64,000 nt of DNA, taken from Candidatus Nitrosomaritimum khambatensis (GTDB taxonomy: Archaea; Thermoproteota; Nitrososphaeria; Nitrososphaerales; Nitrosopumilaceae). The DNA lies in assembly GCA_011773785.1 (NCBI GenBank), contig WVWY01000026.1, forward strand, positions 4,521-68,520, written 5' to 3'. This document shows positions 1 through 64,000 of this stretch, piece after piece. The number at the start of each line of letters is the position of its first letter. The first letter of the stretch is position 1. The notes beneath the pieces were generated by a model, which was not told where the DNA came from, searched no databases, and was given only the letters and a program-made list of their open reading frames with translations. The position numbers and the translations under genes were made by a program.

Positions 1-506
1 ACATCAACTAGAGCATAATTGGTGTAGCAATCATCAAACTCTACTTCTCCACCAATGGTAGGAATTCCTAAACAATTTCCATAATCTGCAATCCCAGTAA
101 CAGCGTTTTTGAAAAGCCATCTTGCTTGCTGATCTTTTTCGATATTTCCAAATCTCAAGCCATCAAAAATTGCAATAGGTCTTGTTCCGGCTGATAAAAT
201 GTCACGAATTACACCGCCAACTCCAGTTGCTGCGCCACCATATGGCTCGACTGCAGATGGATGATTATGACTTTCAATATGGGCAGTAATTACATAGCCA
301 TCTCCAACATCTAAGACTCCAGAATCATAACCCTTCTCAGAAATTACAAGAGGTCCTGTCATTGGAAGCATTTTGAGATGTTTTTTTGAAGACTTGTAAG
401 AACAGTGCTCAGACCATTCGGCTGCAACTATTTGCAGTTCTGTAGAAGTAGGCTCTCTTCCAATTTTAGATTTCAAGTCATCGAGTTCTTGTGGTTCTAA
501 ACTCAA
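1..506 (-). CDS. purL: Phosphoribosylformylglycinamidine synthase II (PurL), N-terminal part, runs off the window
   Basis: Minus-strand translation LSLEPQELDDLKSKIGREPT...EWSEHCSYKSSKKHL...ITAHIESHNHPSAVEPYGGAATGVGGVIRDI is a PurL signature; TTG start overlaps the purQ stop. Confidence 0.95.
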   Translation of the reverse strand, partial: MSLEPQELDDLKSKIGREPTSTELQIVAAEWSEHCSYKSSKKHLKMLPMTGPLVISEKGYDSGVLDVGDGYVITAHIESHNHPSAVEPYGGAATGVGGVIRDILSAGTRPIAIFDGLRFGNIEKDQQARWLFKNAVTGIADYGNCLGIPTIGGEVEFDDCYTNYALVD

Positions 507-1183
507 TTTTTAACACCCACAGTAGTTAGAAGTGATTCAAAAATCAATGATGATGGTTTATTATCTATTGGATTAATTTCAGACTCTACTGCTCTTTCAG
601 GATGAGGCATCATCCCAACAACATTTCCATCTTCATTACAAACTCCAGCAATTCTGTCGGAGGAACCATTTACTACTGTTTCATATCGAAAGACAATCTG
701 ATTCTTTTTTCGTAGTGATTTTAGAGTATCATCATCAACATAGTACCTGCCTTCTCCGTTTGCTATAGGAATTGGAATTTTTTGATTTAGCTTGAATTGG
801 CTTGTAAAGGGGGTATTGTTATTTTCTACAATCAAATTTGTCCATTGACACATAAAATTCAAAGAGTTATTTTTCAAAAGCACACCTGGCAACAAGCCTG
901 ATTCGACTAGAATTTGAAATCCATTGCATACACCTAGAATTGGGATTCCTTTTTTTGCCAATTTTTGAACATCTTGAATAATTGGGCTGTGGGCAGCAAT
1001 TACTCCAGCGCGCAGTCTGTCTCCATACGAGAACCCTCCTGGAAGGACAACAGCATCAATATTTTTTGGCAGACTCTTTTCATGCCAATAGTATTGTGCA
1101 TCGAGGTGAAATACATCAGTAAGAACATGGAACATGTCACGATCACAATTGCTTCCTGGAAAAACTACAACCCCGACCTTCAC
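503..1183 (-). CDS. purQ: Phosphoribosylformylglycinamidine synthase, glutaminase subunit PurQ
   Basis: Class I glutaminase: GVVVFPGSNCDRD, LGVCNGFQIL, MMPHPERA. Confidence 0.96.
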   Translation of the reverse strand: MKVGVVVFPGSNCDRDMFHVLTDVFHLDAQYYWHEKSLPKNIDAVVLPGGFSYGDRLRAGVIAAHSPIIQDVQKLAKKGIPILGVCNGFQILVESGLLPGVLLKNNSLNFMCQWTNLIVENNNTPFTSQFKLNQKIPIPIANGEGRYYVDDDTLKSLRKKNQIVFRYETVVNGSSDRIAGVCNEDGNVVGMMPHPERAVESEINPIDNKPSSLIFESLLTTVGVKN

Positions 1184-1259
1184 AATGATGTTAGCGTGAA
1201 GAGATATTTAATTTGAAGCAAGCCAAAAAACTTTATTTGAACCAGCAACTCTGATCGCC

Positions 1260-1676
1260 ATGGGTCAAGTACGTGACATTATGGAAAAAAATGTCATTAC
1301 TATTGAACATGATAAATCAGCTCTTGATGCATCAAAGTTACTCAAGGATAAAGGGATCAGTTTTGTTGTTATTACCAAAAATAATGACCCTATAGGCCTA
1401 GTCTCAGAACGAGACATTGTAAGAAAGATTGCAGCATTAGACAAAAAGGCCTCAGAGGTATCTATTGAAGAATTAATGTCCAAGAACTTTCACAGTGTAA
1501 AATCTCAAGACGATATTGAGATGGCCATTCAAAAAATGTTAAACAACAACATTCGGCGTCTTTTGGTACTTGATAATGAGAAACTAGAAGGAGTAATTAC
1601 CCAGACGGACTTGACCTCATTTTTAAGAAGCAAGCTTTTGATAAATGGAATGTTAGAAAAGTTAGAGTCAGATTAG
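1260..1676 (+). CDS. CBS-domain pair protein
   Basis: Two CBS repeats (VRDIMEKNVITI..., ELMSKNFHSV...). Confidence 0.9.
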   Translation: MGQVRDIMEKNVITIEHDKSALDASKLLKDKGISFVVITKNNDPIGLVSERDIVRKIAALDKKASEVSIEELMSKNFHSVKSQDDIEMAIQKMLNNNIRRLLVLDNEKLEGVITQTDLTSFLRSKLLINGMLEKLESD

Positions 1677-1930
1677 CTAAAAGCCTCAATAGTTACTTTG
1701 CTTACCATGGGATTGTAAATTCGAAGTTCATCACAAATTTCTTGAACTTTTTTTTCAGCTGTTTTCTTGTCTTTTTCTTTAATTGTGAACTTTAACATTT
1801 GGGCAGTCTTGATTTTTGATACTGTTTTGTGCGTACCTTTTAGAACTAAATCATTGAGGATGGTATCGCCTTCTGGATCACTGATTCCAGGTTTATTTTC
1901 TATGGTAACATGAACTGTAAAAGTTGCCAT
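1673..1930 (-). CDS. purS: Phosphoribosylformylglycinamidine synthase subunit PurS
   Basis: Small PurS-like protein MATFTVHVTIENKPGISDPEGDTI; ORF track start 1948 is probably 6 codons too long. Confidence 0.85.
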   Translation of the reverse strand: MATFTVHVTIENKPGISDPEGDTILNDLVLKGTHKTVSKIKTAQMLKFTIKEKDKKTAEKKVQEICDELRIYNPMVSKVTIEAFS

Positions 1931-2073
1931 GAGTGTTTTGCAATTCAAAGTAGCCGTTAATCTATCTTCCGAAAAATTTGTGCTTTTATAGTTAGATTGC
2001 GATGCACATCAGATATCTGGTTTTGAGGATGAGTTATCCTTGGGTGCCACCCAAAGCCAGTATCGGATTTAAT

Positions 2074-2457
2074 TTACTTTCTTTTGATAAAATCAATGTG
2101 TGTCTTGTAAAGGCCAGGAACATATTCAGGATTTTTTGTAATCAAATTTTGGTTTATTAGATCGGCCTTTGATGCATACATGTTTTTTTCATATATGCCT
2201 TTTTCATCTAAACTTTGACAAATCTTTTGCCACATTGAGACTTCTTCTATGTTTTTGTTGGAAGTCGCATAATAAACATACATCAATCGAAGCTTGTTGT
2301 ACTCATCTAGAGTCATTTCTTTTTGCAAAAAATATTTTCTTTTGATTTCATTAAAGTAAAGGAGGCCTTTGGCAGTTAATACAAAATCAAATAGTTTTGG
2401 ATAATTTGAGAGATTAATTGGATACAAAGGGTCTTTTTCATTATGCATATGTACCAA
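2074..2457 (-). CDS. Conserved hypothetical protein
   Basis: 127-aa ORF. Confidence 0.6.
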   Translation of the reverse strand: MVHMHNEKDPLYPINLSNYPKLFDFVLTAKGLLYFNEIKRKYFLQKEMTLDEYNKLRLMYVYYATSNKNIEEVSMWQKICQSLDEKGIYEKNMYASKADLINQNLITKNPEYVPGLYKTHIDFIKRK

Positions 2458-2490
2458 TGGAAAGATTCTACAGTATGTTTGTATTTTGAT

Positions 2491-2646
2491 TTAGACTTTG
2501 TGTTTTTTTAGACCTTCTTCTAAAATCAGATTTAGAACATGAGAAAAACTTACAGATTTTGAAGATGATTTTATCATTTTTGCTTGTAGATTCCGAAGTT
2601 TTTCGGCATTACCATCATTTAGTACAATCGTCACTCTAGCTCCCAT
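2491..2646 (-). CDS. Small ribbon-helix-helix-like protein (51 aa)
   Basis: MGARVTIVLNDGNAEKLRNLQAKMIKSSSKSVSFSHVLNLILEEGLKKHKV; below the ORF-track size cutoff. Confidence 0.6.
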   Translation of the reverse strand: MGARVTIVLNDGNAEKLRNLQAKMIKSSSKSVSFSHVLNLILEEGLKKHKV

Positions 2647-2742
2647 GTTATTATTATCATTATTTCATATAAAAAAAGTCCGATATTTGTAAAAAACCCA
2701 CTCATAATGGAATTTATAATAGAATAATTCTCAAAAAGACAA

Positions 2743-3207
2743 TTGTCAAAACAGAGATACTGGAAAATTACTCCTGAAGAGATTGAGACTTTTAGTTATG
2801 ATGAAGGCAAGTTGCTAAATTGGGAGATAAAATGTGTAAGAGAGCCAGAAGATCAGGCTCATTTTATCGGAGTTTTCATGTATAGAAACGGAACACCATT
2901 TGATTATGAATCAGTTAGGGGAATTACATTCTATTACAACAACATTTCACGCTCAGAAGTCCCCTCAATTACAAAATTTCTTCAAGACAAATTTGGTGGC
3001 AAAGAGATGGAAAAAGGAGAAAGGATATTCCTCAAAGATTCAAAAGAAATCTATTCGGGAAAAGACATCGCTCAGCTCGCAAAAGAGCTTCAGGCAGAAT
3101 TCAATGCAAAGCCAATAATCTCCCTTGAATTTCAAGACCTCGAACAAGAAGAAGCCAAGGACAGTGGCCTTCCTGAATCCAAGTTATTGCCTATTCCAGG
3201 CAAATAG
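2743..3207 (+). CDS. Conserved hypothetical protein
   Basis: 154-aa ORF from a TTG start. Confidence 0.6.
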   Translation: MSKQRYWKITPEEIETFSYDEGKLLNWEIKCVREPEDQAHFIGVFMYRNGTPFDYESVRGITFYYNNISRSEVPSITKFLQDKFGGKEMEKGERIFLKDSKEIYSGKDIAQLAKELQAEFNAKPIISLEFQDLEQEEAKDSGLPESKLLPIPGK

Positions 3208-3236
3208 ATAAGTGAGTTTACACCTATAGATGGTAA

Positions 3237-4028
3237 ATGTCAGAGTTAAATGAAATTCGCTATCATCTTGATGAGCTACGAAAACGAGTATTAAGAATTG
3301 TTATTGTGATTGGCATAATTACCGTTTTTCTTCTTACTTTTCATCTAGAGCCTTTTGAATTAGCTGGAATCACACTTTACTATCCAACGCCTGAACCACT
3401 GGATAACATTGCTGCTCAAATTACCAACCACATGAGAGACAATCTTGTTCCTGAGGATGTACAATTAATTCAGACAGCACCAGGCCAAGCTTTCTTTGCA
3501 CAAGTGTACATTGCTGCTTTGGTAGGAATTGTTGCAGGAATGCCTATTGTTATCAAAGAGTTAGTAGGATTCATCAAACCAGCACTAAAAGAAAATGAAA
3601 TCAATGTTAGTAGAAGTATTTCAATTCCAGCTTTAGGATTATTTGCAGCAGGATGTATTTTTTCATACAATTTCGTAATTCCATACATCCTTGAATTTTT
3701 GTATAGGTATGGAGAATCAGCAGGGTTAGTTACATTTCTTAATGTGATTGATTTTGTATCATTTGTTTTACAATTTTTGTTAGCATTTGGGATTTCATTT
3801 CAACTTCCATTGATAATGTATGCAGCAACAGGATCAGGAATAGTGGATTCGGAGTTTTGGAGGAAAAATATTAGATACGCAATTGTTATCATTGTAATTT
3901 TTGGAGCAGTAATCACCCCTGATGGAAGTGGAGTTACAATGTGGTTTATTGCCGGACCAATGATTGCATTGTACTTTGCAGGCATGGGCATCATCGAGCG
4001 TAAAGAACGAAAAAAGTTGAACACTTAA
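3237..4028 (+). CDS. tatC: Sec-independent protein translocase TatC
   Basis: EIRYHLDELRKRVLR, multi-TM, FGAVITPDGSGVTMW. Confidence 0.93.
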   Translation: MSELNEIRYHLDELRKRVLRIVIVIGIITVFLLTFHLEPFELAGITLYYPTPEPLDNIAAQITNHMRDNLVPEDVQLIQTAPGQAFFAQVYIAALVGIVAGMPIVIKELVGFIKPALKENEINVSRSISIPALGLFAAGCIFSYNFVIPYILEFLYRYGESAGLVTFLNVIDFVSFVLQFLLAFGISFQLPLIMYAATGSGIVDSEFWRKNIRYAIVIIVIFGAVITPDGSGVTMWFIAGPMIALYFAGMGIIERKERKKLNT

Positions 4029-4055
4029 ATCTAAAATCGGAGAAGTGATAACTAG

Positions 4056-4280
4056 ATGTTCCTTGCAAATATCAGCAATTTCATTGCAGGTCAAGAGTGG
4101 ATATTTATCATAATAATTGTCGCAGTCTTGATTTTTGGAGCAAAAAAGATTCCAGAGCTAGCCAAGACCTTTGGAAAAGCCAAAGGGGAATTTGAAAAAG
4201 GAAAAATTGAAGGAGAAAAGGAACTCAAGGATTTCAAAGAGAAGGCTTCTGACGTCAACAAGGAATCAAAATCTGACTAA
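4056..4280 (+). CDS. tatA: Twin-arginine translocase TatA-like
   Basis: TM helix plus FGAKKIPELAKTFGKAKGEFEKG. Confidence 0.93.
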   Translation: MFLANISNFIAGQEWIFIIIIVAVLIFGAKKIPELAKTFGKAKGEFEKGKIEGEKELKDFKEKASDVNKESKSD

Positions 4281-4705
4281 TTTTCGGCATTTTCAATTAA
4301 TTTATCCATAATTTTAGAGAATTCATTTTCTACATCCCCTTTACCAAAAAGACCAGAGAATCTCATAGAACCCTTGTACTTAAAATCCACAGTTAAGGTG
4401 ATTTTAGTTCCCTCAGGAAATTGTTCATATTTTTCAGTAATGTGAGTTCCTTTTGCATCACCCCCAACAAAAAAAGTTTCATGAAGTAATGGTTTTTCAA
4501 TTACATGTTTTTGCATTACAACAAATTCCTTTCCTGATAAAATTAGATGCGCCTCTACAAGAGTTGTAGTAGGTCGAACAGAAATTATTCTTACAGAAGG
4601 ATAAAATTCTGAAAGAAGTTTTTGAAAGGATTCGTAATTAGTTGCAACATCAAAAAATTGGTCGCGTGAAAGTTTTGTAAATTTCTCAAATGTTACTGCC
4701 GTCAA
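4277..4705 (-). CDS. SRPBCC/polyketide cyclase-like protein
   Basis: START/SRPBCC pattern. Confidence 0.65.
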   Translation of the reverse strand: MTAVTFEKFTKLSRDQFFDVATNYESFQKLLSEFYPSVRIISVRPTTTLVEAHLILSGKEFVVMQKHVIEKPLLHETFFVGGDAKGTHITEKYEQFPEGTKITLTVDFKYKGSMRFSGLFGKGDVENEFSKIMDKLIENAEN

Positions 4706-4712
4706 TTATCAT

Positions 4713-5270
4713 TTAGAAGGTACCCCATCGAGGGTATAAATTGTGCTCCAAATCAAATTGGTCCAAACACTTTCCAACTCCATGATTAATTACATCATCA
4801 AGGGTTTTAGGTTTTGTATAAAACTCTGTGACAGGTGGTAAAATAACTACACCAATACGAGAAAGTTTTAACATATTTTCAAGATGTATTGCTGACAAGG
4901 GGGTTTCTCGCACCATCAAAATTAATTTTCTTGATTCTTTTATTGTAACACCTGCTGCACGTGCCACCAAAGTATCATCATACCCATTTGCAATTGCAGA
5001 CAGTGTCTTCATACTACAAGGCGCAACAATCATTCCATCTACTTTATGGGTACCACTTGATACACTTGAAGCCATGTTTTTCTCATCAGATGAATTTGAT
5101 GCAAGCGACTTTACATAATCAACAGTATGCTCAGTTTCCATCTCAATACATTTTTCTCCCCACTCTGACATTATCAGATGAGTTTCAACTCCTAATTTTT
5201 TTAAGGTCTCAAGCATTCTAATTCCGTAAATTACTCCAGTGCTTCCAGTAATTCCAATAATTAGTCGCAT
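4713..5270 (-). CDS. ubiX: UbiX-family flavin prenyltransferase
   Basis: IIGITGSTGVIYGIRML, VAPCSMKTLSAIANG, LMVRETPLSAIHL, LPPVTEFYTKP. Confidence 0.93.
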   Translation of the reverse strand: MRLIIGITGSTGVIYGIRMLETLKKLGVETHLIMSEWGEKCIEMETEHTVDYVKSLASNSSDEKNMASSVSSGTHKVDGMIVAPCSMKTLSAIANGYDDTLVARAAGVTIKESRKLILMVRETPLSAIHLENMLKLSRIGVVILPPVTEFYTKPKTLDDVINHGVGKCLDQFDLEHNLYPRWGTF

Positions 5271-5331
5271 GTTTTTCGTATTGTCTTATTGTATTTTATC
5301 TAATGGTTACAAAATCAGATTTAGCACTAGC

Positions 5332-5451
5332 CTAGAAATTTTGAGCCTCGTCATTTTGAGTCTCTTCGATTTCCTTTTGATCACGTCTTCTCTTAAACCA
5401 TAAAGAGATTCCTCCTGCAGCCATAGCGGTAAGTAATATGACGCCTGCCAT
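5332..5451 (-). CDS. Small single-TM protein (39 aa)
   Basis: MAGVILLTAMAAGGISLWFKRRRDQKEIEETQNDEAQNF. Confidence 0.5.
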   Translation of the reverse strand: MAGVILLTAMAAGGISLWFKRRRDQKEIEETQNDEAQNF

Positions 5452-5574
5452 TTGTAGTTCTAGAGAATAAAACACACTGATTGTACAATTTATTATGAAA
5501 AAAATCTTGTGATTTAGATGTCGATCGAGATAGTTGAAAATTAGCTATATTACCTCCTGTTTTTTAGTCAAAAT

Positions 5575-6666
5575 GTGATTAAAGTCTCTGAAATTAAAAA
5601 AATTGTCAATAATTACTCAGACGTGCGCATAGGCGTGCTAGGAAGCCATTCTGCCCTAGAGATAATGGATGGTGCTAAGGAGGAAAACTTTCAGACAGCC
5701 GTATATTGTCAAAAAGGACGTGAAGGCCCATATCAAAGGTTTGGGCGAATCGCTGACGAAATTGTAGTTTTAGATAAATTCAAGGATATGGCCTCTGCAA
5801 AAAATCAAAAGATTCTCAGAGACACAAATACCATAATTGTTCCTCATCGGTCCTTGACTGTCTATTTGGGATACAAAACTTTAGAAAATTCTTTCAAGGT
5901 TCCAATTTTTGGAAATAGAAAATTATTCCAAGCCGAAGAAAGGACTGCAAAAAAAGGGCAATACTATCTTTTAGAAAAAGCCAGAATAAAATATCCCAAA
6001 TTATTTAAAAATCCTAAAAACATCAACAAACCCTGTATTGTAAAAGTTCAAGAAAAGAATAGACCACTTGAACGTGCATTTTTTACAGTTTCATCATACA
6101 AAGATTATGTTGAAAAATCCGAAGCTAAAATAAAACAAGGAATTATTGCACGAAAGGATCTAGAAAAATCAAGCATTGAAGAATTAGCAATAGGGACTTA
6201 CATGAACTTTAACTATTTTCATACTCCCATTTCAGACCATGTTGATTTCATCGGCATAGAAAGAAGATTACAAACAAATGTTCATGATTACAATGCACTT
6301 CCTGCAAGACAACAAATGGATATGGATATTGACCTTCAAAATATCGAAGTTGGTCACACGCCTGCAAGTATAAGAGAATCACTTCTTGAAAAAGTAATCA
6401 AAATGGGAGACAAATTTGTTGCAGCTGTAAAAAGAGAATATGCACCTGGAATCATTGGACCTTTTTCATTGCAAAGTGTAATTACAAAAGATCTGGAGTT
6501 AGTTGTTTATGATGTTTCTTTGAGAGTTCCTGGAAATCCAATTGTAGCTACTACCAGTCCTTATACAAAATATCAATATGGTCAAACTTTTGGAGTTGGA
6601 AGAAGAATTGCTATGGAAATTCGAAGAGCCCAAGAAGAAGGAAGACTAGACGAAATTGTCACTTAG
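5575..6666 (+). CDS. purP: Formate-dependent AICAR ligase PurP
   Basis: LGSHSALEIMDGAKEENF...IVPHRSLTVYLGY...GPFSLQS; archaeal PurP signature. Confidence 0.93.
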   Translation: MIKVSEIKKIVNNYSDVRIGVLGSHSALEIMDGAKEENFQTAVYCQKGREGPYQRFGRIADEIVVLDKFKDMASAKNQKILRDTNTIIVPHRSLTVYLGYKTLENSFKVPIFGNRKLFQAEERTAKKGQYYLLEKARIKYPKLFKNPKNINKPCIVKVQEKNRPLERAFFTVSSYKDYVEKSEAKIKQGIIARKDLEKSSIEELAIGTYMNFNYFHTPISDHVDFIGIERRLQTNVHDYNALPARQQMDMDIDLQNIEVGHTPASIRESLLEKVIKMGDKFVAAVKREYAPGIIGPFSLQSVITKDLELVVYDVSLRVPGNPIVATTSPYTKYQYGQTFGVGRRIAMEIRRAQEEGRLDEIVT

Positions 6667-6696
6667 AAAACAAACCTAGCATCCTCTTTGAAATAA

Positions 6697-6832
6697 TTAA
6701 AAAGGCGCAACCCCTTTGTTACAGAACTCTGAGAGATTTCCTCTCGTTGTCAGGTCTTTGATTGCCTGATTGCCTTTATCGTTCTGCGAGGCTACGCAGG
6801 TTTAATCGCCAGATTTTACAACTAACGACATT
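6697..6832 (-). ncRNA. Unclassified structured RNA candidate
   Basis: Nested stems (GGCG/CGCC closing; CTGCG/CGCAG 6784-6799; GAGAG/CTCTC 6731-6745; AGAAC/GTTCT), CTTAAATA TATA-like box about 26 nt upstream (6854-6863) and a T5 run after the closing stem on the minus strand. Confidence 0.5.
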
Positions 6833-7028
6833 ATTTAGTATAGGAAATTAGAGTATTTAAGATATTGTATTAAAAATTTTAAAAAATAACAAGATAATTT
6901 GTAAATTTTAATTTAGCATAGATCAGATCTCAAAAGGGAGTTTTTTGGTTTGAATTAGAATATGCAGTAAAATTAGTGAATCTGGCAAGAAGTCAACACT
7001 CTTTATTGTATGATTAACAATTCAAGAA

Positions 7029-7289
7029 ATGGTTAGAAGCATCTTCATTAAAGAAATCATTACCATTCTAAAAGAACCTAGATTATGTCCTACCTGCAAT
7101 AAAGAAGACAGATTAGAGAAAGACATCATTAATGAAAATCGATCCTGTGGAAAAACTATTCTTTGTTCTCGTTGTGAGGCATTAATTGTTGTTACCAATC
7201 AAAATTTGCGGACGGTTGAGTTATCTGCCTCTGAGGACATTTCGATCATGCTCAAAGAGCCCCATTTAATAAGAAAAGTTACGTATTGA
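7029..7289 (+). CDS. Small putative zinc-binding protein
   Basis: CPTCNKED...CGKTILCSRCEA. Confidence 0.6.
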   Translation: MVRSIFIKEIITILKEPRLCPTCNKEDRLEKDIINENRSCGKTILCSRCEALIVVTNQNLRTVELSASEDISIMLKEPHLIRKVTY

Positions 7290-7319
7290 TCAACCAATAT
7301 ATCATAGAAAAAAATTATT

Positions 7320-7382
7320 TTGATGCTGATGATTAGATAAGCTACGTTGTCTGAAAGATGATGATTTTGCCGAATTATGAAG
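7320..7382 (+). ncRNA. Candidate C/D-box sRNA
   Basis: TGATGA (C-like), CTGA (D', 7351-7354), ATGATGA (C', 7358-7364), 12-nt spacer, degenerate ATGA (D, 7377-7380). Confidence 0.42.
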
Positions 7383-7444
7383 CGTTATTTCTTTTACAAT
7401 ATTACTTGATTGTACAAAACTCTACATAGAAGCAAAATTTTCTT

Positions 7445-8023
7445 TTGGCATTGGCAAACTCTGAAACCCTTGCAAAAGCAATAGAATTTGCTCATAAAAA
7501 ACATCAACACCAAAAACGACCAGACGGAATAACTCCTTTTGTAGACCATCTAGAAGGAGTAGTAAACAGATTAAAAAATATAGGAATTGCTAATCAGAAT
7601 ATTCTCTCAGCTGCTTGGTTGCATGATACAATTGAAAAAACAGACACAACTTTTGAGGAAGTTGATAGTATTTTTGGAAATACAATTTCTGTACTTGTAC
7701 TATCATTGACCAAGGATAAAAATCTGCCAAAAAAGAAACAAGAGATTCAATACATTAATCAATTAAAAAATGCATCAAAAGATTCAAAAATTATTAAACT
7801 GTGTGATGCATCTTCAAACATTAAGGACATTGCAAAAGCTCCAATTTCAAGAAATCAAAAAAACAAAAAGGTAAGGAAAATATTTCATTATATTCGAGTC
7901 ATGAAAAAAGATCTCATTGAGGCTAAAGAAAGATATCCCAAAATTCAAGAATTAATTGACGGTATCAATTCAGTAGGTAAAGAGTTTAGACTAAGACCCA
8001 TAATCTTAGAAAATAAATCATAG
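7445..8023 (+). CDS. HD-domain hydrolase, SpoT/MESH1-like
   Basis: AIEFAHKKHQHQKRPDGITPFVDHLEGV...AAWLHDTIEKTDTTFEEV. Confidence 0.85.
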   Translation: MALANSETLAKAIEFAHKKHQHQKRPDGITPFVDHLEGVVNRLKNIGIANQNILSAAWLHDTIEKTDTTFEEVDSIFGNTISVLVLSLTKDKNLPKKKQEIQYINQLKNASKDSKIIKLCDASSNIKDIAKAPISRNQKNKKVRKIFHYIRVMKKDLIEAKERYPKIQELIDGINSVGKEFRLRPIILENKS

Positions 8024-8075
8024 CCATTTCATTCAAATACAAAATTTTAAGTAAAAAATTAAAATTAAATTTCTA

Positions 8076-8282
8076 GTGGCCGATTTACCAAAAAACTTTC
8101 CAGAGTATTTGATAATGTACAAGACACTAAATAACAAAATTCATGAATTGAAAGAAAAAGAAAATGACATGGAAGATAAAAAAATCATTGAAGAAAATCA
8201 ATTAAAAATTAAAACATATCAAATGGAAATAAATCGGATAAAGGCATTATTTCCAGAAAAATTTTTTGATGAGAAATTCTAA
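8076..8282 (+). CDS. Small coiled-coil hypothetical protein
   Basis: 68-aa charged ORF. Confidence 0.5.
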   Translation: MADLPKNFPEYLIMYKTLNNKIHELKEKENDMEDKKIIEENQLKIKTYQMEINRIKALFPEKFFDEKF

Positions 8283-8285
8283 AAA

Positions 8286-8711
8286 TTAGGCTTCCATACT
8301 TGCTTTTAGAAGATTTTTCCTAACCAATATAGGAATCTTGTAAAAAGCACCCAAAGCAACAGCATCAGAGGCCCTATAATTTCGTAATACCATGTCTTTT
8401 TTGCCAGTAAAATACAGGTTTGCTCGCAAAACCTCTCCGCTTTCATAAATTTTGACCTTAACTAAAACCAATTCATTTTCTTCACAAATCTCTTCAATCA
8501 TTTTGTAAATTGAGGGCACAGTATCAGTAGAACTTTCTGAGAAACTTGCAATATGTTTTGCAACTTCTCCTGAAAATGCTCTCATGTGAAATTCTTTTCC
8601 ATCTTCGGCCTTTAAGACAACCATTCCTTCAACGGCATAAGGATCTACAAACCCAATATAATCAATTTTTACAGAATCATAATCTGGTTCTTGTTCTTGG
8701 CCAATATCCAT
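8286..8711 (-). CDS. Bifunctional nuclease family (DUF151)
   Basis: EGMVVLKAEDGKEFHMRAFSGEVAKHI...RASDAVALGAFYKIPILV. Confidence 0.8.
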   Translation of the reverse strand: MDIGQEQEPDYDSVKIDYIGFVDPYAVEGMVVLKAEDGKEFHMRAFSGEVAKHIASFSESSTDTVPSIYKMIEEICEENELVLVKVKIYESGEVLRANLYFTGKKDMVLRNYRASDAVALGAFYKIPILVRKNLLKASMEA

Positions 8712-8842
8712 GATGTTAGTTTGAATACAGATTTAATGTTTATAAAGATATGAATTTTCGATCTATTTTATGCGTAACTTTGGGTTGATCTATCAAAAAC
8801 CTTACCCCAAATTATTTAACATGAACAATAAATGAAAGCTTA

Positions 8843-10657
8843 ATGTCGACAAATCCAGAAAAGGCTGTATCTTACATCCTTACAAAACCAGTTTCAGAAT
8901 ACATGGATAAAGATGTGTTATTGCTAAATCAACACACCTTAACAAGGGATGCAGCTAGAATGCTTCAACATTATCAAGCTGACGACATTATCGTTACAGA
9001 TGAAAAAAGAGATCCCATTGGAATTGTTACTGACGAAGATATCTTGAGCAAAGTTAGCGATGTTACTGTTTACGCCGAAGCTACCACTCTAAAAGATGTC
9101 ATGAGCGCGCCATTAATTGTAATTAATGAAAAGGCTTCTTTGCAAGATGCTCTTCACAAAATGAGAGACAATAGCATTAGAAAATTACCCGTTGTAAATA
9201 AAAAGAATCAAGTTATTGGAATTATTTTTCAAGCAGCAATCGCAAATGCAATTAGGGAAGCTACTGCTACTCCTCCAAGATTATTTAGTCCTCCTGTAAA
9301 AGCTATTTTGGGAAACCTTGGATTTGTGTTGCAATTCGCTGGAGTCTTGCTGTTGGTTCCGGCTATTGTGGCCACAGTATTAGCTGAGACAGAGATTGCT
9401 ACAGGAATTTATCTTAACACAGTTTTGCTCTTGGCTACAGGCTTTTTTCTAAATTCTTATGGTGAAAAAGCAAGTCTAAACCTACAGCAGGCTTCAATTC
9501 TCGTGTTTTCAAGTTTGTTCTTGCTTACTCTATTTGGAACTACACCGTACTTGTATGTCTCACCTCAAGGGGTTGAGCCTATAGAATCATTTTCAAATGC
9601 TTTCTTTTCCAGTGCTGCTGGATTTACCACCGGAGGAATCTCATTGTTTGATGAGCCTGAAAATCTTCCACAGAGCTTCACCTTCTACCGCAGTTTTACA
9701 CAGTTGGTAGGAGGAATGAGTTTCATTTACTTGGTAATTACTGCATTTTATCCTGAATCAAAACTTCAATCCATGAGAGGTTTTATTTCTGGAAGAACAT
9801 TACACATGAGAGAACTTTTTGGAACAATCACAATCATCTTTGCACTTTACATCGTAATTGTTGCATTGTTGCTATGGGTCTTTGGTGAAAGAAATCTTAT
9901 GGACAATTTTTCATTAGCTATGAGTACGCTAGCTACTGGTGGATTTTTACCGACATCAACAATCTTAGATGATTTGCTTTGGCAAGAGGAAATTGTTTTA
10001 ATGGGCGCAATGATACTGGGTGCTTTGCCGTTTACCTTCCACTATGGCTTTGTTAGAAAAAAATTCCTTTCACCTAAACTTGGAAAAGAGGTACTCACCT
10101 TCTTTGCGATTTTAATTAGCGCTACATTGTTGTTTATGGCAATAAGTGGTTTTGATTATCTTGATAGTGCATTTTATTCAGTATCAGCAAGTACAACTGC
10201 GGGACTTCAAATAGAAAGTTTAGAAGGATTAAACTCTGCAGGTCATGGAATTCTTATTCTTTTGATGTTTATTGGAGGTTGCGGGTTTTCAACTGCAGGA
10301 GGATTGAAAATATTTAGGCTATTTCATTTGAAAAATTGTAGAGGTATTTTCAGTAAAGAAAAACGTGCTTTACTTCCAATCGAGACAAAAAAAGAATTGT
10401 ATTCTACACTAATTATTGTGGCGTTGTTTCCCTTAATTTCAGTAATAACAGCAGCCCATCTCTCAAATATAGAAGGAGTATCTTATGAAAATGCATTTTT
10501 TGAGTCAGTGGGAGTAATTACTACTGGAGGGCTATCTGCAAATGTAATTGATTTTGATACAGACTCTGCCACCAAAATTGTCCTTGGATTTTTGATGATT
10601 TTTGGTCGGCTTGAGATTATTGCACTTATCTACATTTTCGTGCCTAAATTAAGCTAA
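8843..10657 (+). CDS. TrkH/KtrB-type K+ transporter with N-terminal CBS pair
   Basis: Two CBS repeats followed by TrkH pore motifs (SSAAGFTTGGISL, STLATGGFLPTS, STTAGLQ, FIGGCGFSTAGGLKIFR, GVITTGGLSA). Confidence 0.88.
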   Translation: MSTNPEKAVSYILTKPVSEYMDKDVLLLNQHTLTRDAARMLQHYQADDIIVTDEKRDPIGIVTDEDILSKVSDVTVYAEATTLKDVMSAPLIVINEKASLQDALHKMRDNSIRKLPVVNKKNQVIGIIFQAAIANAIREATATPPRLFSPPVKAILGNLGFVLQFAGVLLLVPAIVATVLAETEIATGIYLNTVLLLATGFFLNSYGEKASLNLQQASILVFSSLFLLTLFGTTPYLYVSPQGVEPIESFSNAFFSSAAGFTTGGISLFDEPENLPQSFTFYRSFTQLVGGMSFIYLVITAFYPESKLQSMRGFISGRTLHMRELFGTITIIFALYIVIVALLLWVFGERNLMDNFSLAMSTLATGGFLPTSTILDDLLWQEEIVLMGAMILGALPFTFHYGFVRKKFLSPKLGKEVLTFFAILISATLLFMAISGFDYLDSAFYSVSASTTAGLQIESLEGLNSAGHGILILLMFIGGCGFSTAGGLKIFRLFHLKNCRGIFSKEKRALLPIETKKELYSTLIIVALFPLISVITAAHLSNIEGVSYENAFFESVGVITTGGLSANVIDFDTDSATKIVLGFLMIFGRLEIIALIYIFVPKLS

Positions 10658-10706
10658 TTTTTGGCAAAAAGATAGTATTTAATGCAATACAAAACCTCCT
10701 TAGGCA

Positions 10707-11537
10707 ATGGAAAAAGAGACACTCAAGCAAGGCAAGAGTGGTAGAAAATTAATTATTCTAGGCTTTGTTTCGATTGCAATTCTGTTTTTACTATATTCAA
10801 GATACCAAAATCCAGAATTAATTACACCTGATGCTTTTGATTCGATTCAAAGAATTGCATATGGATTTTACGTAATATTACTTGCCTGTTTAGGTGCCAT
10901 AACTTATGGACTATACATTTTCCATAGAGAAAAAGTAGAACGTAAAGAAAAAGACTTGTTTACAATAATTGCAATAACTACATGGAATTCAAAATCAAGA
11001 AAAATTTTTCTTGCCACCTTTATAGGATATGGAATTTTCTTTGCATTAGCATCTGGAACACTAGTTTATCAACCAGAGATTAATTTTGCAACTGATTTAG
11101 GACAAGAGGTACCTGGGGGTTTTGTTGCACCTTGTTGTGGAGACCCTGGATATATGCCAAAGATAGTTTACAATTTGACAGAGCATGTCGGATTGCAAAT
11201 AATTCCCATTAATTTTGTTTTACAAGTTGTAGTATCTTATCTTGTGGGATTAAACACATCAATAGCAATTAGTGCTTATGCAATTTCAAAAAAAGGTAGA
11301 GGGGCTAGCTCGATAGGAGCTGCAGCAGGTCTTTTTATTGCCTGTCCAACTTGTGCTGGAACCTTTCTTTCTATTTTCGTAGGAACCGCAAGCGGAATTG
11401 CTTTAACTATAGCACTAGCTCAACTACAAACCCTTTTCATTGCAATATCTATTCCAGTTCTGGTAATCACCCCATTTGTTATGGCCAGGAAATTAAGAAA
11501 CGCTGATGGTAGCTGTAAGATAGATCCTACTTTGTAA
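10707..11537 (+). CDS. Multi-TM membrane protein of unknown function
   Basis: 5-6 predicted TM; APCCGDPGYMP and ACPTCAGT cysteine pairs. Confidence 0.7.
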   Translation: MEKETLKQGKSGRKLIILGFVSIAILFLLYSRYQNPELITPDAFDSIQRIAYGFYVILLACLGAITYGLYIFHREKVERKEKDLFTIIAITTWNSKSRKIFLATFIGYGIFFALASGTLVYQPEINFATDLGQEVPGGFVAPCCGDPGYMPKIVYNLTEHVGLQIIPINFVLQVVVSYLVGLNTSIAISAYAISKKGRGASSIGAAAGLFIACPTCAGTFLSIFVGTASGIALTIALAQLQTLFIAISIPVLVITPFVMARKLRNADGSCKIDPTL

Positions 11538-11841
11538 AATTTTTGACCTCAGGAATTCTGTGATTTCCAATATCATAACCGTCTCTTCGTAGGTATTTCA
11601 GAGTCAATTTGTAAATTAGTTCATCATGGTTTACCTGCTCTAGAATATCGGTCCATAGAATCTTTCCTTTAAGTTCAATTTGCTTTTTAAATTCAGGATT
11701 CATAGATTCTGCAATTTCTCTGCATTGATCAAACGTCATTCCATTTTTGTATGCACGTGTTCTCCTGTCACAACTTTCCACATCAATTCTAGTCCTTTTT
11801 TGTAAATAAACCTGAGGGGATTTGCAGAGAAAACAAAACAA
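11527..11841 (-). CDS. Conserved hypothetical protein
   Basis: 104-aa ORF. Confidence 0.55.
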   Translation of the reverse strand: MFCFLCKSPQVYLQKRTRIDVESCDRRTRAYKNGMTFDQCREIAESMNPEFKKQIELKGKILWTDILEQVNHDELIYKLTLKYLRRDGYDIGNHRIPEVKNFTK

Positions 11842-11856
11842 ATAACACCTGATTTT

Positions 11857-12102
11857 TTGAAAGTTATGGGCATAAAGAGCATTTCAGAATATGTAAAATT
11901 TTTCTGTGAATTGGATATGGGTAATCAAGTTAAACTTTTGAGTTTTGCAAATAACGAGAAAAGGATTTTGAAATTAAAGTTACAAAACAAGGAGATAAAA
12001 AAGGAGCCAATTCTTGAGGGAATAAAAATTCTTGATGAGCTCATTTTAGAGATTAAAGAAAATGGAGAAGAATGGGCAATAGACAAGTATCTAAAAAGAT
12101 AA
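11857..12102 (+). CDS. Hypothetical protein
   Basis: 81-aa ORF. Confidence 0.5.
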   Translation: MKVMGIKSISEYVKFFCELDMGNQVKLLSFANNEKRILKLKLQNKEIKKEPILEGIKILDELILEIKENGEEWAIDKYLKR

Positions 12103-12122
12103 TTTCTTGAAAAGAGATTTAA

Positions 12123-12404
12123 TTAAAACTGATTCAATTTTTCTAAAACAATTCGAAAAATTTCATCATTATCCAACAAGATATAGGGTAAATCATTTTC
12201 TTCACATGCTTGACCACTTTCGGTATCTCTTGTTACCAAAATCATGTCATTTTCTTTTGCATAATTGATTACTGAGTAATCAGTCCGAAGTTTTTTCCCT
12301 TCTGCACGAAGTTTTTTTACACTATATGCATCAAAGCCTAGTTGTTGTAGTCTTTCATCCCAACCATCATCCATCTCATCAACTAAGACTTTGGGCTTTG
12401 TCAT
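12123..12404 (-). CDS. PIN-like (DUF5615/Mut7-C-type) protein
   Basis: MTKPKVLVDEMDDGWDERLQQLGFDAYSV...ENDMILVTRDTESG; longer ORF start 12536 overlaps the next gene and is doubtful. Confidence 0.6.
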   Translation of the reverse strand: MTKPKVLVDEMDDGWDERLQQLGFDAYSVKKLRAEGKKLRTDYSVINYAKENDMILVTRDTESGQACEENDLPYILLDNDEIFRIVLEKLNQF

Positions 12405-12450
12405 GGATAGTCTATGAAAAAAATCAATATTAGTGTAAAGTTTGGTTTCC

Positions 12451-12804
12451 TTAGATTTTTTGTGTTGAGGCAAAATCAAAAAGACTTGAGCAGAATTTGT
12501 CCAATCTTTCAGGCAAAATACCATCATACCAGGCATGTTCAGAGTTTACATTGCTTCCTTTGAAAATTGATTTGTCATGCCCAGTATTTTCTAAATAACC
12601 TGTCTCATTTTGAAATAATTTTTGAATATTTCTCTGAGCAATTTTTGACAGATTATAATTACAGGTAATAAGGTCAAGTTGAACTAGATAATTATTATCA
12701 ACAGGGTTTTTTCTTGCTTTTACGAAGGGAATATTGGTTTTTTGACACTCTCGATAATATTTGTCAAATTCAAACATTTTAGAATCTGCAAGATACTTTT
12801 TCAT
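12451..12804 (-). CDS. Conserved hypothetical protein
   Basis: 117-aa ORF. Confidence 0.5.
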   Translation of the reverse strand: MKKYLADSKMFEFDKYYRECQKTNIPFVKARKNPVDNNYLVQLDLITCNYNLSKIAQRNIQKLFQNETGYLENTGHDKSIFKGSNVNSEHAWYDGILPERLDKFCSSLFDFASTQKI

Positions 12805-12836
12805 TTTTTAGAATCCAAATATTGAAAAAATAACAT

Positions 12837-13214
12837 CTAAAGATTAGCAGATATCTTTTTTATTTTTGTGATTAATCTAATTTTTTTATCAATTGCCATT
12901 TCTGGCTCCATGGTAAAGTAAACGATGTTCCTTTTTGTGTAAACAACCATTTGAGTTACTTTTTCTCGTTCAACATGAACATATCGAACCTTACCAAGAG
13001 AACGATCAAATTCTTTTCTCATTGTTCTTCTTTGTGCAACCTGTTTACAAAAATGCTCTTCTTCTTTTTGTGATTTGAGTGAAGTTTTTCCACTTTTCAT
13101 TATTGCTTCGCGAATATTTCCTTTTGCATCTATTATCGCAGCAAATCTCATTTTTGGGTCTAATTTGATAATGCTTTCAACAATTTTTATCAAATCAATT
13201 TTTTTTGTTGCCAC
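12837..13214 (-). CDS. Thaumarchaeal conserved protein, paralog of 24326-24673
   Basis: Shares IVESI..LDPKMRFA..DAKG...QRRTMRKEFDRSLGKVRYVHVEREKV pattern with the second copy. Confidence 0.65.
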   Translation of the reverse strand: MATKKIDLIKIVESIIKLDPKMRFAAIIDAKGNIREAIMKSGKTSLKSQKEEEHFCKQVAQRRTMRKEFDRSLGKVRYVHVEREKVTQMVVYTKRNIVYFTMEPEMAIDKKIRLITKIKKISANL

Positions 13215-13289
13215 GAAGAATAATCCAAAATTACTAAATATATTCTATTGAAAATACTATTTTTAAAAAGCGATCTTGTCACAGTTGAT

Positions 13290-14099
13290 TCAAAATTTTA
13301 GAGTGATTCTAGATTTTTGGAATAAGATTATGCTAGAAAAGGCAACTGCCAAAATTACTGCAGACCATACACCAAATTCAGGTACAACTTTTGTGCCTAC
13401 AATAGTCATTTGAGTTGCATCTTCAGGTAATTCGATTTCAATGGTGTTGACATCATCACCTGGCAAATAATCAAATCTAAGATTCTTCTCACCATCTACA
13501 AAAATTACGTACGGTCCTTCAATCAAGCCTTTAGGTAACATCATCATTAGATTTTGATCAAGAGATTTTGCATTAGGTACAACGTTAAATGTTATTGATT
13601 TTTGTTCCTCATTTATTGTGGCATCAGAGATTACTCCTTCATATTGATAATCAACATGGTATGTAGTAAGTCCATCTCCCACATCTTTGCCAACATCAGC
13701 TAAAAGCTTGTAGCCCTCAGTTACAGTTACAACCCCTATCATCCATGGGTGAATTATACAATAGTATGGGTACTGACCTTTTTCAGTAAAAGTAAATTTG
13801 TAAGTTTCACCTGGAACCAAAAAGTCAGTTCCACCAAAAATCCCGTCAGGGCCATCTTCTATTGTTCCAGAAGTAATGGTATGTTTTGCTTGATCACCAT
13901 TTTTCCAAACTACAGTATCTCCTACTAGAATTTCTATATCGCCAGTGGCTTCACCAGTTTTCTCGTTTTGCCAAAAGTAAGGAGCGTCTGGACTGGCAGA
14001 GCCTGTTGGCATGTTAATATCGTATGTTTCTGCATATGCATTTTGGATAAAGGGAATTGATAATATAGAAATAGCAAATAAAAGATAAAATTTATTCAT
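13290..14099 (-). CDS. Secreted cupredoxin-domain protein with PEFG-CTERM tail
   Basis: Signal peptide; GDTVVWKNGDQAKHTITSG...YPYYCIIHPWMIGVVTV type 1 copper site; C-terminal VVPEFGVWSAVILAVAFSSIILFQKSR. Confidence 0.88.
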   Translation of the reverse strand: MNKFYLLFAISILSIPFIQNAYAETYDINMPTGSASPDAPYFWQNEKTGEATGDIEILVGDTVVWKNGDQAKHTITSGTIEDGPDGIFGGTDFLVPGETYKFTFTEKGQYPYYCIIHPWMIGVVTVTEGYKLLADVGKDVGDGLTTYHVDYQYEGVISDATINEEQKSITFNVVPNAKSLDQNLMMMLPKGLIEGPYVIFVDGEKNLRFDYLPGDDVNTIEIELPEDATQMTIVGTKVVPEFGVWSAVILAVAFSSIILFQKSRITLKF

Positions 14100-14202
14100 A
14101 CGTAAATTTACAATATTATCTTAAAATTGTTTTCTGTTTGAGTTGATGATTTTTTGTCAGGTTACTGTACGAGTTTATTAATGTCAAAGAAAACGTAACG
14201 GT

Positions 14203-14448
14203 ATGAAAGCAGGTTCTGCGATAGCTGTTGCGGGGATTATTATGATTATTAGTGGAGCAACATTGTTTTATTCAATTCAAGGAGATACCTCTTCAGACCA
14301 AACCTTACGATTGTTAAAACATGGTGGAACCTTTGCTGGATTAATGGGGATAGGGATTGTTATGGCTGGAATTCTACTTTACCTCATAGGAAGAGAAGAA
14401 CCTCCAATTCAAGAGGATTTTGAGCCTACTGATACAGATAATTTTTAA
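14203..14448 (+). CDS. Small 2-TM membrane protein
   Basis: 81-aa hydrophobic ORF. Confidence 0.6.
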   Translation: MKAGSAIAVAGIIMIISGATLFYSIQGDTSSDQTLRLLKHGGTFAGLMGIGIVMAGILLYLIGREEPPIQEDFEPTDTDNF

Positions 14449-14512
14449 TTTTTTTAAATTTTCAAAAGTTTGATTTAGGATTTATAATAATGAAGAAGTT
14501 ACAAAATTAAGA

Positions 14513-14935
14513 TTGTCAGATAAAACTTGGTTAGGAGGAATTTATCTAAAGGAAGAAGGAGGATATGAAATAATTTTGCGTGCTTTAGTGCATTACAAAA
14601 AAAGACTAATGACTGTAGACAAGAGTCCTGAAATTAAAGATTCTGCTGCAATGTTTGGAGGCATATTACGACAGGCGGCGATGAAAACAATTCCTAAAAT
14701 TGATGAAATTACAAAAAAAATCCAGCAAAGTCTTTCTGCTTCTCAGCTAGATAATACATTGAACGAAGATGTTCCGTTCTTAGAAAAAGCGCTTGTTTCT
14801 TATGAAACAGATATCAAAAAAGCCCAGGATACGGGTCATGAATACTACTTGGGATTGGTTGGTGATCTTGCTTCAATACGAAATGATTTAGATTTGATTA
14901 AAACTGCAAAATCAAAAATAAATGAATTTGAATAA
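14513..14935 (+). CDS. Conserved hypothetical protein
   Basis: 140-aa ORF from a TTG start. Confidence 0.55.
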   Translation: MSDKTWLGGIYLKEEGGYEIILRALVHYKKRLMTVDKSPEIKDSAAMFGGILRQAAMKTIPKIDEITKKIQQSLSASQLDNTLNEDVPFLEKALVSYETDIKKAQDTGHEYYLGLVGDLASIRNDLDLIKTAKSKINEFE

Positions 14936-14942
14936 ATTTTAT

Positions 14943-15173
14943 CTAGAGACCTTGAAGATACCAATCAAAATAGGCTTTGAGAGCTGAACAAAGTTTTTTC
15001 TTTTCACTTTCTTCAGGTGTCTTTGAGATTCCTTCAAATTTTCCACTAAGATAATCTTGTGTTATTTGGCTTTGAAAAAATGGTTGAATTTCCTTTAAAA
15101 TTTCAATTATTTGGTCTGACGACAGTTCTTGAAAATTTTCATTTGCATGTTTTACTTTTTCTTCCAATGACAT
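14943..15173 (-). CDS. Hypothetical protein
   Basis: 76-aa ORF. Confidence 0.5.
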   Translation of the reverse strand: MSLEEKVKHANENFQELSSDQIIEILKEIQPFFQSQITQDYLSGKFEGISKTPEESEKKKLCSALKAYFDWYLQGL

Positions 15174-15203
15174 ATAATTGAAAAAATTAATCTTACTTTT
15201 ATT

Positions 15204-15440
15204 TCATAGTGGATTTAGCAAATCATCATCTTCCCATGTTAGTCTAAACTTGCCAACCACCCTTAGAAGATTGATTTTTCCGCCGTTTTTGAATAGAAGT
15301 TGGCGTGAATTTTGGGATGTGTCCATAATCTCTAAAGAAACATCGTCAGATATGCATTGAAAAGTAATAGGGTTTGTTGAGGTTTGTTTCCATTCTTTTG
15401 GATCGAAATCTACGTATAATTTTGTATAAATTAATCCCAT
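15204..15440 (-). CDS. Hypothetical protein
   Basis: 78-aa ORF. Confidence 0.45.
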   Translation of the reverse strand: MGLIYTKLYVDFDPKEWKQTSTNPITFQCISDDVSLEIMDTSQNSRQLLFKNGGKINLLRVVGKFRLTWEDDDLLNPL

Positions 15441-15500
15441 GCTAATTTGTCAAGAAATTTACTAAATAAAAACCACATTTATTGAAAGTAAAATGTTTCA

Positions 15501-15776
15501 TCATTCTTCAGAATACGAGCGTCCCTTTCTTTTACTCCAAAAATAATTTCCAATTATTCCAAGTGCAATCATGATAACTATGAAAAAAAGAACAATGTTA
15601 TAATCATCTTCAGATACAATCACTTGTTCTTCGTATAGGTCCTCACATTTCTCTCCAAATTGAGGCTCACACCAATCCATAAATTCATCATAGGATTGCC
15701 CCTGAGAATAACCCAATCCATACAAAAGAGAATAACAAATCAATCCAATTGAAAAAATCGTGATTTTGTAATTCAA
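15501..15776 (-). CDS. Small secreted/membrane hypothetical protein
   Basis: Signal-like N-terminus and C-terminal TM. Confidence 0.5.
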   Translation of the reverse strand: MNYKITIFSIGLICYSLLYGLGYSQGQSYDEFMDWCEPQFGEKCEDLYEEQVIVSEDDYNIVLFFIVIMIALGIIGNYFWSKRKGRSYSEE

Positions 15777-15937
15777 TCAGTTAGAGTTTAAGAGAATTAT
15801 TCAATTAAGAATATTGGAAATTTCCAGAAAAATCAGGTGGAATTCAATGGTAATGCATATTATTTTGTGCAATTTTTTGACTCAAAGCATAATCAATGCT
15901 ACGTAGGCTTTTTTAATTATAATTTGTAAATACAATA

Positions 15938-16025
15938 GTAGAGAAGTAGGACGATCTTTTGAGGGTCTTTTGACCAACATTATGTGAACCTACTTCCCGA
16001 CTTTCAGCGAATCTATTTTGTTTTA
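15938..16025 (+). ncRNA. Structured RNA candidate (strand uncertain)
   Basis: GAAGTAGG (15943-15950)/CCTACTTC (15989-15996) enclosing GGTC-TTTT-GACC (15964-15975); AT-rich TATA-like sequence at about 15911. Confidence 0.35.
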
Positions 16026-16067
16026 ATCTAAAAGCATTACCTATGATTCATCTAGTGGTTTGAAATT

Positions 16068-16415
16068 TTAATGTAGTATGTCATCATCAGGTTTTTGAAT
16101 AAACCCAACTGAATCTGAATCAATTAACAAATCATAACATTTTACAATATCGACTTTTTTAATATGCGATATTTTCTCGATTTCATCAAGGGTTACCCTT
16201 TGGGGGATGCCGTGAGAAATTGCATATACACATACTGCCGAAATTAGAAAGGGTGATTCGTATTTGAAGGGATTTTTTTCTAAAAGAATTTGGTGTAGAT
16301 TTTGAGCCTGAATGATGTCTTTCTCATGAATTCCTAATTCACATCTAAATTCTTCATAAATTGCTTCAATTCTTTCATCAATCAATAAAGTGAATTTTTC
16401 AAAATAGATAATCAA
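16068..16415 (-). CDS. Single cyclin-fold (TFB-core-like) protein
   Basis: KYESPFLISAVCVYAISHGIPQRVTLDEIEKISHIKKVDIVKCYDLL resembles one TFIIB cyclin repeat. Confidence 0.45.
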   Translation of the reverse strand: MIIYFEKFTLLIDERIEAIYEEFRCELGIHEKDIIQAQNLHQILLEKNPFKYESPFLISAVCVYAISHGIPQRVTLDEIEKISHIKKVDIVKCYDLLIDSDSVGFIQKPDDDILH

Positions 16416-16529
16416 CTAATGATTGTTCAAAAAATACACATCCTCCTTTAAATTGAAATTTGAGATTTTACGCGCAGATTATTACAAATGAACGTTTTTT
16501 CAAAGAAAAAACAAGTAACAAAAAAAGAA

Positions 16530-16635
16530 TTAGTTCAGACTTGAGTTTCCCCTCGGGGCCTGAACCGCTGTCAGAGCTTAAGACCAAAAACGAGTAGTAT
16601 TTTGGTGACAACTCTATTTTGACTTTTTTTGTACG
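16530..16635 (+). ncRNA. Structured RNA candidate
   Basis: GTTCAG (16533-16538)/CTGAAC (16560-16565) around CCC-CTCG-GGG; ACCAAAA (16583-16589)/TTTTGGT (16600-16606); T7 run at 16624. Confidence 0.38.
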
Positions 16636-16826
16636 ATTTTTTTAAGACAAAATGAGTATTAAGATTCTGTATGTTTAGATCAACGAACAAAATTTAGTAA
16701 GATAGGCCTATAGAAAATCGTGACATCAGCAACAAGATATTTTATGCTTACAAATCCAGACATCATTCATTACCACTAGGTTTTTTCGTTGTATTGTTTG
16801 ATATACTAAGAGAAACCACACAATTT

Positions 16827-16955
16827 ATGGCCATGTCGTTAGGAGACAAAAAGACATTGTTTTTTGGTTTGGTTGTGACCCTAGGAATAACAATATTTGG
16901 AGGATTCATCATAACCCTGTTGATGCCAGAGAATTGCAAAGACGTTTTATGTTAA
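16827..16955 (+). CDS. Small single-TM protein (42 aa)
   Basis: MAMSLGDKKTLFFGLVVTLGITIFGGFIITLLMPENCKDVLC; TATA-like GATATACT about 25 bp upstream (leaderless). Confidence 0.55.
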   Translation: MAMSLGDKKTLFFGLVVTLGITIFGGFIITLLMPENCKDVLC

Positions 16956-17023
16956 AATTCTGAATTGTTTGGCTGGAAGACAAAAATTATGAAACCTTAA
17001 TTCTTACTAAAATCAATTAGAAC

Positions 17024-17155
17024 ATGTTGACATGTTTTAGATGTGATGGAAAAGGCAAATACATGAATGAATTTGGTATAATGGAAAAATGTGAATCATG
17101 TCAAAGACCTGATATGACTTTTGAAAAGGCAGATGCACAAGATTCCGAGGAGTAA
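17024..17155 (+). CDS. Small zinc-finger protein (43 aa)
   Basis: MLTCFRCDGKGKYMNEFGIMEKCESCQRPDMTFEKADAQDSEE; two CxxC. Confidence 0.6.
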   Translation: MLTCFRCDGKGKYMNEFGIMEKCESCQRPDMTFEKADAQDSEE

Positions 17156-17189
17156 TTTTAGATTCTAAAATAATTTTTCTATTTTCTTA

Positions 17190-19382
17190 CTATTCTTTGT
17201 CTATAAACTCGCCGACACCAGGTGGTTCAGGAGCAAGGCCTTTTCTTTTTCTGATGTCTGCCATCATTGGACCTATCATTGATTTTGGAATTTCTGCCCA
17301 TTGTTTGAATGATGTATTCCAAGTGGCTCGACCAGCGGTTTGTCCTCTCATCTCTTCAGAAAGTGTAAAGGTTTCTGAAGCGGGAATCTCACCAACAATT
17401 ATGCTTGATGCACCTTTTTGCTGCATGTCAAGAACCTTACCACGTTTACCAGAAAGTACTGTTGCAACATTTCCAACCAAATCAGTTGGCACCCTAACTT
17501 CAATTGCTAAAATTGGTTCTAGAATTGAAGTGCCAGCAGTTAACAATGCTCCCATACATGCACGTCGGGATGCAGGTCCTAATTGTGATAGACCTCTATG
17601 TGCAGTGTCTTCGTGTGGAACAAAGTGAGTAAAGATGAATTTGCAGTCCCTCATCTGCTCTTTACAAAGTGGGCCTTCTCTCATTACTTCATCAAATCCT
17701 GAATTAATAGAGTCAGTTGACTCTTGTACAAACTGGACACCTTTGGTTCCATTAATCAAAACATTTCCTCGGGAATCAAATCTCATTACACGCTTGATTG
17801 TATCAGTATCCCATCCTTCTTTCTTTAGAAGGTCTGAAACTACCTTTTTGTCTTTAAGGTCACTAATCTCACCAGTTCGGAGCATCTGTGCAATGTTTGG
17901 TTCTAAGGGTTCTACTTTCATGAAAATCTTGTTGTGGCGGTTTGGTGATTTTGACATGATTGGCTCACATGTTCCTTTGACAGTCTCTCTATAGTTGATT
18001 AATGGTTCTGAAGTTACAATCTCAATTTTTGCATCTTGAATTCTGTGGGTTGCAACATCTAGGTGTAATACACCCATTCCTGCAACAATTGTCTCACCGC
18101 TTTCCTCATCAATTTTTACTACAAGGTTTGGGTCCTCAATTGTTAGTTGCTTTAAAACCTCTACTAGTTTTGGCAAATCTTTGGGATGTTTGGGTTCAAC
18201 TGCAATCTGAACTACTGGTTCAGACACATACTTTACACCTTCAAACAATGGCATTTCTTTGAGGGTAGAAATTGTATTACCAGCTCTAGCTTCAGTTAAT
18301 CCTAATAATGCTGGAATGTTTCCAGAACCTAATTCTCCTACTTGTTCTCTTTGGTTTCCCATGAAAAAGTTGACAGATTGGATTCGGCCTTCTCGTTTTG
18401 CATCAATGATGTTAATTGTCTGACCATCTTTGATGGTTCCTGAAAATAGTCTACCAATAGCTACAGGACCTGCTGCAGGATCTAATACCATGTTTACAAC
18501 CATCATAATTGTTGGGCCATCATCACTGCACGCTAACAATGCTTTTCCAATATCTGAATCCAAGTCCCCTTTCCAAATTTGTGGGATTCTGTATTGTTGG
18601 GCAACATGGGGTGGTGGATGATGTTTTACAACCATACCTAGGACTGCATCAGCCAAAGGAGCTTTTTCAACAAGGTCTGCTACTTTTTCATTTTGATATG
18701 CATCAATTACGTCTTTGAATGTAATTCCTCTCTCTTTCATAATGTCAACGTTGATTGCCCACCTATCTTTTGCAGAACCAAAAGTTACACTAGCATCTTG
18801 AATTGATACTTTCCACTTGTCTTTGTATTCAGGTTCTGCATAGGTTTCAACTAGTTGATTAAAATTTGAAACAACTGCTGCAAGTGTTTCTTGCATTTTT
18901 TCTGGAGTCAGACGAAGTTCTTTGATTAGACGGTCTACTTTGTTGATAAACAAAACTGGCTTTACTCGCTCTTCAAGGGCCATTCTGGTTACAGTTTCAG
19001 TCTGTGTCATGATTCCTTCTACTGCATCACATACTACTACTGCACCATCAATTGCTCTGAGGCTTCTAATTACCCTGCCACTAAAGTCTACGTGGCCTGG
19101 CGTATCAATCATGTTTATGACGTATTCTTTGTCTTTTTGAGAAAAGTGTAAAGTAACATTTGCCTGGTAAATTGTAATTCCTCTTTCTTGCTCTTCTTTG
19201 TCAAAGTCCATTGCAAGGGCTTTACCGGCTGCTGAAGGGGCAATAATTCCAGAATATGCCAACAAGCTATCACTCATGGTGGTTTTTCCGTGATCTACGT
19301 GCGCAATAACACCAAAGTTTCTGATTTGATCCTTGTTTTTGATGATTTTTAGGACCTCACCTGTTGACTTGTATTTTACCAT
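17190..19382 (-). CDS. fusA: Translation elongation factor aEF-2
   Basis: NFGVIAHVDHGKTTMSDSLL, DFDKEEQERGITI, MIDTPGHVDFSGRV, NKVDRL. Confidence 0.97.
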   Translation of the reverse strand: MVKYKSTGEVLKIIKNKDQIRNFGVIAHVDHGKTTMSDSLLAYSGIIAPSAAGKALAMDFDKEEQERGITIYQANVTLHFSQKDKEYVINMIDTPGHVDFSGRVIRSLRAIDGAVVVCDAVEGIMTQTETVTRMALEERVKPVLFINKVDRLIKELRLTPEKMQETLAAVVSNFNQLVETYAEPEYKDKWKVSIQDASVTFGSAKDRWAINVDIMKERGITFKDVIDAYQNEKVADLVEKAPLADAVLGMVVKHHPPPHVAQQYRIPQIWKGDLDSDIGKALLACSDDGPTIMMVVNMVLDPAAGPVAIGRLFSGTIKDGQTINIIDAKREGRIQSVNFFMGNQREQVGELGSGNIPALLGLTEARAGNTISTLKEMPLFEGVKYVSEPVVQIAVEPKHPKDLPKLVEVLKQLTIEDPNLVVKIDEESGETIVAGMGVLHLDVATHRIQDAKIEIVTSEPLINYRETVKGTCEPIMSKSPNRHNKIFMKVEPLEPNIAQMLRTGEISDLKDKKVVSDLLKKEGWDTDTIKRVMRFDSRGNVLINGTKGVQFVQESTDSINSGFDEVMREGPLCKEQMRDCKFIFTHFVPHEDTAHRGLSQLGPASRRACMGALLTAGTSILEPILAIEVRVPTDLVGNVATVLSGKRGKVLDMQQKGASSIIVGEIPASETFTLSEEMRGQTAGRATWNTSFKQWAEIPKSMIGPMMADIRKRKGLAPEPPGVGEFIDKE

Positions 19383-19433
19383 ATTCGCAAACCAAGTTAT
19401 TCAGCTATTAAATCTTGTGAGATAGATAGAGAA

Positions 19434-20339
19434 CTAATAGATCATAACATCACTAACTTTTCTAAAGTTTTTTGCCAAAACAAAATGACAGTCTTTTTGG
19501 TTTTTTCTTTTAGCTTTGAGTAAAGGCAAAATTTGTGAAAAAAACGTATAGAAGATAATTTGTGAGATTTTGTTTTTAGAGTTTATTTTTGGATGGATTA
19601 CCTCCAGACCTACTTTCTTCAAGTGTTTTACCAGTTGAAGATTATGAGGATTTGGCTCTTCAAAAATTATTACAGTATCACCTTTCTTTGCACTGAATAA
19701 TTCCATGTGAGAGAACTGCTCAATTCTTTCAAAATGCGCATCATGTCCCAGGAGCTCATAAAATTTGGCAGCTCCATACATTGCTATAGGATAGGTGTAC
19801 ATGTTTCCTAAAATAAAGATTCTTTTTCCAAACTTGGATCTTTTTGCAGAACTCAAAGCAAGTTTATAGTAATCAAAATTTTCAATAGCAAATTTTGAAA
19901 CAATAGAAATACACGTAAGTGCACTATCCAAAAAACTGATACTCCCAGCAGTAAAGACATCTGAGTTTGGAGATTTTAACAGAATTGTTTTAGAACAGGA
20001 ATTTGCTAACCTAGATTTTTCTTGAGATGTAATTGCAATTGCTTTTTTAGCTTTTTTTGCAACTTTAATGTTTGAAATGGTATTGCCTGAAATTGAGACA
20101 AAATATACGGTTTTGTCCTTGACAATTTTTTGACTTTTTAGCAAATCAAGAGGATCCATTGCCTTTACACGAAAATCAGAAAAGGCCTCAGCTAGCATTG
20201 CAGATGCCAGTGAATCGCCGCTTCCCGTAAAAATGGCATTTTTTTGCTGGGCATGACTTATAGGCGCATGTCTTTTGAAATGTTGTAAGAATTTTGTCTG
20301 CATCTTAATGTCCTTTTCATATGCCTCAATTGTCTTCAT
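19434..20339 (-). CDS. SIS-domain sugar isomerase-like protein
   Basis: TGSGDSLASAMLAEAF...VYFVSISGNTISNIKVAKKAK. Confidence 0.75.
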   Translation of the reverse strand: MKTIEAYEKDIKMQTKFLQHFKRHAPISHAQQKNAIFTGSGDSLASAMLAEAFSDFRVKAMDPLDLLKSQKIVKDKTVYFVSISGNTISNIKVAKKAKKAIAITSQEKSRLANSCSKTILLKSPNSDVFTAGSISFLDSALTCISIVSKFAIENFDYYKLALSSAKRSKFGKRIFILGNMYTYPIAMYGAAKFYELLGHDAHFERIEQFSHMELFSAKKGDTVIIFEEPNPHNLQLVKHLKKVGLEVIHPKINSKNKISQIIFYTFFSQILPLLKAKRKNQKDCHFVLAKNFRKVSDVMIY

Positions 20340-20440
20340 GATATGAAAAAATCATCGTCCATATATCAAAATATTTTTTGATCAAATACATCAAAAAAAA
20401 TTACACGAGTTGATTTTACCACAAATAGCTCACAATAGAT

Positions 20441-20508
20441 ATTGCCATAGCAAGCTGGGAATTTGGTTATCTGGCGACATTGGTAACCAAAATCGTCTAT
20501 GGCCACAA
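20441..20508 (+). ncRNA. Candidate H/ACA-like guide RNA
   Basis: Lower stem GCCATAG (20444-20450)/CTATGGC (20497-20503), asymmetric internal loop, upper stem TTTGGTTA (20462-20469)/TAACCAAA (20484-20491), ACA (20505-20507) one nt after the lower stem. Confidence 0.45.
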
Positions 20509-20549
20509 ACAAGTTTTGATTTTTATTACGACATTTTTGAGATATTTTT

Positions 20550-21377
20550 GTGAAAATTACAGTAGGCCATACTCCTGATTCAGATGACGCATTCATGTTT
20601 TATGGAATGTTTACTGGAAAAGTAGAGTCTCCTGATTTTGAGGTAACCCACGTTATTGAGGATATTGAGAAACTTAATCGTAAAGCAACCAATCCTGAGC
20701 TTGACGTTACAGCAGTTTCAGTTCATGCATGTGCATACATTCCAGGATACACCGTTTTGAGAAGTGGTGGGAGTTTTGGAATTGGTTATGGCCCAATAGT
20801 TACTGCAAAAAAACAAATGAGTATAGACGAGATAAAAAACTCAAAGATTGCAATTCCGGGAAAAATGACTTCTGCGTTTTTGTTGTTGCAGTTGATGATT
20901 GGAAAATTTGATTATGTCGAGATGAACTTTTCTGATATTCCACAAGCTGTTAAAAACGGTGAGGTTGAAGCAGGCCTTGTAATTCATGAGACCCAGTTAT
21001 CTTATGAGCAAGAAGGCAATGTCAAAATCCTAGATGTAGGAGAATGGTGGGACAAGACAACCGGAGGGTTACCAGTTCCTTTGGGAATTAATGTAATGAG
21101 AACTTCGCTTGGGATGGATACAATTGTAAAGTTTGACAAGTATTTGCAGGCCTCTATACAGTATGGTCTTGATAATTTGGATGATGCAGTAGAGTATGCT
21201 ATGCAATACAGTCGTGGTAAGCCTAGAGATTTGATTGAAAAATTTGTAAAAATGTATGTCAATCCTGTAACTGTGAATATGGGAGACAAGGGAGAAGAAT
21301 CCATTAGAAGAGTCTTTGAGATGGCAAAAGAAAAGCAATTGGTTCCAGAATTTAATCTCAGTATTGCCACCAAGTAA
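20550..21377 (+). CDS. MqnD-like protein (menaquinone futalosine-pathway family)
   Basis: ITVGHTPDSDDAFMFYGMFTGKV...VTAVSVHACAYIPGYTVLRSGGSFGIGYGPIV. Confidence 0.8.
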   Translation: MKITVGHTPDSDDAFMFYGMFTGKVESPDFEVTHVIEDIEKLNRKATNPELDVTAVSVHACAYIPGYTVLRSGGSFGIGYGPIVTAKKQMSIDEIKNSKIAIPGKMTSAFLLLQLMIGKFDYVEMNFSDIPQAVKNGEVEAGLVIHETQLSYEQEGNVKILDVGEWWDKTTGGLPVPLGINVMRTSLGMDTIVKFDKYLQASIQYGLDNLDDAVEYAMQYSRGKPRDLIEKFVKMYVNPVTVNMGDKGEESIRRVFEMAKEKQLVPEFNLSIATK

Positions 21378-21404
21378 TTATAGTACAAAAAATTTTTAAA
21401 AATA

Positions 21405-21695
21405 ATGGGAGATGGAATTGGCGGTTCTGTTATTGCAATACTATCAGGAAACGCATTTGAGATGATAATAACACATCATCGTAAAGACAACGAAGAAGAG
21501 TATGGTAAAACTGAAAAAATCATTATTGCTAAAGTAGATAATCCTGATCAGCCACAGTATGAAGAAAAAACTAGAGAAGACTTGGAGAGAGCTTTGAAAG
21601 GCCGATTTGTAACTTGCAATGTTCAATATCGAGATTCCAAAACCGACGCACTAGTTTGCAACGTCTTTGTTCAAAATCCTCCTGAAGGTTTCTAG
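21405..21695 (+). CDS. Conserved hypothetical protein
   Basis: 96-aa ORF. Confidence 0.5.
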   Translation: MGDGIGGSVIAILSGNAFEMIITHHRKDNEEEYGKTEKIIIAKVDNPDQPQYEEKTREDLERALKGRFVTCNVQYRDSKTDALVCNVFVQNPPEGF

Positions 21696-21763
21696 TGGTA
21701 AATTTCTTAATTAAATGTAAAATGCCTAATATATGACAAAATCTAAAATTCTTTAGAGTTACG

Positions 21764-22042
21764 GTGTTAATTGATAAAAAGATTCTAGCAGGAGGAATTG
21801 CAATGCTTGTAGTTGGCATGGTTCTAATTTCTATAATAAACTCTTCAACTCCAGCTGGTAGAGCGGGAATGACTGAAGATGAAAAATTTGAGCTTATGAT
21901 TGCCGAAGAAGAAAATCGTAACATGAATACTTTGGCAAGTATTTTGACAGGAATTGGATTTTTGTTAATCCTGATTAGTTTTGGAGCACGAAGGAAAAGA
22001 AGTGGTGCGGCCAAAAAAGAAGAGAAAAAACCTGAGGCCTAA
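21764..22042 (+). CDS. Small 2-TM membrane protein
   Basis: Two hydrophobic segments. Confidence 0.6.
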   Translation: MLIDKKILAGGIAMLVVGMVLISIINSSTPAGRAGMTEDEKFELMIAEEENRNMNTLASILTGIGFLLILISFGARRKRSGAAKKEEKKPEA

Positions 22043-22071
22043 AATATAACCCACAACAATTATAGAAATTC

Positions 22072-22380
22072 ATGATTCACGCAGAAATTTCCATTTATCC
22101 AATGGCTACCCCTAAAACAAGTGCTAGTTTTTACATTGCAAAGGCCATTGAATCAATTCAAGACATGGAAGGAATACGATATCAAATCAATCCAATGGGA
22201 ACAGTTCTAGAGTCCGAGAGTATTGACAAAATCTATGAAGCTTCAAAGTCAATGTCCGAAGTTGTCCATAATTTAGGAGTAGACAGAGTCGAAGTAATTC
22301 TAAAGATTGATTCGCGAAGGGATATTGACAAATCAATGGAAGAAAAATTAGAATCCGTTAAAAAATATCTTGAATCCTAA
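22072..22380 (+). CDS. MTH1187/YkoF-family (DUF77) protein
   Basis: MIHAEISIYPMATPKTSASFYIAKAIESI...YQINPMGTVLES. Confidence 0.8.
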   Translation: MIHAEISIYPMATPKTSASFYIAKAIESIQDMEGIRYQINPMGTVLESESIDKIYEASKSMSEVVHNLGVDRVEVILKIDSRRDIDKSMEEKLESVKKYLES

Positions 22381-23474
22381 AATCTATTTACAACGTTGAA
22401 AAAGGTATCACGCTGTATTGGTTTACGACCAATTTCCTTTACCATAACTTCGAGCTCATGAATAGATGATGCAGTAGGTTTACCAGCAGCCCTATACACT
22501 TCTTCAGAAAATGCAGTTCCAACCAAATCGCTTCCACCATTAGATAAGGCAACTTGAGCAAGTTTTTTCCCATAAGCTACCCAATAGACCGAAATATTGT
22601 TCAAGACATTTGCTAGCATTAATCTTGAAAGAGCTATAACTCTCAAATCATAAACTGAGGAGCATTCATTATTTACTAGATGTTTTTGTTCAAGTTCTGT
22701 ATTATCTAAACTGAATTTGAGTGGAATAAGTGTGATGAATCCATTTGTCTTTTTTTGTAGTTCTCGTAATTTTACCAAATGATCAATTATGTGCTCTGGC
22801 TTTTCAATATGACCATATAGCATAGTAGCATTGCTTTTGATTCCAAGATTATGTGCAGTTTCTACAGTATCAAGCCATTCTTGTCCTGAACATTTACCCC
22901 GTGCAATTTTTGGTCGGATTTCAGGATGAAATAATTCAGCCCCTCCACCTGGCAATGAATCAAGTCCAGCCTCTTTGAGCCTAGATAAAATCTCTTTTAC
23001 TGAATTTTTCGTTAATTTTGCTAGAAAGAAAATTTCAGCTGCTGTTAAAGCTTTAATCTTAAGCTCTGGATGGTTCTTTTTTATTGTCCTCATCATGTCT
23101 TCGTAATAATCTAGTGGAAGTTTTGGATGAAATCCCCCAACGATATGAACTTCAGTTGCGCCCATTTGTTTGGCAATGCCAACTCGCTGTTGAATTTGTT
23201 CTGGAGTTAGAGTGTAAGAATCCTCATCTCCTTCTTTTCTGTAAAATGCACACATTTGACAGCTTGCAGCACAGACATTTGTGTAATTCATATAATAAGA
23301 TGCGGTAAAGGAAACGTCATCACCAATTAATTTTTTTCTTGAATTGTCAGCAACTGCACCAAGTAAATGTAAATTATCATATTCCATCAATTCGACGCCA
23401 TCTTGATAAGACAATTCTTCTCCTGCAATGGCCTTTTCTAGGGCTTTAGAATCCTGAACTAATTGATCTAACAT
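22377..23474 (-). CDS. mqnE: Radical SAM aminofutalosine synthase-like (MqnE)
   Basis: CAASCQMCAFYR cluster motif; GLDSLPGGGAELFHPEIRPKI; NATMLYGHIEKPEHIIDHL is MqnE-like. Confidence 0.78.
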   Translation of the reverse strand: MLDQLVQDSKALEKAIAGEELSYQDGVELMEYDNLHLLGAVADNSRKKLIGDDVSFTASYYMNYTNVCAASCQMCAFYRKEGDEDSYTLTPEQIQQRVGIAKQMGATEVHIVGGFHPKLPLDYYEDMMRTIKKNHPELKIKALTAAEIFFLAKLTKNSVKEILSRLKEAGLDSLPGGGAELFHPEIRPKIARGKCSGQEWLDTVETAHNLGIKSNATMLYGHIEKPEHIIDHLVKLRELQKKTNGFITLIPLKFSLDNTELEQKHLVNNECSSVYDLRVIALSRLMLANVLNNISVYWVAYGKKLAQVALSNGGSDLVGTAFSEEVYRAAGKPTASSIHELEVMVKEIGRKPIQRDTFFNVVNRF

Positions 23475-23533
23475 GATGTATTCCCAGTTCTTCTGGATAT
23501 ATTCCTTAACAGAATATCAAGGAATAAGTATGC

Positions 23534-23725
23534 TTGAAACCAAGAGATACCATGGTCCTGCCCCTTGTTGATGAAGATAAACCAAAATGCTATTTGTGTC
23601 ATGATGGTTTTGAAAATGTAGAAAAATTAAGAGAGCATCAACAACTGGTTCATAAAGATTATTTTGAAAAAAATGATAGCGAGATGAAAAGAGAGCCTGC
23701 ACCTGGGGACGTCACAGTTTTTTAG
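23534..23725 (+). CDS. Small C2H2 zinc-finger protein
   Basis: CYLCHDGFENVEKLREHQQLVH. Confidence 0.7.
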   Translation: MKPRDTMVLPLVDEDKPKCYLCHDGFENVEKLREHQQLVHKDYFEKNDSEMKREPAPGDVTVF

Positions 23726-24197
23726 ATTTTTCTTTTAGTAAATCTTGAGCAAGTTTTTTACTAATCTCAGCAAGGTCATAATCTCTGTCTATATCTAGGG
23801 CCTTTTTGAAATGTTTTATCGCGTCTTCGAGATTACCCAATTCTCCTAAGGAAAGTCCTTTGTATGCCAATGCCATTGCACATTTTTTATCAATTTTGAT
23901 AGCAGAGTCATAGCAAGATATGGCTTCAGAGTATTTTTCAGCAGTGTGGAGTGCAGAGCCTTTGTTGATTAAAGCATCAAGGTTGGTAGGTTGAATTTCT
24001 AGTGCCTTATCATACAGTTTTATGGATTGATGAATTTTGCCCAAAGATTGCAGGGTTACAGCTTTATCGATTAATGCATTTATGTTTGAAGGATCTTTTT
24101 GAAGAACAGAATCATACAATTTAATGGCCTCTGAATAGTTTCCATCCTCACATAATTCATAAGCTTGCGAAAGCATTTCTTCAGTTTCTTTATTCAA
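23712..24197 (-). CDS. TPR-repeat protein
   Basis: Four TPR units. Confidence 0.88.
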   Translation of the reverse strand: MNKETEEMLSQAYELCEDGNYSEAIKLYDSVLQKDPSNINALIDKAVTLQSLGKIHQSIKLYDKALEIQPTNLDALINKGSALHTAEKYSEAISCYDSAIKIDKKCAMALAYKGLSLGELGNLEDAIKHFKKALDIDRDYDLAEISKKLAQDLLKEKSKKL

Positions 24198-24325
24198 TTA
24201 GTTTTTGATAATATTTTCTTAATAATATAGATTAAGTTGGAGTCAATTCTACATTTCCAAAATTTTGATTTTATAATTAATATCCCCATAGAAAGTCTTA
24301 TCATAAAGAACGTATTGACACAATT

Positions 24326-24673
24326 ATGGAGATTCAAGACGCCGTAGAAAAAATTTTGAAGGTTAGCCCATCTGTTCGAGTAGTGACAGTATGTGACCTA
24401 AATGGGAAACTAGTATTCTCAGAGCGTTCCAAAAGGGTCAAAATCTTGGTCAACAAAAAACAGAGCTTGGCATCATTAAAGGCCGCGGCAAAGGATTGGA
24501 AACAAAGACGAAAACTTGCCAGAACTCTAGGAACATGCAAATATGTCGTTGCAGAATATGATAAGGTAAAAAGAATCGTTATCCCTGCGGGAAGAAACCA
24601 TATCTTGTATGTAACTACTACAGCGGCATTTGATCATAACAAAGTGATAAGGAAGGTTAGATCTTTCAAGTAA
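24326..24673 (+). CDS. Thaumarchaeal conserved protein, paralog of 12837-13214
   Basis: Shared sequence pattern with the other copy. Confidence 0.65.
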   Translation: MEIQDAVEKILKVSPSVRVVTVCDLNGKLVFSERSKRVKILVNKKQSLASLKAAAKDWKQRRKLARTLGTCKYVVAEYDKVKRIVIPAGRNHILYVTTTAAFDHNKVIRKVRSFK

Positions 24674-24775
24674 CAAATTCCTTCCAAACTATTATTTTTA
24701 AAATTAAAAAATTCTAGAATACTCTTTAGTATCCTCTAACAACAATACTCTTGAATATTTTTTTAGTTCTAGAAG

Positions 24776-25027
24776 TTAATCGAGTTTTCGTCTACCTGTT
24801 CCTCTACCTGAGCTTATCCACAAGCCCTTGGTATTGGTGGTAGGAGTGCTTGCAATATCACCAAATTTTATTTTGCCAGTTCCACGACCAACGGTGATAT
24901 ACTTATCTTTAGATGCAGCCTTTTTTGACTCTTGATATTTTTTGTATGCTGCACCTGACCAATTGTCTTCTTCTTTTTCAGATATTCTTCTCGTAGTGCC
25001 TCGTCCGCCAACTCTTACTATTCCCAT
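24776..25027 (-). CDS. Small basic Gly/Arg-rich hypothetical protein
   Basis: Repeated GRGT(G/T) motifs. Confidence 0.55.
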   Translation of the reverse strand: MGIVRVGGRGTTRRISEKEEDNWSGAAYKKYQESKKAASKDKYITVGRGTGKIKFGDIASTPTTNTKGLWISSGRGTGRRKLD

Positions 25028-25143
25028 GAAATATCACACTATATGGTTAGTTCACATTAATAAGACTTTGAAGATCATAAAATTTTCCAAAAATACCAAG
25101 AAATTTTACGCGAAAATGCTGTAAAAAATAAAAAAATTAAGCC

Positions 25144-25704
25144 TTAATCGTAAATCATCAAATCTTTTTCTTCAAGCAAACTGTGAAGATTGTTTACAGA
25201 CCTATAGACATCTTTCTCAGTTTTTGCTCCAGTGCAGACTAGTTTCCCTGAGGAGAAGATCAAAATTACTGTTTTAGGGTCAACCATCCTATGAATTAAT
25301 CCCGGAAACTGCTCAGGTTCATACATACTTCTAGGAATTGTTCTTGCTGCCTTTTCCAAATGGACCTTACCTCCTAAATTAATTGAAGAGACAATATTTT
25401 GTACTGTTACATCAGCATCTTTTTTGATGTTAATTCTTCCCTTTCGAAGTTTTTCCACGACAGTCTTTACTGCTTTTTTTGCTAGTTCTTCGGACTTGGA
25501 ACCAGTGCAAACCATTTTTCCTGTTCTAAAAAGAAGTGTTGCAGTTTTTGGAGATTTTAATCTAAAAACAGCTCCTGGAAATTGGTCTGGATTATACTCT
25601 ACGTCAGGGAATTTTTCTTGTATTTTGTTTAGATCCAATTTTTGATCTATAGTAGCTGAGGCAACAACGTTAACAATTTCTATAATAGGAGTGGTTTGTG
25701 TCAC
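25144..25704 (-). CDS. tbp: TATA-box-binding protein
   Basis: Two TBP repeats: EYNPDQFPGAVFRLKSPKTATLLFRTGKMVCTGSKS / YEPEQFPGLIHRMVDPKTVILIFSSGKLVCTGAKT. Confidence 0.97.
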   Translation of the reverse strand: MTQTTPIIEIVNVVASATIDQKLDLNKIQEKFPDVEYNPDQFPGAVFRLKSPKTATLLFRTGKMVCTGSKSEELAKKAVKTVVEKLRKGRINIKKDADVTVQNIVSSINLGGKVHLEKAARTIPRSMYEPEQFPGLIHRMVDPKTVILIFSSGKLVCTGAKTEKDVYRSVNNLHSLLEEKDLMIYD

Positions 25705-25778
25705 AGAAAAGTTCCTTATTAGACCTTATTTAAATAAATTTGAATTTTAGTTTGTCTTAATGTTTGTACTATGACCTG

Positions 25779-26003
25779 TCAAGAGTGTTTGTTTCTAGGT
25801 TCTATCTCTAGGGATTTGTTAAAAGATTCTATCGCTTCCTCATATCTACCTAAACTTCGTAACGCTGTTCCCTTTAGATTCCACAAATCTGGATCTTGTG
25901 GGTTACCTAACAACGCTTGCTCAAAAAAAGAAAGCGCCTCTTGATAATTTCCAGATTCCATATTATTTTTTCCCATTGTTACAAGTTCGGAAATGTCATC
26001 CAT
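25779..26003 (-). CDS. Small TPR protein
   Basis: Two TPR units. Confidence 0.75.
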   Translation of the reverse strand: MDDISELVTMGKNNMESGNYQEALSFFEQALLGNPQDPDLWNLKGTALRSLGRYEEAIESFNKSLEIEPRNKHS

Positions 26004-26071
26004 GCTTTTCTTTAAACTTCTTTTGTATTATAATTTTAAAAATTTCAGCACTTTGCATATTCAAGGAAAAA

Positions 26072-26287
26072 TTAGTCCGTATCTCCTTGAAGATTTTCCA
26101 TTTTCCCATAAAAGTACATTTTTTGAATCATCTCTTGTAAAACCTCTTTTTCTCCTTCCAAGGCCTCTTTCTGATTCCATAATTTGGATATGCAGTCAAT
26201 TTTTTCTTCTTCCGTCAAATCTGAAATCTTTACCTTTTCTTTGTTGTAAAAAATTTCAATCTCGTCAGGTTTTTGCAGATCATCCAT
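26072..26287 (-). CDS. Hypothetical protein
   Basis: 71-aa charged ORF. Confidence 0.5.
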   Translation of the reverse strand: MDDLQKPDEIEIFYNKEKVKISDLTEEEKIDCISKLWNQKEALEGEKEVLQEMIQKMYFYGKMENLQGDTD

Positions 26288-26466
26288 AGTTAGAAGAAAG
26301 TGGCATTCAAGATTAATTTTTTCAATACACCAATGGATCTAATAATTTATCATTGTATATTGTATCATGCCTAAAACTCAAAAAAACAAACAATTTTGAT
26401 TGAATTTTTAACAAAAATACAGTAAAACCATCAAAATTTAAATTCATTTTCAATGTATCTTGGACA

Positions 26467-26907
26467 ATGGGTCTAGATAAAACTGATGAGAAGATTCTAA
26501 AGAACCTGATTTCAGATGCTAGACTTTCAGCAAGACAACTTGCTTTGAAAATGGGAATGTCTACTGTAACTATCCTGTCACGGATAAAAAAATTGGAAAA
26601 ACAAAAGATCATTCAAGGCTATACTGCAAATATAGATCATGAGCTATTGGGTTATGACCTTACTGCCATAATCGAAATAATTGCAAAAAACGACATTGTT
26701 GAAATTGAAAACAAATTATCAAAAATGGACAACGTTGTTTGTGTATACGATATTACGGGCAGTACTGACACAATAGCAATTGCAAAATTCAAAGGAAGAA
26801 ATGAACTAAGTGAATTTGTAAAATCTCTTTCTTCGATGCCTAATGTAGAGAATACAATAACGCGAGTAGTGCTAAACACAGTTAAAGAAGATTTCAGGTT
26901 AACCTAG
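26467..26907 (+). CDS. Lrp/AsnC-family transcriptional regulator
   Basis: LDKTDEKILKNLISDARLSARQLALKMGMSTVTILSRIKKLEKQKIIQGY. Confidence 0.92.
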   Translation: MGLDKTDEKILKNLISDARLSARQLALKMGMSTVTILSRIKKLEKQKIIQGYTANIDHELLGYDLTAIIEIIAKNDIVEIENKLSKMDNVVCVYDITGSTDTIAIAKFKGRNELSEFVKSLSSMPNVENTITRVVLNTVKEDFRLT

Positions 26908-26915
26908 GTGAGAAA

Positions 26916-27488
26916 TTGAAAAAAAACATTTTCATTATTTTATCAATGTTATTAGTTGGAGTGGTCCTTCCTACAAACGCTCAGGTGGAAGATTCTAGCT
27001 CTAATCTAGAATACGACCTTTCAAATGAAGAAAAAATTATGTTGTTTGGAGGTTTTGCAGTAGCAGTTGTTGGGGTTTTTCTTTTTATTGCAAGAGATTT
27101 GATTTTTCGCAAAAAAACTTCTTACGACAAAGAGGAATTTGAATCAAAAAAGGATAAGACTTATGAGAAATATCATTCAGATTGGACCGATGACTATGTT
27201 GATTTTACATACACCCGACCAACTTCTGAAGAGGAAGCTGAATTTAGAAAGCAAGCAAGAGAATCAACTCTTCCAGATTATTACAAAATTTTAGGGGTTT
27301 CTAGAACTGCGAGTCAGGATGCAATAAAAAACCGGTATAGGGAATTGGTTAAAAAACTTCATCCTGATAAAACCAAAGAAGAAAAAGACGAAAAAATGAT
27401 TGAAATCATCAAAGCATACAGAATTTTATCCAATAAAGAAACCAGAGAGAAATATGATAAGCATCTTGGTGTTGATCAGCCAAGTTGA
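26916..27488 (+). CDS. Membrane-anchored J-domain protein
   Basis: Signal/TM then DYYKILGVSRTASQDAIKNRYRELVKKLHPDKT. Confidence 0.9.
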   Translation: MKKNIFIILSMLLVGVVLPTNAQVEDSSSNLEYDLSNEEKIMLFGGFAVAVVGVFLFIARDLIFRKKTSYDKEEFESKKDKTYEKYHSDWTDDYVDFTYTRPTSEEEAEFRKQARESTLPDYYKILGVSRTASQDAIKNRYRELVKKLHPDKTKEEKDEKMIEIIKAYRILSNKETREKYDKHLGVDQPS

Positions 27489-27880
27489 ATTTTGACAATA
27501 ATCATGTTTAACTCAATTTTTGATGGGCCTTGAACACTGTTTGTTAAATTTGTATGAATAATAACATCCCTTTTTTGGTTTTCCATATTCATTTCTGTTG
27601 TAATTTTAATCTCCCCAAACTCCGTGTTTGGGCCCAGCATTGTTTTACTCAACAATGGAACTATAGACAAATCTTCAATGGTTCCTTTAATCTTGTATGC
27701 AAATTTATCAGCAAAATAAACTCCTCCGCGAGTGGTAGGAGAATTGACAGGGTTAGGAGAATTTAAGATAGAAACTTGTAGTAAGGAGTATTCTTTGTCA
27801 TTTAGATGTAGTTGGAATTTGCATGAACCTGCATCATTTTCTTTTATGAGGCTTTCAAGTAATGGCTTATCAAAACTCAT
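27476..27880 (-). CDS. Hypothetical protein
   Basis: 134-aa ORF. Confidence 0.5.
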   Translation of the reverse strand: MSFDKPLLESLIKENDAGSCKFQLHLNDKEYSLLQVSILNSPNPVNSPTTRGGVYFADKFAYKIKGTIEDLSIVPLLSKTMLGPNTEFGEIKITTEMNMENQKRDVIIHTNLTNSVQGPSKIELNMIIVKIQLG

Positions 27881-28019
27881 TGATGTTATGAAATCTCAAA
27901 TTCTTTTGAATCTTTCCCACTTGTAAGAATAAAAATAATTACAAAAAACAGCAAATTTAATTAAAAATTTTACTTGTTTTCTAAACATCTTTAAAAATGA
28001 CAATCTCTATGACATTTTA

Positions 28020-29342
28020 TTGCAGGAATATGCGAATCCGCACCACTTGAGAAATGAGCTTTTGAGCCTTCTAGTAGAAAGTGGGCTTGAGGATGATTGC
28101 TATACAGAAATGCTAGATTACACGGTAGAATTATTTGAAACGCAGGGGCTAGGAAGTGATTATTACGGATATCATAACATCAACCACGAATTAGAAGTAA
28201 CTTATGTATCATTATTAGCAGCAAACTTTAATCAGATTTCCCAGAGATTCTCCAAGCAAGATTTGAAATATCTGTATGTATCAGCTTTGTTTCATGATTT
28301 TGATCCACAAAAAAGTGTAGACAAACCTCATGAAGAAAGCGTTTTGAAATTTATTTCCATGGACAGAAAACTAAGACAGCTAGTAGATTCAGCTGGTCTT
28401 GATTTAGAATTAATCAAAGTGTTGATTCTAAGGACAACATATCCATGGAGTGGGCAATTAAAAGAAAATGCAATGTCGCAAATTCATCATTGCTTTAAAA
28501 AATCAGAATTGACAAAAACCGATGAACAATTTCAAGAACATATCATGTATCTTGGGTGGTATCTTTCAGTTGTAGATAGAGTAAGTGGTTACACTCTAGG
28601 TAATTTTGGCAAAGCAATGGAAATGGCAAAAATGAATGCTCATGCTTTGGCATGGAGACCATCATTAATTGTCAGAAGTTCTGTTGCATATTTTGAGGAA
28701 TTACTCAACAAAGAAACTGAAATGCTCCAATTGGTTTTAAAATCATTACCAAGACATATGAGAAAAAATTTCTTCGATACTGTTTTATCTTTTATGGATA
28801 TTAGGCAACAAGAAATTACTATCCAAGCTAATTATGCACATGAAAATCTAAGACTAGTTCCAACTATTGAAAACATGCAAACAAGAGAGGATACAGAATT
28901 TAGTAAAACACTTCAATCAATCTTTTCAGAATTGCCAAAACCACTTCAATTTGGCAAAGAAAAATTTGAGGAGTCAATAAGAAACCCAGAAATTGTGCTA
29001 AATACCCTTAGAGTAAACGACTGTCAAGGAGAAATTGTTGGATTTGCAAAGGGAGGACCACTTGAATCATATAAATTAAGGCCAGAGATTAGAGATGAGA
29101 ATTATGGTTTGAATAATACCATTTTTCTTGAACCTTTAGCCTTGAAAATGGGGTATTGGGGGCTTAAAGGAGGAAGCGAGATGAGACACATGTTCATTAT
29201 GCAAGCCAATGCCAAAAAATACAAATTTTTGACCAGTTTTGCCCTTCGGGATGTCATAAGGGCTAGAGTGGACAAAGAAAAAGCAGAATTTGTAACACTC
29301 TTTGATCCTGAAAGATGGGATTATTATCGAATTAAAATTTAA
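28020..29342 (+). CDS. Conserved protein with HD-like N-terminal domain
   Basis: YLYVSALFHDFDPQKSVDKPHEES HD-like motif. Confidence 0.65.
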   Translation: MQEYANPHHLRNELLSLLVESGLEDDCYTEMLDYTVELFETQGLGSDYYGYHNINHELEVTYVSLLAANFNQISQRFSKQDLKYLYVSALFHDFDPQKSVDKPHEESVLKFISMDRKLRQLVDSAGLDLELIKVLILRTTYPWSGQLKENAMSQIHHCFKKSELTKTDEQFQEHIMYLGWYLSVVDRVSGYTLGNFGKAMEMAKMNAHALAWRPSLIVRSSVAYFEELLNKETEMLQLVLKSLPRHMRKNFFDTVLSFMDIRQQEITIQANYAHENLRLVPTIENMQTREDTEFSKTLQSIFSELPKPLQFGKEKFEESIRNPEIVLNTLRVNDCQGEIVGFAKGGPLESYKLRPEIRDENYGLNNTIFLEPLALKMGYWGLKGGSEMRHMFIMQANAKKYKFLTSFALRDVIRARVDKEKAEFVTLFDPERWDYYRIKI

Positions 29343-29354
29343 TCTAAATTACAA

Positions 29355-30806
29355 ATGAAAATTTCAGAAATAAGAAAATTATTAAAAAATTTAATTTCAG
29401 GAGATGTCTATTGGGACAAAGAAATTTTAGAATTTTATTCAGTTGACGCTAGTCTTTATCAAATATTTCCAAAAATCATTGTAATTCCAAAATCAGAAAA
29501 AGATGTAATTACTACAATAAAAATTGCAAATAAAAATAAAATTTCAGTTACAGCCAGGGGTGCTGGAACTGGTTTAGTTGGCAATTCCCTCAATGAAGGG
29601 ATAATAATAGATTTGAGAAATTTTGATTCAATTAACATTCAAAAGAATTTTGTAGAAATAGGAGCGGGAGTACAAAAAGGGAGTTTAGACAAAGCCCTCA
29701 AGAAAAAACACAAATTTTCTGCTCCGAATCCATCGATTGGCCCTTATTGTGCTATGGGAGGAATTATTGGAAATAATGCAAGTGGAAGTAAGACCATAAA
29801 GTATGGAAGTACTTTAGAAAATCTAATTGAAATTACATTCATTGATGGAAAGGGGAAAAAAATTATCCTACCACAAAATCAAACGTTTGGGAAAAAAATT
29901 CTAAGAATTGCAAAAAAAATTGATGTCTCAAAATTTCCCAAAGTATCAAAAAACTCCTGTGGTTATAGACTGGATTCAATAAATTCGGTGCAAGACGCTC
30001 ATAAGATATTAGCTGGCTCTGAAGGAACGCTAGGAATAATTTTGTCTGCAAAAATGAAGATTCGAAGCCTTCCAAAAAAACGACTTTTGTTTGTTGTAGA
30101 ATATCAATCAGTTTATGATGCTGCTAGTGATTGTCTTAAAATTAGTAAATCCAAGCCTTCCGGATTAGAGTTTGTTGACAGAGATACTCTAGTAAACTTT
30201 GATTTTGAATTTAAAAAAAATACAAAATGTCTTCTTTTTGTAGAATATGATACAAATATTGACACAAAAAGCAAATCTTTTGCAAAACTAGTTTCTGGAA
30301 AAATTTCGAAAAAAATTACTAAGGAAAAAGAAATCGAAAAATGGTGGAAATACAGAGACCTTGCCTTATCATTTAGTTTAAAATCTATTAAATTTCAAGA
30401 CAGAGTTCCCCACATTATTGAAGACGCAACTGTTCCATTAGAAAAACTTGGAGAATTGTTTTCTTTAATAGAAAAAACTAACAAAAAATTCCACACTAAA
30501 ACAATTATGTATGGTCATGCAGGAAATGGGAATATCCATGTGCGAATAATTTCAAAAAGAAAAAAAATATTCTTAATTGATGAAATTTCTAAATATTATT
30601 TTGAACATGTATTCAAATTAGGTGGAAGCATTACTGGAGAGCATGGAGATGGAATTGCAAGATCGTGGTTTATACCAAAACAGTATGGCCCTAAAAATTT
30701 CAAAGCATTCATTGAATTAAAAAAAATGCTAGATCCATCAAATATTCTTAATCCAAACAAAATAACTAGCCATAAGAAACATCTCAAAAAACTTGAACCC
30801 CTATAG
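29355..30806 (+). CDS. FAD-linked oxidase, GlcD/D-lactate dehydrogenase type
   Basis: TARGAGTGLVGNSL...GGIIGNNASGSKTIKYGST...GHAGNGNIHVR...GSITGEHGDGIAR. Confidence 0.92.
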   Translation: MKISEIRKLLKNLISGDVYWDKEILEFYSVDASLYQIFPKIIVIPKSEKDVITTIKIANKNKISVTARGAGTGLVGNSLNEGIIIDLRNFDSINIQKNFVEIGAGVQKGSLDKALKKKHKFSAPNPSIGPYCAMGGIIGNNASGSKTIKYGSTLENLIEITFIDGKGKKIILPQNQTFGKKILRIAKKIDVSKFPKVSKNSCGYRLDSINSVQDAHKILAGSEGTLGIILSAKMKIRSLPKKRLLFVVEYQSVYDAASDCLKISKSKPSGLEFVDRDTLVNFDFEFKKNTKCLLFVEYDTNIDTKSKSFAKLVSGKISKKITKEKEIEKWWKYRDLALSFSLKSIKFQDRVPHIIEDATVPLEKLGELFSLIEKTNKKFHTKTIMYGHAGNGNIHVRIISKRKKIFLIDEISKYYFEHVFKLGGSITGEHGDGIARSWFIPKQYGPKNFKAFIELKKMLDPSNILNPNKITSHKKHLKKLEPL

Positions 30807-30873
30807 GCACCCAGATTCGGACGCAGATAGATAGGCAGTAAGGCTTTATTAACAAAAAAATTTTGAAAGACAC

Positions 30874-31299
30874 GTGATAAAACAAATTTCCATATTTCTA
30901 TTGCCACTTCTTTTATTCCCAATAGGAAGCCTCGCTTATGGAATCGAGCCTCTTGATCGGGCCGTGATTAATGATGAGAGACTAGTCAATCTAAGCGGAG
31001 CTACTTTAGGAGAGCACATTATAGTAAATCAACAAGTTCAGATAACTGCAAAAATTACCAACGCTCAAGAAGACAATCAAGATTTTGTATACATTGTACA
31101 AATCAAAGATGAGAATGATTTTGTTGTTAAATTGGGATGGATTTCTGGTTCATTGACAAGCTATCAAAGTTTCAGTCCCTCTTTATCATGGACTCCAACA
31201 GAATCAGGAGTCTATACAGCAGAAATATTTGTCTGGGATAGTTTACTATATCAGGATGCCTTGACCAGACCAGCTATTTTGGAAATTATGACAAGTTGA
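30874..31299 (+). CDS. Secreted hypothetical protein
   Basis: Signal peptide and beta-rich body. Confidence 0.6.
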   Translation: MIKQISIFLLPLLLFPIGSLAYGIEPLDRAVINDERLVNLSGATLGEHIIVNQQVQITAKITNAQEDNQDFVYIVQIKDENDFVVKLGWISGSLTSYQSFSPSLSWTPTESGVYTAEIFVWDSLLYQDALTRPAILEIMTS

Positions 31300-31429
31300 A
31301 ATTCTGATTAAGTTCTTACAACTACAAAAAAAATCGTTTTAGAACACAAAAATTAAGATCGGTGTTTTGCCTCATAGTAAAAAAAGTTTAACAAGTTCTC
31401 GCTAATATGACCTTAGGCGTAGAAATGTC

Positions 31430-31573
31430 ATGGTAATTGGTTATTGTGTTAAGTGCCGTGATAAAAGAGAAATCACTGGTGCTAGCCCATACACTATGAA
31501 AAATGGCAAACCTGCAATAAAGGGCACATGTCCATCCTGCAGTACTGCCATATTCAGAATAGGCAGAGGCTAG
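31430..31573 (+). CDS. Small DUF5679-like zinc-ribbon protein (47 aa)
   Basis: MVIGYCVKCRDKREITGASPYTMKNGKPAIKGTCPSCSTAIFRIGRG. Confidence 0.8.
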   Translation: MVIGYCVKCRDKREITGASPYTMKNGKPAIKGTCPSCSTAIFRIGRG

Positions 31574-31616
31574 ATCTTTTTACAAAATCTAGCAAATGCT
31601 TTTCTTTATAGAACTC

Positions 31617-31648
31617 TTCCACAGCGAAAGCGGTGGAAAAAGTTTTTT
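31617..31648. terminator. GNRA-loop hairpin plus T run between convergent genes
   Basis: TTCCACaGC-GAAA-GCgGTGGAA (31617-31638) then AAAAGTTTTTT. Confidence 0.5.
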
Positions 31649-31656
31649 CTATTTTG

Positions 31657-32022
31657 TTAAATTCTTCTGTAGATCTCTTTGAATTCTTCAGCAAGATCAA
31701 ATGAAATATTCAAAAGATGAGACAGTTGGACCATGCTTTTTTTATTTCGTGATAGTTGCCTTAGAATAGTAAGTGCTTTTTGGGGAGAGTTTACATTCAA
31801 CTCTAAATCTCCGGACCAAGTTCTAAATGCATCATTAACATCTAGACAGAAATTCATTACAAATTGCTCCCAATTTTTAATTGGCTCAGATGTAGATTTT
31901 GGCAGAACCATATTTGCTAATTCTCGGAATTCATTTTTTCTGTCGATTAGAAGCATTTCTAATGCCTGGTTAATTTTGGCTTCACTTAGTCCTTCTTTTT
32001 TCAAGATGAATAAATTGCTCAT
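31657..32022 (-). CDS. Conserved hypothetical protein
   Basis: 121-aa ORF. Confidence 0.55.
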   Translation of the reverse strand: MSNLFILKKEGLSEAKINQALEMLLIDRKNEFRELANMVLPKSTSEPIKNWEQFVMNFCLDVNDAFRTWSGDLELNVNSPQKALTILRQLSRNKKSMVQLSHLLNISFDLAEEFKEIYRRI

Positions 32023-32108
32023 AGAATACTAATTTCATCAACCAAGATAAAATAAGAGGGAATTTTGATTTAAATTTGTTTTAATTTTTATAAAAATTCA
32101 AACAATTG

Positions 32109-32732
32109 TTAATGGGAAAGTTCAGAAAATCTGTTTGATACATAATCCCAATTGACAACATTCCACCAAGATAAAACATACTCATTTCTCCTGTTTTGGT
32201 ATTTGAGATAGTATGCATGCTCCCATACATCTAATCCAAGTAATGGAATTTTATTCAAGGACCAAGGACTGTCTTGATTTTGGGTTGTAATAATTTCAAT
32301 TTTATTGAAAGTTTGATTAAAGACAAGCCAACACCAGCCACTTCCTTGAATACCCAAGGAGTAGTTTGAAAAAATTTCTTTAAAATTTTCAAAACTTTCA
32401 AAATAAACATCAATTGAATCTTCTAGTTTTCCTCCAGGAGTCCCACCTCCATTAGGATTCATTGTTTCCCAAAAAAGACGGTGGTTTTCATAACCTCCTC
32501 CAAAAAATTGTATTTTGTTTCGTGAGCTTTCTGGGATGGATTTTAAATCTGAAAGAATTGATGTGATATACTTTGGATGAGAGGTGCCTCCAATTTCTTC
32601 AAGAGTATTGTTTAACCCATCAACATAAGATTGATGATGTTTTAGATGATGAATCTCCATTGTTTGTTTGTCAATATGAGGTTCAAGAGCATCATAACTG
32701 TAGGGAGGCTTTGGTAATTCATAAAGGACCAT
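32109..32732 (-). CDS. sod: Fe/Mn superoxide dismutase
   Basis: YELPKPPYSYDALEPHIDKQTMEIHHLKHHQSYVDGLN...GSGWCWLV...LDVWEHAYYLKYQNRR. Confidence 0.95.
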   Translation of the reverse strand: MVLYELPKPPYSYDALEPHIDKQTMEIHHLKHHQSYVDGLNNTLEEIGGTSHPKYITSILSDLKSIPESSRNKIQFFGGGYENHRLFWETMNPNGGGTPGGKLEDSIDVYFESFENFKEIFSNYSLGIQGSGWCWLVFNQTFNKIEIITTQNQDSPWSLNKIPLLGLDVWEHAYYLKYQNRRNEYVLSWWNVVNWDYVSNRFSELSH

Positions 32733-32807
32733 ACACTAATTTAAGAAATATCCACATATAATTTTGAAGTCGAAAAGAAGATAACTAAACAATTATCAAA
32801 AAAATAC

Positions 32808-33431
32808 ATGATAAAATTAGGATTAATAGACTTGGAAATTCTTCATTTGGGAATTAAAGGAAACGGAAGATTTGATGAAAACGATTTGGAAAACTCTGAA
32901 TTAAAAAAAATTGGTGTGGGGAGAATTTTAGATCAATTAGCATCATTGAAGGAAAGAAAATTAATAGACATGAATTCTGACGGCTCGTTTTCAATTACTC
33001 AAATGGCTCGACATATTCTTTGGGATAATTCTATTCCTCTTTGGGTGCGAATACTGAGAATTCTAGAAATAAAATCTCAGCCCATTGAAAAAATTTCCTC
33101 ATTTTTAGCCACTCCCGTAGAGCAAATTGAAAATCAGATAGAAAATTTACGAAAACAACAATTGGTATTGATGTCACCTTTAAGGGAAGAGAGAGGATTG
33201 ATAAAATTTTACGAAATCTTGCCAGAAGGTATTGAAGAGTTAGAAAAGGTTCAATCCGAGACATCTGCAATCGAGCCTAAGGAGACAAAACCACAAGATG
33301 AAGTTTTGGGAATAACTATAGAATTGATTAGAGAGATAAAGGATGTTCAAGAAATTTCTGAAGAAAAAAAACAAAACCTCGTTTCTAAATTAAATCAGAT
33401 AAAAGAAAAGTTAGAAAAATTTTCACTTTGA
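32808..33431 (+). CDS. Winged-helix-like conserved protein
   Basis: HTH-like N-terminus, coiled-coil C-terminus. Confidence 0.5.
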   Translation: MIKLGLIDLEILHLGIKGNGRFDENDLENSELKKIGVGRILDQLASLKERKLIDMNSDGSFSITQMARHILWDNSIPLWVRILRILEIKSQPIEKISSFLATPVEQIENQIENLRKQQLVLMSPLREERGLIKFYEILPEGIEELEKVQSETSAIEPKETKPQDEVLGITIELIREIKDVQEISEEKKQNLVSKLNQIKEKLEKFSL

Positions 33432-35147
33432 GCTGATTTTATCATGAATTTGAGCCAAAATTAGTTTGGCTTTGTCTTTATTTTCATAAGATTCTGTCTT
33501 TTCGTCCATTATGGTGTCTATCTCATAAGATTTGTCAACTAGAATGTTTGCAACATGATCATCTAAGGTCCCATTGCCGATCAAATAATATGCAAATACA
33601 GTATTTTTTTGTCCAATTCTATGCAATCTGTCTTCGGCTTGTCTATGAATTGCTGGACTCCAATCCAGTTCTGCAAAAATAACATATTTTGCACGTGTCA
33701 GATTAATACCAACATTTCCAGCTCTTAATCCTGCAATCATTAATTTTGATTCTCCTTTTTGGAATTTGTCTATTTGATCTTGACGTAAAGAATCAGACTG
33801 ACCTCCAATAATTGATACTGGTGAGAACTCCCCTAAACGTTCATGGAGTAATTTGTGAATTACCTTGTGATGACAAAACACCACAACGCTTTCTTCAATT
33901 TCCATAATGTTTTTTACAAAATTAATTACATGCGGAAGTTTTGCGATGCCTGCAATTTGCCTTTCGCTTTGAATTGCACGCTGGTATGAGGCAGACTTTT
34001 TGAATTCTGATTCGGCATCTTTTTGTTCTTCTTCAAGTCGTGTCCAAATTTTGTCTAGTTCTTCAAGATAATATTCTGTATCTGCGTCGATTACTTCCTT
34101 GTAGCGAACCTTGTCTTTTAGTTCTTTTAGGACATCTTTTTTGGTTCTTCTAAGCATAACATGTTTTTGTAATTCATTTCTCAGTGAAGCTCGTTTATTT
34201 TCAAGAACAATTGCTTTGCCCTTTTCATTAACATAACAAAAGTACTCACAAAACTCTTTGAAGCTTCCAAGAAGTCCAGGCTTTAAGATATCAACTATTG
34301 GCCAAATTTCTGAACCGCGATTATAGATAGGTGTTCCAGAGAGTCCTATCCTATAAGAAATTGAAGGAAGTGCTGCTAATTTCTTGACTGCTTTGTATTT
34401 TTGTGTGGTTTTTGAACGAAGATTGTGTACCTCGTCACAAACAATAGTTTTGATATTTAATTTTGATAAATCAGGTAATCTTTTGTAAAGTAATTCATAG
34501 TTAATTATGTAAAAATCAGTTGCAGGTAATTCTTGTAATTTCCCTGTTCTAATTAGCGTTGAAGTAGGAGAATCATTTTCAAGAATTCTGCCATTCCTGC
34601 TTTTTTTCTTTACAAATTTTTCAATTTCTCTAGCCCAATTTTGTAAGGTAACCAGTGGCGCGATAACTAAAACAGGGAATGTTTGTTTTTCAGTGGCAAC
34701 ATAAGATAAAGTCTGAACCGTTTTTCCCAAACCCATTTCATCAGCTAACAATGCATTTCCAGAAGATTTCAGTAAAAAGTCCAATCCTTCTTTTTGGAAA
34801 TTAAGTAGTTTTCCTCTAAATTGATCCCCACTTTTTGCTCGGTTAAGTTTGTGTTTAATGGGAGGAAGAGTTGGCTTTGGCGCGAAGGTTTTGACGACCT
34901 TTCTTTGCCATGCAGATTTTGATAAAATTTCTAACGGGTATCTGTCCATCATAGCCTTGAGCTGCTTGACGCTTTCAGTACTATCAGGTATGATCACTTC
35001 ATCAATATTTTCCCCATACCATGCTTCAGGCACAAGTTTTGAGATCATGCTTACAGCACGTTGGCCTTTTAGTTTCCAGCTCCAGGTTTTGGAATATTTA
35101 TCCAGAACATACTCTAATGTTCCGAAGTTTTCCATGGATGTTGCCAT
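33423..35147 (-). CDS. SNF2-family helicase/ATPase
   Basis: LADEMGLGKTVQTL, CDEVHNLRSK, GLSGTPIYN, AGLRAGNVGINLTRA, DRLHRIGQ. Confidence 0.95.
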   Translation of the reverse strand: MATSMENFGTLEYVLDKYSKTWSWKLKGQRAVSMISKLVPEAWYGENIDEVIIPDSTESVKQLKAMMDRYPLEILSKSAWQRKVVKTFAPKPTLPPIKHKLNRAKSGDQFRGKLLNFQKEGLDFLLKSSGNALLADEMGLGKTVQTLSYVATEKQTFPVLVIAPLVTLQNWAREIEKFVKKKSRNGRILENDSPTSTLIRTGKLQELPATDFYIINYELLYKRLPDLSKLNIKTIVCDEVHNLRSKTTQKYKAVKKLAALPSISYRIGLSGTPIYNRGSEIWPIVDILKPGLLGSFKEFCEYFCYVNEKGKAIVLENKRASLRNELQKHVMLRRTKKDVLKELKDKVRYKEVIDADTEYYLEELDKIWTRLEEEQKDAESEFKKSASYQRAIQSERQIAGIAKLPHVINFVKNIMEIEESVVVFCHHKVIHKLLHERLGEFSPVSIIGGQSDSLRQDQIDKFQKGESKLMIAGLRAGNVGINLTRAKYVIFAELDWSPAIHRQAEDRLHRIGQKNTVFAYYLIGNGTLDDHVANILVDKSYEIDTIMDEKTESYENKDKAKLILAQIHDKISSK

Positions 35148-35474
35148 AATTTGTCGATAGAAAGTTTTTTTGCTTTATGAATCTTCATGTTTGATTCGAT
35201 CTAAGCACGGATTTGAGAAAAATTAGTAATAGTTATTTAGTCAAAAAAGTAACTCAGCAGCTTGGATAATCTCGACATCCCTATGGATTTTGGGTTTGCC
35301 AAATTTGCAAAAAAGATAATTTAAATTCAAAAAAAATTTTCCTTAAAGAACCATAATGTTTCTTTAAACTATGTTATTTCTATTATTGCCATAAGTTATG
35401 AATTTTTGTAACAGATAACACAAGGAAGAAAGTAAATGAAAACCCCAAATAAAAAATAGAAGTGTGGATTATGG

Positions 35475-36161
35475 CTATGGACACTCAAAACCGCCATTTT
35501 TGTTCTGGCTGATCAATTGATCATGGGATCTTGCGGTATCAAAGTCGACACATAATTCCTTTTTGTCTCCTCTATAGAATTCCCAGACATAAAATGCTCC
35601 TACATCATTGCCATTGGTACCTTTACCACAGACTTGATTGATGTCAGCGAGTTCTTGGACTGATGGAATATCAAAGTGTCTGATTGTGGTCTTATCTTTT
35701 TTGGGATCATAGACAATAGTTGTATCGGTTTCATTGGCTGGACTTACGATATCATATGCAAATCCACTTGCACAATCATCGGAGTGTTTTAGTACCACTG
35801 TGTGGGAGTGTGCATCATAATTATCCACACCGTCGTGGTTGTCAAGACCATCTACTTTATGTTGCCCCGTTATCCAGATTGTGTGGATGTCTTCATTGAA
35901 AACGCCCACAACTGAACCTAGACCTTTTTCCTCGTTACCAGTTTCTCGTGAGAAATCTCCAAGATCTCCCTCTGCAATTGCCTCAACCTCCCAAGTTTCA
36001 TCGTCGCCATTGTCATATAGTGTCGCCTTTTCTATGGTACCGGCGTTAGTGATTTCTGGCGTCGGTAGTAAACCACCATTAGCTGAGACATGAGCAGTCA
36101 TTGAAATACTAATTGCAAAGACTGATGCAACTAGAATTCCGAAGAACAGTTTCTTATTCAT
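35475..36161 (-). CDS. Secreted hypothetical protein
   Basis: Signal peptide; 228 aa. Confidence 0.6.
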   Translation of the reverse strand: MNKKLFFGILVASVFAISISMTAHVSANGGLLPTPEITNAGTIEKATLYDNGDDETWEVEAIAEGDLGDFSRETGNEEKGLGSVVGVFNEDIHTIWITGQHKVDGLDNHDGVDNYDAHSHTVVLKHSDDCASGFAYDIVSPANETDTTIVYDPKKDKTTIRHFDIPSVQELADINQVCGKGTNGNDVGAFYVWEFYRGDKKELCVDFDTARSHDQLISQNKNGGFECP

Positions 36162-36446
36162 GCAAGATCTCTAGTAGCGAGGTTGTATTTGATAGATCTA
36201 GAAATGTCCTTTACATTTGTTCAATTTTTTTTAAAATTTTTGTAATTTTTAAAGTAAAAGAATTGTAATATTAAAAATATTACAATAATCAAACCTTTGA
36301 AAATTTAATTTTAAAATCTTAATTCTCTGACTTGAATTAACTCCTTTGCCAACATAATCAATTCAATAACAAAAACAAGCCACAGTATTTGCAATGATAG
36401 AATACAAAAGGTAATAATGAAATACTAAAAAATTGAATGATTAATC

Positions 36447-36881
36447 ATGGTGCAAGACGGATTTGCATGGGTTTATTTGGTATTTTTCTTAATTATTCCC
36501 CTTTCAAGAATTTTACCAAGGCTAGTAAGAAGATGGAAGGAAAAGAATAACCCAAGTCAAGAACAAATCACTACTCAATCATATCAAAGAGAAAATACGG
36601 ACTTTGTAGAATCACCTAGATCTGAATACAAGGGAGATGTTCCCTCACGTATGAAACCCCAGTCTTTAGAAATGCTAGTTTTAGGAGAGCTGAATCGAGG
36701 GGTTAATAATTTTAACAACATACAAAAAAACTTGGGGATTGATGCTGAAAAATTAGATGAGACATTGCAAAGCCTGGAGAAACAGGGCTTGATGAAGGTA
36801 CAAAATAAGCAGGGTTTGTTTGGCCAAAAAATAGAACTAATTCCCACTGAAGAGGGATTTAAGAAATTTTACTCAGAATAA
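36447..36881 (+). CDS. Membrane-anchored winged-helix-like protein
   Basis: N-terminal TM, C-terminal wHTH-like region. Confidence 0.55.
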   Translation: MVQDGFAWVYLVFFLIIPLSRILPRLVRRWKEKNNPSQEQITTQSYQRENTDFVESPRSEYKGDVPSRMKPQSLEMLVLGELNRGVNNFNNIQKNLGIDAEKLDETLQSLEKQGLMKVQNKQGLFGQKIELIPTEEGFKKFYSE

Positions 36882-36916
36882 TATAGTATAATTATAGTGA
36901 AATCCTAACAATACTA

Positions 36917-37780
36917 TTGTCTAAATATCAGCAACCTGCTATGCAAGTGAATTTTGGAAAGGCAAAAGCAATAGTATTTGGGGCCATTATTCTAATTATC
37001 ATCGGAGTGGTGGTTTCGGCCTCTGTTCAAATTGTAGATGCAGGTTATAGGGGGGTATTGCTTCATTGGAATGCCGTAGATATTACTATTCTTCCACTTG
37101 AAGAAGGTCTTCATTTTGTTGTGCCTTTTCAAGATTCAGTTGTGAATATGGAGGTAAGGACACTCAAATTTGTAAAGGATACATCATCGGCATCTAGAGA
37201 CTTGCAAACAGTATCAACTGAAGTAACAGTAAACTATAGACCAAATCCTAATTCAGTAAATACGTTATACAAGGAAGTAGGATTAGAGTATGAAAACAGA
37301 ATAATTCAACCAGCAGTTGAAGAAGTAGTAAAGCAAGTGACTGCAAGGTATAATGCTGAAGAGCTCATCACAAAAAGACCCCAAGTAAAAGCTGACATTG
37401 AGCAAGAAATTACCCAACGACTTAATGTGTATAATATCAAAACAGATGTAATATCAATTACCGATTTTCAATTTTCGCCATTATTTGCTCAAGCCATTGA
37501 AGCAAAAGTAGAGGCAGAGCAAAAAGCACTCAAAGCAGAAAATGACTTACGTAGAATTGAAGTTGAAGCTCGACAATTAGAAGCTCAGGCAGTTGGTCTT
37601 GCAAAAGCCAACATTGCAGAGGCAAATGGTGAGGCCGAAGCAATTAAAATTATTAATCAAGCCCTTGCAGAAAATCCAAATTACTTAGAGTGGTTAAAAA
37701 CCCAAGAATGGGATGGTAAGTTGCCACTAGTGGTTGGAGAGGGAGGAACACCATTTATCTCAATCCCTGTTGCACCATAG
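36917..37780 (+). CDS. SPFH/Band 7 prohibitin-like protein
   Basis: VDAGYRGVLLHWNAVD...LEEGLHFVVPFQDSV...EVTVNYRPNPNSVNTLY. Confidence 0.92.
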   Translation: MSKYQQPAMQVNFGKAKAIVFGAIILIIIGVVVSASVQIVDAGYRGVLLHWNAVDITILPLEEGLHFVVPFQDSVVNMEVRTLKFVKDTSSASRDLQTVSTEVTVNYRPNPNSVNTLYKEVGLEYENRIIQPAVEEVVKQVTARYNAEELITKRPQVKADIEQEITQRLNVYNIKTDVISITDFQFSPLFAQAIEAKVEAEQKALKAENDLRRIEVEARQLEAQAVGLAKANIAEANGEAEAIKIINQALAENPNYLEWLKTQEWDGKLPLVVGEGGTPFISIPVAP

Positions 37781-37787
37781 GAAATAA

Positions 37788-38099
37788 TTAATCTGTTCTA
37801 GAGTTTTCTCTCAAAGAATCATACATTGCAAGGAATTGCTCAGGTTCTTTCTGCCTGTATTGTTTGACAAGTTGAGATATTTCTTGATTTGAAAGAGATT
37901 CGCCCTTATTTTCAAAATATTCCTTTACTATTTCAAATTGAGATTTGTCAATTCTATATTTTTGTAAAGTGTCATTTACTGACTTGTTGCTCAAATAATC
38001 AAAGATTACAAATCTGTATATCAAATATCCAGCAATGCCCAAAATTGCAACTATAGTAATTGGTATTATTACAGCAAAGGCCATATAATTAGATGGCAT
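37788..38099 (-). CDS. Small membrane protein
   Basis: N-terminal TM. Confidence 0.55.
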   Translation of the reverse strand: MPSNYMAFAVIIPITIVAILGIAGYLIYRFVIFDYLSNKSVNDTLQKYRIDKSQFEIVKEYFENKGESLSNQEISQLVKQYRQKEPEQFLAMYDSLRENSRTD

Positions 38100-38125
38100 T
38101 CTTTGTATTTCATTGTTTTTAACAA

Positions 38126-38260
38126 TTAATGGGGTTTGTTTATTGGATGAGGAGGAGTATTCTCATCATGGCAATCACAACTACACAAATGGGTTTCGTG
38201 ATTATTTAGACAATCAATACATTCGTAGTGTTTTCGTGTTTCACAAGATCCACAAATCAT
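38126..38260 (-). CDS. Small Cys/His-rich zinc-binding protein (44 aa)
   Basis: MICGSCETRKHYECIDCLNNHETHLCSCDCHDENTPPHPINKPH; overlaps a less plausible plus-strand ORF. Confidence 0.6.
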   Translation of the reverse strand: MICGSCETRKHYECIDCLNNHETHLCSCDCHDENTPPHPINKPH

Positions 38261-38306
38261 ACCTTCTTTCAATTAGTGATTCGATAGATTTGAATTTTTT
38301 GGAGAA

Positions 38307-38966
38307 CTAGTATTTTACCTCGCTTCTTTCCAGTAATTTTTCGGTTAGTTCAACATATCCTTGAGGATCTAAGGGCTTGGCAAATTTTTTGTCCACGTTA
38401 ATTAGATAAATTGAGTGAAGGCGTGCATTTAAAATGTCATCATGATTAATTGGAGGATTTTTGTAATACCGATCACATAGATCTTGTACTTTTTTAACAT
38501 CATCTTTTTTCCTTGCATTTGGAGGAATTAGGAAAATTTTTGGGATGGGTATGATGCCAGTAACAGGTGTTGCCAATGAAAATTTTGCGCAATATTTGCT
38601 GTATCGTGCAATTTTACTCATAATTCGTGCAGTTAGATAATCATTAGTGTCTAATGCATGGTCAGGGGGAGTAAACCCTGTTTCAATTTCAAGTATTGTA
38701 TCACCATCGCCCTTTTTTGCAAAAAGGTCACAAACAAGAATTTCTGAGACTTGTTTTTCCACCTCTACGGAATATCCATCGGCAATTAGATTTGCCGCGC
38801 AAATTAACTCTAAAACAGAATGATTAATTTTGACTAGATTTTTTTTATACATTTCAATTAGTTGTTGCCTCACATAATTGAGTTTAGGCAAATCTTGTTC
38901 TCTAAGTTGAGTGGAAAGACTGCCAGTTACCTCATAAACATCATTTTGAAATTTTTCTAAATCCAT
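38307..38966 (-). CDS. Conserved protein with possible PD-(D/E)xK nuclease fold
   Basis: DGYSVEVEKQVSEILVCDLFAKKGDGDTILEIETG. Confidence 0.45.
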   Translation of the reverse strand: MDLEKFQNDVYEVTGSLSTQLREQDLPKLNYVRQQLIEMYKKNLVKINHSVLELICAANLIADGYSVEVEKQVSEILVCDLFAKKGDGDTILEIETGFTPPDHALDTNDYLTARIMSKIARYSKYCAKFSLATPVTGIIPIPKIFLIPPNARKKDDVKKVQDLCDRYYKNPPINHDDILNARLHSIYLINVDKKFAKPLDPQGYVELTEKLLERSEVKY

Positions 38967-39086
38967 TTGTAGATAGTTAGCCTAGTAGTTTAAGAACTAC
39001 ACGGGGAAAATTAATCAAAAATAATTGAAGAAAAATTAACTTTTCTTCATATCGATTCTTAACAACTCAAACCAAAATGAGGTTCC

Positions 39087-40172
39087 ATGTTCAAGAACGT
39101 GATGCTCTTAGGATTATTTGCAGTTTTGGTGCTTATCCCCCTAGTCTCAAATTCTGAGGCAAAATTATGGGATTTACAGGTTCAAGCTAATGTAGAAAAT
39201 TCGCCTATTATTTCTGGAGAAAGACCAATTGTTTCAGGTGTAGTTACTGATCATGCATCAAATCCAGTATACAAAGCAACAGTCAATGTAAAATCCCAAT
39301 CCATGTCTATTTTTACAACAACTAGTCAGTCAGGAGAATTTAGTGTTGAGCTTGGAAAACATGAAAGAATTCCAGGAAATTACATTGTTACTGTTTCTGT
39401 TTCAACCTTGGATGGGAAAACAGGTATGACAACCACCCAATTCCAAGTGAAAGGAGAACTTTCGCCAACAACTGTAACAAACGCTAAACTATCAACACCC
39501 CAAGCGCAAAAATATCTAAATTCCAATCCTGAAGATTTTGCTAAAAATCCCATAGGCCTTATGCTATACAACTATTATCAAAAATTATACCAAGAATATC
39601 TTGAAGAGCAGCAAATCAGCAATCAAATTACTCAAGAACAACAATATCAAAAGCAACAACAAGATATTGCAAAAGGACTAAGAATCCAGGCTATAGAAGA
39701 GTTTAAACCAAAACCGGGAATTTTTTCAGGTCCACAATATGAAAATTATGTCAATAATCTAAACGACGAGGTAAAAGATGTGGTTGTTGAACACTTGGAG
39801 TTTACAAAAAATTTGTTTTATGAAGCCCAGCAGATAAGAAATGAAATTATTGAAAATGGTGGTAGTCCCAAAGAAGCTCACCAAGCATACCTGGAAAAAC
39901 TAAGTACAAGTAGAGATATGATAGAAAATTATCAAAAAGAACCAGAGATTTCTGCTGAAACTGAACAAAATGTAGTAGAAAATGAGCCTACAGAAATTCA
40001 AAATCTCGCAACAGACGAGAATGTTGATGCAGAGTCATCAATACTAGTTAACGTAAACGGAGTAATGTTGGAAGTAGATTACAATGACTCCATATTTGTA
40101 GTGGAGGTAAATGGCCAAGTTTTACAATTCACAGTCCAAGATGGAAAATTAATCCAAATTAACTCTGATTAG
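39087..40172 (+). CDS. Secreted protein with carboxypeptidase-regulatory-like (Ig-like) domain
   Basis: Signal peptide; SGVVTDHASNPVYKATVNVKSQ...SGEFSVELGKHERIPGNYIVTVS. Confidence 0.6.
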   Translation: MFKNVMLLGLFAVLVLIPLVSNSEAKLWDLQVQANVENSPIISGERPIVSGVVTDHASNPVYKATVNVKSQSMSIFTTTSQSGEFSVELGKHERIPGNYIVTVSVSTLDGKTGMTTTQFQVKGELSPTTVTNAKLSTPQAQKYLNSNPEDFAKNPIGLMLYNYYQKLYQEYLEEQQISNQITQEQQYQKQQQDIAKGLRIQAIEEFKPKPGIFSGPQYENYVNNLNDEVKDVVVEHLEFTKNLFYEAQQIRNEIIENGGSPKEAHQAYLEKLSTSRDMIENYQKEPEISAETEQNVVENEPTEIQNLATDENVDAESSILVNVNGVMLEVDYNDSIFVVEVNGQVLQFTVQDGKLIQINSD

Positions 40173-40211
40173 AAATCAAGAATCAAACAATAATTTGAAA
40201 AGAGAATTATT

Positions 40212-40790
40212 TTATTCAAAAGATTTTATCATTTCAATAATTTCTCCTAAAAGTACATCATCTGGATTTACAAAGAATGTTCCAAGAGTTGCTATTGTGA
40301 TTAAGGTAATTGCGCCAATTATTCTAATCATCATATCTCGTTTGTTATGCTTTTTTTGTTCTTTTGCCAAACCATCAAGAACAGTTTTTGCAATTTTTTT
40401 TGTTAGGTCTTGATCATCTATTGTAGTATCTCGTTTTATTGGATTTAGATTGATATCGCTTACAAACGGAAAGTTTTTCGCTTTGCATTCTTGGCAATCG
40501 ATGTTTCTTTTAGTAAGTTTAAACAAAACCCCCAAAAAGAATGCAGAATATACTGCAACTATACTTAGAAAAGGAATCAAATCACCTTGAACAAAAAGAT
40601 ACCCATAAACTAAAACAAAAAATCCCAAAGGAGGAACGATAAAAATAAAATTCTGCTTTGCACGATTTGATTGGAAACTTCGATTTTTGTAGCTATGAAG
40701 CTTCAATGAACCACAATTAGAACAATGTTTTAGAGGACAAACTTGTGCAGTGTCATTATATTCTGTTTGACATAATGGGCACTTTTGCAT
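40212..40790 (-). CDS. Zinc-ribbon membrane protein
   Basis: CPLCQTEYNDTAQVCPLKHCSNCGS plus TM segments. Confidence 0.6.
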   Translation of the reverse strand: MQKCPLCQTEYNDTAQVCPLKHCSNCGSLKLHSYKNRSFQSNRAKQNFIFIVPPLGFFVLVYGYLFVQGDLIPFLSIVAVYSAFFLGVLFKLTKRNIDCQECKAKNFPFVSDINLNPIKRDTTIDDQDLTKKIAKTVLDGLAKEQKKHNKRDMMIRIIGAITLITIATLGTFFVNPDDVLLGEIIEMIKSFE

Positions 40791-40922
40791 TTTTTCCCTT
40801 AGCTTTGTCTCCTTTAAGAGACTTGTTGAGATACAATTTTTATGAATTCAGTCATAATTTACGCACAAAATTAGGTCTAAAAAGAAAGATTCAATTTTCC
40901 ACAAATAATAGGAATTATCAAA

Positions 40923-41276
40923 TTGCCCAAATCAAAATCAGGAATAGTCTATCATAAATCCTCATGCATTACTTGCAAAAGAACCCTAGATGAAATAGAT
41001 AGAATGAAGATGGACATAGAAAAAAGAGATTTTTTCAAAGACCCTTTTACTGAAGAGGAATTAAAAAAAATCATCAAGATTGTTGGAAAATCCCCCTATG
41101 AAATGCTAAGAAAACGGGACAAAATGTACAAGGAACTAGGATTAGAAGACAAAAAACCATCAGACAGTCAGATAATAAAGCTCATGGTAAAATATCCAGG
41201 ATTAATTCAACGACCTATCATAATTAAAAAAAATATGGCAACAGTAGGAAAAGCAGATTTGAAAAAATTAAAGTAA
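40923..41276 (+). CDS. ArsC/Spx-family protein
   Basis: YHKSSCITCKRTLDEI...KRDFFKDPFTEEELKKIIKIVGKSPYEMLRKR. Confidence 0.8.
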   Translation: MPKSKSGIVYHKSSCITCKRTLDEIDRMKMDIEKRDFFKDPFTEEELKKIIKIVGKSPYEMLRKRDKMYKELGLEDKKPSDSQIIKLMVKYPGLIQRPIIIKKNMATVGKADLKKLK

Positions 41277-41278
41277 TT

Positions 41279-41524
41279 TTACTCTTCTTTTTTAAAAATT
41301 CGAACAGCTTCCAAATGAGAACAATTAGCTTTTAGGCCCTTTCCGTGATGGAATTTATAGAAATTTTTGAAACCTGGACATTCACATGAATCAGAAGTTA
41401 CAAAGTAGGATTTGTCAGGATCAGAAGAAGATTTTATTTGATAAAGGTCATCATCTATTTTTTTCACCCCGCTAGTTTCAACAAGTTTTTTTGCCTTTTT
41501 TATGGTGCTTGCACTCATAATCAA
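41279..41524 (-). CDS. SWIM-type zinc-finger protein
   Basis: SDSCECPGFKNFYKFHHGKGLKANCSHLEAV. Confidence 0.65.
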   Translation of the reverse strand: MIMSASTIKKAKKLVETSGVKKIDDDLYQIKSSSDPDKSYFVTSDSCECPGFKNFYKFHHGKGLKANCSHLEAVRIFKKEE

Positions 41525-41536
41525 ATTTTTGTAAAG

Positions 41537-41836
41537 TTATTTTTTATTCTTTATTTTTTTCATTACTTCAGACCAATTATCACCAGTTGCTTTCCCTTGA
41601 GCTAAGGCATTTTCATAAAGCAGCTCCATAGTCCATGCAATAATTTCTCCCCAGATGGCCTTTAACGACTCATCGTCAGTCCACAGAACACTTGTTTTTA
41701 CAGCATTCATCGCCAGTATGTTGGTTGCATTTTTTTGAGGATTTTTGTTCCATTTTTCTATGACTCTGTCGCAAAAATCCAAAATATCTTGCTTAGTTAG
41801 AGCCAATTTATCAGGCTCAAAACTGGTCTTTTTCAA
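41537..41836 (-). CDS. Conserved hypothetical protein
   Basis: 99-aa ORF. Confidence 0.5.
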   Translation of the reverse strand: MKKTSFEPDKLALTKQDILDFCDRVIEKWNKNPQKNATNILAMNAVKTSVLWTDDESLKAIWGEIIAWTMELLYENALAQGKATGDNWSEVMKKIKNKK

Positions 41837-41989
41837 TAGAATTTCTTCTGGTTTGTACTAAATTAGATTTTTCTTTATTCTCATCATCGATGTTATATTT
41901 TGTTCCAAAAAGGTATGAAATTATTAATAAACTAATTCAGATCTTCAGTTTAATCAATTGTTATAAACTGAGATTTTTATTCCAAGTTA

Positions 41990-43042
41990 TTGGGATTAAA
42001 AAAATTCGTTGCGACAAGAATTGTCACAATGTTTGGGGTTTTAATGGTGACCTTGCTTCTTACTATTTCTCTTGTGGGATCAAATATGGATACCATCCTC
42101 AAGCAAGGAGTTGCATACCAAGTAAGAACTGAGATTACCAGTGATCCTACAATTGCAAGCAGTTTCTCATCCACAGAAGAATTTGACGCATACATACAAA
42201 ATCAAATTGAACTTGCCACAGAAGTTTTAGGACTAGATGAGCCGTGGTATTCACCGCAAAGAATTGGTTTGACTATGTACAAGATACTTTTACTTGATTT
42301 TGGTAATGCCACTTTCCTTACAAGTGACGCTGGCTCACCAGACGTCAGAGAAATTATTTTTGAAAAACTTCCCCGAACCATTTTACTTTTCACAACAGCA
42401 ACAATAATCATTTCAGTAATCGGAATTTTCCTAGGAGCCCTATCAGGAAGTAAAGTGGGATCTGTAGTAGATAGAATAACTTCAAGTTTTGCGATAATTA
42501 GTTCAAGTTTTCCAGTATGGTGGATTGGAATGATAATGATTTTTGTTTTTGCGTTTATGTATCAAATTTTTCCAGCAAGAGCAACGCCTCCAATTCCTGC
42601 ATCGGATCCAAACTACTTTTTTTCCTTGTTATACCACATGACTCTTCCCCTCATTACAATCGTAATGATTGGTTTTGGTGCATGGGCATATTTGGTAAGA
42701 AATTTCATGGTAGGAATTATGCAAGAAGACTTTATCATGTCAAAAAAAGTCATTGGTATTAGCAAAAAGAAGATAATTTACACTCACGCCTTAAAAAACG
42801 CCGCACCACCCATAGTAACAATTCTAGCCCTTAGTCTTTCAGGCTCACTAGGAGGAGCAATAATCACAGAGGCAGTTTTTGATTGGCCGGGCATGGGCAG
42901 ATTATATTTTGAGGCAATAACAGTGATGGATTTGCCAGTAATTATTGGTGCAACCTACATTTTGACAGTATTTTTCTTGGTTAGTATTTTCATTGCAGAT
43001 TTACTTTATGGATACTTTGACCCAAGAGTGAGGACAGCTTAA
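41990..43042 (+). CDS. DppB-type ABC transporter permease
   Basis: BPD_transp_1 features; GGAIITEAVFDWPGMGRLYFEAI. Confidence 0.9.
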   Translation: MGLKKFVATRIVTMFGVLMVTLLLTISLVGSNMDTILKQGVAYQVRTEITSDPTIASSFSSTEEFDAYIQNQIELATEVLGLDEPWYSPQRIGLTMYKILLLDFGNATFLTSDAGSPDVREIIFEKLPRTILLFTTATIIISVIGIFLGALSGSKVGSVVDRITSSFAIISSSFPVWWIGMIMIFVFAFMYQIFPARATPPIPASDPNYFFSLLYHMTLPLITIVMIGFGAWAYLVRNFMVGIMQEDFIMSKKVIGISKKKIIYTHALKNAAPPIVTILALSLSGSLGGAIITEAVFDWPGMGRLYFEAITVMDLPVIIGATYILTVFFLVSIFIADLLYGYFDPRVRTA

Positions 43043-44406
43043 TGAGTATATCTCCTCAAGAAATAAAAAATGAGTTTGTTAGAAGTAGGGTAGGAATAGC
43101 TGGCCTTTCAATTTTAGGAATTCTTATCTTGGTTTCAATTACTGCAATGGTTGCCATTCCAAGTGAGACATTTAGTCAGTGGAACAACCCAAGCAATTGG
43201 ATTTCATATCCCAAAGTAGCAATTCCAGTATGGGTTAATCTGTTTTTAATTGAAAAAATTCCAGAACACAAAATTTTACAAAACCCTGTTGAAAAGATTG
43301 AAACTTCAGGGGACATATCTTTGGTATCTCATCAATTTGGTTTTTCTTTTGATTATGATGATTTTCCTAATGATTTCATTTACGAATTTTCTGCAAAATA
43401 TTCTGGTTCTCCTCTTTTACAAATTTCAGTAATCAGACCAGATGGAAAGACATTAAATTTGGTATCAACCTCTTTGCCTTATTCCAACACAGAAACAATG
43501 CATACTGAAAGAGTATTTTCGACAGATGATTCAATAAGAAAGAATTTGTTTTTACAATCAGATGAATTTGATTTTTCATTAAATAGATTGTCAGCTGAAG
43601 ACATTGTATTTGCAGAGTCAAATTCCCATAAACCACTAAAAGGAAACTATCTATTCATTGTTAATTTGTATGGAGTTAATTCAGAAAATCAAATTTCAGA
43701 TTCAACTCTAACTATCGGAGGAAAGGCATTTGGAATTATGGGAACAGATGAGTTAAGAAGAGACTTGGCAATTGGTTTGCTCTGGGGGACTCCGTTAGCC
43801 TTATTCATAGGCATAGTAGTGGCAATAGCCTCAGTCGCAATGGGTTTGGTTTATGGAGTGTATGCGGGCTACAGAGGTAAAAAGACCGACGAGGTAATGA
43901 TGAGATTCAATGACGTCATCTATGCCCTTCCTGCCCTACCATTTTTGATCATCCTTTCTGTGACCATAAGTAACAGCATTTTTCTTATGATTGGATTTTT
44001 AACCATTTTTGGATGGGTTGGCGTAGCCAAGGTTTCTAGAAGTATGGCACTTCAGATCAAAACTCGAGGATATATTGATGCTGCAGAAATGATGGGGCAG
44101 AAAAAATCAAAAATTATTCTACGGCATATTTTACCACAGTTACTTCCATACGCATTTGCAAGTATAGCCATATCCGTTCCAGCCGCAATCACAACTGAAG
44201 CGGGTTTGAGTTTTCTTGGACTAGGAGATCCGTCATTTCCAACATGGGGCCAAATTTTACACGACGCCAATGTTTTTGGAGCTGCCTCAAGAGGATTATG
44301 GTGGTGGATAATGCCACCAGGTGTGATGATAGCAATTACGGGACTAGCCTTTGTCTTTATAGGAAATGCACTTGATGTTATTGTAAATCCAAAACTACGA
44401 AGATAG
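43042..44406 (+). CDS. DppC-type ABC transporter permease with large insertion after TM1
   Basis: GTDELRRDLAIGLLWGTPLALFIGI...AGLSFLGLGDPSFPTWGQIL. Confidence 0.9.
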   Translation: MSISPQEIKNEFVRSRVGIAGLSILGILILVSITAMVAIPSETFSQWNNPSNWISYPKVAIPVWVNLFLIEKIPEHKILQNPVEKIETSGDISLVSHQFGFSFDYDDFPNDFIYEFSAKYSGSPLLQISVIRPDGKTLNLVSTSLPYSNTETMHTERVFSTDDSIRKNLFLQSDEFDFSLNRLSAEDIVFAESNSHKPLKGNYLFIVNLYGVNSENQISDSTLTIGGKAFGIMGTDELRRDLAIGLLWGTPLALFIGIVVAIASVAMGLVYGVYAGYRGKKTDEVMMRFNDVIYALPALPFLIILSVTISNSIFLMIGFLTIFGWVGVAKVSRSMALQIKTRGYIDAAEMMGQKKSKIILRHILPQLLPYAFASIAISVPAAITTEAGLSFLGLGDPSFPTWGQILHDANVFGAASRGLWWWIMPPGVMIAITGLAFVFIGNALDVIVNPKLRR

Positions 44407-44781
44407 TCAATTGTTCAATTCAAATTTTCTAATGACATCTAAAGTAGAGTCATTAAGTTTTATTGTATAAGTTGCCATGCTAGGGTCTTGAGATTCTGAT
44501 AGAGTTTCAGCAAATTTCTTCTTTTCAGGATCAATTGAATCGCTTTCACTAACACATAACGGAAATTTTTTCATTGAGATATTTTGATTTTGGAGATATT
44601 CAATGAATTTTTTGTAATTTTGAGGTTCATTCCATTGTTGGCTCTTTTCTTGGCGCGACCCAATCCAGATATCGACAGAATTTTGATAAATTACCTTTTT
44701 TCGTAGATCGTCTAATGACATTGCAGAATTAAAAATCTGCTCTTTGCATCTTAGAACCACATCTAGGACATGAACCGCCAC
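44407..44781 (-). CDS. Hypothetical protein
   Basis: 124-aa ORF. Confidence 0.5.
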   Translation of the reverse strand: MAVHVLDVVLRCKEQIFNSAMSLDDLRKKVIYQNSVDIWIGSRQEKSQQWNEPQNYKKFIEYLQNQNISMKKFPLCVSESDSIDPEKKKFAETLSESQDPSMATYTIKLNDSTLDVIRKFELNN

Positions 44782-45043
44782 TATGTTTGCTATTACAAAC
44801 TAGGCATACGTAACGTACTTTGGCGTTGCCCCCGCCACCTCCAAAGAAACCTCCGCCGGTACCGGTTCCACCACCATATCCGCCCATACGACTCATGGCG
44901 CGTCTGCGTAAAAGCAATGGGAATACAATGAAGATTCCTAAAGCAGCAGCTAAACCATAGGGGAATGGCAAAATCATTTGCAAACCGATGCTAATAGCTA
45001 AAGAGGCAAATAAGAAAATCAAGTAAGTTTTGAAACTAAACAA
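44729..45043 (-). CDS. 2-TM, Gly-rich linker, zinc-ribbon protein
   Basis: GGYGGGTGTGGGFFGGGGGNAKVRYVCLVCNSKHSGGSCPRCGSKM. Confidence 0.65.
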   Translation of the reverse strand: MFSFKTYLIFLFASLAISIGLQMILPFPYGLAAALGIFIVFPLLLRRRAMSRMGGYGGGTGTGGGFFGGGGGNAKVRYVCLVCNSKHSGGSCPRCGSKMQRADF

Positions 45044-45124
45044 TTCATTGAGAATACCTTTAAAATCCTTATAAAGTTTTGTCAGTATTTATCAAATTAC
45101 CATCATAAATTAAAAAAAATCATA

Positions 45125-45523
45125 TCAAATAATTTCTAAGGGAATTGAATTTCCTTTGCTATCCCATGCAAAAATATCATCATCTCCATATGGGTGTTGC
45201 ACAATTATTGAAACAAGACCAAAAAAATTATGCAAATCAGTAAGGGATGGTTCTGCTGAGCCACTTGGGTGCGAATGAACAATTCCCACATAGCTCATAT
45301 CAAAAGGCAAAAAGGAATGTGGAAATCCCGCAAAGGTAGGTCCAGTATGACTAAATGGAGGAATAACTAGACCGTCAATTGTAATATTTCCTTTTTTGGA
45401 TTTTCCTTTGAGAATAAGGATGCTTTCATTTGGATGTTTAATTTTGCAATAAGATGAGATGCTATCCACAACATCTTGTTTTAATGAAACCCGCCGTTCA
45501 TAGGATTTTTTCTTAAAAATCAC
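45125..45523 (-). CDS. JAMM/MPN+ metalloprotease (Mov34 family)
   Basis: HSHPSGSAEPSLTD exactly fits HxHx7SxxD. Confidence 0.88.
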   Translation of the reverse strand: MIFKKKSYERRVSLKQDVVDSISSYCKIKHPNESILILKGKSKKGNITIDGLVIPPFSHTGPTFAGFPHSFLPFDMSYVGIVHSHPSGSAEPSLTDLHNFFGLVSIIVQHPYGDDDIFAWDSKGNSIPLEII

Positions 45524-45554
45524 AAAAAGAATTCCTTTACAATACTAATTAATT

Positions 45555-46835
45555 TTAAGATGTTCGAACCACAGTATAGTCCGTATTGGAAAACCTCTTT
45601 AATTTTCCTTGAATTTCAGAAATCTTTCTGGGGATACTTGCTTTGTTTTCTTCAATATCTTTTTTAAAAGAAGAGATTTTGGATTCCAGGTCTTTTTGTT
45701 GATTGGCCTCTTTTTCTACCTCACTGTTTAGTTGTGATAGCTGGGTATTATCAAAACTTGCCAATTTGTTTTGAAATTCTTTCTTTTTGTCTTCAAATTC
45801 CTTTACTTTGGTTATAAAAGAATCAAGGGATTCTTCAGTTTCTGTTAGATGACTCATGGACTTTTCAATGTCTTTCACAGAAATTGAACCTGATGAAATG
45901 CCTTTTCTTACATTTTCTAAAATTACAAGAATTGAATCCTGGTTTTTAGATTCCAACACATCTAAAGGAGAATTGATTAGTTGAGAGAGGAGTGATTTTT
46001 GCTCCTTATCCAAAGAAGATGCATACTCATAACGGCTCAGGGGCCTTGAGATTTTAGTAAATTGAGAATCAATTTGGCTTTTTATTTGATTTTTACCTTG
46101 TTTAAATTCAGAAAATTCTTGATTTAATTTTAAAAATTCTTTATAATCTGAAGAAGATTTGATTGTTTCAATAGATTTTTGATTATTTTGAATTTTGTCT
46201 TTTAATGAATTTATTGAATCTTCAAATTCCTGTATTCTTTTGTTTTTGTTTACAATTTCTGAATCTAAATTCGATATGTCTTGTAAAAGTTGAGTGATTT
46301 CATCAGAGGATACTTTAGAGTCTTGAAAATTATTAATCAATCTTTCAATTTCTTTACTGTTTGAATTCATTACCGACAAAATTTCTTTTAGTTTTTCAGC
46401 ATACTTTTTTGCAAAAATATGAATAACTCTTGTTTGGCGTCCTAAAACATCACCAATTTTTTTTAGTTTCTGATTAAGAGTATTGCTCATTTCAGAAATA
46501 TTATCAATAGAAGAAATATCAGGTAAATCTGTTGCCTCTTTTTTTATTACCTCGATTACTTGCTTTTTTCCCCTTACAACAATTATTCTTAGATGTTTAT
46601 CAATGTCATCAACTTTTAGATCATCTTTTTCAAGTTCTCTGATGATTCCTGCAAGCTCTTTGATTAAAGGAGAAACCTGATTTCTAAGGGATTTTATTTC
46701 AGCCAAAGTTTGAGTATTTCTTAATTTTAACAAATCCTGCGTGACTTTTCCAACTTCAGATAACTGAATTTCTTTTTTACTGGGAATTTCTTTGGGAATT
46801 TCTTTTTCCTTCTTTTTTCCCCAACCAAATACCAT
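45555..46835 (-). CDS. Long coiled-coil protein
   Basis: 426 aa with extended heptads. Confidence 0.7.
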   Translation of the reverse strand: MVFGWGKKKEKEIPKEIPSKKEIQLSEVGKVTQDLLKLRNTQTLAEIKSLRNQVSPLIKELAGIIRELEKDDLKVDDIDKHLRIIVVRGKKQVIEVIKKEATDLPDISSIDNISEMSNTLNQKLKKIGDVLGRQTRVIHIFAKKYAEKLKEILSVMNSNSKEIERLINNFQDSKVSSDEITQLLQDISNLDSEIVNKNKRIQEFEDSINSLKDKIQNNQKSIETIKSSSDYKEFLKLNQEFSEFKQGKNQIKSQIDSQFTKISRPLSRYEYASSLDKEQKSLLSQLINSPLDVLESKNQDSILVILENVRKGISSGSISVKDIEKSMSHLTETEESLDSFITKVKEFEDKKKEFQNKLASFDNTQLSQLNSEVEKEANQQKDLESKISSFKKDIEENKASIPRKISEIQGKLKRFSNTDYTVVRTS

Positions 46836-46965
46836 TTGTAAATATTGAATTTTGGGGATTAAATGTGTTCGAAAAAACGAGATCCTCAGTAAAAAGAACG
46901 GATTTCAAATAATCTAAGTATAATCCAAGATTAAATTTAAAATCAAGCCCAAAATAGCCATAATT

Positions 46966-47424
46966 ATGGTCAAATCTGGTAAAGCCTACCATACAGGAAT
47001 GGTAAAAAAATCAATTACCATTAATGCCCCAAAAAACAAAGTCTGGAGAAAAATTAGCAATATTGTTGGACTTCCCTCATGGTTGGTGGATGTTAAAAAA
47101 ACTGAATACCTTTCAAAGAAAAAACGAGGAGTAGGAGCAATACGAAAACTTACTTTCAATGATGGAAACACAATAGAAGAGCATGTAGTTGCTTGGAAAG
47201 ATGGAGAATACTTTACATACATTGCAACTGAAGGACTTCCTTTACGTGCTTATGTTGCAACTTTATCAATCAAGCCCAAAAGCAAAAACTCTGTAACACT
47301 AACATGGGAATCCTATGTCAACAGTCAAAAAATGACAGAAAAAGAATTTTTGGAGTTTCTTGTTTTTATGGGTACGTTCTATGAAACTTCTCTTTGTAAT
47401 CTAAAAAGCCGTCTTGAAAAATAA
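46966..47424 (+). CDS. SRPBCC-family protein
   Basis: SITINAPKNKVWRKISNIVGLPSWLVDVKKTEYLS. Confidence 0.75.
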   Translation: MVKSGKAYHTGMVKKSITINAPKNKVWRKISNIVGLPSWLVDVKKTEYLSKKKRGVGAIRKLTFNDGNTIEEHVVAWKDGEYFTYIATEGLPLRAYVATLSIKPKSKNSVTLTWESYVNSQKMTEKEFLEFLVFMGTFYETSLCNLKSRLEK

Positions 47425-47469
47425 CCTAGACAAATCAAAGTGTAAATACAGTAAACTCAAACTAATATC

Positions 47470-47814
47470 ATGAGCGATATTCGATTTATTATGATTGGCG
47501 GTGCTTTGGTGTTTGCCGGATTTGTGGTGTTAGGTATTTTTGGAGGAAACTTTCAAACAGCAAACATAGAATCTGAAGAATTTGGTGATTGTTACGAATA
47601 TTTCGAAGATAGGGACCCAGTTCCTATACCATGTTCAGACAAAATGATTGATCAAAGTTCCTTCTTCGCAGTAATAGTTGCGCTAATGGCTGGTGGAGCA
47701 ATTGCTTTACTGAAAGGATGGAGAGGTGATTGGGATAGTCGAGTAAAACCAGAAGATATGGTTGGTCCAAGTAGAGATAATCGAATGGATGGAGATGATT
47801 CAGATAGCAAATAG
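47470..47814 (+). CDS. 2-TM membrane protein
   Basis: Two hydrophobic segments. Confidence 0.6.
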   Translation: MSDIRFIMIGGALVFAGFVVLGIFGGNFQTANIESEEFGDCYEYFEDRDPVPIPCSDKMIDQSSFFAVIVALMAGGAIALLKGWRGDWDSRVKPEDMVGPSRDNRMDGDDSDSK

Positions 47815-47824
47815 AAAAAAGACT

Positions 47825-47962
47825 CTAAGATTTTTTTGAAAAATGTTTTTTCCTTTTATCCTCAGAGTCATCTTCTAACCTTTGGAAATATACTTCTTCG
47901 TATGGCATTTCTAGAAAATAATTACAAAATTTACATTTAAGCTTAAAGAAGGATTTGTCCAT
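47825..47962 (-). CDS. Small hypothetical protein (45 aa)
   Basis: MDKSFFKLKCKFCNYFLEMPYEEVYFQRLEDDSEDKRKKHFSKKS. Confidence 0.45.
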   Translation of the reverse strand: MDKSFFKLKCKFCNYFLEMPYEEVYFQRLEDDSEDKRKKHFSKKS

Positions 47963-47986
47963 GTATAGGCACGAGGGGAATGAGGA

Positions 47987-48364
47987 TTAGCTTTTTTCAA
48001 TAAGGTCTTTGAGATTTTTGAAAACTTCGTCAATCTCCCTCATTCTTTCATCAAACTGTGCGTCTGTAAGAACATCAGGTTTTGAGATAGTAACAATTAC
48101 CTCAGATTCATCTCCGCTAGGAACCACTCTCATTGGTACATCCCAAGCAGTTTCTTCATCTTCATACAAATGGTCTAGTATTCCAAAATTTTTGTTATGC
48201 TTGAATTTCAAATTTGCGTTTCCACGTGGTGTTGAAAAACTCCAAGAACCATCACCATTTTGTTTAGCATCTGGCATCATTTTTGGAGGAGAATTCAAAA
48301 TTGCATCAAAGACATCTCCTGTTTTTTTACTTACAGACAAAATGATTGTTCTAGATTTGGCCAC
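47987..48364 (-). CDS. SRPBCC-like conserved protein
   Basis: 125-aa ORF with SRPBCC-like spacing. Confidence 0.55.
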   Translation of the reverse strand: MAKSRTIILSVSKKTGDVFDAILNSPPKMMPDAKQNGDGSWSFSTPRGNANLKFKHNKNFGILDHLYEDEETAWDVPMRVVPSGDESEVIVTISKPDVLTDAQFDERMREIDEVFKNLKDLIEKS

Positions 48365-48504
48365 ATGGCAGTTTGAAGTTGATGCTTAAAAAGGATGTTG
48401 TAGAAATTATAAGTTCTATTCCTAGTATAGATCGCTTATCAGCATGATTGACTTTGATCTAATCCATACCATAACCTGATATATTATGAACCTAACTGAG
48501 CAAT

Positions 48505-49023
48505 GTGTTAAAATTTAGAATTATTACTTTCTTTATCTTTATGGCAGTTTATTCAATATCATTTCAGATAGGAGCAACATCAGAGGTAAGTATGCAAGAG
48601 GCAAATGCCTTTGTCCAGGGTTTTTTATCTTCAACACAAGACATTGATGGATGGGGAATTTTTGTAAATAATATTTCTGCATCATTACCAATGTTTGTTC
48701 CAGGAGTAGGTGTTGGACTAGGTGCTTATTCAGGATGGTCAACAGGATTTGGGTTTGCTGCAATAATTACCATGGCACCAGGTTTAGCAGAGATTGAACC
48801 TTTATCAATTTTATATTCCTCTCCTTATGGCGCAATAGAGTTAGTAGCATATTCTATTGCAATGTCAAGAAGTTTTCTTGTAGTATATTCACTAGTTAAG
48901 AAAGTAAATCCAAAATCACTTATCAAAATTAGCTTAATTGAAATTGGGATTGTAGTGGCCCTACTAGGAATAGCAGGATATCTTGAGGAATACCTGATTG
49001 CTCTGGAACAAGCTTCCATGTGA
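48505..49023 (+). CDS. SpoIIM-family membrane protein
   Basis: FVNNISASLPMFVPGVGVGLGAYSGWSTGFGF. Confidence 0.65.
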   Translation: MLKFRIITFFIFMAVYSISFQIGATSEVSMQEANAFVQGFLSSTQDIDGWGIFVNNISASLPMFVPGVGVGLGAYSGWSTGFGFAAIITMAPGLAEIEPLSILYSSPYGAIELVAYSIAMSRSFLVVYSLVKKVNPKSLIKISLIEIGIVVALLGIAGYLEEYLIALEQASM

Positions 49024-49061
49024 TTAAATAAACAAACAAAAAATTTTCTCAAAAATAAGAA

Positions 49062-49205
49062 TTATTCTTTTTTACTATCGTTTTTGTGGGTAGGATTTAC
49101 ATAATTTTGATAAATGAAATACCAAGGGTCCATGCTGATACTATCCAAATGCTGTTGAATTACTTCACCTTCTTTTAGTGGCTCTTTCTTTTGTGAATTA
49201 TTCAT
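49062..49205 (-). CDS. Small hypothetical protein (47 aa)
   Basis: MNNSQKKEPLKEGEVIQQHLDSISMDPWYFIYQNYVNPTHKNDSKKE. Confidence 0.5.
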   Translation of the reverse strand: MNNSQKKEPLKEGEVIQQHLDSISMDPWYFIYQNYVNPTHKNDSKKE

Positions 49206-49371
49206 CATTTATTATTCTCATACCTTCTAGATAAGTAATTCCCTACCAGTGTTAAAGTGAAGAAATTCATGAGTGAGATTCACTTTACCCACAAACAAAG
49301 CACACACCAGACTCAGATATGCTAATTTTTGGGAAATGCCTGAATTAGAATCAAGAAAAATAGTTTAGAAT

Positions 49372-49722
49372 CTAAATCTTTGTTTGATTAGCCAAAATAA
49401 TAACAATTGTCCCAAATGTAATTAATCCAATAGTTGATAGAAAACATCCCCAATTGACCAGTTTTTCATATTTGATTCCACTGCGATAATCCAGCAATAT
49501 TCCTCTTAATCCATTAAATCCATGAACGGAAACAAGAATCAAAATTAATTCTAAAAGAAGAGCATAAGTCAAACTCTGATAATTTGAAATTACATTTTCA
49601 TAGCTGAGAGATTCTGCAAAATTGCCAGTAGAAAATCTAACCAAAATATGCAAAGCAACCAACCCCACCGAGCCCATTGCCGTAGCATAATGGATCTTTC
49701 TGATTTGGCTCTCTCTTATCAT
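49372..49722 (-). CDS. Succinate dehydrogenase membrane subunit (SdhD-like)
   Basis: 3 TM; likely start MIRESQIRKIHYATAMG overlapping the upstream stop. Confidence 0.75.
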   Translation of the reverse strand: MIRESQIRKIHYATAMGSVGLVALHILVRFSTGNFAESLSYENVISNYQSLTYALLLELILILVSVHGFNGLRGILLDYRSGIKYEKLVNWGCFLSTIGLITFGTIVIILANQTKI

Positions 49723-50147
49723 CAAAATTTGAAAAACACTCCTAATGCATAATACAATACTAAAGCTGCAACTCCGATTGTTACGTAGATACACAATCTG
49801 TTTTTTTTGTTCATTGATTCTACATTGTACGGATAATCAGGGCGTCTTGGAGAACCAATTCCTATCCCACCTTGCTGAAACATCAATCTAATTCCATTAA
49901 TGGTATGAAATGTACCTAAACTAATCATTACAGATAAAATTATGAATCCAACTGGAGAGTAAGCATAAAGCAATAGCTGGCCCCAAGACAGTCTATCAAG
50001 AATTGAGGCAGAATGAATTACATGAATTACAAAAAACACCAACAAGAAAATACCTGAAATTCTCATAAAAAGCCAGGAGATTCGTCCAATTCCATATCCT
50101 TTAGGATTCAACCAACTTCGTAAAGTCCTTTTATTTTCTTTGTTCAC
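49722..50147 (-). CDS. Succinate dehydrogenase cytochrome b subunit (SdhC-like)
   Basis: GRISWLFMRISGIFLLVFFVIHVIHSAS...SLGTFHTINGIRLMF. Confidence 0.8.
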   Translation of the reverse strand: MNKENKRTLRSWLNPKGYGIGRISWLFMRISGIFLLVFFVIHVIHSASILDRLSWGQLLLYAYSPVGFIILSVMISLGTFHTINGIRLMFQQGGIGIGSPRRPDYPYNVESMNKKNRLCIYVTIGVAALVLYYALGVFFKF

Positions 50148-50361
50148 TATGTTGGATGAATTTTTTATTATTTATTGTCTGTCTAAAAATAAGAATCACA
50201 AAACAGAATATATTTCGATTTTATTTGTCTTTAAAACCAACAAAACTCGTCTGTTGATGTAGAAATTTTTTAGAGAAAATCTTATGATTAAAAATTCTAA
50301 ATTATTCTCATACTAATTAAAATTCACCCTAGCTTTAATGAAAAGCAAAGATAAATCCACT

Positions 50362-50706
50362 TTAGATTGCAACTTGGCCTTTTTCGACGGTCCTTATTCG
50401 AATAACATCAATTACATCAGTGACAAATATTTTCCCATCTCCAGGTTTTCCCGTCGATGCATTTGATGCAATAGAGTTTACGATTTTGTTTACCTCTTCT
50501 TCGATGCAAACAATCTCTATCTTTCTTTTTGGAACCAAATCATCGGCCTCATAATCATCAGTGCCATCCCCTGACCTAATCATCCCTATTTGGTTGCCCC
50601 TACCTCTGACTTCATAGGTAGTCATTGCTTTAACACCCAATTTCGTAAGGGTGTTTTTTACGTCTTGAAACTTTGAATCCCGAATAATAGCTTCAATTTT
50701 TTTCAT
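50362..50706 (-). CDS. glnK: Nitrogen regulatory protein P-II
   Basis: MKKIEAIIRDSKFQDVKNTLTKLGVKAMTTYEVRGRGNQ...KPGDGKIFVTDVIDVIRIRT. Confidence 0.92.
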   Translation of the reverse strand: MKKIEAIIRDSKFQDVKNTLTKLGVKAMTTYEVRGRGNQIGMIRSGDGTDDYEADDLVPKRKIEIVCIEEEVNKIVNSIASNASTGKPGDGKIFVTDVIDVIRIRTVEKGQVAI

Positions 50707-50770
50707 AAAATATCAAATATGCCATATGATAAAAACGATCATGATTTTTGGGCTCTATAATGAATTCTAA

Positions 50771-51652
50771 CTACTTTAAAAAAGCCAATGCCTTTACAAT
50801 GTCGGTTTTGCTAATAATACCGATTAGAGTTCCACTACTTGATAGTACTCCTGCTCCATTGATGTTTTTATCTAATAGTAATTGAGCAGCCTTTGCAAGG
50901 TCTTCATCATACTTTACAGAATGAATGCCTTTAGTCATTATCTCCCCAGCCTTTGTAGTGCTTCCAAAACCAGATTCAGAAATGAAGCCCTTTCTTGGAA
51001 ATATCACTGAAATGAAGGGATCTGAATTATCAACAACGTCTGTTTCTTCGCCTTGGGTCAATGATATGTTAAAGAGATCTCTAAAAGTAACAATGCCTTC
51101 TGGGTTTTCATTTTTATCACGTAGTATTATGCGAGAAATTTTTTCATCAAGCATTTTTAGGACTATTTTTGAGAGGGTTGAATCAGAGTACTGCCATGCA
51201 TAATATGGAGACATGTATTCTCCTACGGTTTTTGCACCAGAATGAGCTGATGCAAAATATCGTGTTAAATCAGATTTGGTTATTATCCCTACAACATCAT
51301 CATTTGAAGTAATTACCAGAGAACCAATTTCGTTTTGAATCATTTTTTGGGCACATCTACTTAGTTCTGTATTCTCATCCAGTGATACTATTTTTTTAGA
51401 AATTTCAGTGGCTGAAATTTGATCCAGTTTTCTTTCTGAGGTATCAGATAGCAGGAATAAACCTAAATCTTTTTCAGAAATAATATCGGTAATTTTTCCA
51501 TTTGTGGTTACTAGTAATCGGCTTTTTTTCTCATCAATTATTTTTTTTAAAACCTGGGCCATATTGGAGGTGCTTTCAATAGTAATTGGGTCGTTCATGA
51601 ATGATTTTGCAATTTCCATATTTTTGAGCCAATTGTAGGTTATAAAAAACAA
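50771..51652 (-). CDS. Protein with four CBS domains
   Basis: Four CBS repeats. Confidence 0.88.
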   Translation of the reverse strand: MFFITYNWLKNMEIAKSFMNDPITIESTSNMAQVLKKIIDEKKSRLLVTTNGKITDIISEKDLGLFLLSDTSERKLDQISATEISKKIVSLDENTELSRCAQKMIQNEIGSLVITSNDDVVGIITKSDLTRYFASAHSGAKTVGEYMSPYYAWQYSDSTLSKIVLKMLDEKISRIILRDKNENPEGIVTFRDLFNISLTQGEETDVVDNSDPFISVIFPRKGFISESGFGSTTKAGEIMTKGIHSVKYDEDLAKAAQLLLDKNINGAGVLSSSGTLIGIISKTDIVKALAFLK

Positions 51653-51705
51653 AAGGAAATTACCAAGAGTGGAAATATTAGATAAATTACCTTATAGGAG
51701 TTTTC

Positions 51706-52671
51706 TCAAATACTGCCCTTTATCCCATACCCTAAGAGAACAGAATAACAACCAAGGCCACATTCCTCACAAATAGGTTTCATAGAATCTTTTTCTGCAC
51801 TTCCAATGCAGCAAGGTTGCTTTTCTCTTCCCAGATGATCCACTGAAATTATTGCCCAGGTTGGGCAATCTACAGGAGTGGTTCCCTTTCCACCCCAGTT
51901 TCTTTTCATCACTTCGAGTTGATCTTTTGGATTAATGATATAGTCTTTTAGTCCGTTTGATTTCATATCAAGAATGTCATCAATAACCTTGTTTCTTTTT
52001 TCTCCAAATGGTAACCAAAGTGGATCTCCCTTCATGAAGGGAGTATGAAATTGAAATCCAATTTTATTGGAATATTGTTTCCAGTCATCAATTACGTTTT
52101 GGATAGTGTTGTAATTTAACGAGTTTATCGTCATTGTAATCCAGATATCTTTCCAAGCTTTTGGTCCGTTTTTTTCCACGTAATCAATTACATTTTTTCT
52201 GGTTTTCTCCCATGAGCCTGCCCCACGGATTTTATCATGTGTCTTTTGGTCGCCATCTATTGAAATCCAGTAAAAGTAAATGTCCTTAAAGTAAGGCAAC
52301 GGATAGGTGCCGTTTGTTACAAGGCAAGCTCGTTTAGGGAATTCTTTTACGAATAATTCTACAATATCAGGTCTCATTAAAGGCTCCCCACCAACAAGGG
52401 TCACAATGAAAACATGTTTTTTCTTGAATTTTTCTTCAATTATTTTTTTCCAATCTTCAACGCTTAGGTCCTCGTTTTCTTTTCTATTAAGCCACCAATA
52501 ACAATGAGTGCAATGTAAATTACAGACATTGATAATATCTGCAGATGCATAAAAGGGACTTTTTTTATTGAACATCTTGTATCCTGCAATTTTTAATCCA
52601 AGATGAAAGTAGAGAGGAGATTCTCTAATAATTTGCGTAAACCCTCTTCCCATAATTTCCATTTTTGTCAA
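51706..52671 (-). CDS. Radical SAM protein
   Basis: CNLHCTHCYWW cluster motif; LVGGEPLMRPDIVELF. Confidence 0.88.
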   Translation of the reverse strand: MTKMEIMGRGFTQIIRESPLYFHLGLKIAGYKMFNKKSPFYASADIINVCNLHCTHCYWWLNRKENEDLSVEDWKKIIEEKFKKKHVFIVTLVGGEPLMRPDIVELFVKEFPKRACLVTNGTYPLPYFKDIYFYWISIDGDQKTHDKIRGAGSWEKTRKNVIDYVEKNGPKAWKDIWITMTINSLNYNTIQNVIDDWKQYSNKIGFQFHTPFMKGDPLWLPFGEKRNKVIDDILDMKSNGLKDYIINPKDQLEVMKRNWGGKGTTPVDCPTWAIISVDHLGREKQPCCIGSAEKDSMKPICEECGLGCYSVLLGYGIKGSI

Positions 52672-52753
52672 ATAATCATAGAACTGCTTTGCATAAAGTA
52701 GTTTTGATTTGAAACCAAATCTATGTTCAAAAAATTTGATTAGGTCTCAAATC

Positions 52754-52954
52754 TTAGGTTTCTAATTTTTGTCTTTTGCCTCGAGCTTTAGTTCTTAAAA
52801 CTGCCTTACAACATACGCATCGAATACTTTCTGTTGTTAAAAAGAGCCCACAAAAAGTACAACGCTTCTGTCCAAGTTCGTATCTTACCCTGTTTGGAAC
52901 AGGTTCTGCTTTGTGCATTTGGCATATTCCTCTACATGTTCTTCCCACTACCAT
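52754..52954 (-). CDS. Small zinc-ribbon protein in the TFB operon
   Basis: KRCTFCGLFLTTESIRCVCCKAVLR; start overlaps TFB stop. Confidence 0.65.
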   Translation of the reverse strand: MVVGRTCRGICQMHKAEPVPNRVRYELGQKRCTFCGLFLTTESIRCVCCKAVLRTKARGKRQKLET

Positions 52955-53850
52955 TCACCTCCTATTTTTTTTCTAATTTCTTTTGACCTATCTCTGATGG
53001 TCACAGAACTAATTCCCGAAATCTCGGAAATTTTTAATTGAGAAATTTTTTCGTTATTCCTAACAGAAGCCAAGTTAACAACTGCAGCTGCCATGGACAT
53101 AGGATTTTTACTGGTACTAATTCCAGCATCCAAAACCCTACTCATTAAACGGATGGCATCCATTCGAGTTTTCTTGCCAACTCCAACGTCATTTAGAACT
53201 CTTTCTACAAAATCTGCTGGACTGTAGGTTTCTGGAGTAATATCTAGTTCATTTACCAAAAATCGATAGTTCTTTTGGAGATTTTTACGCTTGATATTGC
53301 CTGCATCTGCTATGTCCTGTAAAGTTCTGGGAGTTCCAGTTATCCTGCAAGCAAGATATACAGTGGCACATAAAATTCCAGCAGTAGAACGTCCGCTTAG
53401 TATTTTTTTTCCAGCAGCCTTTCTAAATATGTGTGCAGATTTTTCGACAACAGATTCTGGTAGTCCTAATTTGGCACGTATTCCGTCTAGTAAGGAAAAT
53501 GCCTTGTTAAAAGACTTGTATTCTTGTTTTGATTTACTGTTTCTATCCCATAATCTTAATCGATAAAAAATTTTTGAATTTTCAGTAGAGAGACTTTTTC
53601 CAGTAGAATCCTTGTTAGATTGTTGGATAACAGTAGATAGTCCCATATCAGACATTTTCAAGGTAAGTTTTGTTCCGACTCTGGTGTTTGATTCATACTC
53701 CTCTTTTGTGAACCCAGTTTGTTCAGGACCAATATCGATTGCTTTTTCCAAAATCACAGATCCGCAGGTTCCGCAGGCAATCTCTCCAGTATTGAAATCA
53801 GTTATTGGAGAAAGATTTTTGCAATATTGGGAATGAATCACAGACATCAT
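52948..53850 (-). CDS. tfb: Transcription initiation factor IIB paralog
   Basis: Zn ribbon CKN...IACGTCGSVI; two cyclin repeats (AGILCATVYLACRITGTPRTLQDIADAGNIKRKNLQKNYRFL; AAAVVNLASV...KISEISGISSVTIRDRSKEI). Confidence 0.93.
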   Translation of the reverse strand: MMSVIHSQYCKNLSPITDFNTGEIACGTCGSVILEKAIDIGPEQTGFTKEEYESNTRVGTKLTLKMSDMGLSTVIQQSNKDSTGKSLSTENSKIFYRLRLWDRNSKSKQEYKSFNKAFSLLDGIRAKLGLPESVVEKSAHIFRKAAGKKILSGRSTAGILCATVYLACRITGTPRTLQDIADAGNIKRKNLQKNYRFLVNELDITPETYSPADFVERVLNDVGVGKKTRMDAIRLMSRVLDAGISTSKNPMSMAAAVVNLASVRNNEKISQLKISEISGISSVTIRDRSKEIRKKIGGEW

Positions 53851-54050
53851 TTTTCAGTCCTCCAGTTTGTGTGAGCCGCCTTTTGTGGATTAAAAATTAG
53901 TAAAGTACCACAGAATTCACATGAGATTCCAAATTCATAGTTTTCAACACTTGATTGACCGCATTCAGTACAAATTTTGAGTCTAGGATCAACTAGTAAA
54001 TTTTTTTCTGTAAAATTGTAATCAACATTGGGGACGGTAAGCTTGCTCAT
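53847..54050 (-). CDS. Small zinc-ribbon protein, first gene of the TFB operon
   Basis: LKICTECGQSSVENYEFGISCEFCGTLL; 4-bp overlap with tfb. Confidence 0.7.
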   Translation of the reverse strand: MSKLTVPNVDYNFTEKNLLVDPRLKICTECGQSSVENYEFGISCEFCGTLLIFNPQKAAHTNWRTEK

Positions 54051-54070
54051 AACCCTTTTTAGTTGTTAAG

Positions 54071-54108
54071 ATATTTAAGATGGTGGTAAATTTGGTTACT
54101 AGTGCTAA
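54071..54108 (-). promoter_or_regulatory. P1: duplicated element and TATA box upstream of the TFB operon
   Basis: Minus-strand sense TTAGCACTA (54100-54108), TTACCACCA (54081-54089), then TCTTAAATATC; 19-bp spacing. Confidence 0.7.
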
Positions 54109-54148
54109 TTCCCTATTTACAATAAAAAATTAAAAAATAATTTTAGAA

Positions 54149-55027
54149 CTAGCTAAGGTTTAAAGGAATGCTAGCACTTCCCCATGGTTCGCTGACGCGG
54201 AAAACATATTCCTTTGATGGATCGTATATGAATTCTGTTCCACCATAGCCTATGTTTGGTCCAAAGAAGATGTTGAATGTTCTTGATTCACCTGGTTTTA
54301 TCACAAGTAGTCCGCTTGTAAAATCAGTTGAAGCATATTTGAAAGCCTTGTTGCCATTCCAAACGTCATAATTACATACAGAAGGACCAGAACACATCAA
54401 TTGAAGATTTTCATTGCTAGTATTTTCCACAAGCATGTCAATGTTGAGATGAGCGTTTCCCGAGGCAGTGATTTCAACTTCTGCACCAGGGAAATAGAAC
54501 ATTGCAGGTCCTATGTTGTAAACCTCTGATTTACTTTTAATTTCTGAAACTTTTATCTCATGTTTGACTGCCCTTTCACAATCCAATCTTTCATATGCCT
54601 TTTTGATATTTTGACATTCAGCTAATTTTGCTTCTAGTTTTGACAACTCAGTGTTATCTGAACTTGCATCGGTGGATTCTTCTGTTCCAGATGAAACAGA
54701 TATCAGCCCGGTTCTAACCATGTATTGAATTCCTTGCAAAAAGGAATCATTGTCTATATCGCCATTAGCCCACCATCCTGCATTGTTTTTGACCCATTCA
54801 GGAACACCTTGGGACTTTTCAGAAGAAACCTGTGTTGGAGGTACATCAATTATTCCTTCATTGATAAGAAATTCAATCGCTTGTAGGAATTCGGATTCAG
54901 AGATAGTTCCATCAGCCCACCATCCTGCATTGTTTTTGACCCATTCAGGTACTTGCTCTGCAAAAGCAAAGGGTGCAACTGATCCAAGAAGTAATATTGC
55001 TGCTATTGCTGTTGTTGTAGTTTTCAT
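54149..55027 (-). CDS. Secreted protein with two PEWVKNNAGWWA repeats
   Basis: Signal peptide MKTTTTAIAAILLLGSVAPFAFA; repeats VPEWVKNNAGWWADGTISESEFLQAIEFLINEGII and VPEWVKNNAGWWANGDIDNDSFLQGIQYMVRTGLI. Promoter position favours start 55027, not 55072. Confidence 0.8.
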   Translation of the reverse strand: MKTTTTAIAAILLLGSVAPFAFAEQVPEWVKNNAGWWADGTISESEFLQAIEFLINEGIIDVPPTQVSSEKSQGVPEWVKNNAGWWANGDIDNDSFLQGIQYMVRTGLISVSSGTEESTDASSDNTELSKLEAKLAECQNIKKAYERLDCERAVKHEIKVSEIKSKSEVYNIGPAMFYFPGAEVEITASGNAHLNIDMLVENTSNENLQLMCSGPSVCNYDVWNGNKAFKYASTDFTSGLLVIKPGESRTFNIFFGPNIGYGGTEFIYDPSKEYVFRVSEPWGSASIPLNLS

Positions 55028-55049
55028 TGAGTTGAATTTGCGTTTGTCA

Positions 55050-55085
55050 TATATAAGATAGTGCCAATTCACTAGCTAGTGCCAA
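55050..55085 (-). promoter_or_regulatory. P2: duplicated element and TATA box upstream of the secreted repeat protein
   Basis: Minus-strand sense TTGGCACTA (55077-55085) and TTGGCACTA (55059-55067), 18-bp spacing, then TCTTATATATG. Confidence 0.7.
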
Positions 55086-55104
55086 TTGTCCCTTGTTCAA
55101 AAGG

Positions 55105-55143
55105 TTAGCACTATTTTCTAATTGTGACTTTTTTTATTAATAA
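55105..55143 (+). promoter_or_regulatory. P3: single element and TATA-like sequence upstream of the sRNA candidate
   Basis: TTAGCACTA (55105-55113), then TTTATTAA (55133-55140); predicted TSS about 55162. Confidence 0.5.
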
Positions 55144-55161
55144 TGATAATGCAATTAGATT

Positions 55162-55225
55162 GAGGATGCCTTCTCCCTAGTTGTTAACAACTAGATCCCG
55201 TCTACCGAAGCATCCTCGTTTTTTT
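55162..55225 (+). ncRNA. Small structured RNA inside the element-bearing island
   Basis: 8-bp perfect closing stem GAGGATGC (55162-55169)/GCATCCTC (55210-55217), perfect 18-nt palindrome CTAGTTGTTAACAACTAG (55177-55194), T7 run immediately after (55219-55225). Confidence 0.6.
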
Positions 55226-55232
55226 CTATTTC

Positions 55233-55270
55233 TAGTGGTAAGTAAGTTATATTGGCTAGGGGTTTAAAAG
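55233..55270 (+). promoter_or_regulatory. P4: element pair and TATA box upstream of YbgA-like gene
   Basis: TAGTGGTAA (55233-55241, inverted), TTGGCTAGG (55252-55260), TTTAAAAG; 19-bp spacing; proximal match weak. Confidence 0.5.
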
Positions 55271-55291
55271 CAATCATCAATTCAATCCGTT

Positions 55292-55852
55292 ATGAATGTC
55301 GCATCTAACGCTAAGGGGCCTCAAAAATTACTTGAAATGCCCAAGCTGACCGAAGATGATGTGTTTGGTTATGTTATGGAGCGTTTCTCTGAACTCAAAA
55401 ACGAACCAAGTATTGATGATTTAGTTACATTCCATTCTAATAACAAATATCTTCTAATGGCCCATAACCAGTCCAAATTAAAAATTCTGGGCAACCTAGT
55501 GGCAAATCATAAAAAATTGACATTAAAGAAAATTTTAGAAAAATACGAAAGTGCCCTCATTGAAACCCTAAATTGCACTCCTACAACCAAAACAAACACA
55601 AATGTACTGATGCACCTGTTTGGCTTTTTTGGAAAACACCTTAATCAAAACGAAAAAAAGATTTTTCTTCAATTTATCAAAGATTATCGGGAAGATAAGA
55701 TAACCCTTGGTAAAGTTTTATCAGAAATAGAACCTATAACATACAGATTGAATAATCTCTACTTGATTAGTCAAACCTATTTCTTACTCTATGCCGAGGC
55801 CAAAATGGGAAATATTTTGGAAATGTATGACCCACAATATTTTAGAGATTAA
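55292..55852 (+). CDS. YbgA-family (DUF1722) protein
   Basis: FHSNNKYLLMAHNQSKLKILGNLVANHKK...LMHLFGFFGKHLNQNEKKIFLQFIKDYREDKITLGKVLSEI...YLISQTYF. Confidence 0.75.
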   Translation: MNVASNAKGPQKLLEMPKLTEDDVFGYVMERFSELKNEPSIDDLVTFHSNNKYLLMAHNQSKLKILGNLVANHKKLTLKKILEKYESALIETLNCTPTTKTNTNVLMHLFGFFGKHLNQNEKKIFLQFIKDYREDKITLGKVLSEIEPITYRLNNLYLISQTYFLLYAEAKMGNILEMYDPQYFRD

Positions 55853-55889
55853 TTAAAACATTCTAAAGATACCTGTTTTTAATCGTTAG

Positions 55890-55927
55890 TAGGCACTAGG
55901 ATATAATTTTACCACCTGTTAAATATC
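55890..55927 (+). promoter_or_regulatory. P5: duplicated element and TATA box upstream of DUF523-DUF1722 gene
   Basis: TAGGCACTAG (55890), TTACCACCT (55909-55917), GTTAAATATC; 19-bp spacing; ATG about 26 bp after the TATA box. Confidence 0.7.
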
Positions 55928-55947
55928 ATTAAGGAAATAAAGTCATT

Positions 55948-56913
55948 ATGACAAAATCAGTCAAACCCATACTAGGAATCAGCAAATGTCTTGAATTTGA
56001 TAACTGCCGATACGATGGAAAAATTATTGGTAATGATTTTGTTAGAAAACTAAAAAGTCATGTTGACTTTATTCCTGTTTGTCCAGAGATGGGTATAGGT
56101 TTAGGAAGTCCAAGACAACCTATTAGATTAGTTAGGATTAAAGGCAAAAAGAATTTGTACCAACCCTCAACTGATGAAAATTTGACTCAAAAAATGGAAG
56201 ATTTTTCCAACAAATTTTTCGAAGACCTTGAGGAGATTGATGGCTTTATTCTAAAACATTCATCACCAACTTGTGGTGTGCGTAATGTCCGACTGTATCA
56301 CAAAATTGGAAAACAGGTTGGATTTGATCAAACCGTAGGCATGTTTACAGAATTGCTTAGTAAGAGATTCCCATATTTAGTAATAGAAGATGAGGCAAGA
56401 CTACGAAATTCTGTATTGAAAGATTCCTTTTTGACCAGGGTTTTTACAATGGCGAGATTAAGAAATTCCCTATCTTCAAAAGATGAAACTATACAATTCT
56501 TCAAGGATAATGAAATGTTGTTTATGTGTTATGATAAAAATAGTTCCAAAAAACTAATGGATTTGCTATCTTCAAAACCCGAGGAATTAGAAGAAAAGGA
56601 CAAGATAATTCAACTAGTCTATAATTTATTAAATAGAATTCCAAATTCTGATTCATTATTTGGCACCTATCAATACATTTTGTCTATGTTTTATGATAGA
56701 TTAACCATTCCCGAAAAGGATTATTTCAATGCAACAATGTCAGGATTCTCTGCAGGTAATGTCATGCCTTCAGAAATTTCCACTTTATTGTATTCATGTG
56801 CCTTGAGATTTGATGTGAAATCGATATTGTCCCAGACAATCTTTGAACCTTATCCAAAGGAATTGGTGCAAAATAATTCAGAACGAAGGGAATACTCCCT
56901 ATTGAAAATATAA
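55948..56913 (+). CDS. DUF523-DUF1722 (YbgA-like) fusion protein
   Basis: PILGISKCLEFDNCRYDGKI...FIPVCPEMGIGLGSPRQPIRLV...FILKHSSPTCGVRNVRLY; C-terminal region resembles the neighbouring gene. Confidence 0.85.
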   Translation: MTKSVKPILGISKCLEFDNCRYDGKIIGNDFVRKLKSHVDFIPVCPEMGIGLGSPRQPIRLVRIKGKKNLYQPSTDENLTQKMEDFSNKFFEDLEEIDGFILKHSSPTCGVRNVRLYHKIGKQVGFDQTVGMFTELLSKRFPYLVIEDEARLRNSVLKDSFLTRVFTMARLRNSLSSKDETIQFFKDNEMLFMCYDKNSSKKLMDLLSSKPEELEEKDKIIQLVYNLLNRIPNSDSLFGTYQYILSMFYDRLTIPEKDYFNATMSGFSAGNVMPSEISTLLYSCALRFDVKSILSQTIFEPYPKELVQNNSERREYSLLKI

Positions 56914-57023
56914 AGTATTTTCCTAATTCCTATTACCACGATAGCAGTAAAAAATCGGTTTGTGATATTAAGTTAGAGGGTAATAAAAAGGAGATAAGAG
57001 GTAATTCAAAAAATTTTGGAAGG

Positions 57024-57602
57024 CTACCAAAATCCTTTGATTCTTTTTACCATCTTATAGTCGTCATGTAGGATAAATGATACCATCAATCCCATCACAG
57101 TTCCGAAAAGCACATGGAGCCAAAGTCCATACCACAGTACAGTGTCTGAACCTACTAACAAAGAATACAATGCCTCAAGTTCTTCAACTGAAAGTCTATC
57201 CTGGTCTGTGATACTAAATTCTGCGACGATAGCAGGTGTCATAATCAAGTGGTTGATTGGGAGGAAAAATACGGTAAACACAATTAGACCTGTCACTGCT
57301 CCCATTAGAATTCCCTTTGGAGGAGTAATGACTTGGAAAGTTCTCCATTTTGAAGCAGCCGCAGAATAAGTTGCTCCAATCAATGCAGCTGCTGACATGT
57401 GAGCCATAAATCCAATCGCTATTGCTTCGGCACCTTCAAGTCCCATTGGTATACCAACAGTCTTGTAAAATGTTCCATTTGGAATTCCTAGTTGTTGGTC
57501 GATAGCAAAGAATGAAGAAAATAAGGCACACCCAGCTACCAGCCCTGCAACGGCTCCTACCTTTGCTTTTCCTAATGTATGGTGTTGTTGCTGTTGCATC
57601 AT
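57024..57602 (-). CDS. Multi-TM membrane protein with Gln/His-rich N-terminus
   Basis: MMQQQQHHTLGKAKVGAVAGLVAGCALFSSFF; 5-TM-like; resemblance to CbtA is only suggestive. Confidence 0.6.
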   Translation of the reverse strand: MMQQQQHHTLGKAKVGAVAGLVAGCALFSSFFAIDQQLGIPNGTFYKTVGIPMGLEGAEAIAIGFMAHMSAAALIGATYSAAASKWRTFQVITPPKGILMGAVTGLIVFTVFFLPINHLIMTPAIVAEFSITDQDRLSVEELEALYSLLVGSDTVLWYGLWLHVLFGTVMGLMVSFILHDDYKMVKRIKGFW

Positions 57603-57620
57603 GGACCATGATGGGTTGTG

Positions 57621-57660
57621 ATTATATTTAATGGGGGCTAACTTTTTCTTCTAGTGCTAA
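57621..57660 (-). promoter_or_regulatory. P6: duplicated element and TATA box upstream of the membrane protein
   Basis: Minus-strand sense TTAGCACTAG (distal 57652-57660), TTAGCCCCC (57633-57641), ATTAAATATAAT; 19-bp spacing. Confidence 0.65.
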
Positions 57661-57712
57661 TAAAAACAAAATTTTGTTAATAATGATTTGTTTGATAAAA
57701 AATAAAAAATGA

Positions 57713-59092
57713 TTAAATTGGTTTTCCTTTGTATTGGTAATCAATCACTTTGTGAAAGAGATTATGAGAAGCAATTATACCTATTACGGTAAGTGCTATT
57801 CCCACAAAATTTCTTATTATGATTACGGTACTAGGATCTCCAGCAATCAGAGACATTTGGAATGCCACATAGAAATTATCAAACAGCCAAAAAGCCATTG
57901 TGACCCACGTTAAGATTCCTGCCATCAAATAACCTAATCTTGTTTTGTTATAGACAAATAGAATAGAGAATCCAATTGTAAGATACCAAATCCCAGAGGC
58001 TAAAAGCCATAGAGGTTCATAAACTTCGGGTCTATTGTCCAACCAATAATAGGTGCTTCCGCATATACCATAAGCAAATAGACTTACCAACAAAATTTTT
58101 TGGTTGATTTTGAAACCAGTTTTTTCTTCTCTTTTGTTCATTTTTGGTGGATTGGTATTGATTTCTTTAGTGGCAATTTCTATTGCCTCTCTAACGGATT
58201 TTAGTTTAATTGGAATTATTTTTTTGATATCGTTATTTCTTACCACAGTATCATGAACAAGACTATCAATTAGAGGTCTTGCTAAGGAAGCTTTTACAGG
58301 TGTAATTAGGTCTACCCAATAAGAGGACAATCTGGTTGTCAGAAATGGAATTTGAATAACAAAAAGATTTTTGTTCAAATAGGCCGAATAGTCTCTCATT
58401 AATTCTTCATAGGTCATTTTGTCTGGGCCTCCAATATCATAGATCTTGCCAGAAGTTTCTGGATGCTCAAAACAACCAACTAAATATTCCACAACATCAT
58501 CCACAGCTATGGGTTGTGCTAATGATTTTACCCATGAAGGACATACCATTACTCTTAATCTTTCTACAAGGTATCTCAACATTGCATAAGAACCTCCTTG
58601 AGCTCCGATAATTATCGAAGCTCGTAATTCAGTCACAGGAATAGAGCCTGATGATAAAATCTCACCTACTTGTTTTCGGCTTTGCATGTGTGGAGATAAT
58701 TCATCACCCTCGTTAATCAAACCTCCAAGATAGATTATTCTTTTAACTCCAGCTTTTGTAGCTGCGGAAAGAAAGTTTTTGGCTTGAACTTTTTCTCGAG
58801 ATGCAAAATCTTCCCATTCTTCCTTGCTTCCCTCCATCGAATGCAGTAAATAGTAAGCTACATCTGTTCCCTCTAATGCAGTAGTAAGATTATCTACATC
58901 AAAAACATCTGCTTTTACAAATTTAACATAAGGCTGGTCTGGTATCTCTCTTCGGGACATTCCTTTTACTTTAATGCCCATACTCGCAAATTTCTCAACA
59001 AGTCTTGATCCAATAAATCCCGTTGCGCCAGTTACAATAATAGAGTAGGGCCGATTTTCGGCGACCACATCACTATCTGCCTTTTGAGACAT
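57713..59092 (-). CDS. SDR/NAD-epimerase with C-terminal TM domain
   Basis: IIVTGATGFIGSRLVEKFASMGIKVKGMSRR; C-terminal 3-4 TM segments. Confidence 0.85.
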   Translation of the reverse strand: MSQKADSDVVAENRPYSIIVTGATGFIGSRLVEKFASMGIKVKGMSRREIPDQPYVKFVKADVFDVDNLTTALEGTDVAYYLLHSMEGSKEEWEDFASREKVQAKNFLSAATKAGVKRIIYLGGLINEGDELSPHMQSRKQVGEILSSGSIPVTELRASIIIGAQGGSYAMLRYLVERLRVMVCPSWVKSLAQPIAVDDVVEYLVGCFEHPETSGKIYDIGGPDKMTYEELMRDYSAYLNKNLFVIQIPFLTTRLSSYWVDLITPVKASLARPLIDSLVHDTVVRNNDIKKIIPIKLKSVREAIEIATKEINTNPPKMNKREEKTGFKINQKILLVSLFAYGICGSTYYWLDNRPEVYEPLWLLASGIWYLTIGFSILFVYNKTRLGYLMAGILTWVTMAFWLFDNFYVAFQMSLIAGDPSTVIIIRNFVGIALTVIGIIASHNLFHKVIDYQYKGKPI

Positions 59093-59095
59093 TTA

Positions 59096-59305
59096 TTAGA
59101 TTACACCTACTCTGGGAAGTTTCTCTAATTTCCTCTTGCGGTTTACCCTAAGACCTACCCCAACTGTTACCAATCCAACGAGGGTCCAGAAAGCACCACC
59201 CATTCCGTATGCAGAATGTAGAGTATAATCTAATTCTCCAGCAATGGCAAAAGATACTCCTAAGGCAGTAATTATTCCACCAGATATAACAATAGTTTTA
59301 TCCAA
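59096..59305 (-). CDS. Small 2-TM membrane protein
   Basis: TTG start after GGGAGGTGA preferred to the track ATG at 59353; LDKTIVISGGIITALGVSFAIAGELDYTL... Confidence 0.6.
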   Translation of the reverse strand: MDKTIVISGGIITALGVSFAIAGELDYTLHSAYGMGGAFWTLVGLVTVGVGLRVNRKRKLEKLPRVGVI

Positions 59306-59415
59306 GGATTTCACCTCCCTTACTTCCAAATATAGTTCGGCATGCCAGAACAACTCCGGGATATTTGCATCTCAGATAAAATGAATTCTTCATGGTGTGT
59401 TTTTTGTCGTTATTT

Positions 59416-59452
59416 TATTTAAAATGGTGCCAATATTTTTTACTAGTGGTAA
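59416..59452 (-). promoter_or_regulatory. P7: duplicated element and TATA box upstream of the membrane protein-SDR operon
   Basis: Minus-strand sense TTACCACTAG (59444-59452), TTGGCACCA (59425-59433), TTTTAAATAAAA; 19-bp spacing. Confidence 0.7.
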
Positions 59453-59500
59453 ATAGAACAGTCATGAAATGATTTAATCAATGACAAAAAGGTAATATTT

Positions 59501-59538
59501 TTGGCACTAGATGGATAATTTGGCATTAAATATATACC
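59501..59538 (+). promoter_or_regulatory. P8: duplicated element and TATA box upstream of the CarH-like gene
   Basis: TTGGCACTAG (59501), TTGGCATTA (59520-59528), TAAATATATACC; 19-bp spacing. Confidence 0.7.
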
Positions 59539-59561
59539 ATAGCAGGATTAAAAATTTTAAA

Positions 59562-60404
59562 ATGGTATACATCAGGGCTAAAAAAATTAAAGGCGACCAA
59601 TATCTCTACCTTGTTAAAAGTGTCTGGGACAAGCAAAAAAACACCTCAAGGCAAGAGATTGTCAAGTATCTTGGGAAGGCAGCTGATGTTCTGAAAGACG
59701 ATATACCTCCTGATTACAGAAATGATCCAAAGATCATTTCATTTTTGGCATCCCACAATCCTGAGAATATGGCCAAAAAAGAGGAGGCCAGGAAAAAGAC
59801 AAAAGAGCAGCTTTACAAAAAATTTACTCAAGGAGATATCAAGTCATCTTTGAAAACTTATGAAGATTATGTAAAATTATTCAATTCTGCAGATTTTTTT
59901 GATAAAATTTTACGTCCAGTCATGTACTTGATTGGAGAGAATTGGGCCAATAACAAAATCAGTATAGCCACTGAACATGTAGCCTCTAATGTTGCCCAGG
60001 GACTTGTTAAAATTATAATGGATAGAAATCAGGGAGAATCAAATAAGAAAAAGATACTTGTTTGCGTTCCACAAGGAGAAGAACATAGGTTAGGATGCGA
60101 TGTTCTAGAAACTTATCTCAGTTCAAAAGGATTCAAAGTTTACAATTTAGCAAATTCGGCTCCAAATGAATCTATTATCAGTTTTATTGAAACTGCAAAG
60201 CCAGACGTTGTTTTTGTCTCAATAACATTAGAGGACAACATAAAGCCTGGTCAAAGGCTGGTACGGAAAATCACAGAGGCATACCAAATTCCAATTTTTG
60301 TGGGAGGTTTTGCCTTACAATCTGAAAAAACCCCAAAATTTGAGGCTACTGTTCTAAAAGACACATCCTTAGAACATTTACCCAGATTAATCAGAGCAGC
60401 ATAG
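59562..60404 (+). CDS. CarH/LitR-type B12-binding photoreceptor-like protein with non-MerR N-terminus
   Basis: Four-helix cobalamin cap ILRPVMYLIGENWANNKISIATEHVAS (Wx9EH) and Rossmann B12 domain GEEHRLGCDVLETYLSSKGFKVYNL (ExHxxG); N-terminus MVYIRAKKIKGDQYLYLVKSVWDKQKNTSRQEIVKYLGKA. Track start 59511 lies upstream of the predicted TATA box. Confidence 0.85.
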   Translation: MVYIRAKKIKGDQYLYLVKSVWDKQKNTSRQEIVKYLGKAADVLKDDIPPDYRNDPKIISFLASHNPENMAKKEEARKKTKEQLYKKFTQGDIKSSLKTYEDYVKLFNSADFFDKILRPVMYLIGENWANNKISIATEHVASNVAQGLVKIIMDRNQGESNKKKILVCVPQGEEHRLGCDVLETYLSSKGFKVYNLANSAPNESIISFIETAKPDVVFVSITLEDNIKPGQRLVRKITEAYQIPIFVGGFALQSEKTPKFEATVLKDTSLEHLPRLIRAA

Positions 60405-60405
60405 T

Positions 60406-61758
60406 CTAGTTAATAATTGGTTTTTGTTGTCTCAGGTATTCGAGTATTTTTGGAAGACACAGAATTGAACTATGCGCAGCCGAATCGGTTCCGATTCCAT
60501 AACTTACAGTAGAGTCCCCAACGAAGAAAAGACCATCTATTCCGTTTACCTTGTGTGGCATTTTTGATTTCCATACTTTTCCTGGTTTCTTGACAACTGA
60601 TTCCACCAGACTCCATCCCATTGGCCTTTCCCAAAGTAAGGAACTTTTGAAATCCGGATAGATTGCGTTTATTTCTTCTTTCATTTTTTCTACAGTTTCA
60701 CGTATTTTTTGGGGGCTTTTCACATATTGTGGAGGTACAGGTGTTCCTGTAATTATCAAATGCTCCCCTTTAGGTGAAACTTTTGGAGTCATATTAGAAA
60801 TGAAAAAAATTCCCTTTGCAGTATATTTTTCTCCAACAGGAAAAACAACATGACGAGTATCTAATTTTTTAGATAAAGCAAAATGTACTTCAATAACGGC
60901 AGTGGTATCATTTAGATTATCAATTTTTTTTAAAAATTTTTGATCAAAAACTTCCTTATCAAATAACTGCTTAAGAGCTTGGTATGCAGGATATGAAATA
61001 ACAATACAATTAGTCTCTATGAAATTACCTTTATTATCAATAAATCCAGTAACCTGGTTGTTTTCAATTAGGATTTTTTTTATGCTGCTATTAAGCAAAA
61101 TTGAATTTCCTTTTGATTGAATGTAATTTGAAAGGATTTGAGAAATTTTATCATAACCTCCATCAGAAGGATATGCAAATTCGCTAGTACCGCCTTTGAA
61201 TGGATTAGCCCTAATTATTGTTCTTGCAAATTCACCCAAGGAAATGTTTTTGGCGCTATCAGCAAATGCCAACATGCAAACTGCTTCAAAAAAGGCATTA
61301 GTTTTCTCATCTAAATTTTTGGTAATATCAACAAGAGAGGTGTCATCCCAAGATTCCGTTTTTTCAATCGATGAAAATGCAAGAGGTAAAAGAATTCTTA
61401 ACAAAGCAAGCCTGCTTTTTAATGGAACCATAGACAATTTCAGAAGATCTAGTATGCCCTTTGGATAGATATGAAAAGAATCGTCAGAATAAAATGCAAT
61501 ATCATCAACTCTACCTAGTTTTAATTGAGATTCGATTCCAATTTTCTTGAGAATTTGATAAATCGCTGATTGAGTGTAAAATGGCATAATATGAAACCCG
61601 TTATCTAAAATGTGATTTTTGTAGGTGATTGATGCAGTCCTTCCACCAACTTTACCATATTTTTCATATGTTGTGGTCCTAATACCCTCTTTTGCCAAGA
61701 GAGCAGCCATAGTTAAACCTCCTACACCTGCACCAATTATTGTGACATTTTGTGTCAT
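60406..61758 (-). CDS. CrtI-like phytoene desaturase/FAD amine-oxidase-family protein
   Basis: VTIIGAGVGGLTMAALLAKEGIRTTTYEKYGKVGGRTAS...DGLFFVGDSTVSYGIGTDSAAHS. Confidence 0.82.
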   Translation of the reverse strand: MTQNVTIIGAGVGGLTMAALLAKEGIRTTTYEKYGKVGGRTASITYKNHILDNGFHIMPFYTQSAIYQILKKIGIESQLKLGRVDDIAFYSDDSFHIYPKGILDLLKLSMVPLKSRLALLRILLPLAFSSIEKTESWDDTSLVDITKNLDEKTNAFFEAVCMLAFADSAKNISLGEFARTIIRANPFKGGTSEFAYPSDGGYDKISQILSNYIQSKGNSILLNSSIKKILIENNQVTGFIDNKGNFIETNCIVISYPAYQALKQLFDKEVFDQKFLKKIDNLNDTTAVIEVHFALSKKLDTRHVVFPVGEKYTAKGIFFISNMTPKVSPKGEHLIITGTPVPPQYVKSPQKIRETVEKMKEEINAIYPDFKSSLLWERPMGWSLVESVVKKPGKVWKSKMPHKVNGIDGLFFVGDSTVSYGIGTDSAAHSSILCLPKILEYLRQQKPIIN

Positions 61759-61778
61759 TGCTTGTTGATCTTTATTTT

Positions 61779-61817
61779 GATATTTATCTTGCTGGCATCA
61801 TAATAATCTAGTGCTAA
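61779..61817 (-). promoter_or_regulatory. P9: duplicated element and TATA box upstream of CrtI-like gene
   Basis: Minus-strand sense TTAGCACTAG (61809-61817), ATGCCAGCA (61790-61798), AGATAAATATC; 19-bp spacing. Confidence 0.65.
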
Positions 61818-61821
61818 TTTT

Positions 61822-62268
61822 TTATTTTTCTAAAATTTTCTCATGAAGCTCACACTGATAAATGAATTCATCCATTATTTTGTTGACTTGGTTTTTGACA
61901 AATTTTTGTAGTGGATAAAAAATCACGAAAATATTATTGAAAGAAAGATTGACTTCTATTGTTATTGCAGTTCCTTTACTTGCTTTTTCATAATATTCAA
62001 CAAAGGATGAACCTTTTAGGGGCCCAGATAAAATCCAAATTTTATGAATGTTGGGCTTTTGTATATTATGTTTAGTTTGTATTTTTCTTCTTATTCTTAA
62101 GAAAGATAATTCCTCCTCTACTAAAAGTTCAGAGTTATTTGCCTGGGTAATTTTCAACGATTTGAAATATTTGGGAAACAATTTTGAAAAGTTTTCTAAA
62201 TTGGTACTCAACTCGAATATTCTATCTCTATCTAGAGATGTCGTTCTATGAAGTACAAATTTCAACAA
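61822..62268 (-). CDS. SRPBCC-family protein
   Basis: TTSLDRDRIFELSTNLENFSKLFPKYFKSLKI. Confidence 0.7.
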   Translation of the reverse strand: MLKFVLHRTTSLDRDRIFELSTNLENFSKLFPKYFKSLKITQANNSELLVEEELSFLRIRRKIQTKHNIQKPNIHKIWILSGPLKGSSFVEYYEKASKGTAITIEVNLSFNNIFVIFYPLQKFVKNQVNKIMDEFIYQCELHEKILEK

Positions 62269-62627
62269 TGTATTGACATTCCTAAAAGATAGTCTTTAAG
62301 ATTAGTTTTGCCAACAGGAATGTCGGGGTATAACTCTTTAATCGATTTGCATATCAATACCATTGCATTTTTTACTGAATCAGTTTTTTCCGGATCAGTC
62401 AATGGGAATAATCTTATTGTTGTTTTTGAATCACCAGACAATACTTCGATAAAGAATTCTTGATTAGTCTCATCAATGACAAGAGTAGAATAAAGGGCAT
62501 TGTTTTTGGCTGAATTTAGATACATTTCTTTTACACGAATTATTGAGTCTGACTTCAAAAATATTGGTTGGAAGGCATCTTGAATCTTCAGGAGGTCAAC
62601 CTTTCCGTTTAATACTATATGTGGCAT
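62262..62627 (-). CDS. Conserved hypothetical protein
   Basis: 121-aa ORF overlapping the SRPBCC gene start. Confidence 0.6.
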   Translation of the reverse strand: MPHIVLNGKVDLLKIQDAFQPIFLKSDSIIRVKEMYLNSAKNNALYSTLVIDETNQEFFIEVLSGDSKTTIRLFPLTDPEKTDSVKNAMVLICKSIKELYPDIPVGKTNLKDYLLGMSIHC

Positions 62628-62658
62628 GTTTTTTCGATGTTTTTTGATACTCTGGTGC

Positions 62659-62838
62659 TCAAACCGTGAATAAACGTTCTTTGAATTCCTCTACGAACAT
62701 GTAAAATTTACACCTCGCGCATGCCAGGAAATCTTTAGAGTTGCGTCCATTTGAAGCGGTAACCAATACTAATGCAGGTGACCTACACTTTGGGCAATCT
62801 GCCACCAAATCCCTTCGATTTGAATATTGAAGATTCAT
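62659..62838 (-). CDS. Small zinc-ribbon protein (59 aa)
   Basis: MNLQYSNRRDLVADCPKCRSPALVLVTASNGRNSKDFLACARCKFYMFVEEFKERLFTV; below the track size cutoff. Confidence 0.7.
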   Translation of the reverse strand: MNLQYSNRRDLVADCPKCRSPALVLVTASNGRNSKDFLACARCKFYMFVEEFKERLFTV

Positions 62839-62857
62839 ACTGTACTTGAGTGAATAT

Positions 62858-62895
62858 GATATTTAACTAATGCCAACCAAAATTGATAGTGCCAA
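62858..62895 (-). promoter_or_regulatory. P10: duplicated element and TATA box upstream of the zinc-ribbon operon
   Basis: Minus-strand sense TTGGCACTA (62887-62895), TTGGCATTA (62868-62876), GTTAAATATC; 19-bp spacing. Confidence 0.7.
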
Positions 62896-62988
62896 TTTTT
62901 TACCTTTATTCCAATACGATAAAAAATCCAATTTATCATGTATAATCTCATTGAAATCCTATTTAGATAATTAGTAAAAAATAATGTT

Positions 62989-63270
62989 ATGAGAAAAATT
63001 TTTGTTATTATTGTTGTAGCAATTCCAATTCTACTAGCATTAGTATTTGTTACAAATTCTGTTGCATCTAATACATTTCCCTTGATAATTACTTCGACCA
63101 CCCAACAAGAAAAAATCCAACAAAACATACAACAAACCTATAACTCAAGTCTTCAATATTGCCAAGAAAAATACCAGGAAGGAAATTTTAAGGATCAAAT
63201 GAATTATGAAGAATGCCTTGAAATTGTAGAGAGTTGGTACGTAGATAGTATTAAAAATTCTCAACCCTGA
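62989..63270 (+). CDS. Small secreted hypothetical protein
   Basis: Signal peptide plus Gln-rich body. Confidence 0.55.
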   Translation: MRKIFVIIVVAIPILLALVFVTNSVASNTFPLIITSTTQQEKIQQNIQQTYNSSLQYCQEKYQEGNFKDQMNYEECLEIVESWYVDSIKNSQP

Positions 63271-63317
63271 AACTAATTTCAAAATATAAGCAATTGAATA
63301 ATAAATTTGATAGGTCG

Positions 63318-63863
63318 CTATTGAATGCGGAATTTCTGTCCTAAAGTTTTTCCCATTAATTGCAAAGCATATCTACACACATTTGGGGTTAGGGTGAAAA
63401 ATCCTCTGAAATTTCCATCCTCATATTCCTCAGCAATTAAGCCAAATGGCCCATAAGGTCCTCGAGTAATCACACTCCAAACATTTACCAGGTTTGTGTT
63501 CTTGCAGTTAATTACTTCAATTTTATCAGGAGTTTTGATTTGTGTTTTGCCATAATTTGCAATGACCCAAACTTTAGGTATATTTTCAATCATTTTTTGA
63601 TATCTTTTTTCTACAAATTTGTAACGAGCTATTTCCTCGAAGGTAGCAAGAAGTGGCTCACCATTATCTTGTGCGTATTTTTCTATTAATTTGCTCAAAT
63701 TGTAAAGAGGTTTCCTTTCAGAATGAAAATTATGATACCCTTTTTCAATAAATTTATCTAACTTCCATAGTGGTAAGATAGAATTATCAAGATCATGCCA
63801 TTCGGCAAGTTGAGGAAATTGTTCCCATACAGAGGCCACAAAACCAGAATATGGAGTTACCAT
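63318..63863 (-). CDS. Conserved protein, possibly DICT-like sensory domain
   Basis: PLLATFEEIARYKFVEKRYQKMIENIPKVWVIANYGK...PYGPFGLIAEEYEDGNFRGFFTLTP. Confidence 0.4.
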   Translation of the reverse strand: MVTPYSGFVASVWEQFPQLAEWHDLDNSILPLWKLDKFIEKGYHNFHSERKPLYNLSKLIEKYAQDNGEPLLATFEEIARYKFVEKRYQKMIENIPKVWVIANYGKTQIKTPDKIEVINCKNTNLVNVWSVITRGPYGPFGLIAEEYEDGNFRGFFTLTPNVCRYALQLMGKTLGQKFRIQ

Positions 63864-63955
63864 AAAATCCTATTTTTACTATAAGATTTAAGTGAATCTT
63901 TTAGAATGTTCTTCATGTTACCGCACTGTTTTTATTCATTAAAAAAATACATTAG

Positions 63956-64000
63956 ATGATGTCAAGATATGAAAAAGTTCTCAACATGGTAATGGATTTT
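63956..64000 (+). CDS. 5' end of a CDS truncated by the window
   Basis: MMSRYEKVLNMVMDF..., downstream of an AT-rich promoter-like region. Confidence 0.4.
   Translation, partial: MMSRYEKVLNMVMDF

Follow-up and report, generated by a model that had tools for sequence, protein, structure and literature searches.

An 11-kb block of promoters in an ammonia-oxidising archaeon shares a duplicated upstream element, and the block is quite probably a light-response regulon run by an AdoCbl photoreceptor, the protein encoded at 59562, whose N-terminus is not of the MerR type. The tandem element itself is real and is conserved across ammonia-oxidising archaea. The window analysed here is a stretch of 64,000 nucleotides from Candidatus Nitrosomaritimum khambatensis, in which each position equals the position on contig C12 minus 4520. 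It is well documented that light inhibits archaeal ammonia oxidation, and ammonia-oxidising archaea make B12. To our knowledge, cobalamin photoreception has so far been reported in bacteria. The literature searched yielded no description of a light or B12 sensing system, or of a light regulon, in ammonia-oxidising archaea. If our reading is correct, cobalamin photoreception extends to archaea, the CarH-type sensor has a new DNA-binding module, and B12 is linked to the survival of ammonia-oxidising archaea in sunlit water. The analysis supplies a regulator by name, a precisely defined operator and a list of targets, all of which can be tested in cultured strains.

Architecture of the Tandem Element

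The initial annotation listed nine promoters with a duplicated element, spaced 19 bp in eight cases and 18 bp in one. A sequence check found the TTAGCACTAG box in tandem at eight of the nine sites, with a spacing of 19 bp except for 18 bp at one site (Table 1); the remaining site, 55233/55252, has no tandem. We call the direct repeat class I. Its boxes are 10 bp each, and the element ends 1–2 bp ahead of the TATA box, which bears out the claim that it adjoins the BRE/TATA. Two of the proximal boxes (57633 and 61790) are weak. At the 55890 site each box has one mismatch, and the TATA box TTAAATATC and the ATG are in register. Of 103 high-quality promoters, 77 have the proximal box 28–33 nt from the start codon, which fits leaderless mRNAs and is consistent with the mostly leaderless starts proposed earlier.

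Table 1. Promoter elements and genes of the block (window positions; class I sites are named by the starts of distal and proximal box).
Feature	Position	Strand	Details
Class I, distal 54100-54108, proximal 54081-54089	54081..54108	-	0 mismatches; promoter of zinc-ribbon gene 53847-54050 and overlapping TFB gene
Class I, 55077/55059, 18-bp spacing	55059..55085	-	0 mismatches; serves the secreted-type protein gene starting at 55027
Class II, single inverted box TAGTGGTAA	55233..55241	-	Upstream of DUF1722 gene 55292-55852 (+)
Class I, 55890/55909	55890..55917	+	2 mismatches; promoter of TudS-DUF1722 (RudS-like) gene 55948-56913
Class I, 57652/57633	57633..57660	-	2 mismatches; promoter of 57024-57602
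Class I, 59444/59425	59425..59452	-	1 mismatch; promoter of small protein 59096-59353 and SDR/NmrA gene 57713-59092
Class I, 59501/59520	59501..59528	+	0 mismatches; putative autoregulatory promoter of CarH-like regulator
Class I, 61809/61790, weak proximal box	61790..61817	-	2 mismatches; promoter of FAD amine-oxidase/phytoene-desaturase-like gene
Class I, 62887/62868	62868..62895	-	0 mismatches; promoter of zinc-ribbon protein 62659-62838
Overlapping genes for a zinc-ribbon protein and a TFB paralog	52948..54050	-	TFIIB repeats E 4e-30
Secreted-type protein with AEQVPEWVKNNAGWW repeats	54149..55027	-	Promoter element conserved; regulon member
DUF1722 protein	55292..55852	+	Pfam PF08349 E 6e-32
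TudS (2-thiouracil desulfurase, DUF523)-DUF1722 fusion, RudS-like	55948..56913	+	PF04463 E 1e-34; PF08349
NmrA/SDR-type NAD-binding protein	57713..59092	-	Pfam PF01370/PF13460/PF05368
CarH-like cobalamin-binding regulator, 280 aa	59562..60404	+	Pfam B12-binding, B12-binding_2
FAD-dependent amine oxidase/phytoene-desaturase-like protein	60406..61758	-	Pfam PF01593 E 2e-27

Further sites at C12:69541(-), 71013(+), 71465(+), 75122(-) and 85489 make the block larger than first noted, and one site, C39:39021(+), is unlinked to it. The earlier proposal that one regulator controls this block needs a correction in extent, since the regulon reaches beyond the window and has at least one unlinked site.

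Significance and Conservation of the Element

Genome-wide counts were obtained by pattern searches. The pattern TTRGCACTA-N10-TTRSCAYYA, with at most one mismatch, has seven matches in 1.37 Mb, six of which lie at C12:58.6–75.1 kb, that is, in the block and its continuation. The reversed pattern has no match genome-wide at the same threshold, and an N8 gap in place of N10 gave no excess. The 11-kb block holds 9 pairs at 18–20 bp, against a mean of 0.31 and a maximum of 3 in 100 dinucleotide shuffles. With up to three mismatches allowed, the element was found upstream of none of the 51 ORFs outside the block (window positions 1–52000). Across related loci totalling 665 kb, pairs spaced 19 bp apart number 95, compared with about 2–3 at most other spacings. 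An Rfam search of 54000–63200 found no RNA element. Shared ancestry of the flanks, which had been thought unlikely, is rejected: the genes have no kinship with one another, and conservation is confined to the boxes and the TATA box.

The element is conserved upstream of orthologs in related genomes, as had been proposed as a check. It is kept at about 20 orthologs of the secreted-type protein, ahead of the unit of small-protein and SDR genes in relatives, at FAD-gene orthologs in eight loci (L074, L075, L080, L081, L082, L084, L085 and L086), at the 62868 site in L073 and L107, and upstream of the zinc-ribbon/TFB pair in L073 and L109 of the same genus. Since the pair is rare elsewhere in the genome and conserved in this way, the suggestion of one regulator for the duplicated site is strongly supported.

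The 59562 gene is the most consistent companion of the element. All 30 of the first regulator orthologs carry the tandem element in their own promoter amid unconserved flanks. In the full set of ammonia-oxidising archaea this holds for 67 of 83 sequences, which come from several families, Nitrososphaerales included, and extend down to 35% protein identity. Of 250 genomes, 108 have element and regulator, 15 the element only, 14 the regulator only and 113 neither (p = 2e-37). The same four-way split is seen within genera (g14, 58/2/3/32; g11, 9/0/0/9; g16, 12/0/0/5); in g13 no such co-variation of regulator and 19-bp element is seen, which probably reflects a spacing of 20 bp there. A complete genome, which we take to be Nitrosopumilus maritimus SCM1 (G087), has both. 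Photolyase is encoded in 53 of the 250 genomes, 51 of them with the regulator and 27 within 12 kb of it. Among 23 regulator-less genomes tested, a 61-aa target gene was absent from all and the SDR gene from 22. Regulator and targets are thus gained or lost as a block, and the co-occurrence is partly co-inheritance.

A Second Promoter Class and the Genes Served

Class II is a second conserved promoter class. At 55252 there is merely a partial proximal box (TTGGCTAGG), so that 55233/55252 is a single inverted box rather than a direct repeat. The inverted box stands 32–56 nt upstream of the DUF1722 orthologs in all 18 cases examined, and is placed about 20–25 bp upstream of the TATA box. Genome-wide, its pattern has six matches, every one of them on C12, and the control has none. 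The matches include the promoter of the photolyase operon, in which photolyase is the last gene, and that of the WrbA-like/UvdE pair. In several relatives photolyase lies behind DUF1722.

The block as a whole encodes photolyase, UvdE, a RudS-like desulfidase and DUF1722 protein, an SDR and an FAD oxidoreductase; the class I element serves the RudS-like, SDR and FAD genes. The protein at 55948–56913 has PF04463 at residues 10–149 followed by PF08349 at 190–303, which is the RudS order. The SDR/NmrA gene is close to the regulator in most loci, Nitrososphaerales included. Weak NCBIfam matches of the FAD protein are of the crtI/HpnE type, and the secreted-type protein had no match in Pfam or NCBIfam searches. 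A DICT-domain identity for some small regulon proteins gained no support from Pfam and was set aside.

The 59562 Protein

The regulator has a basic N-terminal domain of three beta strands (residues 1–40), followed by a four-helix and Rossmann cobalamin domain with the motifs G-E-N-W-x9-E-H and G-E-E-H-x-x-G. The adenosyl-capping motif Wx9EH reads W-ANNKISIAT-EH, and the lower-ligand motif ExHxxG reads EEHRLG, with few variants among relatives. Light-responsive cobalamin domains carry a SignatureFinder signature of GxxW, EH, GxxH and GxxxP (PMC11796333). The first three are present in the 59562 protein (GENW, EH, GEEH). The GxxxP position is AxxxP (ANSAP) in this protein and its nearest relative, and GTSxP in most Nitrosopumilaceae orthologs. 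AdoCbl photoreceptors are the nearest proteins of solved structure, whether compared by profile or by fold, and the best Foldseek matches are photocobilin, CarH and CtMerR. CarH is also the best NCBIfam match, which covers residues 77–268, the cobalamin domain only; the score for the CarH equivalog NF052513 is 62 bits, far below the cut-off of 400. No MerR winged-helix domain was found in the N-terminus. The N-terminal domain had no match in Pfam or in a PDB-sequence search and no fold match below E 0.4, and neither its sequence nor its fold revealed a recognised DNA-binding homolog.

Proposed Mechanism and Alternatives

We infer direct binding by the 59562 protein, AdoCbl, and light as the signal, and repression seems somewhat more probable than activation. 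In the dark, the AdoCbl-bound protein would most likely assemble via its cobalamin domains, so that its N-terminal domains come to lie on the two boxes of the head-to-tail repeat. As the proximal box occupies the BRE position beside the TATA box, binding there would keep TFB/TBP off the promoter. On illumination the Co-C bond would break, the assembly would fall apart and the promoters would be freed, which would switch on photolyase, UvdE, the RudS-like desulfidase, the oxidoreductases, the TFB paralog and the regulator itself. The class II box would drive DUF1722, the operon ending in photolyase and the WrbA-like/UvdE pair. More tentatively, a cobalamin photoreceptor with a previously undescribed DNA-binding domain may derive different outputs from one light signal through two box geometries, for example derepression of one gene set and activation of a repair set.

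A variant keeps the regulator and the light signal and makes the protein an activator that recruits TFB/TBP; its probability overlaps that of our preferred explanation, and we consider it rather unlikely. Sites just upstream of the BRE/TATA are a usual place for archaeal activators, and in class II the box stands away from the TATA box. Against this, the proximal box of class I extends over the BRE position beside a good TATA box, and the characterised CarH/LitR proteins covered by PMC8156234 and PMC9758184 repress.

Less likely still is a different DNA-binding protein as reader of the element, with the CarH-like protein only belonging to the regulon or working by way of that reader. Such indirect action has a precedent in the short-LOV protein that acts through class II LitR in Pseudomonas. 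The N-terminal domain without a known DNA-binding homolog leaves room for another reader, as do two assemblies, G015 (99% complete) and G045, in which sites and photolyase are present and the regulator was not found. However, the element marks the regulator gene's own promoter across families, is lost together with the regulator within genera, and is as widespread on no other gene family in the loci.

That the 59562 protein senses cobalamin supply or redox state, not light, is very unlikely. In favour of this, the protein is of the cobalamin-binding kind and enzymes contain related folds, but the targets repair UV and light damage and do not belong to cobalamin synthesis or uptake. Moreover, the AdoCbl-capping Wx9EH, which separates CarH from MetH-type domains (PMC8156234), occurs in 82 of the 83 regulators; only the local paralog lacks it, and this paralog lacks the element as well.

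Highly improbable is an extended BRE read by an alternative TFB, in which the TFB paralog or paralogs of the block would bind the proximal box in the manner of an alternative sigma factor. The proximal box does abut the TATA box where TFB binds, and one of the two TFB genes in the block lies behind an element, but the distal copy lies two helical turns upstream, where it cannot serve as a BRE, and in class II the box has the opposite orientation and is remote from the BRE position. The 59562 protein and the TFB paralog had both been named as candidate readers; the sequence comparisons make the former more likely, because the element occurs class-wide in promoters of 59562-type genes but precedes the TFB operon in the window's genus alone. 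Chance or a compositional artefact, for which the AT-richness of the genome might speak, is refuted by the uniformly negative shuffle, reversed-pattern, spacing and outside-block controls.

Relation to Known Systems

Archaeal Lrp/Ptr2-type regulators also use sites immediately upstream of the BRE/TATA, but they are unrelated to the 59562 protein in family and sequence. CarH/LitR of Thermus, Bacillus and Myxococcus shares with it the Wx9EH and ExHxxG cobalamin domain and, with the archaeal block, a direct-repeat operator overlapping the promoter and light-protection targets beside the regulator gene. CarH/LitR differs in having a MerR winged-helix domain, and its operator consists of tandem 11-bp repeats (PMC8156234); the promoters here are of the archaeal TATA/BRE type and serve UV repair rather than a carotenoid operon. 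Photocobilins (SasPcob, AbDPcob) and CtMerR, the top sequence and fold matches of the cobalamin domain, have the GxxW/EH/GxxH light signature in common with the 59562 protein. None of them is archaeal, and they differ in their additional domain, biliverdin in the photocobilins and MerR in CtMerR.

The class II LitR regulons of Pseudomonas (PplR/PmlR) likewise include photolyase, a short-chain dehydrogenase and an FAD-dependent oxidoreductase, with RudS in the same operon type and a regulator gene that is itself light-induced; they differ in their LOV protein partners, MerR DNA-binding domains and bacterial promoters. The tRNA desulfidase RudS (TudS-DUF1722), which has the same domain order as the protein at 55948–56913, is often encoded in light-responsive operons (PMC11417400). 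Unlike the RudS system, the block has a second, stand-alone DUF1722 gene with its own class II promoter. The gene set parallels that of LitR/CarH regulons (PMC9758184, PMC11417400).

Architecture and Conservation of the Tandem Element

The window genome belongs to an ammonia-oxidising archaeon of the family labelled f1 (1.37 Mb, 42 contigs, 89% complete); the window corresponds to C12:4521-68520. Its genus differs from g14, the genus of the 1,645,259-bp genome G087. The block at window 53847-62895 was inspected, the nine tandem sites listed there by the initial annotation were extracted, and the whole contig (C12) was rescanned. The tandem element is confirmed at eight of the nine sites, which fit TTRGCACTAG, 9 nt, TTRSCAYYA, 1-2 nt and a TATA box like TTAAATATC (class I). 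The ninth (55233) is one box in reverse orientation and is reclassified. The mean sequence of 87 related promoters is TTAGCACTAG-N9-TTAGCACTAG-TTAAATA, the same 10-mer twice with 19 bp between first bases. The proximal box lies 28-33 nt from the start codon in 77 of 103 high-quality promoters.

A chance origin of the element is excluded. The genome-wide and shuffling scans proposed initially find the pair rare elsewhere, and the block holds 9 pairs against a mean of 0.31 after shuffling. Allowing one mismatch, the whole genome has 7 matches, 6 of them within C12:58.6-75.1 kb; the seventh (C39:39021, another contig) has a perfect TATA box and, in register with it, a 188-aa gene. Related loci totalling 665 kb contain 95 pairs spaced 19 bp apart, 21 at 18 bp, 8 at 20 bp and mostly 0-6 at each other spacing, and the reversed motif gives 2 pairs at 19 bp. 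The element is upstream of none of 51 ORFs outside the block (window 1-52000).

Conservation upstream of orthologs, also raised initially, is found: 30 orthologs of the 59562 gene carry the tandem element and TATA box in promoters whose flanks otherwise do not align. It extends to 67 of 83 regulators (up to 3 mismatches, 14-60 nt from the start; perfect in 49 of the 67), a set that includes Nitrososphaerales and reaches as low as 35% protein identity. The spacing is 20 bp in genus g13.

The Probable Regulator and Its Linkage to the Element

The single regulator proposed for the duplicated site is supported, and is most likely the 59562 protein. It contains B12-binding and B12-binding_2 Pfam domains and the motifs G-E-N-W-x9-E-H and G-E-E-H-x-x-G. 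CarH homologs are defined by Wx9EH plus the cobalamin motif (PMC8156234), and a published signature, GxxW/EH/GxxH/GxxxP, marks cobalamin domains that respond to light (PMC11796333). Its GxxxP part is AxxxP in the 59562 protein, and most orthologs have GTSxP. The top NCBIfam model is CarH, far under cut-off and covering the cobalamin domain alone. Among solved chains, a profile search places photocobilins closest and also matches CarH and CtMerR; by fold, photocobilin, TtCarH and CtMerR match best. Residues 1-40 form a conserved basic three-stranded sheet that has no PDB relative by sequence or fold. The protein is therefore predicted to work like CarH at its sensor end, and by its DNA-binding end it is not a CarH.

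The element (at most one mismatch) is present in 123 of the 250 family genomes, against 17 for the reversed control, and the regulator in 122; the two occur together in 108 and are both absent from 113. The association persists within single genera, with counts for both, element only, regulator only and neither of 58/2/3/32 in g14, 9/0/0/9 in g11 and 12/0/0/5 in g16. The association is absent inside g13, where spacing differs. Target genes disappear along with the regulator, and part of the association is therefore block loss. An assembly break accounts for the mismatch in genome G157. Genomes G015 and G045 have 4-5 elements and a photolyase without a detectable regulator, which may reflect an assembly gap or a replaced regulator.

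A degenerate paralog, 41% identical to the regulator, has lost both the W and the EH of the Wx9EH motif. No element precedes its gene, and behind it comes a partial copy of 111 aa. Regulator and paralog resemble the myxobacterial CarH/CarA split. A MEDS sensory-domain protein lies between this paralog and the WrbA/UvdE pair; elsewhere, MEDS domains have been reported as fusions to light-responsive cobalamin domains (PMC11796333).

Class II Promoters and Light-Related Genes

In class II promoters, a single inverted box, TAGTGSYAA, lies farther upstream. It occurs 32-56 nt upstream in 18/18 DUF1722 genes examined, some 20-25 bp ahead of the TATA box. A genome-wide search for the exact pattern gives 6 matches, all on C12 (control, 0), and three are class I distal boxes seen on the opposite strand. 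The regulon extends beyond the block first described to C39:39021 and to the WrbA-like/UvdE and photolyase-operon promoters on C12.

The block further encodes UvdE and an HhH-GPD glycosylase, a WrbA-like flavoprotein and an FAD oxidoreductase, together with an SDR and the RudS-like TudS-DUF1722 protein. Photolyase, a short-chain dehydrogenase and an FAD-dependent oxidoreductase belong to class II LitR regulons of bacteria (PMC9758184), and light-responsive operons often hold RudS genes (PMC11417400). DUF1722 is directly followed by photolyase in two loci from relatives (L074, L080). Photolyase occurs in 53/250 genomes; 51 of these have the regulator, within 12 kb in 27 genomes, and G015 and G045, the remaining two, carry the element. 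Photolyases were known from sunlit-water lineages of ammonia-oxidising archaea (PMC9239080, PMC6593220); our literature search found no paper tying them to a regulator.

Proposed Mode of Action

In the dark, CarH is an AdoCbl tetramer of head-to-tail dimers on direct repeats, and light releases it (PMC8156234). Two head-to-tail boxes are compatible with the same logic. The dark-state regulator would sit on the tandem boxes, with the proximal box at the BRE position, and repress the promoter. Dark repression is our first choice, somewhat more likely than activation, because the class I proximal box takes the BRE position. We infer this sign, as well as DNA binding, AdoCbl and light as the signal; the data themselves establish the element's anatomy, its conservation and the linkages. 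The regulon could settle the light response of ammonia-oxidising archaea.

Neighbouring Features

Two TFB paralogs flank the block; one is behind a class I element and may act in this genus as an alternative TFB that responds to light. Three small conserved proteins of the regulon or its neighbourhood have no Pfam match. Between the divergent genes 54149 and 55292 lies a highly stable hairpin that includes CTAGTTGTTAACAACTAG (-20.2 kcal/mol, z -5.2); Rfam gives no match across this region.

Regulon members and neighbouring features (L005, C12 locus partly beyond the window; L007, a further locus)
Feature	Location	Strand	Remark
59562 protein	window 59562-60404	+	regulator
Secreted-type protein	window 54149-55027		conserved element carrier
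FAD oxidoreductase			conserved element carrier
Small-protein/SDR unit			conserved element carrier
61-aa protein			conserved element carrier
106-aa protein			conserved element carrier
127-aa protein			conserved element carrier
Family of about 188 aa			conserved element carrier
DUF1722 gene			class II
Operon ending in photolyase	L005 6308 to 3859	minus	class II
WrbA-like/UvdE pair			class II
WelO5-type 2OG-Fe(II) oxygenase	L005:5251-6024		immediately upstream of photolyase, same apparent operon
TFB paralog	window 52948-53850
TFB paralog	L005:2115-3008
Regulator paralog	L005:15212-16415 (C12:83211-84414)	minus	degenerate
MEDS protein	L005:16880-17440
Small protein	L005:3072-3455		class I element
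Small protein	L007:5079-5642		class I element
Small protein	window 63318-63863
Hairpin	window 55162-55218

Follow-up and report, generated by a model that had tools for sequence, protein, structure and literature searches.

What would a CarH-like cobalamin sensor use to find its promoters if it has no MerR domain? This question is posed by the gene for a 280-residue B12-sensor regulator at 59562..60404 (+) of the window, the 64,000-nucleotide stretch of archaeal DNA analyzed here. Light-sensitive and cobalamin-producing, ammonia-oxidizing archaea abound in the sea. The answer that we favor, with a probability of roughly 0.55, is that the protein is an AdoCbl-based light-sensing transcription regulator of these archaea and their relatives, with an N-terminal sheet that reads a 19-bp repeat to form a block that light releases.

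The open reading frame, its homologues, and its Pfam domains together delimit the gene. Every homologue begins at the position equivalent to 59562, where the starts in many genomes read M/L-V/A-Y/F-I/L/V-R, and we therefore take 59562 as the true start; the alternative at 59511, which opens the longest frame, was discarded. The 40-residue N-terminus quoted in the first-pass annotation is indeed encoded at 59562-59681 (+), in frame with the ORF ending at 60404. Because full-length homologues (30-79% identity) span the whole archaeal order, this is not a chance ORF. In a sample of 398 genomes from the phylum, such homologues are common in the window's own family and occur in two further families of the same order. 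None was found elsewhere in that sample, the more distant matches covering only the B12 part and lying, in many cases, in frames of methionine-synthase length. Further Nitrosopumilaceae and Nitrososphaerales loci came from scanning GTDB representatives; no relative of the full-length sensor was found among viral contigs.

Along the 280 residues, the order of parts is N-domain, cobalamin cap, and Rossmann B12 domain. Pfam recognizes B12-binding_2 at residues 82-151 (8.8e-09) and B12-binding at residues 164-250 (2e-12), and returns nothing above its cut-offs for residues 1-63; matches to UvrD and to a response-regulator family fell under the cut-off and were discarded. The NCBIfam CarH model NF052513 aligns with residues 77-268 only, leaving the MerR third of the model unmatched, from which we conclude that the sensor part is CarH-like and the MerR part absent. 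Between the N-domain and the cap lie connecting helices (residues 50-81; 59709..59804, +), seen in the model and, in the alignment, variable in both sequence and length.

The CarH-type cobalamin sensor occupies residues 82-252. Its four-helix cap (residues 82-156; 59805..60029, +; PF02607) carries the signature motifs G125xxW128 and E138H139, and its Rossmann B12-binding domain (residues 163-252; 60048..60317, +; PF02310), which Foldseek matches to CarH and the photocobilins, carries G172xxH175, with H175 as the predicted lower axial ligand, and A197xxxP201. Sequence and fold searches of the PDB likewise group this C-terminal part with photocobilins, CtMerR, and CarH. The signature of light-responsive cobalamin domains, as formulated in SignatureFinder, consists of GxxW, EH, GxxH, and GxxxP (PMC11796333). 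The first three motifs are complete in 32 of 34 aligned members, the window protein included, and the proline of GxxxP is kept in those same 32; the two exceptions are paralogues without the W and the EH. The glycine of GxxxP is more variable: it is Ala in the window protein, Gly in six members (L010, L013, L015, L022, L030, L050), and some other residue elsewhere, the Pro being kept.

A residue of known importance in CarH is missing throughout. The position following W128, which corresponds to H132 of CarH, is Ala129 in the window protein and is His in none of the 34 aligned members. In CarH, H132 is required for bis-His ligation and monomerization, the H132A mutant staying largely tetrameric in light (PMC10442372). 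CtMerR, SasPcob, and AbDPcob are nevertheless photoactive without an equivalent His (PMC11796333). Given this precedent, the sequence makes a light response plausible, with an output step that may differ from that of CarH.

A sensor paralogue (41% identity) lies past the window, at 83244-84411 of contig C12 (L002, L092). It has lost GxxW and EH while keeping GxxH, its promoter is without the 19-bp repeat, and it is followed by a separate 111-residue ORF that encodes a second, stand-alone cap domain. The L059 genome contains a similarly degenerate sensor paralogue.

The N-domain itself comprises residues 1-49 (59562..59708, +) and is a three-stranded antiparallel sheet. AlphaFold2, supplied with 31 homologues, places strands at residues 2-9, 12-23, and 28-39, together with a short helix, with a mean pLDDT of 91.5, and a model of the full-length protein agrees. 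Eleven of the 49 positions are invariant (R5, K7, Y14, L17, V18, W22, Q31, Y36, L37, G38, and P49), and the composition is basic, with 11 K/R against 6 D/E. This is, moreover, the best-conserved region of the protein, the mean frequency of the majority residue being 0.74, as opposed to 0.56 in the cap and 0.62 in the Rossmann domain. The first-pass annotation had described a non-MerR N-terminus that might be a new or domesticated DNA-binding domain. Its non-MerR character is borne out: there is no MerR match, residues 2-39 are all-beta in the model, and the resulting beta-meander matches no known family in Pfam, NCBIfam, or PHROGs, nor, significantly, any PDB sequence. Foldseek found nothing at E<=0.001 in the PDB or among viral models, a sheet this small giving weak partial matches only. 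With no significant nucleic-acid-binding neighbor in the PDB, the structure is neutral on DNA binding. Searches of plasmids and phages by tblastn returned chance-level matches only. The domain also occurs by itself, as a 74-residue ORF in another family of the same order (L058, 2753-2977), where it adjoins SDR and membrane-protein genes and has a TTAGCACTAG half-site upstream.

Where else, then, is this module found? Over 300 genomes, the matches of an N-domain profile beyond its own family are chiefly N-termini of IS1634-type transposases (7e-9, 1e-6, 5e-5, and 3e-3, all in one genome and assigned through NF033559 matches at the same places) and of Fic proteins (1.5e-4 to 0.02). Profile-profile comparison by hhalign relates the photoreceptor N-domains to archaeal IS1634 N-termini at 98.4%, to bacterial ones at 96.5% (score 48.1), and to those of Fic proteins at 95.5%; the bacterial set was taken from plasmids and picked by whole-protein similarity, with the N-terminus ignored. 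Among 200 column-shuffled profiles, the best scores were 17.6 for bacterial IS1634 and 19.7 for Fic. A second comparison with IS1634 N-termini gave 98.2% (E 3.3e-14). The resemblance to such transposases that the first-pass annotation pointed out is genuine profile homology, upheld by shuffle controls. A joint profile also recovers zinc-ribbon and stand-alone proteins with the module.

It is a different matter to call the domain transposase-derived, as the first-pass annotation did. Capture from an IS1634 transposase, a claim about origin that is compatible with our reading of function, would fit the significant homology to both archaeal and bacterial N-termini. Pfam detects no DDE transposase domain in the sensor, where IS1634 transposases have PF01609. 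In a poorly resolved tree of 55 columns, the photoreceptor copies group as a single clade (98/81), with no nesting among the transposases. Because the module also heads Fic, zinc-ribbon, and stand-alone proteins, and because the photoreceptor copies stand as a clade of their own, a transposase origin is not established, and we consider it unlikely. The Fic-domain proteins with the N-terminal beta-meander module are in L155, L156, L157, L158, L176, L177, L180, and L183; L178 and L179, from other families of the phylum, are short proteins in which a CPxCG zinc ribbon is joined to it.

A candidate operator lies directly in front of the gene. The 19-bp-spaced element to which the first-pass annotation referred is present, as TTTGGCACTAGATGGATA at 59500 and TTTGGCATTAAATATATA at 59519, and it constitutes an operator-like direct repeat, TTGGCACTA-N10-TTGGCATTA (59501..59528, +; exact match, score 30.0), which abuts the TATA box 33 bp before the photoreceptor ATG. 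Most genes of the island have a copy upstream. Three more exact copies occur nearby: one serving the divergent small-ORF and SDR genes (59425..59452, -; score 26.2), one 30 bp before a 67-residue ORF that leads the TFB gene (54081..54108, -; score 27.5), and one 29 bp before the gene of a 59-residue zinc-ribbon protein (62868..62895, -; score 31.6). Weaker copies, each with 2 mismatches, stand 30 bp before the RudS (TudS-DUF1722) gene (55890..55917, +; score 14.2), 30 bp before the gene of a 192-residue DUF1440-like membrane protein (57633..57660, -; score 22.3), and 31 bp before the FAD oxidoreductase gene (61790..61817, -; score 13.8), the last of these sites being kept before the orthologue in L184-L187. 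A weight matrix built with the window's own site withheld gives 12 sites in a 75-kb stretch and 0 in the reversed sequence. When the whole 1.37-Mb genome is scanned with fixed patterns, all 4 exact matches fall within 9 kb, in the sensor island, and 6 of the 7 matches with <=1 mismatch fall within 17 kb.

The repeat is also deeply conserved. Of 53 regions upstream of photoreceptor homologues, 40 contain the form TTRSCAYYA-N10-TTRSCAYYA; it stops 28-34 bp short of the start codon in 39 of these and runs directly into a TATA-like TTAAATA. Some of the remaining regions show, by eye, near-variants with a spacing of 18 or 20. All 37 genomes with the photoreceptor gene contain a stricter form (G or T after a first half of TTRSCACTA, <=1 mismatch overall, a filter set after viewing the sites, with match lists compiled by hand), as do 0 of 28 without it, the gene-less genomes being >=96% complete, although these counts are not independent, since the genomes are related. 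Joint loss of the whole island would give the same pattern of co-occurrence. Sixty of the 109 strict-form sites lie away from the photoreceptor gene's own promoter region, and across relatives the repeat precedes orthologues of the sensor, the SDR, the FAD oxidoreductase, a PNPOx-like protein, a secreted protein family, and others, regulon members being conserved across genera. Indirect support for DNA binding comes from the deep conservation of the repeat, its place at the promoters of both the sensor gene and neighboring genes, and its co-occurrence with the sensor gene.

The genes around the sensor speak of defense against UV and light. Near it are RudS, comprising a 2-thiouracil desulfurase and DUF1722 (55948..56913, +; PF04463, PF08349), a lone DUF1722 protein, and a TFB. 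The divergent neighbor encodes an SDR/NmrA-like NAD(P)-binding membrane protein (57713..59092, -) and the convergent one an FAD-dependent oxidoreductase resembling amine oxidases and phytoene desaturases (60406..61758, -; PF01593, 1.7e-27), both in conserved synteny; the SDR and sensor genes adjoin across families, divergently in one and co-directionally in another. Downstream of the sensor gene by ~7-8 kb, and just outside the window, is the assembly's only photolyase; beyond it come UvdE, a MEDS protein, and a degenerate sensor paralogue. RudS has been linked to light operons in bacteria (PMC11417400), and the Pseudomonas light cluster under class II LitR control contains the genes of photolyase, SDR, FAD oxidoreductase, and RudS (PMC9758184, PMC11417400), a set that the sensor island resembles. 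Two TFB genes flank the island, at 52948-53850 (-) of the window and at 4115-5008 (+) of L173. An exact copy of the repeat precedes one of these TFB genes, which hints at a TFB switch upon illumination. L173 also encodes, at 7251-8024 (-), a WelO5-like protein of the 2OG-Fe(II) oxygenase/halogenase type, whose gene lies immediately upstream of that for photolyase, in the same orientation. A conserved protein at 63318-63863 (-) of the window and at 4618-5205 of L092 is a recurrent neighbor of the sensor or its paralogue, and its family has a 19-bp element of its own in relatives.

In the mechanism that we propose, the C-terminal two thirds would sense light as CarH and the photocobilins do, with AdoCbl held from below by H175 and capped by W128, E138, and H139. 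The AdoCbl-loaded dark sensor would be a head-to-tail dimer or higher assembly, whose N-terminal three-stranded sheets would read TTRSCAYYA-N10-TTRSCAYYA with one repeat to each protomer. TBP/TFB would then be blocked in the dark at the sensor's own promoter and at those of the SDR, FAD oxidoreductase, TFB, RudS, and other light-stress genes, a block suggested by the promoter-proximal repeat lying against or over BRE/TATA. The dark role of the sensor is, in other words, probably repression. Green or blue light would break the Co-C bond and change the assembly state, and with photolysis of AdoCbl the block would be released.

Some findings count against this explanation. The N-domain is also carried by Fic enzymes, for which one would not expect DNA binding, and it has no significant fold match with a DNA-binding protein; another island protein could read the repeat instead. 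The same findings would also fit a light sensor whose N-domain binds a partner, be it TFB, a zinc-ribbon protein, or RNA polymerase, the partner then reading the 19-bp repeat, and the regulon does include both a TFB gene and a zinc-ribbon gene. Such an arrangement nonetheless strikes us as doubtful, given that the rest of the sensor has no known DNA-reading part, that the module is basic and heads DDE transposases, and that the repeat tracks the sensor gene even in families with different neighboring genes.

The absence of the H132 that CarH requires, and the Ala in GxxxP, count against a light-released repressor as well. A protein with no His after W128 in any member might be no photoreceptor at all, the N-domain binding DNA and the C-terminal part sensing cobalamin level or redox state, as the failure of CarH H132A to monomerize to any great extent in light might suggest (PMC10442372). 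Here, too, the photoactivity of CtMerR, SasPcob, and AbDPcob without that His (PMC11796333) speaks to the contrary, as does an island rich in light-repair genes, the only photolyase included, and we regard this reading as improbable. The sign of regulation might also be the reverse, the sensor binding just upstream of BRE/TATA and recruiting TBP/TFB by a contact that light alters. Such a position is typical of archaeal activators, and the repeat does lie upstream of the transcription start, not over it, at a constant distance to the TATA box. The proximal repeat extends into the TATA box, however, and CarH/LitR AdoCbl sensors are DNA-bound in the dark and released in light, which for an activator would switch off the light-repair genes when they are needed. 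We thus hold an activator to be unlikely and retain repression relieved by light.

In the open-access literature searched, we met no report of an archaeal B12 light receptor. What is new here is an N-domain absent from the catalogues and an undescribed 19-bp-repeat regulon. More broadly, and at slightly less than even odds, an uncatalogued and widely shared beta-meander DNA-reading domain may serve IS1634 transposases in locating DNA and, in an archaeal AdoCbl light receptor, bind 19-bp direct repeats at archaeal TATA boxes. If so, this B12 light-control system would be the first described for archaea, and ammonia oxidizers would have a light regulon. Defining the sensor, its operator, and its gene set would open the light response of ammonia-oxidizing archaea to direct tests, supply a new green-light switch with archaeal promoter logic, and put a name to a domain for which the libraries searched describe no role in either IS1634 transposases or Fic proteins.

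Among known systems, CarH/LitR proteins share with the sensor a four-helix cap and Rossmann B12 domain, the W-x9-EH and ExHxxG motifs, light-stress neighbors, and a direct-repeat element at the promoter. The sensor differs from them in having an N-terminal beta-meander in place of the MerR domain, in lacking an H132 equivalent, and in a candidate operator composed of a 9-bp repeat at 19-bp spacing in an archaeal promoter context. The best reading is of a protein that works like CarH and is not a CarH member, since both the MerR domain and H132 are absent. CtMerR and the photocobilins (PDB 8JBS, 8J2W, 8J2Y) are, with CarH, its best structural and profile matches and, like the sensor, lack H132, yet are photoactive; CtMerR has a MerR domain, the photocobilins have a bilin domain and in some cases enzyme outputs, and neither has the N-domain described here. 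The IS1634-family transposases (NF033559) have a homologous N-terminal module of about 45 residues, but the sensor is without their DDE domain and its clade stands apart from the transposase copies, while archaeal Fic proteins join a homologous module to a Fic catalytic domain and have no B12 domain. The closest parallel in gene content is the class II LitR regulon of Pseudomonas, which, like the sensor island, brings together SDR, FAD oxidoreductase, photolyase, and RudS in one light cluster; unlike the sensor, class II LitR carries an HTH domain, and in Pseudomonas mendocina its control runs through a LOV protein.
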